Assembly: GCA_022508265.1 (NCBI GenBank)
Contig: JAFLVP010000007.1
Span: 21,061 to 68,187, forward strand
Origin: Clostridiales bacterium
GTDB taxonomy: Bacteria > Bacillota > Clostridia > Christensenellales > Borkfalkiaceae
DNA length: 47,127 nucleotides
Direction: 5' to 3'
Positions 1 through 47,127 of this stretch are shown piece by piece. Within the stretch, counting starts at the first letter, position 1. Each line of letters begins with the position of its first letter. Made by a program: the position numbers and the translations under genes. The notes under the pieces were generated by a model that searched no databases, had not been told where the DNA came from, and saw only the letters and a list, made by a program, of their open reading frames with translations.

Positions 1-2215
1 GTATGTCGGTGTAGGTAGCTTTATCCTGCTCGGTAAGTTGTGCGGGAACAGGGTCTGTGCTCAAATACGCGTCTACACCTATTCCGCCGAATGCATCGTA
101 ATATGCGCTTACTTTTATTCCTTCGAATAAGTCAACCGAAATATCCAAGTCCAATATCTGTGCTTTGATTATTCCGTTTTCTATTGTAAGATTTTCAAGT
201 ATATCCGAAAGGAGCGAAGTTATATCAAAGTCCACGCCTACAGGAAGTCCAACAGAACCGCCGAGCGCGTCCAAGCCGAGTTTGTATTTACTGTCTCCGC
301 TTGATATATAGAGGCTTGCACCATCATAGTGTACGTTTATTTCTCCGAGATTTGCACGAAGTCCCGCAAACACACCTTTGGAAAGGTCTATTTTTGCAAC
401 GCCCTTTATTACTTTGTCGCCGAGCGTAAGGTCTACACCGACTGCAATACCGTCGTTTAAAATATCCTTATAGAGAACCTTGTCGGCGGGGTTTAAATCG
501 GCGGGTTTGTCGCTTTCGTCTCCGAATTTGAGTGTCGCATCCAAGCCTATATTGCCGTACTTGATATTTGCCTTTACGTCTATGAGCGAAATTTCTTCCT
601 GCTCCTCGTCGACGCTGAAAGCAAAATTTATGTTGATATCAATTCCGAAAAGGCTTATATCGGAATTTAAAGTTGCAAGTCCGCTTTGGCTGTCGTATGC
701 GAAGTCGCCGCCGAGCAGTGAATCCAACAGGTCGCTCAAGAGGTCGCCCTCGCCATCGGCTGCGGGCAACTCTGTATTTTCTGAAGCTTTGGAGAGATTA
801 AGCTCGCCGAGCATTATTTTGTATTTATTCTGTCCGAGCGCAAGGTATACCCCATACCCGTTCTGCTCGCTCAAAATGTGCGCAGTGATATTGCCGAGCT
901 GTAAGGCTACGCTGTCGAGTCCGCCGTCCTTTAAGGCTACGCCTACAACGCCATCGACCGTCTTTCCGCCGAGTCCGAGGTCGAGCTTGAACACCGCACC
1001 GTCCGAGAGCACGCTTGCGAACGCACCCGCAAGGCAGTTTGTTGCACTTACCGAGAAAGCAGGTTCCTCGTCCTGCGCATCGCCGAAGTTATTGAGGTAG
1101 GGCTTGAAATCGTCGTAAACCGAGTTTACGCAGTCCTCCATTTCGTAGCTGAAGACAGTTTTCGTAGTAGAGGTACAGCCCGAGGTTACCTCGCCGAGAC
1201 CGGCAATGCGAAGGGTTGCCTCGTACTTATCGTGTATTTCAAAGCTCAGAACGCGGTAGTTCTCGTCAAATACGTAAGTAACGTTAGTATATTCGTAGGT
1301 GGGAAGCTGCGAAAGCCCGCCCGTTACCGCCATTTGCTGCTTGTAGTAGTACACGGCGGAACACATATCGTTTTCCTCGCCGCCCTTGGTGTTTACGTTG
1401 AGGTCTGCGGTTACCGAATAGGTGCCGTCGCCGTTATTGACTACGCCTGTATCCTGCGCGTTTAAAATAGTGTTCTCGTTTAAAACGTACACCGAAAACT
1501 CTGCGGGAGGCAAGCCGCGCTTTTTCCTGAATTCGCCGACGGTAAGTCCAGCAGGCTGACCCGTTTGCCAATTGGTGTAAAAGCCGTTGGTGCTGTTTAC
1601 GTCAACGGCATCGCGCCAAAGCACAACTTTGTCCGTCTGACAGAACTGCCTTGCCGATGTGGACGCACCCTTTGCTATATCAACCGAAATCAAAGCTTTG
1701 TTATAATACTTTTTATAGTTGTAGGTGCTCTGCTTGATATTGAACATTGCCGAAAGGGTCTGCTCCATTTCGGACGCCCAATAGGTCTGATTTTGCAGAG
1801 TATAGTTTAAATAACCAATCGTTTCGACAACGGTATGTTCCTCCGGGGAGGAGTTATCGGGGGTTTCGAAACATACCGTGCGGTAGTCGCCGTCAAGGTC
1901 GTCAAAATTTACGGGGGGCATATACGACCCCGAAATAATAATTACCATGGCGATAGAAATCAGTGCGAGCAGGGCGGGAAGCGCCTTTCTCAACCTTCTC
2001 TTATGCTTTACGGCAAGGGGCTTACGGCGATAGACCCTCGTTTGGTCCTCCGCCGTCTTTTTATCGTGCAAGCCCGCCTTTTTATTTATTGATTTGTCAC
2101 GGCGTTTCCCCTTTTCGAAGCCCGCGCTTTTAACTACGGTCAGTTCTTCGAAGGGTTCGCCCTTTTTCTTTAATCTTTTCATTTTTTCAATGTTGCTTTG
2201 CGCATTATACTCCAT
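1..2215 (-). CDS. Large membrane-anchored repetitive surface protein (3' end outside window)
   Basis: Reading the minus strand from the ATG at 2215, the frame stays open to the window edge (738 codons seen, no stop). Residues 1-77 are very basic and presumably cytoplasmic; about 78-97 form one hydrophobic helix; the rest is presumably extracellular. The outer part is rich in Gly, Asp, Leu and Ser with alternating beta-like segments. Two blocks about 179 residues apart resemble each other: each has a 'LGxI' strand, a 'KYK' motif (near 825 and 287) and a 'LLSD(L/I)L' segment followed by a DIS-containing strand. A near-consensus promoter lies just upstream (2238-2266), giving a leader of only about 16 nt with no clear Shine-Dalgarno sequence. 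I do not recognise the family; a cell-surface or envelope role is inferred from topology alone. Confidence 0.75.
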   Translation of the reverse strand, partial: MEYNAQSNIEKMKRLKKKGEPFEELTVVKSAGFEKGKRRDKSINKKAGLHDKKTAEDQTRVYRRKPLAVKHKRRLRKALPALLALISIAMVIIISGSYMPPVNFDDLDGDYRTVCFETPDNSSPEEHTVVETIGYLNYTLQNQTYWASEMEQTLSAMFNIKQSTYNYKKYYNKALISVDIAKGASTSARQFCQTDKVVLWRDAVDVNSTNGFYTNWQTGQPAGLTVGEFRKKRGLPPAEFSVYVLNENTILNAQDTGVVNNGDGTYSVTADLNVNTKGGEENDMCSAVYYYKQQMAVTGGLSQLPTYEYTNVTYVFDENYRVLSFEIHDKYEATLRIAGLGEVTSGCTSTTKTVFSYEMEDCVNSVYDDFKPYLNNFGDAQDEEPAFSVSATNCLAGAFASVLSDGAVFKLDLGLGGKTVDGVVGVALKDGGLDSVALQLGNITAHILSEQNGYGVYLALGQNKYKIMLGELNLSKASENTELPAADGEGDLLSDLLDSLLGGDFAYDSQSGLATLNSDISLFGIDININFAFSVDEEQEEISLIDVKANIKYGNIGLDATLKFGDESDKPADLNPADKVLYKDILNDGIAVGVDLTLGDKVIKGVAKIDLSKGVFAGLRANLGEINVHYDGASLYISSGDSKYKLGLDALGGSVGLPVGVDFDITSLLSDILENLTIENGIIKAQILDLDISVDLFEGIKVSAYYDAFGGIGVDAYLSTDPVPAQLTEQDKATYTDI

Positions 2216-2237
2216 TTTGTAATATGTGTATAGCGCA

Positions 2238-2266
2238 AGTATAATATTTATATGACAAAATGTCAA
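2238..2266 (-). promoter_or_regulatory. Promoter of the surface-protein gene
   Basis: On the minus strand TTGACA (2261-2266) and TATACT (2238-2243) are separated by 17 bp. An inverted repeat TGACA-AAA-TGTCA (2253-2265) covers the -35 box and could be an operator. Confidence 0.75.
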
Positions 2267-2328
2267 GTTTGTAATAAAAATATATGATAAATTTTAAAAA
2301 AATATTTTTATCTGTACCGCAATATATG

Positions 2329-2357
2329 TTGACCTTATACCGTATCTATTGTATAAT
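2329..2357 (+). promoter_or_regulatory. Upstream tandem promoter P1
   Basis: TTGACC (2329-2334), 17 bp spacer, TATAAT (2352-2357). It lies 114 bp upstream of a second promoter and would give the 2534 gene a leader of about 170 nt containing a possible GGGTCTTT/AAAGACCC stem (2416-2423 with 2448-2455). Confidence 0.6.
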
Positions 2358-2442
2358 CACAGTAGATACTGCCATGCAGTTGAATATATTTCGGTAAACA
2401 ATAAAAGTAAAGAGAGGGTCTTTTCTGTTAAAATTTTCGCAC

Positions 2443-2471
2443 TTGACAAAGACCCGTGCTTGCACTATAAT
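2443..2471 (+). promoter_or_regulatory. Proximal tandem promoter P2
   Basis: Perfect consensus TTGACA (2443-2448), 17 bp, TATAAT (2466-2471), about 60 nt before the ATG at 2534. Confidence 0.8.
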
Positions 2472-2533
2472 AATATAAGCTGTTTTATAGCAATTTTCGG
2501 AAATCACTATTAACTTCCGACAAGGATTTCTAT

Positions 2534-4189
2534 ATGAAAGAAGCATTGCTCAAAATTAAACAAAGTAAAGCGGTTGAAATTTTAAAAAGAGTTTTATCGG
2601 ATAAATATTTTGTCGTTGCCACTGCTTGCGTGACGGTGCTTTTTTATTATCTCAATCTTGAAATAATTACAATATATTACATAGCCTTAACGGGCATTTT
2701 GACGGTGCTGCTGCTTGACGATCTTACGCCCCTTCTTTCAAACTTTTTGTTTATGTGCATAATGATCTCCGTCAAGCACTCCCCCTCCACCTTCCGCGTC
2801 GGCGCAGGCAACGGCTCGGATTATCTTGCCAATCCCGCAATACTTGCACAGATAGTAGTACTTATTTGTCTGTATGTTATTGCGACGTTCGTGCGGCTTG
2901 CGTTTACGATAAAGCAAAACAAATTTAAAATCACCCCCGTATTCTGGACGCTTGTGGCGTTTTCGGCTGTACTTCTTTTAAACGGCGTATTCAGCACGAA
3001 TTACAGGTTTTTGGACTTCGTCTACGGCGTGTTCCTTGCCTTTTGTTTCCTCGGAATTTTCTGCATAGTAAAGGACAACCTGTCCTGCACGAAAGAGGCG
3101 TACTTTAAAATTGCTTTTACCTTTTTCGTGTTCAGCGTTGCCCTGCTTTTAGAGCTCGCCGTCAAATATATTTCGGCGGGCGTAATACAAGACGGTAAGG
3201 TAAACAGAAATCTACTTGCCTTCGGCTGGGGTATGTACAACAACTTTGCGCTGCTGCTTTTAATCTGCGTTCCTTCTGTGATGTACCTTGCGGGCACCCA
3301 AAAGTACGGATATCTCTACTTTGTTTATTCCATATTCCTCTCTATCGGCGTAATTCTTTCAATGAGCCGTCAGGCTTGGGTTGCGCTCGTGGTAATTTAT
3401 CTCATTTCGCTCGTTGCACTGTTGCTTAACGGTAAGTACAGACTTATAAACTCGATAATCACGGGCGTGGTCGGGGTAGTGTTTTTAATTGTGTTCCTCA
3501 CGCTCAAAGACAAAATTTTAATTCTTCTTTCGGGCACACCGAATTCAAGCGGCGTAAAATCGGCAGTTCTGCTGCTTGTAGGCGCTCTGTATATAATTGC
3601 GATAAGCGTGCTTATAATAAAGTGCAAAAACAAATATATCAAGTACGGCGTCACGGGCGGAAGTCTCCTTATAATACTCATAGTTGCGGGAATTTTCCAC
3701 GAAAAGACATTCGAGCTTCTGTCAAAGCTTATCGAGAGCTCTAACGGCAGAAACGTGCTTTGGAAGGACGCCATAGATAACTTCCTCTCCGCTCCCGTGT
3801 TCGGCATAGGGTTCTTCGTAAACCTTAAAAACGACCCCGGCTTTGCGGGTATGGAAATTATTCCGAATATGTACCACAACACATTTTTCCAGCTGTTGGG
3901 CTCCTGCGGAATTTTAGGGGTTTCGGCGTATATTGCGCACAGAGTGTTTACTGTAATTTCTTTTAGCAGGAATATGTCAATCGAACGCTCTTTTATAGGG
4001 CTTTCCATCCTCTGTATTCTGATTACCACGCTGTTCGACAACCACCTGTTCTACATTTTCCCGACCATACTTTACAGCTTCCTTTTGGCAATTTTGATTA
4101 AGGGACAGACTCCGGCAGAGGAATCAGAGCCCGCAGTAAAGGACGAGCCAACGGTTCAAACAGAGCCCGCCGCTCAAAGCGAGGCATAA
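2534..4189 (+). CDS. O-antigen ligase/polymerase-like (Wzy_C) multispanning membrane protein
   Basis: A 551-residue protein with about a dozen hydrophobic helices. The C-terminal half has the usual O-antigen ligase landmarks: 'GRNVLWKDAIDNF' followed by 'FGIGFF', then 'MYHNTFFQLLGSCGILG', the His-containing extracytoplasmic loop that marks the family. In Gram-positive bacteria this family polymerises or attaches wall polysaccharides or other glycans; the substrate here is unknown. The C-terminus after the last helix is an acidic, Pro/Glu-rich tail (about residues 524-551) presumably in the cytoplasm. AAGGA lies about 8 nt before the ATG. The gene stands alone between tandem promoters and a bidirectional terminator, with no glycosyltransferases beside it. 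Confidence 0.8.
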   Translation: MKEALLKIKQSKAVEILKRVLSDKYFVVATACVTVLFYYLNLEIITIYYIALTGILTVLLLDDLTPLLSNFLFMCIMISVKHSPSTFRVGAGNGSDYLANPAILAQIVVLICLYVIATFVRLAFTIKQNKFKITPVFWTLVAFSAVLLLNGVFSTNYRFLDFVYGVFLAFCFLGIFCIVKDNLSCTKEAYFKIAFTFFVFSVALLLELAVKYISAGVIQDGKVNRNLLAFGWGMYNNFALLLLICVPSVMYLAGTQKYGYLYFVYSIFLSIGVILSMSRQAWVALVVIYLISLVALLLNGKYRLINSIITGVVGVVFLIVFLTLKDKILILLSGTPNSSGVKSAVLLLVGALYIIAISVLIIKCKNKYIKYGVTGGSLLIILIVAGIFHEKTFELLSKLIESSNGRNVLWKDAIDNFLSAPVFGIGFFVNLKNDPGFAGMEIIPNMYHNTFFQLLGSCGILGVSAYIAHRVFTVISFSRNMSIERSFIGLSILCILITTLFDNHLFYIFPTILYSFLLAILIKGQTPAEESEPAVKDEPTVQTEPAAQSEA

Positions 4190-4208
4190 AATTAAGTTAC
4201 CAAATATT

Positions 4209-4243
4209 AAAAGCAGTAATTACACACCGTAATTACTGCTTTT
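4209..4243. terminator. Bidirectional terminator
   Basis: A 15-bp stem (4209-4223 with 4229-4243) with a 5-nt loop; A/T tracts on both sides suit the convergent genes ending at 4189 and 4248. Confidence 0.85.
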
Positions 4244-4247
4244 TAAA

Positions 4248-4904
4248 TTAACGTTTTATGGGGATAATCTTCCCCTCTTTATATATGCTGTTTGCGGGAA
4301 CTATCCCTCTTACACAGGAAAGGGGATATATCCGCACTCCCTTTCCCGTTACCGTGCCGGGGTTTAAAACGCTGTTGCAGCCCACCTCGGTACAATCGCC
4401 CAAGATTGCGCCCAGCTTCTTCAGACCCGTGTAAAATTTTTCGCCGCTCACATCAATACTGACCGAGGTCTTATCCGACTTTAAATTCGAAAGAATTACC
4501 CCCGCACCCGTATGCGCACGGTAGCCCAGAATACTGTCGCCTATATAGTTGAAGTGCGGCGCCTGCACGCCGTCAAAGAGAATTGAGTTTTTAATTTCGG
4601 TTGAGTTGCCGACGACGCAGTTACTGCCGATAAGCGCCCTGCCGCGAATAAATGCGCCCTGCCTTACCTGCGTATTTGCGCCTATTATCGTCAGGGGCTC
4701 GATTTGGACACTTTGCGAAATTTTGGCGCTTTTATGTGCGTAGACCCCGTCAAAAATTCGTATATACTCCTTGGGAAGGGCACAAATTACTTTCATTATA
4801 ATTTCGCCTATGTGCGGAATAATTTCAAAGGGATAAATAAACTGCGAAAGCTCTACGCCCGCAAGCGTATGCGATAAATCGAGAATATCCGAGGTTTTAA
4901 ACAT
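4248..4904 (-). CDS. Left-handed beta-helix (hexapeptide) acyltransferase-like protein, GlmU C-domain-like
   Basis: A 218-residue protein resembling Clostridial proteins often annotated as UDP-GlcNAc pyrophosphorylase-related. After an N-terminal segment ('LDLSHTLAG' near residues 8-16) come hexapeptide repeats of the left-handed beta-helix type from about residue 60 ('IGANTQV', 'IGSNCVVGNSTEI', 'LGDCTEVGCNSVLNPGTV'). 'GAGVILSNLKSDK' corresponds to the acetyl-CoA/GlcN-1-P region of GlmU ('GAGTITCN'). The N-terminal nucleotidyltransferase domain of GlmU is absent, so it is probably a sugar or sugar-phosphate acyltransferase, or a non-catalytic relative. No clear Shine-Dalgarno precedes the ATG at 4904; I keep it because the N-terminus fits the family. 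It may be read through from the small gene upstream. Confidence 0.75.
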   Translation of the reverse strand: MFKTSDILDLSHTLAGVELSQFIYPFEIIPHIGEIIMKVICALPKEYIRIFDGVYAHKSAKISQSVQIEPLTIIGANTQVRQGAFIRGRALIGSNCVVGNSTEIKNSILFDGVQAPHFNYIGDSILGYRAHTGAGVILSNLKSDKTSVSIDVSGEKFYTGLKKLGAILGDCTEVGCNSVLNPGTVTGKGVRIYPLSCVRGIVPANSIYKEGKIIPIKR

Positions 4905-4924
4905 ATTTTATTGTATTAAAAAAA

Positions 4925-4942
4925 CCGCGATATTATTCGCGG
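4925..4942 (-). terminator. Terminator after the small membrane protein gene
   Basis: In minus-strand RNA a CCGCGA/TCGCGG stem (4937-4942 with 4925-4930) is followed by seven U residues. It sits only 20 nt before the start codon at 4904. Confidence 0.8.
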
Positions 4943-4943
4943 C

Positions 4944-5141
4944 TTATTCCTCGTCTTTATCCTTATTATCCTGCTCGCTCTTCATGCGCCTGTACCGCAT
5001 TACTCCGACTACGACGGTTCCCACCGCAACGACGATAAACCCGACCATTGCGGTATAATTTTGCATAACACCGTAGAATATCCCGAGTCCCAAACATATT
5101 GCGGCTATCACAAGCCAAACTATAAGCACCGTCTTATTCAT
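4944..5141 (-). CDS. Small two-helix membrane protein, unknown function
   Basis: The ATG at 5141 gives 65 residues: two hydrophobic helices (about 4-23 and 29-48) separated by a short loop, then a charged tail rich in Lys, Asp and Glu. The start is chosen because a consensus promoter on the minus strand (TTGACA 5171-5176, TATAAT 5148-5153, 17 bp spacer) places the expected transcription start at or next to this ATG; longer in-frame versions would begin upstream of the promoter. The mRNA therefore looks leaderless. It is divergent from yggS with only 7 bp between the two -35 boxes. No family recognised. Confidence 0.7.
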   Translation of the reverse strand: MNKTVLIVWLVIAAICLGLGIFYGVMQNYTAMVGFIVVAVGTVVVGVMRYRRMKSEQDNKDKDEE

Positions 5142-5147
5142 AATATT

Positions 5148-5176
5148 ATTATACCACCCTACTTTCCGATTGTCAA
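5148..5176 (-). promoter_or_regulatory. Promoter giving a leaderless transcript of the 65-aa gene
   Basis: TTGACA at 5171-5176, perfect TATAAT at 5148-5153, 17 bp spacer, both on the minus strand. The -10 box ends 7 nt before the A of the start codon. Confidence 0.8.
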
Positions 5177-5183
5177 AATAATC

Positions 5184-5212
5184 TTGACAACTGCATTGGT
5201 TTTTATTAAAAT
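5184..5212 (+). promoter_or_regulatory. Promoter of yggS, back to back with the divergent promoter
   Basis: TTGACA (5184-5189), 17 bp, TAAAAT (5207-5212). The -10 box overlaps an in-frame ATG at 5211, so the usable start codon is the ATG at 5223, 3-4 nt after the expected transcription start. Confidence 0.65.
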
Positions 5213-5222
5213 GTTCTCTGTT

Positions 5223-5894
5223 ATGATTGAACAAAATATTAAAAAATTGTTTGAAGAAATTCCCCAAACAAACCCGTTCGGGGAGAAGATTACGGTAGTT
5301 GCGGCAGTTAAATTTCAAACTCCCGAGGATATCAACCGCGCAATAAACGCGGGAATTACGGACATCGGCGACAACCACGTTCAGGAGTTCCGCGATAAGT
5401 TCGAGCTTATTTCGGGCAACCCCCGCCGCCACTTCATAGGCAGATTGCAGACCAATAAAATCAAGTATCTTTTGGGAAAGTGCGACCTGTATCAGTCGGT
5501 GGACAGGCTTCCGCTTGCCGAAAAGTTATCTCAAATGAGCGCAGATAAAGATGTGATTTCCAACATATTGATTGAGATAAATATAGGCGGCGAGCTTTCA
5601 AAAGGGGGCTTCCCCCCTCAAGAGGCGAAAGAGGCTTATGAAAAAATCAAGTCCCTCCCCCACCTCAAAGTGCGCGGATTTATGACTATGCTGCCCCTTG
5701 ACGCAAGTGAGGAGCAAAGCATATGCCTTGCAAAGCAAATGCGCGAAATTTACGATACCGTCCGCGCATATGACAGTGACTGCACCTGTCTTTCGATGGG
5801 TATGAGCGGAGACTGGAAAATCTGCGTTGATGCGGGCAGCAATATGATACGCCTCGGCACCTCAATTTTCGGCGAACGGGTTCACAAAAATTAA
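5223..5894 (+). CDS. yggS: YggS/PLPBP family pyridoxal-phosphate homeostasis protein
   Basis: A 223-residue single-domain, alanine racemase-like TIM-barrel protein that binds PLP but has no known catalytic activity; it buffers PLP and affects amino-acid metabolism. Family landmarks: 'VAAVKF' near residue 24 carrying the PLP lysine, 'IGDNHVQEFRDK', 'HFIGRLQTNK', 'LSMGMSGDW' and the C-terminal 'IRLGTSIFGER'. The protein lines up with the family from 'MIEQNIKKL', supporting the ATG at 5223 rather than the one at 5211. No Shine-Dalgarno fits and the promoter lies almost on the start codon, so a leaderless mRNA is likely. Usually found beside sepF or proC; here it stands alone, divergent from a small membrane protein. 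Confidence 0.92.
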   Translation: MIEQNIKKLFEEIPQTNPFGEKITVVAAVKFQTPEDINRAINAGITDIGDNHVQEFRDKFELISGNPRRHFIGRLQTNKIKYLLGKCDLYQSVDRLPLAEKLSQMSADKDVISNILIEINIGGELSKGGFPPQEAKEAYEKIKSLPHLKVRGFMTMLPLDASEEQSICLAKQMREIYDTVRAYDSDCTCLSMGMSGDWKICVDAGSNMIRLGTSIFGERVHKN

Positions 5895-5931
5895 AAACTA
5901 TTCTATGCAAATTGTTTTAGGTTATAAATTT

Positions 5932-5957
5932 AAGCGCGGGGCGTTCGCCCCGCGCTT
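5932..5957. terminator. Bidirectional terminator between yggS and luxS
   Basis: GC-rich 11-bp stem (5932-5942 with 5947-5957) with a GTTC tetraloop, between two convergent genes. Confidence 0.9.
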
Positions 5958-5959
5958 TC

Positions 5960-6427
5960 TTAATTTTTGTATTCGAAGTTTTTGAAAGTCTGCAAATCGT
6001 GCTTGAATTTTTTTATGTAGTACTTAGCCATATTGAGGTTCTGCTCGGAGTAGTTTCCGCACTCTTCTGGCTTTGCGCCGGGGATTTCGCCCTCGAAATT
6101 TATAATAAAATCACACATTTTTATCACGAGCGGGTAAATATCGGCGGATGTCAGATTTCCGAACATAAGAATATAGCAACCCGTTCTGCAACCCATGGGT
6201 CCGAAATAGACAATCTCGTCCCGTCTTTCGCAATTTCTTAAATAGGTCGCGCCGAGGTGCTCTATGGTGTGCAGGGCGGGCATATCTATTACGGGCTCTC
6301 TGTTCGGCGCGGTTATTCTCATATCGAAGGTAGTAATCACGCACTCTCCGCGTATATCCCTGCGCGAAACGTACAGCCCCGCCTCCAAATTCAAATGATT
6401 TATCTTAAAACTTTCAATCTTTTCCAT
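5960..6427 (-). CDS. luxS: S-ribosylhomocysteine lyase LuxS
   Basis: A 155-residue metalloenzyme that splits S-ribosylhomocysteine into homocysteine and DPD, the autoinducer-2 precursor, in the activated methyl cycle. The metal ligands are visible as HTIEH (53-57) and Cys123 in 'EECGNY'; the catalytic Cys is Cys80 in 'GCRTG' (79-83). The ATG at 6427 is chosen because AAGGGGAAATT precedes it and the protein then has the normal family length; an upstream in-frame extension of 14 residues lacks support. No Pfs/MTAN nucleosidase gene is adjacent. It lies downstream of nhaC, separated by a hairpin; I see no strong promoter of its own in the 77-bp gap, so expression may rely on read-through. Confidence 0.97.
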   Translation of the reverse strand: MEKIESFKINHLNLEAGLYVSRRDIRGECVITTFDMRITAPNREPVIDMPALHTIEHLGATYLRNCERRDEIVYFGPMGCRTGCYILMFGNLTSADIYPLVIKMCDFIINFEGEIPGAKPEECGNYSEQNLNMAKYYIKKFKHDLQTFKNFEYKN

Positions 6428-6441
6428 AATTTCCCCTTCAA

Positions 6442-6466
6442 AAAGCGTTGCATACAGCAACGCTTT
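6442..6466 (-). terminator. Terminator after nhaC, within the luxS leader
   Basis: AAAGCGTTGC/GCAACGCTTT stem (6442-6451 with 6457-6466), 5-nt loop, followed on the minus strand by five U residues and then the luxS Shine-Dalgarno sequence. Confidence 0.7.
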
Positions 6467-6504
6467 CATTTTAAATTATTCTGCTTTGATAGGGAGCACA
6501 GCCG

Positions 6505-8196
6505 CTATTCCTGCCCGCTTGACAGACTGTCCTCCGCCGCTACCTCGCCAGCTGCTACCTCTTTAACTGCCTCCGCCGCCGATGTAGTTGCCTCTTTATA
6601 GAGTTTGTCGGTCAATCTTCCCTTCTTTCTCTGGATAAAATATGCCGTCACAATGAGTGCAATAATTAGAACAACCGCTACAATCCAACCGAGCCAAATG
6701 AGCTCCGTGAGCCCCGACACAAGGAAAGTGACCAAGGTAATTCCGGCAACCATCAGGGCACTGGGGAACTGCGCTTTAACGTACCCGAGGTGATTACACT
6801 TGCAGGAAGCCGCAGAGAGAATTGTTGCGTCGGAGATGGGCGATACATGGTCGCCGAATACGGAGCCGGACAGCACCGCCGCAATCGTGAGAATCATCAT
6901 TTCGGGGCCTATCTGTTGACCCATCGGCACGACGATAGGCACCATTATACCGAACGTGCCCCAGGACGTACCCGTCGCGAATGCGGTACCCATAGACACA
7001 ATAAAAAAGATTGCGGGAAGCAGAGATTTTGCGTCGCCCATCCAATAGGCGAACGCCGTGACAAATTCGGACAGGTGCATCGATTCACAGACGCTTGCGA
7101 GCGTCCAGGCGAAGGCAAGGATAATAATGACTTCGGCAACCGACTTGAATCCCGTTCCGAAACAGCCCGTAAACTCCTTCAAGGTCATAAGCTTACGAGG
7201 CAGATATAGAATGATACATGAGAAAATCGCAATACATCCGCCCATTGCGAGAGCGGTATTGGTGTCGAACATCGCCTCCCCGTCCTTTTTGAGCAGCAGC
7301 AGAGTACAGCAGCTTGCTATGAGTACGGCAAGGGGCACAATGAGGTCCCAAATCGCGCCTTTTGAGCTGGATTTAATCACTTCTTCCGAGCTTGCCATTT
7401 CAAGCCCGCCCGTAACGTCGCCCGTTTCGATGGCGTGTTTTTCATGCTTGAACAGACCGAACATATCGATACCGAGCACGGACGTAGCTATGACGTAGAG
7501 CAACAGCAATATCGGATAAAAATTGCAGAAAATCGTTTTAACGTAATATCCGAACGCTTCTGTGGACGTTGTCTTTAAACCTTCGCCGATACTGCCTGAA
7601 ATCGCGCTTGCCCAGCTTGAAATGGGAGCGAGGATACAGACCGCCGCCGAGACGCTTCCGACAATGAATGCGGTTTTTGCGCGGGAAATTCTGTACTTGT
7701 CGTTTAAGGGCTGCATAATGGGCCCTACCGTAAGGCGGTTAAAATAGTCGTCCATAAACAAGACGCAACCGAACCCCGCCGTCGCAAGCATTGCGCCCTT
7801 ACGTGATTTAATGCGCTTAAACACCTTGTCTCCGAACGCTTTTGAGCCGCCCGCCTTTGCCATCAGCGACACCAGTATGCCCAATTCAAGCACGAAAATG
7901 AGGATACCCGCGTTTCCCGCACCCGTTATAACGGTCTGTCCGTCAACGACCGCGGTACTCGGTCCCAAGGCGCCCGCCATCAGGTTGAAAAGTTCGGCAA
8001 GCGCCGTGATGGGGTTGCCGTTACCTAAAAACATCGCACCAACGAAGATGCCGAGGAAAAGCGAAATATATACTTCCTTTGTTACGAGTGCGAGAATAAT
8101 CGCGACGACCGTCGGCAGCAACGCCCAAAAGTATTGTCCCATATTCTGTAGCGCGTTATCCGCGGTTATGGCAACTTCTGCCATTGTAACAATCAT
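6505..8196 (-). CDS. nhaC: NhaC-family Na+/H+ antiporter
   Basis: A 563-residue inner-membrane protein with about 11-12 hydrophobic helices. The family signature is clear: 'MDDYFNRLTVGP', 'ATGTSWGTFGIMVPI' and 'GSVFGDHVSPISDATILSAA', the last being the characteristic NhaC/ArsB-like motif with charged residues in the membrane. Relatives exchange sodium for protons, or malate for lactate in the MleN branch, so the exact substrate is uncertain. The C-terminal tail after the last helix is Ala/Glu-rich. GAGGAG lies 10 nt before the ATG at 8196. A consensus promoter and a palindrome at the expected transcription start (8224-8236) suggest repressor control. Confidence 0.9.
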   Translation of the reverse strand: MIVTMAEVAITADNALQNMGQYFWALLPTVVAIILALVTKEVYISLFLGIFVGAMFLGNGNPITALAELFNLMAGALGPSTAVVDGQTVITGAGNAGILIFVLELGILVSLMAKAGGSKAFGDKVFKRIKSRKGAMLATAGFGCVLFMDDYFNRLTVGPIMQPLNDKYRISRAKTAFIVGSVSAAVCILAPISSWASAISGSIGEGLKTTSTEAFGYYVKTIFCNFYPILLLLYVIATSVLGIDMFGLFKHEKHAIETGDVTGGLEMASSEEVIKSSSKGAIWDLIVPLAVLIASCCTLLLLKKDGEAMFDTNTALAMGGCIAIFSCIILYLPRKLMTLKEFTGCFGTGFKSVAEVIIILAFAWTLASVCESMHLSEFVTAFAYWMGDAKSLLPAIFFIVSMGTAFATGTSWGTFGIMVPIVVPMGQQIGPEMMILTIAAVLSGSVFGDHVSPISDATILSAASCKCNHLGYVKAQFPSALMVAGITLVTFLVSGLTELIWLGWIVAVVLIIALIVTAYFIQRKKGRLTDKLYKEATTSAAEAVKEVAAGEVAAEDSLSSGQE

Positions 8197-8223
8197 AGAA
8201 AGATATCTCCTCTGTGTAAACTT

Positions 8224-8236
8224 AACAAGTCTTGTT
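8224..8236. promoter_or_regulatory. Putative operator of nhaC
   Basis: Perfect inverted repeat AACAAG-T-CTTGTT immediately downstream of the -10 box, covering the expected +1 region. Confidence 0.5.
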
Positions 8237-8237
8237 C

Positions 8238-8266
8238 ATTATATACTTTTTATTGCGATATGTCAA
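8238..8266 (-). promoter_or_regulatory. Promoter of nhaC
   Basis: Perfect TTGACA (8261-8266) and TATAAT (8238-8243) on the minus strand with a 17 bp spacer. Confidence 0.85.
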
Positions 8267-8321
8267 TATATTTTCATTTTATGGAAAGCTACTGCGCTTT
8301 GTGAAAATATATTTTTAACAT

Positions 8322-8349
8322 AAAAGACCCTGTTTGCACAAGGTCTTTT
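8322..8349 (-). terminator. Terminator of the rpsF-ssb-rpsR operon
   Basis: AAAAGACC/GGTCTTTT stem (8322-8329 with 8342-8349) 12 nt after the rpsR stop; a short U run follows on the minus strand. Confidence 0.7.
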
Positions 8350-8360
8350 TGTAATTTAAA

Positions 8361-8615
8361 TTATTCAGCTTTGAAAGGAAGCAAAGCCGCAATTCTCGCA
8401 CGCTTGATGGCCGTGGAAAGCTCTCTCTGGTGCTTTGCGCAAGTGCCGCTCATTCTGCGGGGAATCATTTTGCCGCTCTCTGTAACGTACTTTTTAAGGC
8501 GGGCGATATCTTTATAGTCTATAGCCTCTACCTTTTCCTGACAAAAGAGGCAAACCTTTTTGCGCTGAAATTTTTTATAGCTCTTTTTTACGGGTGCCGT
8601 TTTATTTTCTTCCAT
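8361..8615 (-). CDS. rpsR: 30S ribosomal protein S18
   Basis: An 84-residue basic protein of the small subunit platform, where it pairs with S6. 'KKVCLFC' near residues 19-25, '[32 protein letters not shown]' region and '[12 protein letters not shown]' at the C-terminus are diagnostic. The Cys residues (C21, C24 and the later C in 'SGTC') with His fit the zinc-binding 'C+' form of S18. Last gene of the conserved rpsF-ssb-rpsR operon; 19 bp separate it from ssb. Confidence 0.98.
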
Positions 8616-8634
8616 AATTATCTCCTTAACTTAA

Positions 8635-9060
8635 TTAAAAGGGAATATCGCTATCGTCGTCGAAGGGTTGAAGCTGAGGTTTAGCCCTTCCGCCGGACGC
8701 GGGCTGCGAAGGCTCGGAAAACTCGTCAAAGTCCGAAGAACCTGCGCGGGGCGAGAGGAATTCGACGTCCTGCGCAACGATATCAACCGCCGTGCGCTTG
8801 ACGCCCTGATTGTCCTCGTAATTTCTGAGTTCGATAGAACCCACTACCGCAACTTTGGTTCCCTTGCGGGTAAATCTTGCGATGGTTTCGCCCAAGCCGC
8901 GCCAAGCAACGCAGTTGAAAAAGTCTGTCTTTCTCTCTCCGTCGCCGCCGGTGTAGCTGCGGTTCACGGCAATTGCAAAGCGGCAGATTTTGACGCCTGA
9001 TGCCGTCTCCGTAAGCTCGGGGTCACGAGTCAAATTCCCAATCAAAAATACTTTGTTCAT
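8635..9060 (-). CDS. ssb: Single-stranded DNA-binding protein
   Basis: A 141-residue bacterial SSB: an OB-fold of about 105 residues ('MNKVFLIGNLTRDPEL', 'FFNCVAWRGLGE', 'KGTKVAVVGSIELRNYED'), a flexible Ser/Pro/Gln-rich linker, and an acidic tip ending DDDSDIPF that recruits replication and repair partners. Its place between rpsF and rpsR is the usual one in bacteria and marks it as the main housekeeping SSB rather than a phage copy. Confidence 0.98.
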   Translation of the reverse strand: MNKVFLIGNLTRDPELTETASGVKICRFAIAVNRSYTGGDGERKTDFFNCVAWRGLGETIARFTRKGTKVAVVGSIELRNYEDNQGVKRTAVDIVAQDVEFLSPRAGSSDFDEFSEPSQPASGGRAKPQLQPFDDDSDIPF

Positions 9061-9069
9061 AATTTTTTC

Positions 9070-9351
9070 CTATTTAACCGTTATCATTCTTCTTAAAACT
9101 TCGACAGACAAATCGGAAACTCTTTCAAGCTCTTTAACAGCATCTCCGTCTGCTTCGAAAGTGAGTACGCAGTAGTCGCCTTCCGTCTTGTAGTTGATGG
9201 GATAAGCAAGCTTTTTAACACCCCATTTGTCAACGGAAACTACCGAGCCGCCCTTGGATACGATGATATCCTCGAACTTCTTTCCGAACGCTTCTTTTGC
9301 ATCGTCTGCAAGTGTTGCGTCGAGAACGTAAATCATCTCGTAAGTTTTCAT
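9070..9351 (-). CDS. rpsF: 30S ribosomal protein S6
   Basis: A 93-residue S6: 'MKTYEMIYVLD' at the start, 'VDKWGVKKLAYPINYKTEGDY' in the middle and a C-terminal 'SVEVLRRMITVK'. The ATG at 9351 is preceded by GGGAGGTGAAAAT, an excellent ribosome-binding site; an upstream in-frame start would lie inside the leader RNA structure. S6 with S18 is expected to repress this operon through the leader hairpin at 9368-9398. Confidence 0.98.
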   Translation of the reverse strand: MKTYEMIYVLDATLADDAKEAFGKKFEDIIVSKGGSVVSVDKWGVKKLAYPINYKTEGDYCVLTFEADGDAVKELERVSDLSVEVLRRMITVK

Positions 9352-9367
9352 ATTTTCACCTCCCGGA

Positions 9368-9398
9368 CTTAATCGGCACGCCACCTGCGGCGTGCAAG
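9368..9398 (-). ncRNA. Probable S6:S18-binding leader RNA of rpsF
   Basis: In minus-strand RNA a 7-bp stem (9389-9395 with 9376-9382) closes a six-base loop; on its 3' side an unpaired CGAUU follows the last C of the stem, making a CCG, and a short CUU/AAG outer helix (9396-9398 with 9368-9370) closes the element. A helix with a CCG bulge just before rpsF is the known S6:S18 autoregulatory motif that mimics the 16S rRNA site. The GGGAGG ribosome-binding site begins immediately downstream. Confidence 0.7.
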
Positions 9399-9429
9399 GT
9401 TTTATAAAAAAGATTTTTATAATATAGGC

Positions 9430-9459
9430 ATTTTATCACTTTTGATAAAAGCTTGTCAA
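9430..9459 (-). promoter_or_regulatory. Promoter of rpsF-ssb-rpsR
   Basis: TTGACA (9454-9459), 18 bp spacer, TAAAAT (9430-9435) on the minus strand. The spacer and -10 are covered by a perfect inverted repeat TTTTATCA-4-TGATAAAA (9431-9450). Confidence 0.65.
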
Positions 9460-9478
9460 CTGTTTTTAGTCGCACCTT

Positions 9479-10828
9479 TTACGCCCTTAAATAAATTTTA
9501 ACGGCTCGCTTTAACAGCTTTTCCGCATCGTTTTCCACCTGTCCTATACAGCAGTCGTAAAGTAAATTTTCAAGCGTTTTGCCGACCTCCGCGGGCGCGA
9601 AACCCGCCTTTATGAGCGCGTCGCCCTTTAATTTCAGCTCTTTTAAAGTAAAAGGTGTACCCTCGCTTTTCATTTCGTTTAAAATTTCGGTATATTTTTG
9701 AACGAAAGGCGCGGTGTCGGTTTGGTCCATGCACGCGCTGTAATCTGCCTGCTTGAGCATGAAAAGTTTATCTAAAATCGCATAGTTTTTGACTATGAAT
9801 TTGCGCGCTTTGTTTACTTTTGCATCACATCTGAGGTCGTACATATGCAGGGCAATGAGCTGCGCCGTCTCCTCCGTCAGATTTTTGGAAACCTTGAGGC
9901 GGGCACATATGTCTCGCGCTATTCTTGCCCCCTCCTCCTCGTGCCCTGCGAATTTTCCCTCTCTTTCATAGCAGTACGGTTTGCCTATATCGTGCAACAG
10001 GGCGGCAAAACGCACCTTTTCGGGGGAATATTTTACGGCACGCAGAGAGTGCTCCAAGACGTCGTATTTATGAAAATCCTTGCGCTGGTCAAGCCCTGCA
10101 CCTTTGTATAGCTCGGGCAGAATTTTTTCAAGCACTTTAATTTCCTGCAAAATTTTCAAGCCTCTGTACGGCCCGTCCGCACAGCCGTATTTTAAGTCGG
10201 AATAAAGTATTGCCCAAAGCTCCGCAAAAATTCTTTCAACCGAAATGTCTTTGATGAGCTCCGAATTGTCCCTTGCCCCTTTCAAGCACTCGCTGTCGGG
10301 CACGAAGCCCGTTTGGGCGGCAATTCGGGCAAGGCGCATAAGGCGCAGACCGTCCTCACCGAACACCTTTTTTGCGGGTGCTACCGTCGTAATCCTTTTA
10401 GCCTTAATGTCCTCTATCCCGCCAAGCGGGTCAACAAATTTGCCTGCGGCAATGTCGTAATACACGGCGTTGCACTTGAAATCGCGCCGCCTTGCGTCGA
10501 GGTTGATGTCGTCGGTAAAATAGGTTGCGGCGGGACGGTGTTCTCCCCTTATATACTCGTCCGAACGGAAGCAGGTATATTCGCACCACTCGCCGTCAAC
10601 GGTAATTTTTACCGTGCCCGTGTTTTTATAAGTTGCGTCCGTCTTTATGCCCAACTCTTCGGCTGCACGCGAAAATTCCTCCGCGGAAATTGGCGAGCAG
10701 AGGTCGGTGTCGATATCTTCGGCAGTTAAGTTTGCAATAAAGTCCCTCACTCTGCCCCCCACGATATACAACGGACGGGGCAGTTTTTCCGCAAGAGCTA
10801 TTAACGATTTCGAAAGAGTATCTTTCAT
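9479..10828 (-). CDS. cca: CCA-adding tRNA nucleotidyltransferase with HD domain
   Basis: A 449-residue class II enzyme that builds or repairs the 3' CCA of tRNAs. The head domain carries GGRVRD (24-29) and the metal-binding acidic motif DIDTD (38-42), then 'RRDFKCNAVYYD' and 'DGLRLMRLARIAAQ', which define the poly(A) polymerase/CCA family. A C-terminal HD domain follows ('AALLHDIGKPYC' with downstream 'GHEEEGARIA'), as in many Firmicutes and E. coli enzymes. Both tRNAs in this window already encode CCA, so repair may be its main task for them. No clear Shine-Dalgarno before the ATG; unrelated genes flank it. Confidence 0.93.
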   Translation of the reverse strand: MKDTLSKSLIALAEKLPRPLYIVGGRVRDFIANLTAEDIDTDLCSPISAEEFSRAAEELGIKTDATYKNTGTVKITVDGEWCEYTCFRSDEYIRGEHRPAATYFTDDINLDARRRDFKCNAVYYDIAAGKFVDPLGGIEDIKAKRITTVAPAKKVFGEDGLRLMRLARIAAQTGFVPDSECLKGARDNSELIKDISVERIFAELWAILYSDLKYGCADGPYRGLKILQEIKVLEKILPELYKGAGLDQRKDFHKYDVLEHSLRAVKYSPEKVRFAALLHDIGKPYCYEREGKFAGHEEEGARIARDICARLKVSKNLTEETAQLIALHMYDLRCDAKVNKARKFIVKNYAILDKLFMLKQADYSACMDQTDTAPFVQKYTEILNEMKSEGTPFTLKELKLKGDALIKAGFAPAEVGKTLENLLYDCCIGQVENDAEKLLKRAVKIYLRA

Positions 10829-10860
10829 AACAATTTAATTATAGCGGGTTTTGAATTTAT

Positions 10861-10889
10861 TTGCAATTTTATTGAGCTTGCGATATAAT
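10861..10889 (+). promoter_or_regulatory. Promoter of the diacylglycerol kinase-like gene
   Basis: TTGCAA (10861-10866), 17 bp, TATAAT (10884-10889), upstream of the TTG start at 10926. Confidence 0.75.
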
Positions 10890-10925
10890 TAAAAAAATAA
10901 AAGAGTTGCACAAGAGGAAAACAGA

Positions 10926-11801
10926 TTGCATTACATAATCGCGAACGCTGCACGCGTAAACGGCAGAAAGGCAATGGAGCTTGACATTGTAAAAGACGTC
11001 TTTGAAAGGGCGGGGCTCGAATACGAGGTTCTTTTGACTTCCAAAGCGGGCGACGCCAAGACGTTTACCGAGCAAATAACGGGGTCCGGCGGGGTTCACA
11101 CCGTTGTTGCGATGGGCGGCGACGGCACTCTGCACGAGATTATTAACGGCTTTCACGATTTTGAAAACTGCTCGTTGGGGCTAATCCCCTCGGGCACGGG
11201 CAACGACTTTGCCGAGGGCGCGGGCGTTCCCTTCGATACCAAAAAGGCGGCAGAGATTATTGCCTACCGCGCGCCTCAACCCATTGACTTTATCGAGCTG
11301 TCCTCGGGGCTTCGCTCGATTAACTCCGTGGGTATGGGCATTGACGTAGACGTCTTACAGCGCGCCTATGCGGGCAAAAACAAAGGCCGTTCCAAATATC
11401 TCAAAGCCCTTTTGTCCAGCCTTAAACACTTCAACGGCTGTTCCTTTACGGTTGAATACAACGGCATTAAGGAAAAGCGTTTCGGGCTGATTGCCGCACT
11501 CGGCAATGGCAGACAGTTCGGCGGCGGAATCAAGATATTTCCCGACGCAAAGATTAACGACGGATATCTCGATTTTATAATAGTCGATTATATTTCGAGA
11601 AGTAAAATTTTGGGCGCGTTTATAAAACTTATGCGCGGCAAAGTAAACTCCGTCAAGGGCGCGACGGTCGTAAAAACCAAGTCGGCAACCTTTATTCACG
11701 AGGACGAAAATTATATAATTCAGGCGGAGGGCGAGCTCTATCAAAATATGCCCATTGAGGCGCATATCGTAGAGGGCAAGCTCAAGTTCTATTTACCATA
11801 A
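10926..11801 (+). CDS. Diacylglycerol kinase-like lipid kinase (DagK/YegS family)
   Basis: A 291-residue cytosolic or membrane-associated kinase. The N-terminal catalytic domain has the nucleotide-binding loop 'VAMGGDGTLHEIINGF' (about residues 59-74) and 'GLIPSGTGNDFAEG', the signature of the diacylglycerol/sphingosine kinase superfamily; the C-terminal beta-sandwich includes 'GNGRQFGGGIKIFPDAKINDG', which carries a metal-site Asp in DgkB. In Gram-positives it recycles diacylglycerol released during lipoteichoic acid synthesis. The start is TTG with AGAGGA about 7 nt upstream. A PP2C phosphatase follows 53 bp downstream with no terminator between, so they may be cotranscribed. Confidence 0.9.
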   Translation: MHYIIANAARVNGRKAMELDIVKDVFERAGLEYEVLLTSKAGDAKTFTEQITGSGGVHTVVAMGGDGTLHEIINGFHDFENCSLGLIPSGTGNDFAEGAGVPFDTKKAAEIIAYRAPQPIDFIELSSGLRSINSVGMGIDVDVLQRAYAGKNKGRSKYLKALLSSLKHFNGCSFTVEYNGIKEKRFGLIAALGNGRQFGGGIKIFPDAKINDGYLDFIIVDYISRSKILGAFIKLMRGKVNSVKGATVVKTKSATFIHEDENYIIQAEGELYQNMPIEAHIVEGKLKFYLP

Positions 11802-11854
11802 GTAAAGATTTTATTTCAAAAACCTTGCGGGTTCGGCTCTCCTAAACTTAAACT

Positions 11855-12925
11855 ATGACCGAAAAATATTTAAGGCGAATTTTAGACAACGTTAAATGCG
11901 CGGTGGTAGTCGTTGACGAAAACCTGAAAGCGGTTTATGCAAACCGCGCTTTCGGCACGCTCTTTCCAAAGGGCGATTTAAACGGAAATATCGGCGCGGT
12001 GACTGCCTGCACGGGTGATACAGAGCTCTGCGGAGTTGAGGGCGGCTGTAAGGGCTGTGCGCTTGCTTCGGCTTTCGAGGACGCCTTTTTATCCCAAAAG
12101 GAAGTTGCAAGGCGTATCTTTCAGAGGGTCAAGGTTGACGACAGCGTGCGCGAAATTTCCTATTCCATAACCGTGACACCCATTGGCGGCGGCTACTGTA
12201 TGGGTGCAATCGACAACGCCATAGAGCTTGAAATTGCAAGGGAATTGCAGTCGGCAAAAAATATTCAGCAAAGGCTCCTGCCCGCAGGAAAATGGGCGGG
12301 CGGAAAAAAGTACTCGTATATGTATATTCCCTGCCGCGAAATAGGCGGAGATTTGCCCGACGTGTACACGCAGGAGGGAACTCCATTCGGCGTAGTTGCG
12401 GACGTTTCGGGCAAGGGAATTTCTGCGGGTATGCTGTCCGCGTTCGTCAAGGCGGCTTACGACAAGGACGCCCCCTCTCCCGCTCTTGCGCTTAAAAATT
12501 TAAATTCGAAATTTACCCAGCTTAACCTCGATGAGCGCAATTACGTGACGGTTGCTGCTGTGCGCATCGACCCCGAACACATAACCTACTCTATGGCGGG
12601 GCACAACGTCCCCATACTTTTAAAGACGGACAGCGGAGTAACAAGAATTATGCTGAACTCTCCACCCATATCAAATTGGTTTGAAAATCCCGCCTACTTC
12701 GACGACACTATTCCCTACAAAAAGGGGGATATACTCGTGCTTTTGACAGACGGCGTGACCGAGTGCAAGAACGGTCAGGGCGAGATGTTCGGCGTAGAGG
12801 GTGCAATTAAGACGCTGTCCTATTCCAAAACGGCAGACGACTTTATAAAGAACCTTGAAAAAAATCTGAACTCTTTTTGCGACAATTTAAACGACGACAT
12901 CACGGCAATAGCCTTTGACTTATAA
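11855..12925 (+). CDS. PAS-like sensor with SpoIIE/RsbU-type PP2C phosphatase domain
   Basis: A 356-residue protein. Residues about 1-120 look like a PAS-type sensory domain ('ILDNVKCAVVVVDENLKAVYANRAFGTLF' region) with a Cys-rich stretch near 50-70. A short helix 'ELEIARELQSAKNIQQRLLP' leads into a SpoIIE-like phosphatase domain with 'GGDLPDVY' (metal Asp), 'GVVADVSGKGISAGMLSAF', 'YSMAGHNVPILL' and 'VLLTDGVTECKN'. Such proteins dephosphorylate anti-sigma antagonists or other regulators; no anti-sigma factor lies nearby, so the target is unknown. Four Cys (including a CxGC pair) in the PAS region could bind a metal or cluster (inference). Downstream of the lipid kinase and ended by a strong terminator. 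Confidence 0.85.
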   Translation: MTEKYLRRILDNVKCAVVVVDENLKAVYANRAFGTLFPKGDLNGNIGAVTACTGDTELCGVEGGCKGCALASAFEDAFLSQKEVARRIFQRVKVDDSVREISYSITVTPIGGGYCMGAIDNAIELEIARELQSAKNIQQRLLPAGKWAGGKKYSYMYIPCREIGGDLPDVYTQEGTPFGVVADVSGKGISAGMLSAFVKAAYDKDAPSPALALKNLNSKFTQLNLDERNYVTVAAVRIDPEHITYSMAGHNVPILLKTDSGVTRIMLNSPPISNWFENPAYFDDTIPYKKGDILVLLTDGVTECKNGQGEMFGVEGAIKTLSYSKTADDFIKNLEKNLNSFCDNLNDDITAIAFDL

Positions 12926-12941
12926 ATTTCGAATGACGGTA

Positions 12942-12975
12942 AAAAATAACAGCGGTTTAAGCCGCTGTTATTTTT
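12942..12975. terminator. Bidirectional terminator
   Basis: A 14-bp stem (12942-12955 with 12962-12975) with flanking A/T runs between convergent genes. Confidence 0.9.
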
Positions 12976-12981
12976 GAATTA

Positions 12982-13620
12982 TTAGGATAACTTTTTAATT
13001 TTTTCCACGGCGGCGGCACGCCCCTCCACGCCGAGTTTTAAATAGATATTGCTTATATAGTTTCTTGCTGTGCCGTCCGAAAGCTTCAGAGCAGAGGCAA
13101 TCTGCCTGTTGGAAAATCCGTCGAAGAGCATTAAGGCAATCTCCGCTTCCCTTTCCGAAAGATTGAACTGCTTTTTGAGCTTAAATTCCTTATCCGACGA
13201 AACCATAGTTGCGGCTTCGGTAATTTTTTTGGCGATTTTGGCGGGAAGAATAGTGTCGCCCGCATACGCGTTTTTAACGGCGTCTATAAGCGCGGTTGAG
13301 CCTATATCCTTTAAAAGATACCCGCTTGCACCGTTGTTTATTGCGCTTAAAATATAGTCACTGTCGTCGAATGTGGTCAGTATTATTATCTTTGTTGCGG
13401 GGCAAATTTCTTTTATACGCTTGGTTGCGACTACGCCGTTCATATTTGGCATACGGATGTCCATAAGTACGATATCGGGCGGGGTTTTCTCACAGTACTC
13501 CAACGCCTTAACCCCGTCGAGCGCAATTCCGCAAACCTTAATATCCGCACAGGTTTCAAGTACGGATTTTATGCCCTCCGCCAAAATTTGCTGGTCGTCT
13601 ACGAGTAAAACTTCTATCAC
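12982..13620 (-). CDS. NarL/FixJ-family response regulator
   Basis: A 212-residue two-domain regulator. The receiver domain has the acidic pair DD (8-9), the phosphorylated Asp54 in 'IVLMDIRMPNMNG', Thr in 'ILTTFDD' and Lys in 'LLKDIG'. The C-terminal LuxR-type helix-turn-helix begins about residue 148 ('FNLSEREAEIALMLFDGFSNRQIASAL', then 'NYISNIYLKLGV'). Its start overlaps the end of the histidine kinase gene by 4 bp, so the two are translationally coupled and form one system. The regulated genes cannot be read from the sequence. Confidence 0.95.
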   Translation of the reverse strand: MIEVLLVDDQQILAEGIKSVLETCADIKVCGIALDGVKALEYCEKTPPDIVLMDIRMPNMNGVVATKRIKEICPATKIIILTTFDDSDYILSAINNGASGYLLKDIGSTALIDAVKNAYAGDTILPAKIAKKITEAATMVSSDKEFKLKKQFNLSEREAEIALMLFDGFSNRQIASALKLSDGTARNYISNIYLKLGVEGRAAAVEKIKKLS

Positions 13621-14867
13621 TTTATTTCCTCCTTGTTTTCGGGCCTTTCCCTATCCTTTAACGGCACGCATATTTCGCTCTCGAAGCCCTCTTCCTCTTC
13701 ACCGTTGAACTTGGCGCTTCCGCCGAACTCCTCGGCACGCTTTCTTATTCCCTTTAAGCCGAAGCCCTCTTCTACCCGCCCGGGCACGCCCACGCCGTTG
13801 TCGGAAACGAGAAGCTTGAGCTGTCCTCCGCTTTGCTTTAACTCTATATAGAAAGCCGAAGCCTTTCCGTGCCTTATTCCGTTGGCGATTAGCTCCTTTG
13901 CGCTGTTGCAGATAAATCTGCGTATATCGGGCGGGACTTCGCAGTCGTCCAAATCGACCCTTGCCTTAATATCCGTGCCGTCCACCGTCTGGGCGACGAT
14001 TTCCTCTATTTCGTCCTTTAAAGTGTGGGTTTGCTCTCTGCCCGCAAGCAGGTGTACGCTTTCGCGCATCTGTTCGAGGGCGTTCCGAGCCTGAATATTT
14101 GCCGAAATAATTCTGTTTTTTGCCTCGGCGGGGTCGGTGTCGATTAAAAGCTTTGCCGCCTCGGTCTGCATAATTACGGTGGTCATTGAGTGACCCGCGT
14201 TGTCGTGAATATCCTTTGCAATTCGGTTGCGCTCTTCAAAGACCTTTGTCTGCGTGAGCTGATTGTACGCCTCTTCAAGCCGCGCGCGACTGTCTTCCTC
14301 GGCTTTGAGCGAGGCGGACAGCTCCTTGTTGGTCTTGTAGAACTTTATAATAAACTGAACTATTGCGAAGTCCACGAACATTATCATAAGTCCGAAGAGA
14401 ATACCGCTTAAAATGCTTACAATACTGTCGTACAGCGACGCGCCGACGTTCATTATAACCCAGCCTATCGTAAACGATACGATAAACAGCACGCAACCGA
14501 CGCCGAAGAGTATGACTTTATCCTTAAACTTTTCCACCGTCATATAGCACTCGGTCAGCATTATGCAGTAGAGCGTGGACAAAAGCGAAAAGCCCGTCAA
14601 AAGACATATGGTCAATAAAAGTGCGCAGTTAATTCCGTAGAACACCATTTTAACGGCAAAATTTTTTACGGCGAACGCGCTGACCGACTCCATTGCGGCA
14701 AGTGCGACACAGCACATGACAACCGCCATAAACGCGCCAAGCTGTTTTCGTATACCTACCGCGCCGAACGCCTGCGCGCATACTATAATTTCAATAATTA
14801 CAAGCAGCACTATGAGCGCAATTTTTATATACAGAACGGGATTTTTAAAGTTTAGCTTCTTTACCAT
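13617..14867 (-). CDS. Sensor histidine kinase (HisKA_3, NarX/DesK type)
   Basis: A 416-residue membrane kinase. Five to six hydrophobic helices fill residues 11-172 with no large outside domain, so the signal is probably sensed in or at the membrane, as in DesK or LiaS. A coiled coil (about 178-210) leads to the phosphorylated His221 in 'ERNRIAKDIHDNAGHSMT'. The ATPase domain shows the N box ('NSAKELIANGIRHGKA'), 'VSDNGVGVPG' and 'GFGLKGIRKRAEEFGG'. Partner of the response regulator overlapping its 3' end. Cell-envelope stress or membrane state is a plausible input given the topology (inference). Confidence 0.93.
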   Translation of the reverse strand: MVKKLNFKNPVLYIKIALIVLLVIIEIIVCAQAFGAVGIRKQLGAFMAVVMCCVALAAMESVSAFAVKNFAVKMVFYGINCALLLTICLLTGFSLLSTLYCIMLTECYMTVEKFKDKVILFGVGCVLFIVSFTIGWVIMNVGASLYDSIVSILSGILFGLMIMFVDFAIVQFIIKFYKTNKELSASLKAEEDSRARLEEAYNQLTQTKVFEERNRIAKDIHDNAGHSMTTVIMQTEAAKLLIDTDPAEAKNRIISANIQARNALEQMRESVHLLAGREQTHTLKDEIEEIVAQTVDGTDIKARVDLDDCEVPPDIRRFICNSAKELIANGIRHGKASAFYIELKQSGGQLKLLVSDNGVGVPGRVEEGFGLKGIRKRAEEFGGSAKFNGEEEEGFESEICVPLKDRERPENKEEIK

Positions 14868-14899
14868 AAAATACTTTTTATTGTTTACCTGTAATTTAA

Positions 14900-14929
14900 T
14901 TGTAACATATTAAAAAAAAGTTGTATAAT
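14900..14929 (+). promoter_or_regulatory. Promoter of the M20 dipeptidase gene
   Basis: TTGTAA (14900-14905), 18 bp, TATAAT (14924-14929), ahead of the ATG at 14961 with AAGGTGA as ribosome-binding site. Confidence 0.6.
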
Positions 14930-14960
14930 GTTTTTAATATAATTTTTTTAAGGTGACCGT

Positions 14961-16211
14961 ATGATTAACGACATTATTAAGAATATTTCTCAAATTATCA
15001 GATTTCCCTCCTATCAGCAGCCCGCAGCCGAGGGCGCACCCTTCGGCGAAGATAACAGAAAGGCGCTTGACTATTTTCTTTCGCTTGCCGAGTTTTTGGG
15101 CTTTAAAACCAAGAACTACGACGGATATGCGGGAGAAGTCATCTTCGGCAAGGGCAAGGAATTTGCAATACTTGCCCATCTTGACGTAGTGCCCGCGGGA
15201 AGCGGTTGGAGCCACGACCCCTTCGGCGGCGAAATCGACACCGTAAACAAAAAAATCTGGGGCAGGGGCGCAATGGACGACAAGGGTCCCGCCATTATTG
15301 CACTGTTCGCCTTAAAGGCTTTAAAGAACGAGGGTTTTAAACCCAAGAGAAAGATAAAACTTATAGTCGGCTGCAACGAAGAGAGCGGCTGGAAGTGCAT
15401 AGACTACTACAAGACTCACGCGCATATGCCCGACGAGGGCTTTTCGCCCGACGCCGATTTCCCCGTAATTTACGCCGAAAAAGGTATTATGCATCTCAAG
15501 CTCAAATTTAAGGCAGACGGCGACTTTTCTTCTCTTCGCGGCGGAGAGAGGGTAAATATGGTCTGCGACAGATGCGAATACATAGGCGAAATCGACCAAG
15601 ATAAAATCAAGGAATACAACCTTTCTGTCGAGGATAATAAAATAGTTTCAAAGGGCAAGTCGGCGCACGGCTCCACCCCCGCCGAGGGCGTAAACGCCAT
15701 ACCCGCAATACTTAAATATTCGGGACTTAACAAAATCGAGAGCACTCTCTTCAATAACCCCTTCGGCCTCTGCGATTTAAAGGACGAAACGGGTTCGCTC
15801 ACTTTCTCGCCCAACGTTATCGAGGGCGGGAAGAACTGCGTATACGTTACCTGCGATATCCGCTATCCTGCAACGCATAGCCGCGAGGAGGTTTTAAACG
15901 CAGTGCAAAATGCGGGTGTCGAGTACGAAATTTTATCCGAACAAGCTCCCCTCTTCAACGACAAAAACTGTTTTCTTATAAAGACCTTGTGCGAGGTCTA
16001 CAACGAGGTTTCGGGAAAGAGCGTTCAGCCCGTTGCAATTGGCGGCGGAACCTATGCGCGCGCTTTAAAGTGCGGTGCGGCTTTCGGACCCGAGGAGGCG
16101 GGCGAGGAAAATACCGTTCATCAAGCCAACGAATACATAACTTTTGAGAAAATCGAGCGTTGTTTCAAAGCGTATAAGCTTGCAATAGAAAGACTGTGTT
16201 CACAAAAATAG
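14961..16211 (+). CDS. Sapep/PepV-type M20 metallodipeptidase
   Basis: A 416-residue zinc peptidase of the M20 family. Metal and catalytic motifs are visible: 'LAHLDVVPAGSGW' with His and catalytic Asp (near 74-76), 'WGRGAMDDKGP' with bridging Asp (near 106), the catalytic Glu pair 'CNEESGW' (near 139-140), 'SPDADFP' and the late His in 'EENTVHQANE'. The long inserted lid between these is typical of Sapep and PepV, which split dipeptides with an N-terminal D- or beta-residue or general dipeptides. Likely cytosolic, serving amino-acid supply alongside the amino-acid transporter elsewhere in the window. A separate gene follows 48 bp downstream on the same strand. Confidence 0.9.
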   Translation: MINDIIKNISQIIRFPSYQQPAAEGAPFGEDNRKALDYFLSLAEFLGFKTKNYDGYAGEVIFGKGKEFAILAHLDVVPAGSGWSHDPFGGEIDTVNKKIWGRGAMDDKGPAIIALFALKALKNEGFKPKRKIKLIVGCNEESGWKCIDYYKTHAHMPDEGFSPDADFPVIYAEKGIMHLKLKFKADGDFSSLRGGERVNMVCDRCEYIGEIDQDKIKEYNLSVEDNKIVSKGKSAHGSTPAEGVNAIPAILKYSGLNKIESTLFNNPFGLCDLKDETGSLTFSPNVIEGGKNCVYVTCDIRYPATHSREEVLNAVQNAGVEYEILSEQAPLFNDKNCFLIKTLCEVYNEVSGKSVQPVAIGGGTYARALKCGAAFGPEEAGEENTVHQANEYITFEKIERCFKAYKLAIERLCSQK

Positions 16212-16259
16212 TCTGCTATTCTGTGATTTCAATTTAAATAGAAAATCAATACTTAATAA

Positions 16260-17108
16260 ATGAAGAAAGGAAAAAAATTACCTAAAAATATAATGTGCGT
16301 AGCTGTTTGCGCACTTATTATAGGAATTTTGACTTTAATCTGCGCTTCGGGACAGATTGCCTACGAGGTTGCGGAAACTTTCGAGTGCTGGCGACCCGAC
16401 TATGAAAAAGTAGATATAAGCCCAATCCTCGATAAAGAGCAGTTGACGGACGATGACTACGCGCTGTTGTACGCACAGACGGGGCTTACCAAATTGGGCA
16501 TAGACCGCGCACTTGAAAAGGGCTCGTCAGGCAAGAAACGTATTTTGTATATTCAGGACGACTATTTTAAAGAGCAAACTGTAAAGCACGACAAATTTTT
16601 GCCCTACATCTGCTTTTGCCATATCGACGGGCATATTAGCAATATTTATCTCGAGGACGGCGACGTAGTTGTCTCCGCCTCCACCCAGCTTATAGGTTGG
16701 CGCATGGGACACTCGGGACTCGTGACGAACGGCGCGGGCGAAAAAGTTTTGCAGGCCGCGGCAATTGGCACGGTTTCGGATATCGGCGATATAGACGACT
16801 TTACCGACGCGGTTGCCTTTATGGTTCTTTCCCCCAAGGTTGATAAGGAAATCAAACAACAGGTCGTCAAATACGCTAAAGAAAATCTTTTGGGAATATC
16901 CTACGACCCGTTCAGGGGGCTGTTCAGCTCGAAGAATAAAATAACCACCACCCAATGCGCCCACCTCGTGTGGTACGCCTACAATCAGTTCGGAATTGAC
17001 ATCGACGGCAACGGAGGCGGGCTCGTAACCCCGCAGGACTTTGCAAATTCCCCCAAAATGGAAGTTGTGCAGGTTTTCGGCTTTAAGCCCGACAAATTAT
17101 GGAAATAA
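16260..17108 (+). CDS. Exported, permuted papain-like (YiiX/YycO-type) hydrolase candidate
   Basis: A 282-residue protein with one N-terminal hydrophobic helix (about 10-32), probably a signal anchor, and an outside domain. 'LEDGDVVVSASTQLIGWRMGHSGLV' region (about 131-155) carries the His and 'TTQCAHLVWYAYNQFGIDIDG' region (about 233-252) carries the Cys; His before Cys is the order of circularly permuted NlpC/P60-like enzymes such as YiiX and YycO. These are amidases or peptidases acting on cell wall or lipids. Activity is inferred. There is no good Shine-Dalgarno before the ATG at 16260; an internal ATG at 16293 would remove the basic start of the helix and is less likely. Follows the dipeptidase gene without a terminator. 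Confidence 0.75.
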   Translation: MKKGKKLPKNIMCVAVCALIIGILTLICASGQIAYEVAETFECWRPDYEKVDISPILDKEQLTDDDYALLYAQTGLTKLGIDRALEKGSSGKKRILYIQDDYFKEQTVKHDKFLPYICFCHIDGHISNIYLEDGDVVVSASTQLIGWRMGHSGLVTNGAGEKVLQAAAIGTVSDIGDIDDFTDAVAFMVLSPKVDKEIKQQVVKYAKENLLGISYDPFRGLFSSKNKITTTQCAHLVWYAYNQFGIDIDGNGGGLVTPQDFANSPKMEVVQVFGFKPDKLWK

Positions 17109-17122
17109 AATAATAACCAAAC

Positions 17123-17148
17123 AAAAACACCCCTCACGGGGTGTTTTT
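17123..17148. terminator. Bidirectional terminator
   Basis: AAAAACACCCC/GGGGTGTTTTT stem (17123-17133 with 17138-17148), TCAC loop, further T residues; convergent genes end on both sides. Confidence 0.9.
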
Positions 17149-18612
17149 TTAATTAACGTTTTCAATATTTGCGGGTTGTTCTTGGGGTTGTACCTCTTCT
17201 TTGCTCTGCTTGCTTAAATCTTTGAAAAAGATTACAGTCAGCGCGACTGAGACAGCCATTGCGACGAAGTCGGCTATGGGTGCCGCCCATAATATGCCCT
17301 CTATACCGAAAAATATCGGCAGTACACATATCAGCGGAATAAACAGAACTATGTCTCTAATTAGCGACGCTATTATTGCAAACACGGGTTTGCCTGCCGC
17401 TTGAAAGAAGATAGAAGTCATCTTTATTGTGCAGGTAAAGGTTAAAAGCATCAGGAATATACGGAAAACTTTTACGCCGAATTTCCAATAATTTGCGGGA
17501 TTGACCTGCTCGGGGTCGGGCTGCCCGAATATAGCTACTACAGCCGACGGCGCGGCTTCGAATAAAATTGTAAATATAAGCCCCACGGCGACAGTACTTA
17601 AAAGAATGTTTAGGTACAACTTCTTGACTCGGTCTGTCTTTTTTGCGCCTACGTTATAGCCTATTATAGGTTGACAGCCCAAAACTATTCCAACAACTAT
17701 ATTTATAACTACCGTGAACACCTTGCTCTCGATTGCAATTATCGAAATAGGGATATTTTCGCCGTAGACGGACAGTGCGCCGTACTTTTTGAGCATTATA
17801 TTGCACACAAGCGAAATTATTACTATCGTCATTTGCGTAATGAACGACGAAAGCCCGAGTTTTACGGGATGAGAAAATTCCTTGAAATCGGGAATAAAGC
17901 TCTTTAAATACAGCTTGAAGGTTTTTGTCTTTAAAATAAAGTACAAAAGACTTATGATAAACGAAACGCTCTGTCCTATAACGGTAGCCCACGCCGCGCC
18001 CGCCATACCCCAGTGGCACGCATAGATAAACACGGGGTCGAGAATTATATTCACGATTGCGCCCGAAAGCATTGAAGCCATAGACCAGCCGGGCGCACCG
18101 TCCGCGCGGACGACGGCGTTCATCATATTCATTGCCATAAATACGGGGAAAAAGCCGAGTATAATGTTGAAATATGTAATGGCATAGTCGATACTGCCGG
18201 GGATAAATTCGCCGTTTATAACACCGTCCGTAGTCGCGCCGAAAGTAAGTAGAAGTTGCCTTTGCAGGGGATAAAACACCGCCATTAAAATAAGACTTAC
18301 AACGACCGTAAAAAGTATGCCCGTGCCTATTGCCTTGTGCGCATTCTGCGAATTGTTACGACCTTGACTTATGTTGAGATACGCCGCACAGCCGTCGCCT
18401 ATCCACCAGGCAAAAGCCTGCGCTATAATGAAAATGGGGAACACCACTCCCGTTGCCGCGTTGCCCAACACGCTCAGTTCGCTGTTGCCGACGAAAATCT
18501 GGTCGACTATGTTGTACAGCGCGCTCACAAGCAGTGACAAAATACAGGGGATACAGAATTTAATCATAAGCTTCGATATCTTTTCCGTACCCAAAAACTG
18601 CGAATTTTCCAT
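17149..18612 (-). CDS. MATE-family efflux pump (first copy)
   Basis: A 487-residue membrane protein with about 12 helices and the two-fold MATE repeat. Landmarks: 'LGTEKISKLMIKFCIPCILSLL' at the start, 'LYNIVDQIFVG' and 'GNAATGVVFPIF' in the first half, 'GCQPIIGYNVGAKKTDRVKK' in the second. MATE proteins expel drugs or metabolites using Na+ or H+ gradients. The ATG at 18612 is set by CGGAGG 7 nt upstream; a longer in-frame reading from a TTG at 18729 runs through a terminator hairpin and is probably not part of the protein. The leader (18613-18731) holds an intrinsic terminator and a helix that would hide the ribosome-binding site, suggesting induced expression. Confidence 0.92.
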   Translation of the reverse strand: MENSQFLGTEKISKLMIKFCIPCILSLLVSALYNIVDQIFVGNSELSVLGNAATGVVFPIFIIAQAFAWWIGDGCAAYLNISQGRNNSQNAHKAIGTGILFTVVVSLILMAVFYPLQRQLLLTFGATTDGVINGEFIPGSIDYAITYFNIILGFFPVFMAMNMMNAVVRADGAPGWSMASMLSGAIVNIILDPVFIYACHWGMAGAAWATVIGQSVSFIISLLYFILKTKTFKLYLKSFIPDFKEFSHPVKLGLSSFITQMTIVIISLVCNIMLKKYGALSVYGENIPISIIAIESKVFTVVINIVVGIVLGCQPIIGYNVGAKKTDRVKKLYLNILLSTVAVGLIFTILFEAAPSAVVAIFGQPDPEQVNPANYWKFGVKVFRIFLMLLTFTCTIKMTSIFFQAAGKPVFAIIASLIRDIVLFIPLICVLPIFFGIEGILWAAPIADFVAMAVSVALTVIFFKDLSKQSKEEVQPQEQPANIENVN

Positions 18613-18619
18613 AAAAAGC

Positions 18620-18647
18620 CTCCGAAAAGTTATCGTCTTTGTCGGAG
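18620..18647 (-). promoter_or_regulatory. Helix that would sequester the MATE ribosome-binding site
   Basis: In RNA CUCCGA (18642-18647) pairs with UCGGAG (18620-18625), which contains most of the Shine-Dalgarno GGAGG (18619-18623) of the MATE gene. A second CUCCG nearby (around 18669-18673) could compete for the same pairing. Confidence 0.45.
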
Positions 18648-18684
18648 TAAAGAACGTCTGAAACCTGCGGAGAGCGCAAAAAAA

Positions 18685-18717
18685 GAGGGCGTAGAATTGT
18701 TGAAATTCTACGCCCTC
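18685..18717 (-). terminator. Intrinsic terminator/attenuator in the MATE leader
   Basis: 14-bp GC-rich stem (18704-18717 with 18685-18698 on the minus strand), 5-nt loop, then seven U residues. It lies between the promoter (18738-18766) and the MATE start codon at 18612, so most transcripts should stop here unless the stem is prevented from forming. Confidence 0.8.
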
Positions 18718-18737
18718 CAAGCTGCTCAACGCATTAA

Positions 18738-18766
18738 ATTTTATAATTTTTTTGAAAATTTGTCAA
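18738..18766 (-). promoter_or_regulatory. Promoter of the MATE gene
   Basis: TTGACA (18761-18766), 17 bp, TAAAAT (18738-18743) on the minus strand, upstream of the attenuator. Confidence 0.7.
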
Positions 18767-18793
18767 ACAAATTTTTCCGAAATTTCTTAAAAA

Positions 18794-19384
18794 TCAGCCG
18801 ATAAATTCACGGACGCGCAAGGGAATTCCCACGCTTTTCGCTATTTCCCGGCAACGCGCAACCGCTTCCTCTCCTATGCAGTCCACCACGGAAAACCAGC
18901 AGTTTACGCCCGCCGTTTTGCAGGCTTTTGCAAACTCAATCATACCCTCAAACGCGCCGCCGATATTCGGACGGCATACGCCGTCATAACTTGCTTTGTC
19001 GGGGGCGTTCAAAGAGATATTTACACCGTCAAGCTTGCCCAAAAGCTCGGGGGCAATATTTCTGTTATTTATTATATTGCCGTGTCCGTTTGTGTTGAGG
19101 CGTGTTTTACCTCCGCGCGAGTGCACGAAATCACAGATTTTTAAAATAGCGTCAAGGCGGTAAGTGGGCTCGCCGTAGCCGCAGAAAACAATCTCTCCGT
19201 ATGCGCAAGGGTTACCTATTTCGGCTATAATCTGCTCGGCGGTCGGCTCCCCCTCTTTGAGCCAGAGAGAATAGCCCTCGTACTCCGCGCTCTGGTCGCG
19301 CACACAGAAAGTACATCTGTTAGAGCAACGGTTTGTGAGGTTGATATATAAATTTTTATCTATTTTATATATATGTGTGTCCAT
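18794..19384 (-). CDS. Small radical SAM protein, TatD-associated type
   Basis: A 196-residue radical SAM enzyme with the cluster-binding C-x3-C-x2-C motif at Cys20, Cys24 and Cys27 ('NRCSNRCTFC'), a GGE-like 'CGYGEPTYRLD' and 'RLNTNGHGN' as the following beta strands. It resembles the short radical SAM proteins often found with TatD-like DNases in Firmicutes; no tatD gene is adjacent here. The substrate is unknown. It lacks a C-terminal SPASM or twitch domain, so it is close to the minimal partial TIM barrel. It ends 61 bp upstream of the MATE promoter's -10 side; MATE has its own promoter. Confidence 0.82.
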   Translation of the reverse strand: MDTHIYKIDKNLYINLTNRCSNRCTFCVRDQSAEYEGYSLWLKEGEPTAEQIIAEIGNPCAYGEIVFCGYGEPTYRLDAILKICDFVHSRGGKTRLNTNGHGNIINNRNIAPELLGKLDGVNISLNAPDKASYDGVCRPNIGGAFEGMIEFAKACKTAGVNCWFSVVDCIGEEAVARCREIAKSVGIPLRVREFIG

Positions 19385-19538
19385 AAATATGCGTCCGCTT
19401 TCTTTTATTGCAAAATTTATCTCTGCATTTATTTTAACACATATGCTTGAAAATTAAAAGGAATTGTCATAATCTTTTATGTAATTTGCAAAATATACAG
19501 AATATTATCAATACTTCACAACAATAATAGAAAATTTG

Positions 19539-19567
19539 TTGCTGAATCTCTTATTAAATGCTATAAT
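19539..19567 (+). promoter_or_regulatory. Promoter of the AT-rich lipoprotein gene
   Basis: TTGCTG (19539-19544), 17 bp, TATAAT (19562-19567); start codon at 19612. The rest of the 227-bp gap before it is plain AT-rich sequence. Confidence 0.65.
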
Positions 19568-19611
19568 AATTTTATAATTTTCTGCATCATATTAATCGGG
19601 AGTAAAAATCA

Positions 19612-20466
19612 GTGAAAAGGGTTATTTGTACAATCTTGTTTTTGGCGGTTTGCGCTTTCAGTATCATAACATGTGTCTCCTGCTCTGACGCCTCTGGAAT
19701 TTCTATAAGATATTTAGATGAAAAGTTGTACGCAAGATATAGTTCAGGTGTGCCGGGTATGAGTTACAGCAGTAGTTATATGCCTGTTGATGGAGCTATT
19801 TCATTTGAAGAATATGAAAAAGAATCTGATATTTGCATTTCAAGGTCAAATATATATGTAAGATTTATGTTAACTTTTAATGATACACCTCAAAGATATA
19901 AAGCAATTGATGTTTATCAATTGAATTATTTAACAGTCGACTCCACAGAAAAATATATGAGTTTTAGGGAGGGTAAACATAGTAATGAAATAGAAATTCT
20001 TATTTATTTACAACATATGACTTATCCTGAAACCAACCATAAAGTAAAATCTTTAACTTATACAATTTTTGATTCTGTCACAGGAGAAAACGTACAAAAA
20101 ACTTTTGATTTAAACTATAGTTTTAATACTAAACCTATTCATAACTTCTTTAATAGATTTGATAATGATAGTAAATTCAATACGGTTGCTATTGAAACAT
20201 CAATAAGTAAATTTGAATTTTTGATAGAATCTAATATTGAATATGATAAAATATTATATCAAGTTGATAAGCGAGGGAGATTAGGGTATGCGGCAAAATA
20301 TATTTCGATAGTCAATGAAGACACAATGGATAAGTCAGAATCTTATATATATGAATCAAACGTAAATGAATATTACTGGTATGTAGTTGTTACTATAGTC
20401 GGGTATCAGAAAGATAATGTTAATTATTACACATATCCTATGAGTTTTTCAATGATGATCTTCTAA
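19612..20466 (+). CDS. AT-rich orphan exported protein, possible lipoprotein
   Basis: A 284-residue protein from a GTG start with GGGAG about 10 nt upstream. The first 25 residues are a signal peptide ('KRVICTILFLAVCAFSII', then 'TCVSC'); the Cys at about 24 could be lipid-modified although the lipobox is weak. The mature part is rich in Tyr, Ser, Asp and Asn and looks like beta structure; I recognise no family. Base composition is clearly more AT-rich than the flanking genes, with many AAT, TAT and ATA codons, which suggests recent acquisition or a fast-evolving gene. It has its own promoter and a long terminator, so it is a self-contained unit. Confidence 0.75.
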   Translation: MKRVICTILFLAVCAFSIITCVSCSDASGISIRYLDEKLYARYSSGVPGMSYSSSYMPVDGAISFEEYEKESDICISRSNIYVRFMLTFNDTPQRYKAIDVYQLNYLTVDSTEKYMSFREGKHSNEIEILIYLQHMTYPETNHKVKSLTYTIFDSVTGENVQKTFDLNYSFNTKPIHNFFNRFDNDSKFNTVAIETSISKFEFLIESNIEYDKILYQVDKRGRLGYAAKYISIVNEDTMDKSESYIYESNVNEYYWYVVVTIVGYQKDNVNYYTYPMSFSMMIF

Positions 20467-20508
20467 TTGTGTGCATTATAATGGGTTAAAAGGATACGCA
20501 ATTATTCT

Positions 20509-20551
20509 AATAAAGATGAGGTAAAGCGTTTTGCTTTACCTCATCTTTATT
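20509..20551. terminator. Bidirectional terminator
   Basis: 19-bp stem (20509-20527 with 20533-20551), 5-nt loop, followed by a T-rich run; serves the lipoprotein gene and rubrerythrin. Confidence 0.9.
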
Positions 20552-20564
20552 TTTTATTAAATTA

Positions 20565-21101
20565 CTAATAATTTTCGGCGTGAACTTCAAAGTAGCTTTG
20601 GGGATGAGCGCAGGTGGGGCAAATTTCGGGAGCCTTGGTGCCTACTACGATATGTCCGCAGTTGCGGCACTCCCAAACCTTGACTTCGCTCTTTTCGAAT
20701 ACTGCCGCCGTTTCAACGTTTTTAAGTAATGCGCGGTATCTCTCCTCGTGATGCTTTTCGATTGCGCCGACAAGACGGAATTTAGCCGCAAGCTCTGCAA
20801 AGCCCTCTTTTTCTGCGGTCTTTGCGAATTCCTCGTACATATCCGTCCACTCGTAGTTTTCGCCGTCTGCCGCAGCCGCAAGATTGTGCGCGGTGTCGCC
20901 AATTCCCTGCAACTCTTTAAGCCAAAGTTTTGCGTGTTCTTTCTCGTTTTCTGCTGTCTTTAAAAATAACGCCGAAATCTGCTCGTAGCCCTCTTTTTTA
21001 GCAACCGAAGCAAAGTATGTATACTTGTTTCTTGCCTGCGACTCGCCTGCAAAAGCTGCCTCTAAGTTCTTTTCGGTCTGTGTGCCTTTGTATTTGTTCA
21101 T
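20565..21101 (-). CDS. rbr: Rubrerythrin
   Basis: A 178-residue non-haem iron peroxidase that protects anaerobes from hydrogen peroxide. The N-terminal four-helix domain supplies the di-iron ligands as ExxH-type motifs: '[12 protein letters not shown]', '[12 protein letters not shown]' and '[12 protein letters not shown]'. The C-terminal rubredoxin-like domain has two Cys pairs, 'CRNCG' and 'CPTC', for one iron. Length and order match classical rubrerythrin. A consensus promoter is 33 bp upstream and a good Shine-Dalgarno (AAAGGAG) precedes the ATG. Confidence 0.97.
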
Positions 21102-21133
21102 AATTAACTCCTTTGATTAAAATTTTTTGTTTC

Positions 21134-21162
21134 ATTATATATAATTTAACCAAACTTGTCAA
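21134..21162 (-). promoter_or_regulatory. Promoter of rubrerythrin
   Basis: Perfect TTGACA (21157-21162) and TATAAT (21134-21139) on the minus strand, 17 bp spacer. Confidence 0.85.
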
Positions 21163-21165
21163 CGC

Positions 21166-21199
21166 AAGAGCGTAATTCAAATGCAGAATTACGCTTTTT
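21166..21199. terminator. Hairpin upstream of rubrerythrin
   Basis: AGCGTAATTC/GAATTACGCT stem (21169-21178 with 21186-21195); a T5 run follows on the plus strand, fewer U residues on the minus. It closes the tRNA-Arg/repeat region. Confidence 0.5.
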
Positions 21200-21234
21200 A
21201 ATAATATACAGCAACAAATAAATGGTCTTGCCTA

Positions 21235-21322
21235 TTCCGCAAGCGGAGCTCGGCAAAGCGTCGGGCAAAGCCCTCGCGCGCACTGTAGGAGTTCTCACGC
21301 TTACAAGATAGTAAAAACACCG
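21235..21322. repeat. GC-rich palindromic element, copy 1
   Basis: An 88-bp unit nearly identical to 21339-21427 (one indel and a few substitutions). It contains short palindromes (CCGCAAGCGG, GGGCAAAGCCC, GCGCGC). Open frames across it in several phases are side effects of the repeat. It lies downstream of tRNA-Arg on the minus strand. Confidence 0.85.
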
Positions 21323-21331
21323 TAAGAGGTT
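21318..21331 (-). pseudogene. Fragment of the tRNA-Arg 3' end
   Basis: 14 bp identical to 21461-21474, the T-stem and acceptor 3' strand of the intact tRNA-Arg. It lies between the two copies of the GC-rich element, as expected for the remains of a lost tandem tRNA copy. Confidence 0.55.
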
Positions 21332-21338
21332 TTGCCGT

Positions 21339-21427
21339 TTCCGCAAGCGGAGCCTCGGCAAGGCGTCGGGCAAAGCCCTCGCGCGCACTGTAGGAGTTCT
21401 CACGCTTACGAGATAGTAAAAACACCG
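21339..21427. repeat. GC-rich palindromic element, copy 2
   Basis: 89-bp second copy of the element at 21235-21322; its end overlaps the tRNA-Arg terminator stem. Confidence 0.85.
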
Positions 21428-21451
21428 AGCAAGGCAACAGCCTTACTCGGT
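21424..21451 (-). terminator. Terminator of tRNA-Arg
   Basis: 12-bp stem (21440-21451 with 21424-21435 on the minus strand, one G-U pair) with a tetraloop, followed by five U residues, starting 4 nt after the tRNA CCA. Confidence 0.85.
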
Positions 21452-21455
21452 ATTT

Positions 21456-21532
<77 letters not shown>

Positions 21533-21563
21533 ATAATATTAAGTTTTTTGATTTTATACGGCA

Positions 21564-21621
21564 TAGCCTTCATTACCGTATCACTAAAGACCGAAGCTCT
21601 ATCCGGTTGAGCTAACAGTGC
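21564..21621 (-). pseudogene. tRNA-Arg pseudogene upstream of the intact gene
   Basis: Minus-strand sequence starts GCACTGTTAGCTCAAC and follows the intact tRNA through acceptor 5' strand, D-arm and anticodon 5' stem, then has an 8-nt insertion in the anticodon loop, keeps ACGG and the variable-region GAAGGCTA, and then loses the T-arm and acceptor 3' strand. The anticodon stem can no longer pair. A further scrap of the 5' end (GCACTGTT) lies at 21630-21637. Confidence 0.8.
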
Positions 21622-21658
21622 ATATGTTTTAACAGTGCGTATTTAAATTTGCTTAATT

Positions 21659-21687
21659 ATTTTACTAAATATAAGCGTAGTTGTCAA
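21659..21687 (-). promoter_or_regulatory. Promoter of the tRNA-Arg unit
   Basis: TTGACA (21682-21687), 17 bp, TAAAAT (21659-21664) on the minus strand, upstream of the pseudogene and the intact tRNA. Confidence 0.75.
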
Positions 21688-21733
21688 ACTGTTTTTAAAA
21701 AATTAAAAAATTTTGTTTTATATTTTTTAACTT

Positions 21734-21764
21734 AAAACCGCGCAGGTACCGACTGCGCGGTTTT
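21734..21764 (-). terminator. Terminator after galE
   Basis: AAAACCGCGCAG/CTGCGCGGTTTT stem (21734-21745 with 21753-21764), U run on the minus strand; end of the V-ATPase-galE transcription unit. Confidence 0.85.
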
Positions 21765-21782
21765 ATAAACCAAACTGTAAAT

Positions 21783-22796
21783 TTATCCGTTGTAGCCGCG
21801 TGGGTTCTTTTGCTGCCAGTTCCAAAGAGATTGACACATTTCGTCTATGCCGAGCTCGGCTTTCCAACCAAGCTCTTTAAACGCCTTGTCCGCGTCCGCA
21901 TAGCAAGCGGCGATATCGCCCGCACGGCGGGGTTTGATAGAATACGGCAGTTTACGTCCGCAAGCCTTTTCGAACGCGTGAATAACTTGGAGCACGCTAT
22001 ACCCCACTCCCGTTCCGAGATTGTAGGTATAAACTCCGCTCTTTGTAAGCTTTTCAATAGCGGCAACATGTCCTTTGGCGAGGTCAACTACGTGAATGTA
22101 GTCCCTGACTCCCGTTCCGTCTTTCGTGGGATAGTCGTTGCCGAACACGCCTATCTCTTTGAGTTCGCCTATCGCAACCTTTGCGATATAGGGCGTTAAA
22201 TTGTTGGGGATGCCCTTGGGGTCCTCGCCTATAAGTCCGCTTTCGTGCGCACCGACTGGGTTGAAATATCTCAAAAGCGCAACCGTCCACTCGCTGTCGG
22301 CGGCATAGATATCCTTTAAAATAATTTCCTGAAAGTACTTGGAAGTGCCGTAGGGGTTTGTCGTGCCGCCTACTGCGCAGTTTTCGTCAAGGGGCAGTTT
22401 TTCGGGCGTGCCGTAGACGGTTGCCGACGACGAGAACACGATTTTTTTACAGCCGAACTCCCTCATCGCGCTGACGAGCGCGAGTGTGCCGTAAATATTG
22501 TTATTATAGTATTCGACGGGCTTTTCACAGCTTTCGCCGACGGCTTTAAGCCCAGCGAAATGAATTACCCAATCTATTTTATGCTCTTTGAAAATTTTTG
22601 AAAGAATTGCGCTGTCGCGGACGTCGCCCTCATACAGGCTTACCTTTTTGCCCGTAATTTTTTCAACGCGCTTTACGCTTTCGTGCGAGGAATTGGAGAA
22701 GTTGTCCAACACAACGGTTTCGTATCCGCGCTCCAAAAGCTCCACGCAGGTGTGCGAACCTATATAGCCCGCTCCGCCCGTTACGAGAATTTTCAT
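21783..22796 (-). CDS. galE: UDP-glucose 4-epimerase
   Basis: A 337-residue NAD-dependent short-chain dehydrogenase-type epimerase interconverting UDP-glucose and UDP-galactose (or the GlcNAc forms). 'VTGGAGYIGSHT' (5-16) is the NAD-binding glycine motif, 'HFAGLKAVGES' follows, and the catalytic Ser-x24-Tyr-x3-Lys set is in 'FSSSATVYG' and 'NPYGTSKYFQE'. Family length is normal. The gene begins 16 bp after the V-ATPase D subunit gene on the same strand with no terminator or clear promoter between, so it is probably cotranscribed with the ATPase, an unexpected pairing. It would supply galactose-type precursors for surface polymers. Confidence 0.96.
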   Translation of the reverse strand: MKILVTGGAGYIGSHTCVELLERGYETVVLDNFSNSSHESVKRVEKITGKKVSLYEGDVRDSAILSKIFKEHKIDWVIHFAGLKAVGESCEKPVEYYNNNIYGTLALVSAMREFGCKKIVFSSSATVYGTPEKLPLDENCAVGGTTNPYGTSKYFQEIILKDIYAADSEWTVALLRYFNPVGAHESGLIGEDPKGIPNNLTPYIAKVAIGELKEIGVFGNDYPTKDGTGVRDYIHVVDLAKGHVAAIEKLTKSGVYTYNLGTGVGYSVLQVIHAFEKACGRKLPYSIKPRRAGDIAACYADADKAFKELGWKAELGIDEMCQSLWNWQQKNPRGYNG

Positions 22797-22812
22797 AGTT
22801 TACTCCTCGCAA

Positions 22813-23433
22813 TTATTGCTTGTTTTTTACCTTCATAAGGCGCACTACTGCCGCGCGTTCGTTTTCGTCCAATTTGCTCTTGATATATTTTATAGTTTCA
22901 TGAAGCTGCGGAATCATAATATATTCAAGTGCGTTTACTCTTCGTTTGTTTCTCTCTATTTCTTCAGCCAAAAGACGCACCGTCTTTTCGACCTCGGCAA
23001 GTTTAACCATTTTGGGAAGTAGCTGCGACGCCTTCGTCACGGAATAGTCCGCCTCGCTCGTGATTTCGGAATATGCGTAGGGAAGTCCGTCCGAGCGTTT
23101 TTGACTTCTTAAATCCATAGACGGAACCTCTACGCCCATGACAGACCCGACTTTGCAATCTACGGTAACGGACACTGACGGCATAGCAAAAGCCGCCTCC
23201 GCGCTGTATGCGGGCGTTACCGAGCGGGCGATTGAAAATTGGCGCAGGGTCTCCGACAGTTCTTTTTCAACCTCGTCGCGGAGGCGCTTGTTTTCCTTAA
23301 TGATTATGGAAAACTGCCTTATCATCTCGTCCGACTTATCTTTAAGGAGTTTATGCCCGCGCGTTGCAGTAGATAGCCTTACTTTGAGCTTTTTCAGCTC
23401 CATACGCGTGGGATTTACGTTAAGTCTTGCCAT
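22813..23433 (-). CDS. ntpD: V-type ATP synthase subunit D
   Basis: A 206-residue central-shaft subunit of the V1 sector, mostly two long antiparallel coiled-coil helices. 'NVNPTRMELKKLKVRLSTATRGHKLLKDK' region at the N-terminus and 'RRVNALEYIMIPQLHETIKYI' region near the C-terminus are the family signature. It turns inside the A3B3 ring and passes torque to the K ring. One base separates it from ntpB, so translation is probably coupled. Last ATPase gene of the operon. Confidence 0.96.
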   Translation of the reverse strand: MARLNVNPTRMELKKLKVRLSTATRGHKLLKDKSDEMIRQFSIIIKENKRLRDEVEKELSETLRQFSIARSVTPAYSAEAAFAMPSVSVTVDCKVGSVMGVEVPSMDLRSQKRSDGLPYAYSEITSEADYSVTKASQLLPKMVKLAEVEKTVRLLAEEIERNKRRVNALEYIMIPQLHETIKYIKSKLDENERAAVVRLMKVKNKQ

Positions 23434-23434
23434 T

Positions 23435-24817
23435 TTATTCCTTATTTTCGCCGTGCAGATATTTGTCTATATACGCTTTTCTTATTCTCTTTAATTCACT
23501 CTCGGGCAGAATTTTCATAAGCTCCCAGCCCAAATCGAGCGTTTCCTCTATCGGGCGGTCTGTATCGAAGCCCTGATTTACGTACAATTTTTCAAACTGT
23601 TCGGCAAATTTTGCGTAGAGCTTGTCGGTATCGGACAGAGCCGCCTCGCCGAGTATTGCCGAAAGTTCTTTGCTCTCTTTACCGCTTGCATACGCCGAGA
23701 AAAGCTGGTTCATAGTGTCGGCGTGGTCCTCGCGGGTCTTGCCCTTGCCTATACCCTTGTCTTTAAGTCTCGAAAGTGAGGGTAAAACGTCGATTGGCGG
23801 GTTTATGCCCTTTTTATACAGGTCACGGGAGAGAATTATCTGTCCCTCGGTGATGTAGCCAGTAAGGTCGGGTATGGGGTGAGTTTTGTCGTCTTCGGGC
23901 ATGGTCAGAATGGGAATTTGGGTAATTGAACCGCTGCTGCCGTGAATTCTGCCCGCCCTTTCGTACATCGTAGCAAGGTCGGTGTAGAGATAGCCGGGAT
24001 AGCCGCGTCTGCCGGGAACTTCGCGCCTTGCCGCGGAAACTTCGCGGAGCGCTTCGGCGTAGTTGGTTATATCGGTTAGTATTACAAGCACGTGCATACC
24101 GCGCTCGAAAGCGAGGTATTCGGCGCAGGTCAATGCCATACGGGGAGTTGCAATACGCTCTACCGCGGGGTCGTCGGCAAGGTTGGTAAAGAGAACGGTC
24201 CTTTCGATTGCGCCCGTCTTTTTGAAGTCGTTTACGAAGAACTGCGCCTCCTCGAAGGTAATGCCTATTGCCGCGAACACGACCGCGAATTTGCTGTCGC
24301 CCCCTCTCACCTTTGCCTGCCTTGCAATCTGTGCGGCAAGCTCGGCGTGGGGAAGTCCGCTCATCGAGAACACGGGTAATTTTTGACCTCTTACAAGGGT
24401 ATTTAAGCCGTCTATTGCCGAAATGCCCGTCTGAATAAATTCGTCGGGATAATTTCTTGCGGCGGGGTTGATGGGCTCGCCGTTGATGTCCAAAACCTTT
24501 TCGGGAATAACGGGTTCGCCTCCGTCGCGGGGGTTGCCCATACCGTCAAAGACTCTGCCGAGCATATCCTCGGACACGGCAAGCTGTTGGCTGTGACCCG
24601 TAAATCTCGCCTTTGCGGTGGAAATCTGCAGTCCCTGCGAGTTTTCGAAAAGCTGAACGACTGCCTTGTCGCGGTTGATTTCAAGTACCTTGCCGCGCCT
24701 TATTTCGCCGTTGGAACAGATTATGTCTACAAGTTCGTTGTATGTTACGCCCTCGACGCCCTCTACAATCATAAGGGGACCGACGATTTCGCGTATGGTC
24801 TTATACTCTTTAAACAT
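23435..24817 (-). CDS. ntpB: V-type ATP synthase subunit B
   Basis: A 460-residue non-catalytic nucleotide-binding subunit of the V1 ring. It starts '[23 protein letters not shown]', matching bacterial B subunits; the P-loop is replaced by '[17 protein letters not shown]', as expected for B, and '[21 protein letters not shown]' supplies the arginine finger region. The ATG at 24817 is chosen because GAGG lies 6 nt upstream; GTG 24829 and ATG 24823 are possible but would place the ribosome-binding site inside the coding sequence. It overlaps the end of ntpA by 8 bp. Confidence 0.96.
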
Positions 24818-26576
24818 CTTCATCCTCACTTTGACTGAAACTCTTCATTTCCGTCTTGATAAGAGCAAGAATTTCGTCAAGCTCGCCGATATCTTCTTCT
24901 TTAATATACTTGGCTCTGCCTATCCTTTCCTTGCACGAGCACGCAAGCACGGCGTTCAAATCTGCATAGTTTGCAACCGCCTCCCTTGCCCTTGCGTCGA
25001 ATTCGTAGATGAGTTTAAGCATCATATACTGCTTTTTCATCGAGGTATAGGTGTCAACCTCGTCGAAAGCGTTCTGATGCAGGTAGTCCTCTCTTATAAT
25101 CTTTGCCGTCTCCATCGTGAGCCTGTCGTTTGACGAAAGGGCGTCCATACCGACGAGACGAACGATTTCGTCGAGCGCCGCCTCTTCCTGCAATACCGTC
25201 ATTACGAACTGCCTCAAGCGGTAGAAATCCGCGCCGACGTTTTTGTCGAACCAATCCTTAATCTTGTCGGCATAGAGCGAATAGCTTATAAGCCAGTCGA
25301 TTGCGGGGAAGTGCCTCTTATACGCAAGTGATGCGCTGAGGCCCCAGAAAACTTTGACTATCCTGAGGGTTGCCTGAGATACGGGTTCAGATAAATCGCC
25401 TCCGGGAGGGGAAACGGCGCCTATCGCCGTAACCGAGCCCGTCTGATTTTTAGAGCCGAGAATTTTGACCGCACCCGCGCGTTCGTAGAACTCCGCAAGG
25501 CGGCTTGAAAGGTATGCGGGATAGCCCTCGTCGCCGGGCATTTCTTCAAGTCGTCCGCTCATCTCGCGGAGCGCCTCCGCCCAACGCGAAGTCGAATCCG
25601 CCATTATAGCCACGTTGTAGCCCATATCGCGGAAGTACTCTGCAATCGTAATGCCCGTATAAATCGAAGCCTCACGAGCGGCAACGGGCATATCCGAAGT
25701 GTTCGCAATGAGTATCGTGCGCTTCATTAAAGGTTCGCCCGTCTTGGGGTCTTTGAGGGCGGGGAATTCGTTTAAAACGTCCGTCATCTCGTTTCCGCGT
25801 TCGCCGCAACCGACGTAAACTATGATATCCGCGTCCGCCCACTTTGCAAGCTGGTGCTGAACGACCGTCTTTCCGCTGCCGAATGGACCGGGAACGGCGG
25901 CTACACCACCGCGAGATATGGGAAAGAGCGTGTCTATAACTCTCTGACCCGTAACCATAGGCTGGTCGGGGGTAAGCTTTTCGCGGTAAGGTCTGCCGCG
26001 GCGCACGGGCCATTTACGGAGCATGCTCACGGGCTTTTTGCCGTTTTTAGTCTGAATTACGGCAACCGTGTCCTCTATGGTAAACTCCCCTTCGGAAACG
26101 GTAAGGACAGTGCCTTCAATTCCGTTGGGAACTAATATTCTGTGTTCGATAAGCTCGGTCTCACGAACGGTGCCGAGCACGTCGCCCTCCTGCACGGTGT
26201 CGCCGCTTTTCAGAGAGGGAACGAATTTCCATTTCTTTTCTCTGTCGAGGTTGTTTACGCTGACGCCCCTTGAAATGCGCGCGCCGTATTTAAAGAACAG
26301 GGTGGTTAAGGGGCGCTGAATACCGTCGAAAATGCCCGAAATAAGACCGGGCGCAAGCTCGACCGAGAGAGGCTCGCCCGTGGAAACGACTTCCTCGCCG
26401 GGACCCAAGCCCGAAGTTTCTTCGTAAACCTGTATAGACGCCTTGTCACCGCGGAGCTCTATAATTTCGCCTATAAGCCCCTTGTCCGAAACGCGGACGA
26501 CGTCGTACATTTTACTGTCCGCCATGCCCTCCGCAATAATCAGAGGTCCTGAAATTTTTACCGTCTTACCTGCCAT
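24810..26576 (-). CDS. ntpA: V-type ATP synthase catalytic subunit A
   Basis: A 588-residue catalytic subunit of the V1 sector. Walker A is GPFGSGKT (230-237), Walker B lies in '[21 protein letters not shown]', with the A-subunit-specific bulge region (about 120-200) between the N-terminal barrel and the nucleotide domain. '[28 protein letters not shown]' is typical. No intein is present. It hydrolyses ATP to drive ion pumping, or the reverse. The 60-bp gap to the upstream F subunit gene is the largest in the operon and has no terminator. Confidence 0.97.
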
Positions 26577-26636
26577 AATTTATCCTTATTAACTTCCTAA
26601 AATTTAAATTGACACGGGAATATGCCCCGTTTAACG

Positions 26637-26963
26637 CTATTTGTTGTCTTTATTAAAGAGGATATCCACGCCCAGAGCGCGCTCCATAGCCTCTCTTAAA
26701 AAGTTGTCGCCGTAGCCCGTGCTGCCCTTGTCCGAGGGGACCGCCAGAACTACGGGATAGGGTTCTTCGTCAAACCTCTTTAAAAAGGTTCCCAAATCCT
26801 TTGCAAGCTCCTCCGTCACGAAAATAACGGAGTATTCTCTTGCAATTTTGCGAATTATCTCCCTCGCCTTCGTATCGTTTTCCGCGGGGAACGCGTCTAC
26901 GCCCGCCGCCTTGAAAACTATAATACTGTCGCCGTCGCCGACGATTGCCGTCTTTCCGTTCAT
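26637..26963 (-). CDS. ntpG: V-type ATP synthase subunit F
   Basis: A 108-residue small subunit that binds the D shaft. It has a Rossmann-like fold with 'KTAIVGDGDSIIVFKAAG' at the start and 'YSVIFVTEELAKDL' in the middle, the ATP-synt_F signature. In the Enterococcus naming scheme this is NtpG; in the A/V naming scheme it is F. Nine bp after the C subunit gene. Confidence 0.93.
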   Translation of the reverse strand: MNGKTAIVGDGDSIIVFKAAGVDAFPAENDTKAREIIRKIAREYSVIFVTEELAKDLGTFLKRFDEEPYPVVLAVPSDKGSTGYGDNFLREAMERALGVDILFNKDNK

Positions 26964-26972
26964 AATTATTCC

Positions 26973-27947
26973 TTAAAAATTCCGAAGTCTTGCTTTAATT
27001 TCGTCCGCAGAGAGCCCTGCCAAAAGGCAGGAGAGCACTATTCTTACATTCTCGTTTTCGGTGCGACGCCTGAAAATATAGTACATAAAGGGCTGACTGC
27101 GCTTTAGTTCGTATCTGTGCTCTGATAAAAAGTCTATCTCGAGCGCGGCAACTCTCTTTTCCGTCTTCATAAACGGCAGTCCCGTTATACGGGTTTTGTA
27201 ACACTCTTTCCAATATTTTTCAAGATAGGTACCGTCGAGTGCCCGCTCTGCCTTTTCCTCGTTTTCGTCAAATAATACAAGCAACTTATCCAAAGGGATT
27301 TTTCCGCCCGAAATTACGTTATTTGCGGCATATTCGGGGGTGTTTGAGCGCATCACTATCAAAATATTGGTCATATCGACCTTTTGAGTGAGCAACTTTT
27401 TTAAAAGAGCGTTGCGCTTGCAAGCCTTTAAAAGACAGGCATATAACTGCTGTTCGAATATCTTTCCGACCTCCGCACCGGAGATGTTCATACCGTCATT
27501 TTCAAAGAGCTCAACTGTCGATTTTATCCCTTCGAGAAGTTCGGGATATACGCCTTCAACCTCCTCGCCGTCCACTGCTTTTTTAAGCGTATCGAGGCTC
27601 AAAAGCCCCTGCGGCGCAAGCATTTTATCGGCACCGCTGTTTAAATATTTCGCCTTTACAAGCGCCTTTGCGTTGTGAAAATCGCGCGGGGCAAAAAAGT
27701 ATGTCTTTATTGCGTTATCCGGGGCATATTCGCGGGTGAATTCGTCAATATCCGCCTCGTCGGCTTGCAAAACCTTCTCGTAATCGAACACCGAATTTAC
27801 GTCGGTATTCTTTATAAAACCGTTCTCCGAAAGCGCACGGAAAGCCGTCTCCGCACTCATTTCGCAAAACGTCAATATTTTGTCCTTTAAAAGACTGTTT
27901 TCTTTCACGGCAATTATGCCGTTAATATACACCAAGTCCTTTGCCAC
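26973..27947 (-). CDS. ntpC: V-type ATP synthase subunit C
   Basis: A 324-residue, almost all-helical, funnel-shaped subunit (the eukaryotic d-subunit type) that sits on the K ring and receives the D/F shaft. The 'AYINGIIAVKENSLL'-like start (here 'VYINGIIAVKENSLL'), 'FFAPRDFHNAKALVKAKYL' and the C-terminal 'PFMYYIFRRRTENENVRIVLSCLLAGLS' region are recognisable. Twelve bp follow the E subunit gene and nine precede the F gene. Confidence 0.92.
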   Translation of the reverse strand: MAKDLVYINGIIAVKENSLLKDKILTFCEMSAETAFRALSENGFIKNTDVNSVFDYEKVLQADEADIDEFTREYAPDNAIKTYFFAPRDFHNAKALVKAKYLNSGADKMLAPQGLLSLDTLKKAVDGEEVEGVYPELLEGIKSTVELFENDGMNISGAEVGKIFEQQLYACLLKACKRNALLKKLLTQKVDMTNILIVMRSNTPEYAANNVISGGKIPLDKLLVLFDENEEKAERALDGTYLEKYWKECYKTRITGLPFMKTEKRVAALEIDFLSEHRYELKRSQPFMYYIFRRRTENENVRIVLSCLLAGLSADEIKARLRNF

Positions 27948-27959
27948 AATCCACCGCCG

Positions 27960-28535
27960 TTATTTGTCGAGAAAAACTTCCGCCGCTATTTCAACCTCGT
28001 ATTGCTCTCTGTCGGCTAAAAGCAGAGCGCTATACGATACGTCCTTGTCCGCAACTTTTCCGCGTAGCACGAATCCGCCGTTTACGCCCTCTGCATTTAA
28101 AGCTATTTTCAACTTTTTCTCCGCGCATATATCAAGGCGGGAGACCTCTTGCGCGTACTTGAAATCGGGCGCAAACGCTATAATATCGCCGTCCTCTGCA
28201 AACTGTTGCAGAATTTTATCGGCAAAAGCAACTGCGTCCGCCTTTTTCAGCTCTTTCAACTCCGAGAGCGCGCGCTCGTAAATACTGTCGATGACTCTGC
28301 GTTTTTGGGCAAGCAAAACCTTGGCGGAGTCCAATCTTGCTTCCGCCTCTTTGCCGCTTTTAATTGCCGCGCATTTTTCCTCTGCTTCCGCCTTAACGCC
28401 CTTTTCGTCACGCTTTGCGCTGTCTTCCGCCTCGGCAATAATGCCCTCCGCCTGTTTTTCGGCGGCGGCAACTATTGCCTGCGCTCTGTCCTCTGCGTCG
28501 GAAAGTATCCTTTCGACTATTCCTTCTTTGCTCAT
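27960..28535 (-). CDS. ntpE: V-type ATP synthase subunit E (peripheral stalk)
   Basis: A 191-residue peripheral stalk subunit. The N-terminal half is an Ala/Glu/Lys-rich coiled coil ('RILSDAEDRAQAIVAAAEKQ'), the C-terminal half a globular domain ending 'EIAAEVFLDK' that binds the top of the A3B3 ring. It pairs with the 105-residue H-type subunit encoded first in the operon. Sixteen bp after ntpK. Confidence 0.9.
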   Translation of the reverse strand: MSKEGIVERILSDAEDRAQAIVAAAEKQAEGIIAEAEDSAKRDEKGVKAEAEEKCAAIKSGKEAEARLDSAKVLLAQKRRVIDSIYERALSELKELKKADAVAFADKILQQFAEDGDIIAFAPDFKYAQEVSRLDICAEKKLKIALNAEGVNGGFVLRGKVADKDVSYSALLLADREQYEVEIAAEVFLDK

Positions 28536-28551
28536 ATAATATCCTTAATAA

Positions 28552-28971
28552 TTACGCAATGAGCATTATGGAAATGATAAGTCCCAAAATCGCGTAGAAC
28601 TCTATCATTGCGGGGTAAATTATCAGCTTCATGCCGAGCTTTTCCTGCTTGCCTGCCGCATAGATACAGTTTACCGCCGACTTGCCCTGTAGAATACCCG
28701 TGATAAGACCGGAAATAGCCATAGGCAGAACCTGACCGAAGAGCTCCCAGCCCTGTGCAACGTTACCGGATGCTATGATGCCGATAATAAAGCCGTAGAT
28801 ACCCTGCGTTGCGGGAAGCAGCACCAAAACGAGCACCTGACCGAACTTTTTTGGGTTCTCTCCCAATACGCCCGCTGCCGCAGAGCCCGTCTTGTAAAGT
28901 CCTATCGCCGAGCCTATGCCGCACAAGAGCACGCACACTGCAACGCCGATAATTCCAACGAAAGTGTCCAT
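28552..28971 (-). CDS. ntpK: V-type ATP synthase subunit K (membrane rotor, Na+-type ligands)
   Basis: A 139-residue proteolipid with four helices as two hairpins, the fused form seen in bacterial V-ATPases. Only the second hairpin keeps the ion-binding carboxylate, Glu124 in 'AMIEFYAILG'; the first has 'LLPATQGIYG'. In the Enterococcus hirae Na+-ATPase the sodium ligands are Leu61, Thr64, Gln65, Gln110 and Glu139; here Leu52, Thr55, Gln56, Gln95 and Glu124 have the same internal spacings (3, 1, and 29 residues between the last two). Sodium rather than proton coupling is therefore likely (inference from ligands). Confidence 0.96.
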   Translation of the reverse strand: MDTFVGIIGVAVCVLLCGIGSAIGLYKTGSAAAGVLGENPKKFGQVLVLVLLPATQGIYGFIIGIIASGNVAQGWELFGQVLPMAISGLITGILQGKSAVNCIYAAGKQEKLGMKLIIYPAMIEFYAILGLIISIMLIA

Positions 28972-29007
28972 ATATAAACCTCCAAAATTTTTCCTTAAAT
29001 ATTTAAT

Positions 29008-30984
29008 TTATTTTTTAAGCCTTACGTAATCGTGTCTGGAGCCGAGCGGAGCGAAAAGCTCGCCGTCCCCCTCGAAGAACCTGCCGTAAAATTCAACGTA
29101 CTGCAATCTTGCGTCGTGAATATACGCACCGAGCAAGCCTATTGCAAAATTAAACGCGTGTCCTACAACCAAAATGAAAATGCCCAAAACTATAAGCATC
29201 GGGTTGCCGCTGAAAAGAAAACCGACGTTCCCGTTCATACCGGAAACCGCATAGTCCGAAATAATTTGTGCGATAACGGCGCCCGAGAGCATAAGTCCGT
29301 ACAGTCTTGCGTAGCTCAATATGTCCGAGGCGTAATTTATAATTCCGTACGCCGCGCCGAAACCCTTCGTGAACTTACCGAAGAATTTTTCTTTTCTGCC
29401 GGCGGTCAGCATTGCCATAACGAGCGCCGCCGCCGCTACAATTCCGCCTCCGTACGCAAGTTCTATAAAATCAAGTTCGTCAACAAGACCTGCAATTGCT
29501 ATACCCACGCCGAACGAGAAAATTGCCCAGATTACGCCTTCGCAAATTCCGTCGCCTATATAGCCCCGTCTGAAACACTGAACGGTTTTACAGATATATC
29601 CCGCAAACAGATGCACAACGCCGAGTTCAAGACTGATTATCAGTACGGAGGGAACCTGTATTCCCATAAACGCCCATCTGTCTTCACGTGCGTCGGGCAG
29701 TACCGCGGGGTATCCGAACTTTATTCCGAATATCGAATTGAACAAAAGACCCCATACTATGGCAAAGATACCGCCTACGGCAAACACTCCGGACAGCCTT
29801 GCAAGCCCTCCGCCTTTGGAGCGCAATTTAAACCAAAGCGCACCGCCGCCTAAAAGCATTATGAGCCCGTAACCCACGTCGCCCATAATAAAGCCGAGAA
29901 AGAGGCTGTAAAAAAACGCCATTACGGTGTTGGGGTCGAACTCCTTCGAGGAGGGCGGCGAGTACATATCCGTTATCGTCTCGAAGTTGCTTACAATCGC
30001 GTTGTTGAGGTATAGTGTGGGGGGAATTTCGTCTTCGGCGGGTTTTGAGAACTCGTAATACGCCGCGTTCGTGACCCCGTCAATTGCCTCGCCCACCACT
30101 TTTTCGCTCTCCGTGGGAACGTACGCCTCCAAAAGGAAGGTCTCCTGCGTTGCGCGAAGCTTTTCCGCAAGGGCGGCTTTTTCAAGCTCGAATTTAAGAT
30201 AATCGCAGTATATTCGGAGGGGTTTTATAAATTCCCGCATTTTAAACAGCTCGTCGGCGTTATCTCTCAAGCCGTCTGTTGCGGCTTCGATTTCGGCTAC
30301 CGCTGTCTTATATACGCTCTCGCCCGAGCCCTCTTTAAAGGGGCAGGCATTAAAAGACGCGCCCTGCAAAATTTTGTCGCCGTCCAAAGCTTTATGGAAG
30401 GCGGCAAACACGAGCGCTTCGTTTTCCTGAATATTGAGTTTGGAAATATAAAAGAGGGGCTCCTGCTCCTTTTCAAGCACTTCAAACGCTTGAACGGGAA
30501 TGGTGCCGAGTCTGTAAATAACGCGCGTACCGCTTTCCAAAATCGAAAAGGGCTGTTTTAAAACGCGATAAATGCTTGCAGTCTTTTCAAGGCGGCGGCT
30601 CTTTAAAAGAGAGGCTTCGAGCTCCTTCTTTTGCTCTTCGAGGGTGGTTATGCGGGCAATGTACCCCTCGATTTGCTCTCTCTTCTCGCCCGCTTGCAAA
30701 AATTCGGAATAGGACAGTGAGTACTCGCTCTCTATCTTCAAATCTTTAATCTTATTGTCGCTGATAAAGCCCGAAACTCCCCTTACGAGATAATCGAGCG
30801 CACCTTCCAAAACGCGGATGCGCTCTTCAAGCTCCGAAAGACTGCTACTGCAAACCTGCGTATTGTCCAAAACGGTATGAGTTTTTACCTCCGCCGCGCG
30901 CGTTCTTTGAAGAGCGTTTAAAATTTTATCCCGCTCGTATAAAAGCGCAACGAGGTTGAGCTTGCTCATTTCAGCAATTGCCAC
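29008..30984 (-). CDS. ntpI: V-type ATP synthase subunit I (membrane stator)
   Basis: A 658-residue a-type subunit. The N-terminal 340 residues are soluble and coiled-coil rich; the C-terminal part has about seven to eight helices beginning near 'NTVMAFFYSLFLGFIMGDVGYGL' and includes 'YASDILSYARLYGLMLSGAVIA', which carries the conserved Arg of the ion channel. The start is GTG at 30984, supported by GGAGGG 7 nt upstream; ATG 30969 is an alternative. The gene overlaps the preceding stalk gene by 14 bp. Confidence 0.95.
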   Translation of the reverse strand: MAIAEMSKLNLVALLYERDKILNALQRTRAAEVKTHTVLDNTQVCSSSLSELEERIRVLEGALDYLVRGVSGFISDNKIKDLKIESEYSLSYSEFLQAGEKREQIEGYIARITTLEEQKKELEASLLKSRRLEKTASIYRVLKQPFSILESGTRVIYRLGTIPVQAFEVLEKEQEPLFYISKLNIQENEALVFAAFHKALDGDKILQGASFNACPFKEGSGESVYKTAVAEIEAATDGLRDNADELFKMREFIKPLRIYCDYLKFELEKAALAEKLRATQETFLLEAYVPTESEKVVGEAIDGVTNAAYYEFSKPAEDEIPPTLYLNNAIVSNFETITDMYSPPSSKEFDPNTVMAFFYSLFLGFIMGDVGYGLIMLLGGGALWFKLRSKGGGLARLSGVFAVGGIFAIVWGLLFNSIFGIKFGYPAVLPDAREDRWAFMGIQVPSVLIISLELGVVHLFAGYICKTVQCFRRGYIGDGICEGVIWAIFSFGVGIAIAGLVDELDFIELAYGGGIVAAAALVMAMLTAGRKEKFFGKFTKGFGAAYGIINYASDILSYARLYGLMLSGAVIAQIISDYAVSGMNGNVGFLFSGNPMLIVLGIFILVVGHAFNFAIGLLGAYIHDARLQYVEFYGRFFEGDGELFAPLGSRHDYVRLKK

Positions 30985-31288
30985 GAGAAACCCTCCCGAC
31001 GATTTCGCTTACCTGAATATCAGTTCTTTTAATAACCGAATTTGCATACTCTTCGGCATTTTCAGCATTGTCCCGAATTGTCTTTTTGTAGTATTCTTCG
31101 GCTGAAAGTTGCGCCGTTTTCAACTGTTCTTCACGGTAAATCTTAAGTTTTTCTTCGCTGCGCTTTAAAATTTCAGCCGCCTTTTTTTCTGCGTCGGCCA
31201 AAATTTGCGCAGCTTTTTGCTCTGCGCTTGATTTTATTTCTTCTGCCTGCCTTTCGGCTTCGTTGACACGCTTAATTATATCTTCCAT
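30971..31288 (-). CDS. ntpF: V-type ATP synthase peripheral stalk subunit H/G
   Basis: A 105-residue, almost entirely coiled-coil protein rich in Glu, Ala and Lys ('NEAERQAEEIKSSAEQKAAQ'), matching the short stalk partner of subunit E (called NtpF in Enterococcus, H or G elsewhere). It is the first gene of the operon, with a promoter 32 bp upstream, and overlaps ntpI. The operon order H-I-K-E-C-F-A-B-D is the usual bacterial one. Confidence 0.88.
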   Translation of the reverse strand: MEDIIKRVNEAERQAEEIKSSAEQKAAQILADAEKKAAEILKRSEEKLKIYREEQLKTAQLSAEEYYKKTIRDNAENAEEYANSVIKRTDIQVSEIVGRVSRGNC

Positions 31289-31319
31289 TGTTTACCGTCA
31301 CCAATTATTGTACTAGTAT

Positions 31320-31348
31320 ATTTTACCACAAAGCATAAACATTTGCAA
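31320..31348 (-). promoter_or_regulatory. Promoter of the V-ATPase operon
   Basis: TTGCAA (31343-31348), 17 bp, TAAAAT (31320-31325) on the minus strand. No other strong promoter is seen between the operon genes. Confidence 0.7.
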
Positions 31349-31476
31349 GATTTGCGTGGTCTTTTTTACGAAAATTATATTTCATATTTACAATGGTAAA
31401 CGTATTTGTGCAAATTTAACATAAAATGAAAAAATATTCATAAAAATTAATAAATATTATTTCTATGGAAAAATAG

Positions 31477-31505
31477 TTGCATTAATAATTATTTACTGAT
31501 ATATT
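31477..31505 (+). promoter_or_regulatory. Promoter of the amino-acid ABC transporter operon
   Basis: TTGCAT (31477-31482), 17 bp, TATATT (31500-31505); AGAGGA precedes the ATG at 31536. The surrounding 247-bp divergent gap is very AT-rich. Confidence 0.55.
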
Positions 31506-31535
31506 ATATCCAAAATTAAAAAAAGAGGAATTAGT

Positions 31536-32390
31536 ATGAAAAAAGCATTTATTGCATTGGCAACACTCACTGCGGCCGCAACGGCACTTTGCTCGCTTAC
31601 GGCTTGTACGGGACCCGGACAGAAGGTTAAGGTAATAGAAATCGAGCTTACTACCGAAGATTATGCATACGGCATCAATAAAAGCAACACTGAATTATTG
31701 ACGAGCGTAAACAGCTATCTTGCAGAGTGGGAAGACGACGGTTCGCTTGATATACTTATCAACTCGTACTTTGACGGTACGGCAACGTTCAGCTATAAAA
31801 ACAAGACGGCTACAGCACAGGCAGGCGACTTTGTGGTTGCAACCAACGCTTATTTCCCTCCCTTCGAATCCTATAACGACAGCGGCGCCTTCTATGGCGT
31901 TGATATTGAAATTGCTTACAAAATAGCAACCGCTCTTGAAAAAACGCTGTTTATTAAGGATATGGAATTCGACTCCATTATTGCAGACGTTCAAAATGGA
32001 AACAGCGATATCGCTATGGCAGGTATCACCGTAAACGAAGCGCGCTTGGAGCAGGTCAACTTTGCAACTCCCTATTACTCCTCTGCACAGGTTATAACCG
32101 TTTTGGAGGGTGATACGACTTTTGCAGATTGCACGACGTATGAAGAAATTGAGGCAATTTTAAATAGCAAATCTTCAAGCTATACTATCGGAACGCAGTC
32201 CGGCACGACCGGCTATATGTACTCCCACGGCGACGAGGACTTTGGATACGACGGTTTCCCCGTTACCACCAAGGCGTACAGCACGGGCGCACTTGCGATG
32301 AAGGATTTATCAAACGGAAAAATCAACGCAGTAATTCTCGACAAGCAGCCCTCTCTGATGATTGCCGAGAGCATTAACAAAAATATTTAA
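31536..32390 (+). CDS. Amino-acid ABC transporter binding lipoprotein with circularly permuted SBP_bac_3 domain
   Basis: A 284-residue lipoprotein: signal peptide with lipobox LTAC, lipidated Cys24. From residue 98 it follows the family 3 binding-protein fold in order ('VVATNAYFPPFES', 'GVDIEIAYKIA', 'MEFDSIIADVQNGNSDIAMAGI', 'FATPYYSSAQVI', 'IGTQSGTTGYMYS', 'KINAVILDKQPS') and stops there. The last strand and helices that normally close lobe 1 (usual pattern 'LTEEEYAIAVKK...ELLDKINEALAELKADGTLDEI') instead lie at the N-terminus, residues 31-81: 'LTTEDYAYGINKSNTELL', 'EWEDDGSLDILINSYFDG'. A 16-residue linker joins them. Both natural termini lie in lobe 1, so the fold can be kept. Similar proteins seem to occur in other gut Clostridia. 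Likely ligand: a polar or charged amino acid. Confidence 0.9.
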   Translation: MKKAFIALATLTAAATALCSLTACTGPGQKVKVIEIELTTEDYAYGINKSNTELLTSVNSYLAEWEDDGSLDILINSYFDGTATFSYKNKTATAQAGDFVVATNAYFPPFESYNDSGAFYGVDIEIAYKIATALEKTLFIKDMEFDSIIADVQNGNSDIAMAGITVNEARLEQVNFATPYYSSAQVITVLEGDTTFADCTTYEEIEAILNSKSSSYTIGTQSGTTGYMYSHGDEDFGYDGFPVTTKAYSTGALAMKDLSNGKINAVILDKQPSLMIAESINKNI

Positions 32391-32397
32391 TTAATTT

Positions 32398-33087
32398 ATG
32401 CGTAATTTTGAAATATTCTGGACAAGGTTTACAAGCCCCGGACATTTTAAGAACTTTTTAACAGGCTTACAGAACACGGCAGAAATTGCCGTGTTTGGTT
32501 TTGTTATAGGTTTGGTCTTGGGCTGTATTCTTTCCACGATTCTTATACTACCCAAGAAAAACTTAATCGTTACGATTTTAAAACGCATTATCGACGTGTA
32601 CGTTGCTATCTTCCGCGGAACGCCTATGGTCGTGCAACTGCTACTTTTCCACTTTGCTTTATTCAGTTCGGTTTTAATTCCGCCCGTTGCAGAGGCATCT
32701 TTGATTTTCGGTTTAAACAGCGCAGCTTATATGACGGAGATTATAAGGGGCGGTATAAATTCGGTTGACAAGGGTCAGTTAGAGGCAGGACGCTCCGTGG
32801 GATTGAGCTTTACAACCACTATGTTCCGCATAGTTATTCCGCAGGCAATAAAAAACGTTATCCCCACCCTCGGCAACGAATTGATTTCGCTTTTAAAAGA
32901 GACGTCCGTTTTAAGCTTTATTGCGCTTTTGGACCTTACGAAGGCGTTCAGAAATATAGCCGAGTCGACCTACGAATTTTTTGTACCCTACATTGCGCTT
33001 GCCGTAGTTTACCTCGTTATGGTTATAATTTTAACCGTAATTATAAAGCTCATCGAAAGGAGGCTTAGGAAGAGTGAAAAGAAATAA
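32398..33087 (+). CDS. Amino-acid ABC transporter permease
   Basis: A 229-residue permease of the His/Glu/Gln/Arg family with about five helices. The EAA loop that docks the ATPase is '[33 protein letters not shown]' region (about residues 142-174), and '[12 protein letters not shown]' is the family signature in the preceding part. Its ATG is 7 bp after the binding-protein stop with no Shine-Dalgarno, so translation may depend on coupling. The 3' end overlaps the ATPase gene by 14 bp. A homodimer is expected because only one permease is encoded. Confidence 0.94.
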
Positions 33088-33976
33088 CGGAGCAAAATTT
33101 TTAAAGACCGAAGTTACGCCCGTTGAGCCTTACGACCCCGAAGCGCTTATCGAAGTTCAGCACCTTACCAAAAACTTCGGCACGCTGAAAGTGCTTGACA
33201 ATATTTCGGACAAGATACGTCAGGGCGAGAAAATTGCAATAATAGGACCCTCGGGCAGCGGCAAAAGCACCTTCTTGCGGTGTTTGAATATGCTTGAGGA
33301 CCCCACCGACGGTTACGTATTTTTCGAGGGCAACAACCTGTGCGATTTAAAAGTTGACATAAACGAACAGCGCAGAAGAATGGGCATGGTGTTCCAACAG
33401 TTCAATCTGTTCAACAATATGACCGTTTTGAAAAACATAACTCTTGCCCCCGTTCACGTGGGTTTGCAGGATTTGCACAAGGTGCAAAGAAAGAACTTTT
33501 GGATAAAGTTTAAAAACCTTTTCAAGAAAAAGGATAAAAAAATACCCCTGTATCCTATTCAGACTACCGCTAAAAAGATTAAAGAGGACGCAAAGGAAAA
33601 CGCCATGCGGCTTCTTTCAAGAATCGGGCTTGCGGACAAGGCGGGCGTATACCCCTCCACACTCTCGGGCGGACAGAAACAGCGTATTGCTATCGTGCGT
33701 TCGCTTGCTATGAACCCCAAAGTTATGCTCTTTGACGAGCCAACATCCGCACTCGACCCCGAGATGGTAGGCGAGGTTTTGGCTCTTATAAAAGAGCTTG
33801 CCACCGAGGGCATGACTATGGTAATAGTCACGCACGAAATGGGCTTTGCAAGGGAGGTTGCAACCCGAGTAATGTTTATGGACGGCGGTAAAATTTTAGA
33901 GCAGGGACCACCCTCCGAAATTTTCGGGAATCCCCAAAACGAAAGACTTAAAGACTTTTTATCAAAGGTATTATAA
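33074..33976 (+). CDS. Amino-acid ABC transporter ATP-binding protein with basic insertion
   Basis: A 300-residue ATPase with Walker [10 protein letters not shown] (58-66), Q-loop 'MVFQQFNLF', signature LSGGQKQR (197-204), Walker B '[12 protein letters not shown]' and switch 'VTHEMGFA'. Compared with the usual about 245-residue GlnQ-type proteins it has about 25 extra N-terminal residues and a Lys-rich insertion of about 35 residues (131-165) in the helical domain, between the Q-loop and the signature, where the protein contacts the permease. The start is GTG with AGGAGG upstream inside the permease gene. Last gene of the operon; a strong terminator follows. Confidence 0.94.
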
Positions 33977-34009
33977 AAAGAGCGGAACGCGTTGCGTTCC
34001 GCTCTTTTT
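33975..34009. terminator. Bidirectional terminator
   Basis: 16-bp stem (33975-33990 with 33994-34009), 3-nt loop, T run; between convergent genes. Confidence 0.9.
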
Positions 34010-34020
34010 GTTTAATTAAA

Positions 34021-34296
34021 TTAACCGAATAGGTCCATCCAAAAAGCAACTCCGAAAATTGCTATAAATGCGATAACTACGAAAAGTATAGGCACTATAA
34101 TTTTAGCAATCAATCTATCTATTATCCCTCGGGAGGAGGACAGGGCTTTTCTTTGCAGAGCCGCAGGAATTATCATTAAAAAAAGAGCCAATATCCCGAA
34201 CAGGAAATTAACGCTGATTGCAAAAGCAATAATAAAAACAACTCCGATAAAGAGTACTACGGACAAAATACTTAATAAAATTGATTTACCGCTCAT
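34021..34296 (-). CDS. Small membrane protein, unknown function
   Basis: A 91-residue protein with three hydrophobic segments (about 5-27, 29-44 and 68-90) separated by a short basic stretch. The ATG at 34296 is chosen because GGAGGG lies 5 nt upstream; the longer in-frame version lacks a ribosome-binding site. No family recognised. It is 80 bp downstream of the YjdF-like gene on the same strand... order of transcription places it last, before the bidirectional terminator, so the two may be cotranscribed. Confidence 0.65.
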   Translation of the reverse strand: MSGKSILLSILSVVLFIGVVFIIAFAISVNFLFGILALFLMIIPAALQRKALSSSRGIIDRLIAKIIVPILFVVIAFIAIFGVAFWMDLFG

Positions 34297-34376
34297 TTTT
34301 TCCCTCCAATTAAAGTTTAGCACATATCGCGCTAATTTTCAATATATAGAGTTATTTTTTTGATTATTTTTATGTT

Positions 34377-35063
34377 TTAATTCTCGTTTGCTATGCCTTC
34401 TCCGCTTACTGTGAAAAGCTTTTTGCAGAGCTTGCCGCCGAGGGCTCTGTCAACAATATAAAATATTACAAACACCGCCGAGCCGATTACGGTAACAATC
34501 AAATCCCAGATTGTGTCTTGCAGGGGGTTCAAGCCCTGCTCCCAAGCCTTTTGAACATCGCCCACTGCCATAATTTTTTCAAGTATTCCGAGTACGCGCT
34601 GGGGGTCTTCGTGGGTCATAAGTGCGCCTACGTACTCTATTATTTCCCAGATTGCTCCCATGCCGAGAGTGCCGAGAAATACCACGATTACCACGCCTGC
34701 GGGCGAGAGCTTATCGCCGCCCCAGCGCATTAAGAGTGTATAAACCATAGCGCTGCCGACAAGCCCGAACCCCGTGTGCAGAAATTTATCGTATTCGGGT
34801 ACGAAAGCGTAAAAATTCAATGCCTTTGCAAAATAAATTCCCATCACCACGAGATAGCACGCCATTATCGTAAGCGCCATAGGATAGGGCCTTTTGGTAA
34901 TTATTCCGAGTACGGGAAAAATTGCGGGCACGAACAGGCATAGAGCAAGCTGAATATACACCGTTTTCAGTCTGTTGTCCGTTACCCCGTAAATTATGCC
35001 GAAAACTATAGTGAGTACGCCGAATATTATGGTTGGCAGCCAGATTTTTAACTTTTTATTCAC
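34377..35063 (-). CDS. YjdF/DUF2238-like membrane protein
   Basis: A 228-residue protein with about six to seven helices. The motifs 'YDKFLHTGFGLVGSA', 'GAIWEIIEYVG' and 'LQDTIWDLIVTVIGS' match the DUF2238 (YjdF) family of uncharacterised membrane proteins, in which His, Glu and Asp lie at helix ends. The start is GTG with GAGG about 7 nt upstream. The function of the family is not known to me. It lies between a small membrane protein and the second MATE gene, all on the minus strand. Confidence 0.78.
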   Translation of the reverse strand: MNKKLKIWLPTIIFGVLTIVFGIIYGVTDNRLKTVYIQLALCLFVPAIFPVLGIITKRPYPMALTIMACYLVVMGIYFAKALNFYAFVPEYDKFLHTGFGLVGSAMVYTLLMRWGGDKLSPAGVVIVVFLGTLGMGAIWEIIEYVGALMTHEDPQRVLGILEKIMAVGDVQKAWEQGLNPLQDTIWDLIVTVIGSAVFVIFYIVDRALGGKLCKKLFTVSGEGIANEN

Positions 35064-35115
35064 TTTGACCTCGCGTTCTTCTGCTTTTATTTATTTTATC
35101 ATAAATTTGCGAAAA

Positions 35116-36528
35116 TTAAATAGTTTCTTTATAATTTTCATCCGAATTTTGAGGTTTTTCTTTTTTGCGGATAAGCGCATATCCGTATTTGTGTCTGAAA
35201 ACCGTCAAAAAAATCACGGCAACGGCGACCGCAAAGATATCGCCCACACAGTTTGCCGCCCAAATGCCGTCAAGACCCCAAAATATCGGCAGAACCATAA
35301 GCGAAGCAATCTGAAATACGAGCGTTCGCAAAAAAGAAATAATTCCCGAGATAAGCCCGTTGTTGAGGGCTGTAAACATAGACGAGGCAAATATGCCGTA
35401 GCCGGCTATTGCAAATACCGTGGAGTATATTCTGAATCCGCGCACAGTCAAATCCCGAAGCTCTGCGTTGAACCCGAATATGCTTACTATGGGGAAAGCC
35501 AGCGCCTCGGAAAATACCGTCATAGTAACACCCAAAGCCGTAACTATTATAAGGCTCTTTTTGTACAGGTTTCTCATCTCCTCACTGTTCTGCGCGCCGA
35601 AGTTATAGGCAATGAGCGGCGCACTGCCGACTGAATAGCCCATAAACACCGAGAAGAAAATCATCATTATGTAGCCGATTGCACTGTACGCCTTTACGCC
35701 TTCCATTCCCACAATTCCCATAATACGGTTGTTATATAGAAGAATTATCAGCGCCGAAGCTACGTTTGAAAGAAATTCCGACGAACCGTTGGTGACGCAC
35801 TTTAAAAAAGCTCTGCCGTAGAACCTCGTTTTGGTAAGTCGCAAAAGACTTGAATTTTTACGGAAAAAGTAGAACAGGGGAAATATTCCGCCGAAGAGCT
35901 GACTTGCCGCCGTTGCCGCCGCCGCGCCTGCAATTCCCCACTTAAAACCCGCAACGAATAGCGCGTCGAGCGCCATATTGGTGACACCCGCTCCCGCCGT
36001 TACGATAAGTCCGAGTCTGGGCTTTTCGGCTGCGACAAAAAAACTTTGGAAGATATTTTGCAATATAAAAAAGGGCTGTGCGCCTAAAAGCACCCTGCCG
36101 TACAGAATACACATTTCAAGTATGTAGTCTCTGCTGTTTTTATCAATCGTCCTGTCCATATCCACGAACCACTCGGCGATCGGGGGAACGGCAAACTGCC
36201 CGCCAACGGCAATGGCAATACCTATGCCCGCGGTAACGTACACAAGCATTGAAAAATAGGCGTTCGCCCTATCTCTGTCCCCTTCGCCGAGCGTTTTCGA
36301 AACGAGCGCACTTCCGCCCGCGCCGAGCATAAAGCCTATTGCCCCGCAAATCATAATGAACGGGAAAATAAGATTTATAGCCGCAAGTGCGTCGCTCCCC
36401 ACAAAGTTTGAAATGAACAGCCCGTCCACAACGCTGTAAACGCTGACGAACACCATCATTACAATAGACGGCATGACGAATATAATAAGTTTTTTATATG
36501 TAAAGTGATCCGATAGCTGTATTTTCAT
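35116..36528 (-). CDS. MATE-family efflux pump (second copy)
   Basis: A 470-residue protein with about 12 helices of the MATE family: 'LIIFVMPSIVMMVFVSVYSVVDGLFISNFVG' region at the start, 'GGSALVSKTLGEGDRDRANAYF' and 'MGYSVGSAPLIAYNFGAQNSEEMRNLYK' in the loops. It differs clearly from the copy at 17149-18612 and so is not a recent duplicate. The ATG at 36528 is preceded by AAGAG; a GTG at 36543 lies inside the promoter's -10 side and is unlikely. The promoter (36544-36571) leaves a leader of about 9 nt, directly beside the DnaA-box cluster. Confidence 0.92.
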   Translation of the reverse strand: MKIQLSDHFTYKKLIIFVMPSIVMMVFVSVYSVVDGLFISNFVGSDALAAINLIFPFIMICGAIGFMLGAGGSALVSKTLGEGDRDRANAYFSMLVYVTAGIGIAIAVGGQFAVPPIAEWFVDMDRTIDKNSRDYILEMCILYGRVLLGAQPFFILQNIFQSFFVAAEKPRLGLIVTAGAGVTNMALDALFVAGFKWGIAGAAAATAASQLFGGIFPLFYFFRKNSSLLRLTKTRFYGRAFLKCVTNGSSEFLSNVASALIILLYNNRIMGIVGMEGVKAYSAIGYIMMIFFSVFMGYSVGSAPLIAYNFGAQNSEEMRNLYKKSLIIVTALGVTMTVFSEALAFPIVSIFGFNAELRDLTVRGFRIYSTVFAIAGYGIFASSMFTALNNGLISGIISFLRTLVFQIASLMVLPIFWGLDGIWAANCVGDIFAVAVAVIFLTVFRHKYGYALIRKKEKPQNSDENYKETI

Positions 36529-36543
36529 ATTTACTCTTATCAC

Positions 36544-36571
36544 ATTGTACGGATATATAAATATATGTCAA
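36544..36571 (-). promoter_or_regulatory. Promoter of the second MATE gene
   Basis: TTGACA (36566-36571), 16 bp, TACAAT (36544-36549) on the minus strand. Confidence 0.7.
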
Positions 36572-36620
36572 GCGAATTTTTGCAGCCGTTTTATAAAAAA
36601 ATCTTGTATTTTTTGAGCAT

Positions 36621-36827
36621 TGTGGATAAAAAATATACAAATATACAAATATAATGTCGTATGAAGTCGAAAAACAGGCTATACAGTTCAAATGTTAATA
36701 AAATGTGGATAATTTTTATACATTTATAAATTTTAGAACTTTAAACAAAGGTTTGTGTGGACAACTTTTTGTGGATAAATCAGTCTTAAACTACCGAAAT
36801 GTGCATAAAAGAGCGGAGTTATCCACA
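36621..36827. promoter_or_regulatory. Cluster of DnaA-box-like sites in a gene-free AT-rich region
   Basis: Five exact TTATNCACA boxes: TGTGGATAA at 36621-36629, 36704-36712 and 36770-36778, TGTGCATAA at 36800-36808 (all minus orientation), and TTATCCACA at 36819-36827 (plus); plus TGTGGACAA at 36756-36764 with one mismatch. The stretch 36544-36832 holds no convincing gene and has A/T-rich runs and ATATACAA repeats (around 36634-36650). It may be a replication origin, a DnaA-titration site or a DnaA-controlled regulatory region. dnaA and dnaN are not in the window. Confidence 0.65.
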
Positions 36828-36832
36828 ATTTT

Positions 36833-36866
36833 AAAGGCGTTTGCGGAATATTCCGCAAACGCCTTT
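36833..36866. terminator. Terminator after dnaJ
   Basis: Perfect 34-bp palindrome (36833-36849 with 36850-36866) just after the dnaJ stop; the U run on the minus strand is weak. Confidence 0.7.
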
Positions 36867-36880
36867 AATATAATAGCCTT

Positions 36881-38023
36881 TTACTGCTTTTCTACCTTTC
36901 TGCCGTAAATTGCAGATATGTTGTTAGAATATCTTTGCATATTCTCGCACGACTTTAAGGGTATGCTGTCCTCGTACTCGTTGAGCTTTTTAATCTGCTC
37001 ACGCGAAATTTTAGCTGGCACGTCTATTTCCACGGTAACATAGAGATTGCCGGTGCCGTTTACCGTCTTTACGCCCTTGCCGCGCATGCAGAATTTTGTG
37101 CCCGAGGCGGTACATTCGGGAATTGTGAGCTCCAGCGTATCGTCTATGCCGGGGACGGAAATTTTGCCGCCCATAACCGCCGTCTTGTAGGAAATGGGCA
37201 CCGTTACGTACAAATCCTTGTCGTCACGGCGGAGCATTTTATGCTGTTCTATGTTGAAAAAGACGTATAAATCTCCGCTCTCGCCGCCGTTGCCTGCCGC
37301 CTGACCGAAGCCGCGCTTTCTTAAGCTGCTGTCCTTGTCCACGCCCGCGGGAATATTTACCGTAAAGCTCGTCTCCTTTCTCTGGTATCCCTTGCCCTTG
37401 CAGTCGGGGCATCGGTCGGTAATCTTCTTGCCCGTGCCGCCGCAATCGGGGCAGGCGCCCACCTGAATAGTTCTGCCGAATATGGTGTCTTGCTGGAACT
37501 TTACTCTGCCCTGACCGCCGCAGCGCTGGCATTTCTGAAATGCCGTGCCGCCCTTTGCACCCGTGCCGTTGCACGCCGAGCAGGGTTCGTTGCGCATATA
37601 GCTTACAGTCTTTGTGCAACCCTTGATTGCGTCGAGGAAGGAAAGATTTACGGTGTGCTTGATGTCCGCGCCCCGCTGAACGGTTCTCGCACCGCCACCG
37701 CCGCCGAAGGGACTTCCTCCGCCGAACATAGAATTTATTATATCCTCGAACCCGCCGAAACCGCCGCCGAAGGGATTACCGCCGCCGAAGCTTCCCATTC
37801 CGGGGTGTTCAAGCTCGTAGTCGTACTGTCTTCTCTTCTGCTCGTCCGAAAGCACTTCGTTGGCTTCGTTAATTTCCTTGAATTTTTCAGCCGCCGCCGC
37901 GTCGCCGGGGTGGAAATCGGGGTGATATTGCTTTGCAAGTTTTCTGTAAGCCGACTTTATTTCGTCCGCCGAGGCATTTTTACCTACGCCGAGAACGTCG
38001 TAATAGTTTTTCTTGTCCGCCAT
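36881..38023 (-). CDS. dnaJ: Chaperone DnaJ
   Basis: A 380-residue Hsp40 co-chaperone that stimulates the DnaK ATPase and binds unfolded proteins. J domain at 1-70 with HPD in '[11 protein letters not shown]'; a Gly/Phe-rich region (about 72-110); four CxxCxGxG zinc repeats ('CSACNGTG', 'CQRCGGQG', 'CPDCGGTG', 'CPDCKGKG'); then the substrate-binding beta domains. Full class I length. CGGAGAAAG precedes the ATG. A hairpin and a possible own promoter separate it from dnaK. Confidence 0.97.
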
Positions 38024-38038
38024 AGCTTTCTCCGTGTA

Positions 38039-38065
38039 ATTATACTGACCAGCGCATTTAAATGC
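38039..38065 (-). promoter_or_regulatory. Possible dnaJ promoter with palindrome
   Basis: TATAAT at 38039-38044 on the minus strand; a perfect 12-bp palindrome GCATTTAAATGC (38054-38065) lies upstream near the weak -35 position and could be an operator. Confidence 0.4.
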
Positions 38066-38083
38066 ACACTAAAACCTTTTAAA

Positions 38084-38103
38084 GGGGTGTTCAAAAACAC
38101 CCC
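38084..38103 (-). terminator. Hairpin between dnaK and dnaJ
   Basis: GGGGTGTT/AACACCCC stem (38084-38091 with 38096-38103), U4 run on the minus strand after it; probably a partial terminator lowering dnaJ relative to dnaK. Confidence 0.6.
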
Positions 38104-38125
38104 CGAAAAATTTCAAGTTTATATA

Positions 38126-39922
<1,797 letters not shown>

Positions 39923-39951
39923 TTAAAGTGTTGCTTATTTATTTGATTTTA

Positions 39952-40473
39952 TTACGATGCCGTCACAGTCACCTGTGCAAAGCGGATGACCTTTTCTCCG
40001 CATTTGTAGCCCTTTTTGAGGACCTGTTTCACGGTATTGGGCTTTTCGCCCTCCTCGCAGGGGAAGTTCATAATTGCCTCTGCAATATTTTCGTCAAACT
40101 CGTCGCCCTGCTTTATTTCTATCTCCTGAATTCCGAGAGAGGCTAAAACGGTGTTGAAGTTTTTTATAATCTTTTCAATTCCCGCTTTGGTCTTTTCGTC
40201 CGATGTGGAGTCGAGCGCGTAACCGAAGTTGTCGGCAACGGGCAGAATTTTTAAAACCGCCTCCGCCGCGCCGTCCGCATACGCCTTCGAGACGGCTGCG
40301 CTGTTGCGCTTTCTGTAGTTGTCGTACTCGGCGGAAACGGAGTACCACTTGCGCTTATAGTCCTCGGCAAGCGCCTGCGCCTTTTCAAGCTCGGAAGGCT
40401 CGGCTGAAACTTCCGCTTCCTCTTTATTATCCGTCTGTCCTTCTTCGATTGTTTCCTGTTTTTTCTTTGCCAT
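39952..40473 (-). CDS. grpE: Nucleotide exchange factor GrpE
   Basis: A 173-residue GrpE: an acidic, disordered N-terminus rich in Glu, a long coiled coil ('EDYKRKWYSVSAEYDNYRKR'), and the C-terminal beta domain with 'PCEEGEKPNTVKQVLKKGY' and 'RFAQVTV'. It opens the nucleotide cleft of DnaK. It is the first gene of the heat-shock operon; hrcA, usually upstream in Firmicutes, is absent. Confidence 0.95.
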   Translation of the reverse strand: MAKKKQETIEEGQTDNKEEAEVSAEPSELEKAQALAEDYKRKWYSVSAEYDNYRKRNSAAVSKAYADGAAEAVLKILPVADNFGYALDSTSDEKTKAGIEKIIKNFNTVLASLGIQEIEIKQGDEFDENIAEAIMNFPCEEGEKPNTVKQVLKKGYKCGEKVIRFAQVTVTAS

Positions 40474-40517
40474 AATTTTGACCTGATTTTACCTTACATT
40501 ATAAATATAAAACTAAA

Positions 40518-40531
40518 TTTAACCCGTTAAA
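40518..40531. promoter_or_regulatory. Inverted repeat upstream of grpE
   Basis: TTTAAC-CC-GTTAAA, upstream of a TATAAT-like box on the minus strand. No CIRCE element (TTAGCACTC-N9-GAGTGCTAA) is found; this repeat may be the operator used instead. Confidence 0.35.
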
Positions 40532-40562
40532 CAAAAAACCACATTTTTTTAATTAAAAAAAT

Positions 40563-40587
40563 AAGGCGGAGAGCTTTGCTCCGCCTT
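40563..40587 (-). terminator. Terminator of the surface protein gene
   Basis: AAGGCGGAG/CTCCGCCTT stem (40563-40571 with 40579-40587), followed on the minus strand by a U-rich run. Confidence 0.85.
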
Positions 40588-40597
40588 TAAACTGTTT

Positions 40598-43309
40598 TTA
40601 TTCAGACGATTTCAAATCCGAACCCGAACCCGGAATTGTCCCGTTGCGCTTTTTCCTGATAATTATAAAAGCCAACCCCCCTGCCGCAATCAGCGCTGCG
40701 CCGCCGACCGAGAGCCCTACAATCAAGCCCGTATGGTCCTTGCCGCCGCCCGGCGTGTCCTGTCCGCCGCTATTGCCGCCTCCGCCGCCTTGGTTGCCGT
40801 CATCGGGGTGGTCGAGGGGCTTACGAAAATCCTCGCCCGAGCTTTCCGCGTCGGGGGTTAAATCGGGAATTTCGGGCAGGGTCGAAGGGTCGGTTAGCAG
40901 TCTTAAAGATATGCTGTCAATATTAAAAGTGCCGCTTATGCCCGAAATTTTTACCGTATGACTGCCCGCCGTAAGGGTCGACGAAAGATAAGCAAGCCCC
41001 GCTATCTCGTTCTTCGAGCCGAGTTTTACCGTCTTTACGGGCGTCTTACCGCCGTCAATATAAATTTCAAACTCGCCCAAGCTCTCGGCAAATCGAGAGT
41101 AAACCGCAAACTGCGTGCCGTAGAATGTAAATTCCAAAGCCGAACCCTGTTCGCCCTCGTAGATATGACCGAAAGTGCTCTGTGCCTGTTTTGCAGTAAG
41201 CCCCACACTGCCTGTAAAAAGTCCGTCGGGCGAAAAACGGGTAAATCCGCTTATTCCCTCTACCGTTTCCGCATTGTTCAAATCTTTATATCTGTGGTCG
41301 CCGACAAAGGTAGAGTCGGAAGAACCCTCGTCATATTGTTTGAACTCTAAAATAAGTATTTTGTCCTCTACTTCGAATCTCTTGTCGTCGCGCTCGATAG
41401 ATATGCTGACGTAAATTTTGCCCGACATAGCTTTTGACCTTGCGGGAATATAATTATATGTATGCGAATTTAACTTCGAAATACTTCCGTTTTCGGGCTG
41501 GGTTACTCGGTTTATCTTGTAACTGAACCCGTAGGGCAGCTCTAAAACTTTGTCAAAATCAATTTCAATTTGCGTGCCGTATTCTATTACATAGGGTTGC
41601 ATAGTCCGAATATACGCACTCTCGCCGTTTAGCTCGTAGCCTGCGCCCGTCTGATAAACGCAAGCCGACGGAACGAACATTGGATAATTCTTTTCCTTAA
41701 CCCAGTCCAGAGTTTCCTGCGAAATCTCTATCTTGCACAGCTCGGTAAAATAATACGTCATATCGTGCTTTGTCACTTCTACGAGCGATTTGAACCACCT
41801 GTCCGTGCTCTGGGAGTATCTGCTGTCCTCCTTGACGGCTTTAATAAAGAGGTCCTGTCCGAAGCTGTGAATAATAGTTGCGTGAACAGCGAGGTCGTTT
41901 TCTCTCTCGCCCTTTAACTGTTTTAATGAAAGGCTCGCGCTCGAATTTCGGGTCAGTCCGTCCAAACCCTCGTCTTCGCTTTGGATATTGCGCTTTGAAG
42001 AAATATCGGTATACAAGCTGTACGCAATGAGTGTAATCGCGTCGTTTGAAGCTCCGTCGTTCGTGAGCCCCCAGCCCGAAATAAATCGGCTGTTGTATTT
42101 GTTTAAAATATCGTGGCAACCGTCCTTTACAATCGCGTCATAGTCGAGTGCGGCAGAAAGCCAAGCGTCGGGACAGTTTAAGGTATTTTGGGGAACGAGT
42201 TGCGTCGTTACGAAAGTATCGTAGATAAAATTTATTCCGTAAGAGCTGTTAAAGGTCGACCTTTTGGGGAATTGATTTGCAAGGCTTGCGACCTCTTCCC
42301 AAAATACCGCCGCGTTGTAGAGCTGTGAATATGTGTACTTTTCTGCGTACTTTTGAGGTCCCGAGTGCCTTACGCCCCTGTCCCAAACTTCCAAATCAAA
42401 GTAGGGCGCTGTGGACGCGGCGTTTGCCTTAAACTCGTCCTCTGTGGTATAGCCCAAAATGAAATGACTGTATCTTACCCCGCCCGATAGAGTTACGGTA
42501 AAGGTCGAACCGCCGTTCACGGGCGCAATATATACGGGTCCGCCGAGGAAAGAGCCGAAATAGCCTGTTACTGTGCCGCTTTCTTCGTTAATTTCAAGCG
42601 TGGAAATGCCGTCTACCAAATTCATAGCATTTACTATGCAGGGCATACGGTTGTAAGCGTTTCTGCTTGCTATTACGTTTGCGCTTCCGTCCGAAAAGGC
42701 CTGCCCGATAAATACTTTAAGCCCGCCGCTTGCCTCGAAGTCGGCTTTATCCATAGTCAGCGTTAAAACTTCGCCCGCGGGAGCGTACAGCCCCGTAATT
42801 AGGTTGCCGTAAGTGCGAGAGCGATAGGAAATTTTCTTGACTACCGCCGGCTCGTTATCGGAGACGTTGCCGTAATACATATCCGCTGACGCCTCGTGCC
42901 TGTACAACGCTCTTCCCGTAGGTTCGCCCTTTAAGTAGAGGTTGCCGTCCTTATCCATACCGTCGTAACTTGCACCGCTTATATTTGCAAGCCCGTCGCT
43001 TAAAAGCTGTCCGTTTTCTTGCCAGAGAGCCGACTTTTCGCTACTTGTCTCCTCGCCGTACAGCGTAGTACCGTATTTGGGGAATACCGTTGCAAAGCCC
43101 TCGTTTTTAACCTCGGGCTTTTGCCTTTCGACCGTATCCAAATATTCGGCGTAATATCCGACCTTCGTATTTGCCGTATACCGTGAATTATAATCGTCCG
43201 TAGCCGCACTTGCGCTTATCGGAAGGGTAAAAATTCCGCTTAAAAGCGACGCAATAAAAATTGCGCCGACCGCGAAAATCGATTTTGATTTAGCTTTTGT
43301 AATTCTCAT
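40598..43309 (-). CDS. Large cell-surface protein, weakly M60-like, with galactose-binding-like domain and C-terminal membrane anchor
   Basis: A 903-residue exported protein. Signal peptide at 1-35 (cleavage near 'SASAA'); a large central region (about 40-600); a beta-sandwich resembling galactose-binding/carbohydrate-binding modules at about 690-815 ('ALEFTFYGTQFAVYSRF', 'FEIYIDGG', 'LTAGSHTVKISG'); a Gly/Asp-rich linker; one membrane helix at about 863-884 followed by Arg-Lys residues. The segment around residue 411 ('GWGLTNDGASND') vaguely recalls M60/enhancin-like peptidases, but no HExxH motif occurs anywhere, so it cannot be called a peptidase. A role in binding or processing host or dietary glycoproteins is inferred. 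Own promoter and terminator. Confidence 0.7.
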   Translation of the reverse strand: MRITKAKSKSIFAVGAIFIASLLSGIFTLPISASAATDDYNSRYTANTKVGYYAEYLDTVERQKPEVKNEGFATVFPKYGTTLYGEETSSEKSALWQENGQLLSDGLANISGASYDGMDKDGNLYLKGEPTGRALYRHEASADMYYGNVSDNEPAVVKKISYRSRTYGNLITGLYAPAGEVLTLTMDKADFEASGGLKVFIGQAFSDGSANVIASRNAYNRMPCIVNAMNLVDGISTLEINEESGTVTGYFGSFLGGPVYIAPVNGGSTFTVTLSGGVRYSHFILGYTTEDEFKANAASTAPYFDLEVWDRGVRHSGPQKYAEKYTYSQLYNAAVFWEEVASLANQFPKRSTFNSSYGINFIYDTFVTTQLVPQNTLNCPDAWLSAALDYDAIVKDGCHDILNKYNSRFISGWGLTNDGASNDAITLIAYSLYTDISSKRNIQSEDEGLDGLTRNSSASLSLKQLKGERENDLAVHATIIHSFGQDLFIKAVKEDSRYSQSTDRWFKSLVEVTKHDMTYYFTELCKIEISQETLDWVKEKNYPMFVPSACVYQTGAGYELNGESAYIRTMQPYVIEYGTQIEIDFDKVLELPYGFSYKINRVTQPENGSISKLNSHTYNYIPARSKAMSGKIYVSISIERDDKRFEVEDKILILEFKQYDEGSSDSTFVGDHRYKDLNNAETVEGISGFTRFSPDGLFTGSVGLTAKQAQSTFGHIYEGEQGSALEFTFYGTQFAVYSRFAESLGEFEIYIDGGKTPVKTVKLGSKNEIAGLAYLSSTLTAGSHTVKISGISGTFNIDSISLRLLTDPSTLPEIPDLTPDAESSGEDFRKPLDHPDDGNQGGGGGNSGGQDTPGGGKDHTGLIVGLSVGGAALIAAGGLAFIIIRKKRNGTIPGSGSDLKSSE

Positions 43310-43340
43310 ATCGTCACTTGCTATATATTCGGTTGCAATA

Positions 43341-43369
43341 ATTTTATCATAAAAACAGCGAGTTTACAA
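43341..43369 (-). promoter_or_regulatory. Promoter of the surface protein gene
   Basis: TTGTAA (43364-43369), 17 bp, TAAAAT (43341-43346) on the minus strand. Confidence 0.65.
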
Positions 43370-43398
43370 TATTTTAAATGCGCAGTTTTTAAAATTAT

Positions 43399-43427
43399 TT
43401 GACAAGCAAACTTCGGCGTTATAAAAT
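43399..43427 (+). promoter_or_regulatory. Promoter of the serine dehydratase gene
   Basis: TTGACA (43399-43404), 17 bp, TAAAAT (43422-43427); GAGGA precedes the ATG at 43459. Confidence 0.75.
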
Positions 43428-43458
43428 TTATCCGTTATATCATTTACGAGGATAAAAT

Positions 43459-44688
43459 ATGCAGTCTTTACACGAAATTTATAAAATAGGACGCGGGCCC
43501 TCGAGCTCGCACACGATGGGTCCCGAAAGAGCAATAAAAATTATGAAATGGCGCAGTCCCGCCGCAGATAAATTTAAGGTAACCTTGTACGGCTCGCTTG
43601 CGCTCACGGGCAAGGGACACGGCACGGACACCGTAATTTACGAAACGGCAAAACCCGCCGACTGCGAGGTGTTGTTCGACTGCCTTACCCCCTGCCCCGT
43701 TCACCCCAACACTATGGATGTAGAGGCGTATAAGGGCGGAAAGCTTATAGATAAGGCGCGCATTTACAGCGTGGGCGGGGGAACCGTAAACTTCGAGGGC
43801 GAGCATGCAGAAAAGTACGAAAAATACGCCGACGACACTATCTACCCCCTCAACTCGTTTGCGAAAATTTCACAGTACTGCGCAAGCAAAAATATGCGTA
43901 TCTGGCAGTACGCCGTTGAGTGCGAGGGAGAAGAAATTCTTACCTTCCTTGCCGAAGTCTGGGAGAGGATGAAACAGACTATTCACGAAGGGCTTACGGT
44001 AAACGGTATACTCCCCGGCGAACTCGGCACAAAAAGGCGCGCACAGCTCATATACAATCAGCGCCACATTGACGAAAGCGCGCAGACGAAGGAAAACAGA
44101 CTCGTCTCCGCCTACGCTTTCGCGACGAGCGAGCAGAACGCATCGGGCGGAATAATAGTAACCGCTCCCACCTGCGGTTCTTGCGGGGTTCTTCCCGCCG
44201 TTTTATACTATATGCAGGAAATGCGCAAGTTCTCCGACGAGCAAATAGTTCACGCGCTTGCAACTGCGGGAATTGTGGGAAATATCATAAAAAAGAACGC
44301 CTCCATAAGCGGTGCGGAGTGCGGCTGTCAGGCGGAAATAGGTTCGGCTTGCTCTATGGCGGCGGCGGGACTTGCAGAGCTCTTCGAAATGGGGCTCGGG
44401 CAAATTGAGTACGCCGCAGAGGTCGCGATGGAACATCATCTGGGTCTAACCTGCGACCCCATCGGCGGCCTGGTTCAGATTCCCTGCATAGAGAGAAACG
44501 CCGTTGCCGCAATGAGGGCAATAAACGCGCTATCTCTTGCAAACTTCCTTGCGGATACGAGAAAGATAAGGTTCGATTTGATAGTTAAAACGATGTACAA
44601 CACGGGCAAGGATTTAAACAACAGCTACCGCGAAACCTCATCGGGCGGTCTTGCCAAATTCTACCACCCCAAAAATAAAAAACAATAA
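43459..44688 (+). CDS. sdaA: L-serine ammonia-lyase (iron-sulfur type), single chain
   Basis: A 409-residue enzyme converting L-serine to pyruvate and ammonia with a [4Fe-4S] cluster. The beta domain comes first ('GRGPSSSHTMGPERA' at 12-26, a diagnostic motif, then 'TLYGSLALTGKGHGTDTV'), the alpha domain second, with 'IIVTAPTCGSCGVLPAVLYYM' (about 230-250) and 'AGIVGNIIKKNASISGAECGCQAEIG' region containing cluster Cys residues. The two domains are fused, as in E. coli SdaA, unlike the split SdaAA/SdaAB of most Firmicutes. At 409 residues it is somewhat shorter than the about 455 of E. coli. Cytosolic, oxygen-sensitive; fits amino-acid fermentation. Confidence 0.94.
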   Translation: MQSLHEIYKIGRGPSSSHTMGPERAIKIMKWRSPAADKFKVTLYGSLALTGKGHGTDTVIYETAKPADCEVLFDCLTPCPVHPNTMDVEAYKGGKLIDKARIYSVGGGTVNFEGEHAEKYEKYADDTIYPLNSFAKISQYCASKNMRIWQYAVECEGEEILTFLAEVWERMKQTIHEGLTVNGILPGELGTKRRAQLIYNQRHIDESAQTKENRLVSAYAFATSEQNASGGIIVTAPTCGSCGVLPAVLYYMQEMRKFSDEQIVHALATAGIVGNIIKKNASISGAECGCQAEIGSACSMAAAGLAELFEMGLGQIEYAAEVAMEHHLGLTCDPIGGLVQIPCIERNAVAAMRAINALSLANFLADTRKIRFDLIVKTMYNTGKDLNNSYRETSSGGLAKFYHPKNKKQ

Positions 44689-44716
44689 AAAATACTGCCG
44701 TCATCGGCAGTATTTT
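44689..44716. terminator. Bidirectional terminator
   Basis: 12-bp stem (44689-44700 with 44705-44716), TCAT loop; between convergent genes. Confidence 0.9.
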
Positions 44717-44733
44717 CAGTTTATGGTAATTTA

Positions 44734-45345
44734 TTAAAGCAAATGTTTTCTTATCGCCTTTATGGCGGTGTCGGCAATCAGGAGCGAGCCTTGGTAGGTG
44801 GGGTGAACGCCGTCCTCGGAAAACTCGGTATAACGGTATGTCTGTACGCAGAGTCCGTTGAACATTTCGTCGTACGCAACGAATTCGTCGGCAAGGGGAA
44901 TTACAACCTTGTTTATTACGTCAAGCTCGGCATCGAACAGCTTGCGCATACGGAATTTGTCGGGCGCGGGAAGTAAGAAAGGTTCAAGGAATATAACAAC
45001 TATCCCCGCCTCTTTAAGCCGTTTAATCAGCTCTTTTAAATCACGCTCCAACTGCTTTAAATCCAATTCTTTACCGAACTTGAACTTATGCAGTGTGTTG
45101 TTTATGCCTATCATTATTACGACTGCGTCGGGTTTTAAGGAAATCACGTCGTCCTCAACGCGCGCCAAAAGGTCGCAAACCTCGTTGCCCGTCACCCCCT
45201 TGTTGATAAGCTCTATGTCCATATCGGGATAGATGGGACGGAGCTTGTCCGCCAGAATTTTTACGTAGCCGTTGCCGAGCGACTTTATATCCGACCTGTC
45301 GCGCCCGCAATCGGTTATAGAATCTCCGAAAAATACTATTCTCAT
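44734..45345 (-). CDS. SGNH/GDSL-family esterase or lipase
   Basis: A 203-residue hydrolase. Block I is 'FFGDSITDCG' with nucleophile Ser9, block II Gly is in 'INKGVTGNEVCDLLAR', block III is 'VIMIGINN' with the oxyanion Asn, and block V is 'DGVHPTYQG' with catalytic Asp and His. No signal peptide, so cytoplasmic. Relatives remove acyl or acetyl groups from sugars, lipids or polysaccharides; the substrate is unknown. AAAGGGGGAA is a strong ribosome-binding site. Stands alone between a terminator and the tRNA-Ser promoter region. Confidence 0.9.
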   Translation of the reverse strand: MRIVFFGDSITDCGRDRSDIKSLGNGYVKILADKLRPIYPDMDIELINKGVTGNEVCDLLARVEDDVISLKPDAVVIMIGINNTLHKFKFGKELDLKQLERDLKELIKRLKEAGIVVIFLEPFLLPAPDKFRMRKLFDAELDVINKVVIPLADEFVAYDEMFNGLCVQTYRYTEFSEDGVHPTYQGSLLIADTAIKAIRKHLL

Positions 45346-45481
45346 AATTTCCCCCTTTACTGTAATTCAAGCCCACTGTTGAGGTTGAATACCCGTATAT
45401 ATTTTAACATACAAATGTTATGGCTTGCAAGTGTGCGAGCAAAATTCTTGCACGAAAATTTGAAAAGAATTAAATAAAGTT

Positions 45482-45510
45482 TTGACAAGCGCATAATTTT
45501 ATGATATAGT
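45482..45510 (+). promoter_or_regulatory. Promoter of tRNA-Ser
   Basis: TTGACA (45482-45487), 17 bp, TATAGT (45505-45510), about 46 bp before the tRNA. Confidence 0.8.
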
Positions 45511-45555
45511 ATTTTAGCGTTAAAGAAATTTTAACGTAAAATTTAATTACTTTGA

Positions 45556-45646
45556 GCGGACGTACCCAAGTGGCTCAAGGGGCTCCCCTGCTAAGGGAGT
45601 AGGGCGGGAAACTGCCGCGCGAGTTCAAATCTCGCCATCCGCGCCA
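45556..45646 (+). tRNA. tRNA-Ser (anticodon GCT), CCA encoded
   Basis: 91-nt class II tRNA: acceptor GCGGACG with CATCCGC (one C-A mismatch at the sixth pair), anticodon stem CTCCC/GGGAG with loop CTGCTAA giving GCT, a long variable arm (GGGCGGGAAACTGCC), T-arm GCGAG-TTCAAAT-CTCGC, discriminator G and CCA at 45644-45646. Confidence 0.95.
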
Positions 45647-45681
45647 AAACAACGGAACAGCAAAAGCTGTTCCGTTGTTTT
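45646..45681 (+). terminator. Terminator of tRNA-Ser
   Basis: 16-bp stem (45646-45661 with 45666-45681), AAAA loop and T run; its first base is the last A of the tRNA CCA. Confidence 0.9.
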
Positions 45682-45691
45682 GTTATGGTAA

Positions 45692-45772
45692 GTCGCTTGA
45701 ACCCTCGTGGTTCACACGAGCCTTGCTTGCAAAGCGACGCTCTGCCAAGGGTTCCCTTTGGGGAACGGCAGA
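45692..45772. repeat. GC-rich nested-palindrome segment after tRNA-Ser
   Basis: GTCGCTT/AAGCGAC (45692-45698 with 45732-45738) encloses CTCGTG/CACGAG (45704-45709 with 45715-45720); then TCTGCC/GGCAGA (45741-45746 with 45767-45772) encloses GTTCCC/GGGAAC (45751-45756 with 45761-45766). No protein-coding signal is convincing here; the rest of 45682-45840 is GC-rich with no recognised gene. Confidence 0.55.
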
Positions 45773-45840
45773 ATCCCTCCGTCCGCGTAATACAGACGCA
45801 CCGCCAAGGCGCAAATCTCTCCCCCGCGAACAATATATAA

Positions 45841-45869
45841 AAAAGCGGGAATAATAAATTCCCGCTTTT
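45841..45869. terminator. Terminator of the Cys-rich protein gene
   Basis: 12-bp stem AAAAGCGGGAAT/ATTCCCGCTTTT (45841-45852 with 45858-45869), U run on both strands. Confidence 0.85.
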
Positions 45870-45903
45870 AAGTTGCAACAGTAATTTGAAAGTTGCTATT
45901 CAA

Positions 45904-46233
45904 TTATGAGTTCTTTTTAATTACTTCTTGCGGCGCTTCGATTTCATTTGCAAAAGTATGCTCTGTCAATTCAGATAAAATCTTTATTTTGGCATTTATA
46001 ATGGGCCTCATACAATTCGGAACGTGCTCCTGATGAGCTCTGTGTATAGCCACACATTCTTTACAATTGCCATGATAGCGACAGGCTTTTGTGCAGGGGC
46101 AATGGTCTTTATCTTTATATTCTTCTCTGAAAGCAGACAGAAATTCTTCCTGTATGCGCAAAAATTCCGGTCTGTTTCCGTTATGATACTGTTCCATAGC
46201 CTCTTTTTCTTTTTGATTACCGTCAATAATCAT
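45904..46233 (-). CDS. Small cysteine-rich protein, unknown function
   Basis: A 109-residue protein. The N-terminal half is charged and helical; the middle has a dense Cys/His block 'CPCTKACRYHGNCKECVAIH' (about residues 45-64) and a later His and Cys in 'QEHVPNCM', a spacing that suggests a metal or Fe-S site. Similar Cys-rich modules occur in gut Clostridia, but I know no function. The ATG at 46233 is chosen over the one at 46239 because GGGAGG is then 8 nt upstream instead of 2. Twenty bp downstream of the NimA-like gene on the same strand, so probably cotranscribed with it. Confidence 0.75.
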   Translation of the reverse strand: MIIDGNQKEKEAMEQYHNGNRPEFLRIQEEFLSAFREEYKDKDHCPCTKACRYHGNCKECVAIHRAHQEHVPNCMRPIINAKIKILSELTEHTFANEIEAPQEVIKKNS

Positions 46234-46253
46234 CTGCATATCCTCCCTGATAT

Positions 46254-46733
46254 TTATTCGTGTTCTTTACAACTTAACTTTTCGACTTCCAGCTTAAATA
46301 CCGCAACAGCGTTTAACATTTTGCCGTCAAACGCCCATTCGCTTTTATGCGTTGTATGCTTCATAATCAAGCGCAGTCCGTGCTCCTTTTCATCGGCGTT
46401 ACAAACCATACTTACTCTGCCGTTACCTATTATACTTTGGAAACGTGCCGTATAGGTGCAGGCTGTTCCGTTATTGCTTTTCGCATAAACCTTATGGTTT
46501 GTATCCATTTCAAAACCGACATACGGATTTTTGGCAATCAAGTCGATTTTACGGCCTTCTTTTGCACCGTGGAAATAGAATACTATGCGTTGCCCGCTAT
46601 ATTCAAACCCGAAATTCAGCGGCACAATATATACTTCGCCGTCATCCTGAAATCCTATTCTGCAACATTGGCAACTTTCCACAATGTCAATAATCGCCTG
46701 CCTATCGGTAACTTCTCTGTCTTTCCGTCGCAT
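46254..46733 (-). CDS. NimA-like pyridoxamine 5'-phosphate oxidase-family flavoprotein
   Basis: A 159-residue FMN-binding split-barrel protein. 'MRRKDREVTDRQAIIDIVESC' at the start, 'CRIGFQDDGEVYIVPLNFGFEY' and 'RIVFYFHGAKEGRKIDLIAKNPYVGFEMDT' are the typical pattern of the NimA/PNPOx-like group. Some members reduce nitroimidazoles; most are uncharacterised, so substrate is open. The ATG at 46733 is set by GGAG 7 nt upstream; a 16-residue extension has no such site. First of a probable two-gene operon with the Cys-rich protein. Confidence 0.88.
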   Translation of the reverse strand: MRRKDREVTDRQAIIDIVESCQCCRIGFQDDGEVYIVPLNFGFEYSGQRIVFYFHGAKEGRKIDLIAKNPYVGFEMDTNHKVYAKSNNGTACTYTARFQSIIGNGRVSMVCNADEKEHGLRLIMKHTTHKSEWAFDGKMLNAVAVFKLEVEKLSCKEHE

Positions 46734-46769
46734 AACTTTCTCCGTTGAATTGCTGATTATCTGTAAACC

Positions 46770-46798
46770 ATTATAGTACAAAGCAGAATAAAAGACAA
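46770..46798 (-). promoter_or_regulatory. Promoter of the NimA-like gene
   Basis: TTGTCT (46793-46798), 17 bp, TATAAT (46770-46775) on the minus strand; the -35 box touches the glnA terminator stem. Confidence 0.7.
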
Positions 46799-46826
46799 GA
46801 GCAACGGAAATATTTCCGTTGCTCTT
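46797..46826. terminator. Terminator after glnA
   Basis: Perfect 30-bp palindrome (46797-46811 with 46812-46826) 24 nt after the glnA stop. Confidence 0.8.
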
Positions 46827-46849
46827 TATTAGTATTTTTATTAAGAATA

Positions 46850-47127
46850 TTAAAGGTCGAAGTACATCTCGAATTCTGCGGGAGTGGGAATCTTGTTGAT
46901 TTTTTCAAGCTCCTTACGCTTCTTCTCAACCCAGATTTTAATGAGTCTTTCGGGGAATACGCCCTCGCAGGTCAGATAATCGTGGTCCTTTTCAAGAGCG
47001 GTAAGCGCTTCGCCTAAAGACGTGGGCAGATGCTGAATCTTCTTCTTGTCCTTGTCGCTTAAATCGAACAGGTTGAAATCGAAGGGGCCCCAGCCGTTTT
47101 TGCGGGGGTCGATTTTATTATTAAAAA
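46850..47127 (-). CDS. glnA: Glutamine synthetase, C-terminal part (5' end outside window)
   Basis: Ninety-one C-terminal residues are visible on the minus strand before the TAA at 46850-46852. 'NKIDPRKNGWGPFD', 'LPTSLGEALTALEKDHDYL' and the ending 'PAEFEMYFDL' match the C-terminus of bacterial type I (GlnA) glutamine synthetase, which condenses glutamate and ammonia using ATP. The catalytic part and the start lie beyond the right edge, so subtype and regulation cannot be judged. Confidence 0.92.
   Translation of the reverse strand, partial: FNNKIDPRKNGWGPFDFNLFDLSDKDKKKIQHLPTSLGEALTALEKDHDYLTCEGVFPERLIKIWVEKKRKELEKINKIPTPAEFEMYFDL

Follow-up and report, generated by a model that had tools for sequence, protein, structure and literature searches.

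Why should the lipoprotein gene of a polar amino acid importer begin, directly behind its lipidation site, with the segment on which family 3 solute-binding proteins (SBP_bac_3) normally end? The question is raised by a 284-codon ORF (ATG start, TAA stop, 284-aa product) in the window, i.e., the whole stretch of 47,127 nucleotides analysed here (Table 1). An earlier note had read this protein as a clean circular permutation, with the canonical C-terminal segment (the "tail") at residues 31-81 just past the lipidated Cys, the canonical first strand starting at residue 98, and the chain terminating where the tail would normally begin. The gene adjoins those of a BPD_transp_1 permease and an ABC ATPase, which is the context of a polar amino acid ABC importer, and its product carries SLTAC at Cys24, which we take to be a lipobox-like motif.

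Table 1. Features of the solute-binding protein (SBP) gene and its importer operon; positions are those of the window.
Feature	Position	Strand	Basis or remark
Candidate ribosome-binding site, agagga	31524..31529	+	Read from the sequence
Whole B-type (tail-lobe1-lobe2) SBP_bac_3 lipoprotein gene	31536..32390	+	ORF, Pfam, phmmer, C-terminus HMM
Residues 1-24, putative signal peptide with lipobox (..SLTAC); lipidation expected at Cys24	31536..31607	+	Translation; motif
Canonical C-terminal segment (tail) relocated to the N-terminus, residues 31-81	31626..31778	+	phmmer, model, HMM
Linker bridging old C-terminus to old N-terminus, residues 82-97	31779..31826	+	
Canonical N-terminal part of lobe 1, residues 98-190, including the ligand-motif residues T165 and R170	31827..32105	+	Pfam, model, ligand-residue alignment
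Lobe 2, residues 193-284, including D269; stops at the point where a canonical protein goes on into its tail	32112..32387	+	Model, HMM, ligand-residue alignment
ABC permease (BPD_transp_1, polar amino acid type)	32398..33087	+	7 bases past the SBP stop
ABC ATPase (GlnQ-like)	33074..33976	+	Overlaps the permease gene

Several lines of evidence bear on the order of the segments: i) PF00497 (SBP_bac_3) matched the 284-aa protein at 1e-27 (96.9 bits, against a gathering cut-off of 26.4), the match being split in two stretches of which the best covered residues 100-210; ii) in a phmmer search of the PDB, residues 10-173 of AncQR (4zv1) corresponded to query residues 97-275 and residues 177-231 to query residues 25-79, and the T. 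maritima ArgBP (6svf) gave the same two swapped blocks; iii) in the canonical relative L009, residues 35-215 corresponded to query 101-281 and residues 217-276 to query 31-89; iv) a tail HMM built on 40 canonical C-termini, with L009 and L010 left out, recognised the window N-terminus at 53.1 bits. The same HMM recognised all 16 B-type N-termini (29-73 bits, all above 10; these rows contain the window twice, L001 = L082, and another duplicate pair, L003 = L085) and the regions before lobe 1 in all 52 C-type rows (at least 33.5 bits). On the other hand, none of 50 canonical N-termini exceeded 10 bits (maximum 1.4; three of the 53 were too short for the test), nor did any of 1000 shuffles of the window N-terminus (maximum 8.8). 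Position of the tail, restart of the canonical sequence, breakpoint and order were thus all as the earlier note had claimed. All canonical parts (lobe1N, lobe2 and tail) are present, in rotated instead of canonical order: judged from its sequence, the window protein is a circularly permuted relative of SBP_bac_3 and not a canonical member, lobe1N-lobe2-tail having become tail-linker-lobe1N-lobe2. The rotation makes lobe 1 an uninterrupted stretch and places the new termini at one of the two points where the chain passes from lobe to lobe.

The relatives fell into four segment orders: A, canonical; B, tail-lobe1-lobe2, as in the window protein; C, lobe2-tail-lobe1; and D, cut inside lobe 2. Among the 121 ORFs with a lobe-1 match in loci L001-L111, 42 had order A, 16 B and 50 C, while 13 were incomplete; the C protein was fused to the permease in 31 of 52 rows (two incomplete rows counted as C), and C row titles included Lachnospiraceae, Oscillospiraceae and others, among them strain Eisenbergiella porci. 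A second set (L112-L221) was gathered by searching 396 genomes from the order and 398 from the phylum with a junction profile, and by adding 51 further stretches. Its 111 ORFs include 34 B, one B fused to a permease, 34 C, four C fused, 21 A and three D, counts that are not frequencies since the loci were picked by junction matches or as best matches listed; the window (= L119) and L089 (= L128) recur in it. Order D runs from the second part of lobe 2 through the tail and lobe 1 to the first part of lobe 2, and is carried by three genomes from the phylum-level set (L157, L161 and L163). The HMM coordinates (model length 76) bear it out, the N-terminal piece spanning 33-34 to 75 and the C-terminal piece 2-3 to 28-30. 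The suggestion of a family trait in gut Clostridia therefore holds in that many Clostridia relatives share the permutation, but the trait is not uniform, the canonical, B, C and D orders being interleaved.

An AlphaFold2 model of the window protein (pLDDT 92.3, single chain) gave the tail a strand at residues 31-48 and helices at 52-68 and 70-79; homology and the confidence of the model suggest that this tail packs on lobe 1. In structure searches with this B model, SBP3 structures ranked first and both lobes matched, with little information on the tail: the VIA rows covered model residues 49-53 or 93-98 to 281-284, and VIA and Foldseek comparisons are presumably bound to sequence order. A Foldseek search with a C model was set aside, TMq being at most 0.44 among the 50 matches listed. 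An identical sequence order would be expected if the tail took its place in an adjacent chain, the two molecules forming a domain-swapped or complementing pair, and exchange between chains is compatible with the sequence; against this, the model folds confidently as one chain, and the genome search yielded a single SBP_bac_3, with no second found to lack or supply a tail, which makes such pairing very improbable. A swap of segments by assembly or gene calling, a concern in that the named B rows derive from metagenome assemblies, is next to inconceivable: order B recurs in many separate assemblies, which in the focused tree carry at least eight different family labels within the taxonomic order, and order C is present both in a strain, Eisenbergiella porci, and in a complete genome, AP025576.

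Cut points and fusions varied among the relatives. C rows within the B-containing clade overran the lobe-1 model by a median of 22 residues (range 1-37 in 24 rows), versus a median of one residue for the other unfused C rows (range 0-124 in 32 rows); thus C rows inside and outside that clade mostly have different cut points. On an HMM of the C linkers, 18 of 50 B linkers (duplicates included) scored at least 3 bits, versus 6% of shuffles, and the top shuffle (7.7) exceeded the top real B linker (7.0), so homology of B linker to C linker is only suggestive. B-type SBPs joined straight to a permease at the new C-terminus were seen in L007 (4935-6575) and L132 (523-2094, minus strand). L012, L013, L014, L017 and L020 each pair a free C-type SBP with a neighbouring C-type copy that is joined to the permease; MAGs titled Ruminococcus sp. 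account for four of these five loci. Permeases with about 235-290 additional N-terminal residues adjoin canonical SBPs in L060 (5753-7132), L064 (5748-7157), L043 and L078; Pfam at E 0.001 gave only the permease domain for those of L060 and L064.

The number of order changes was estimated on trees of the re-ordered SBP segments, with permease trees as a permutation-free check. The first SBP tree held the 108 of 121 ORFs with all three segments, and its permease counterpart 104 of those rows. A concatenated tree of 91 rows left out L110, L109, L098, L092 and L089, along with two duplicates, five twin C rows and those rows where permease or ATPase was not found; a big quick tree of 211 rows left out 17 with other or incomplete orders and four duplicates (L082, L119, L085 and L128). 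Focused trees combined 70 rows of the B-containing clade with 12 chosen canonical rows, L175 lacking a permease (81 permease rows). The minimum number of order changes was 6 (108 rows), 17 (211 rows, quick) and 5 (82 focused rows) on the SBP trees, and 8 (104 permeases), 5 (91 concatenated rows) and 7 (81 focused permeases) on the others. A single clade for the C rows within the B-containing clade was rejected by the focused SBPs (p 0.0033, 24 rows) and the focused permeases (p 0.016, 23 rows); in the first sets, C as a single clade was rejected by the permeases (p 0.00036) and the concatenation (p 0.011), and not by the SBP alone (p 0.103). Moreover, L011 is a B protein amid canonical relatives in the 108-row SBP, 104-row permease and 211-row trees, as is L118 in the 211-row quick tree; both are probably separate origins of B.

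Two canonical proteins share the operon context of the window protein while differing from it in order, and nest inside the B clade: L009, from a MAG of Candidatus Protoclostridium gallicola, with 65% identity to the window protein in the best segment, and L010, with 54%. They stand beside L008 in the 108-row SBP tree (100/94) and the concatenated tree, with L132 and L129 in the focused SBP tree, and with L129 in the focused permease tree, so that their exact position inside B varies by tree; a set of 28 rows (26 B rows, L009 and L010) received 100/95 and 100/98 in the focused SBP and permease trees. L009 and L010 as a pair were not rejected in the focused SBP set (p 0.549). Their C-termini end FDGTADYTYTNPAR and FDGTATFTYTNP, resembling B linkers such as ..TFEYTNPASR. 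The FDGTA..YTNP stub was absent from every other canonical C-terminus listed and from the 14 longest of the extensions in 71 rows, and it is probably the scar of a former permutation linker. The nesting in B together with the linker-like stub thus suggests a reversion to canonical order.

L009 and L010 might instead have retained the ancestral order, their C-terminal extension later becoming the linker and B and C arising several times independently. AU tests of the first sets did not reject B apart from L009/L010 (p 0.133; 0.397 for the permeases; 0.218 for the concatenation), nor did the 211-row quick set reject L009/L010 held outside (p 0.665), this arrangement having a likelihood above that of the tree found. 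On the other hand, L009/L010 outside B was rejected in the focused SBP (p 0.023) and focused permease (p 0.019) sets, the clades for AU tests having been picked after the trees were seen; in both focused trees the partner of L009 was a B row, and the stub speaks against retention as well. Two best-sampled tests thus favour reversion and four others do not decide, and we regard retention of the ancestral order as the less likely account, though a serious one.

Taken together, it is highly probable that the window protein is a naturally permuted family 3 solute-binding lipoprotein which has kept its fold, acts as the receptor of the adjacent polar-amino-acid ABC importer, and originated by duplication or fusion followed by trimming. 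The fold and its Venus-flytrap ligand cleft would be retained, the protein would be tethered via Cys24 on the hinge side, and a polar amino acid would be bound via the usual Arg170 and Asp269 and then passed to the permease. Among the B rows (duplicates included), Arg170 was found in 51 of 51 and Asp269 in 50 of 51; we assume for both the amino-acid ligand roles of their counterparts in LAO and GlnH. The permuted gene may have come from a tandem duplication or fusion, trimmed afterwards at both ends, and the same process, repeated in the family, would yield orders B, C and D and probably at least one return to canonical order. A tandem of two canonical domains, GlnPQ-like, would already hold orders B and C; trimmed at differing points it could give B, C or D, and C beside a permease could give the observed fusions. 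Tandem genes are known among L112-L221 in canonical phase (arrays L215 and L216) and in C phase (L159/L221, a single gene with two units that appears twice, and L203, with three units and then the permease), while no B-phase tandem was seen among these loci. L203 (1-2778, minus strand) places its three C-phase domains before the permease domain in at least 926 aa (open frame 1013). With less assurance, though on balance in favour, we propose that SBP_bac_3 of gut Clostridia circles its segment order: the chain would have been cut at several points, permuted orders would have been gained repeatedly and independently, B would have given way to C on two separate occasions, and the canonical order would have been regained with a linker scar, in otherwise matching importer operons and with tandem arrays as likely intermediates.

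The surroundings of the operon gave further observations. Between its FQQ and LSGGQ motifs the window ATPase carries an insertion, rich in lysine and roughly 36 residues long: a pattern search found the two motifs 91 residues apart, versus a median of 55 in 84 ORFs from other loci; the insertion was dropped as a marker of the B clade as it is not uniform there. Directly upstream and divergent from the importer (26973-31288, minus strand), a run of genes resembles V/A-type ATPase subunits, judged from their translations. A riboswitch or T-box as a clue to the substrate was dropped, Rfam at gathering scores having returned only two tRNAs in the window and no matches in 16 related loci.

Canonical SBP_bac_3 proteins (AncQR 4zv1, T. 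maritima ArgBP, GlnH and LAO) have in common with the window protein both lobes, the ligand motif and the operon context, whereas the latter has a rotated order, tail first, with its termini at the hinge. In GlnPQ of Lactococcus lactis (SBD1-SBD2, 6h30) the tandem SBP3 domains hold order B internally: 6h30 matched the B query and the B profile across its domain boundary, and among the 60 of 91 PDB matches listed for the B profile, only the best stretch of this tandem ran from tail through lobe 2. Every GlnPQ domain is canonical, however, and the C-order permease fusions among the relatives are cut differently. The permutation family of bilobed ligand-binding proteins traced by CPSARST is of the type II fold class. 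It comprises glycine-betaine-binding and molybdate-binding proteins and CysB, which are less than 24% identical (PMC2395249), whereas relatives here are up to 65% identical and share the operon context. TpMglB-2 (Tp0684) of Treponema pallidum resembles the window protein in being an ABC binding protein that is both tethered and naturally permuted, and it has relatives in Gram-positive gut bacteria; its first three N-lobe strands lie at the C-terminus, and type Ic or cluster Bc was proposed for it (PMC4990184). It is a sugar-binding type I / cluster B lipoprotein whose swapped part has only 13% identity (PMC4990184), whereas the swapped match of the window protein is clear at the sequence level. 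Pfam matches of the window protein up to E 1 were SBP_bac_3, Lig_chan-Glu_bd and a weak one to TcpS; no sugar-binding family was among them, and the protein does not fall into the cluster B sugar-binding group. No report of a permuted SBP_bac_3 was found in the open-access papers searched, in part among the best-ranked matches and with few subscription papers covered, and PMC3779223, PMC9732360 and PMC7683729 had, in the portions available, no bearing on one. The earlier surmise that such proteins might not have been described as permutations thus stands for SBP_bac_3 within this scope and not for binding proteins at large, natural permutation being in print for other families (PMC4990184, PMC2395249). 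What is notable here is the closeness of the relatives, the repeated order changes and a probable reversion.

The natural permutations of these two reports separate distant proteins, for which the succession of steps and the intermediate forms are difficult to trace (PMC4990184, PMC2395249). Here, close relatives (54-65%) with a shared operon context differ in order, and linkers, tandem arrays and what may be a reversion can be seen, which makes the duplication-and-trimming model testable stepwise. Natural permutants thereby become available for hinge and biosensor work, and profile annotation may report permuted SBPs as partial or split domains, which calls for caution. If true, the circling order in SBP_bac_3 would be a rare natural record of protein re-wiring.
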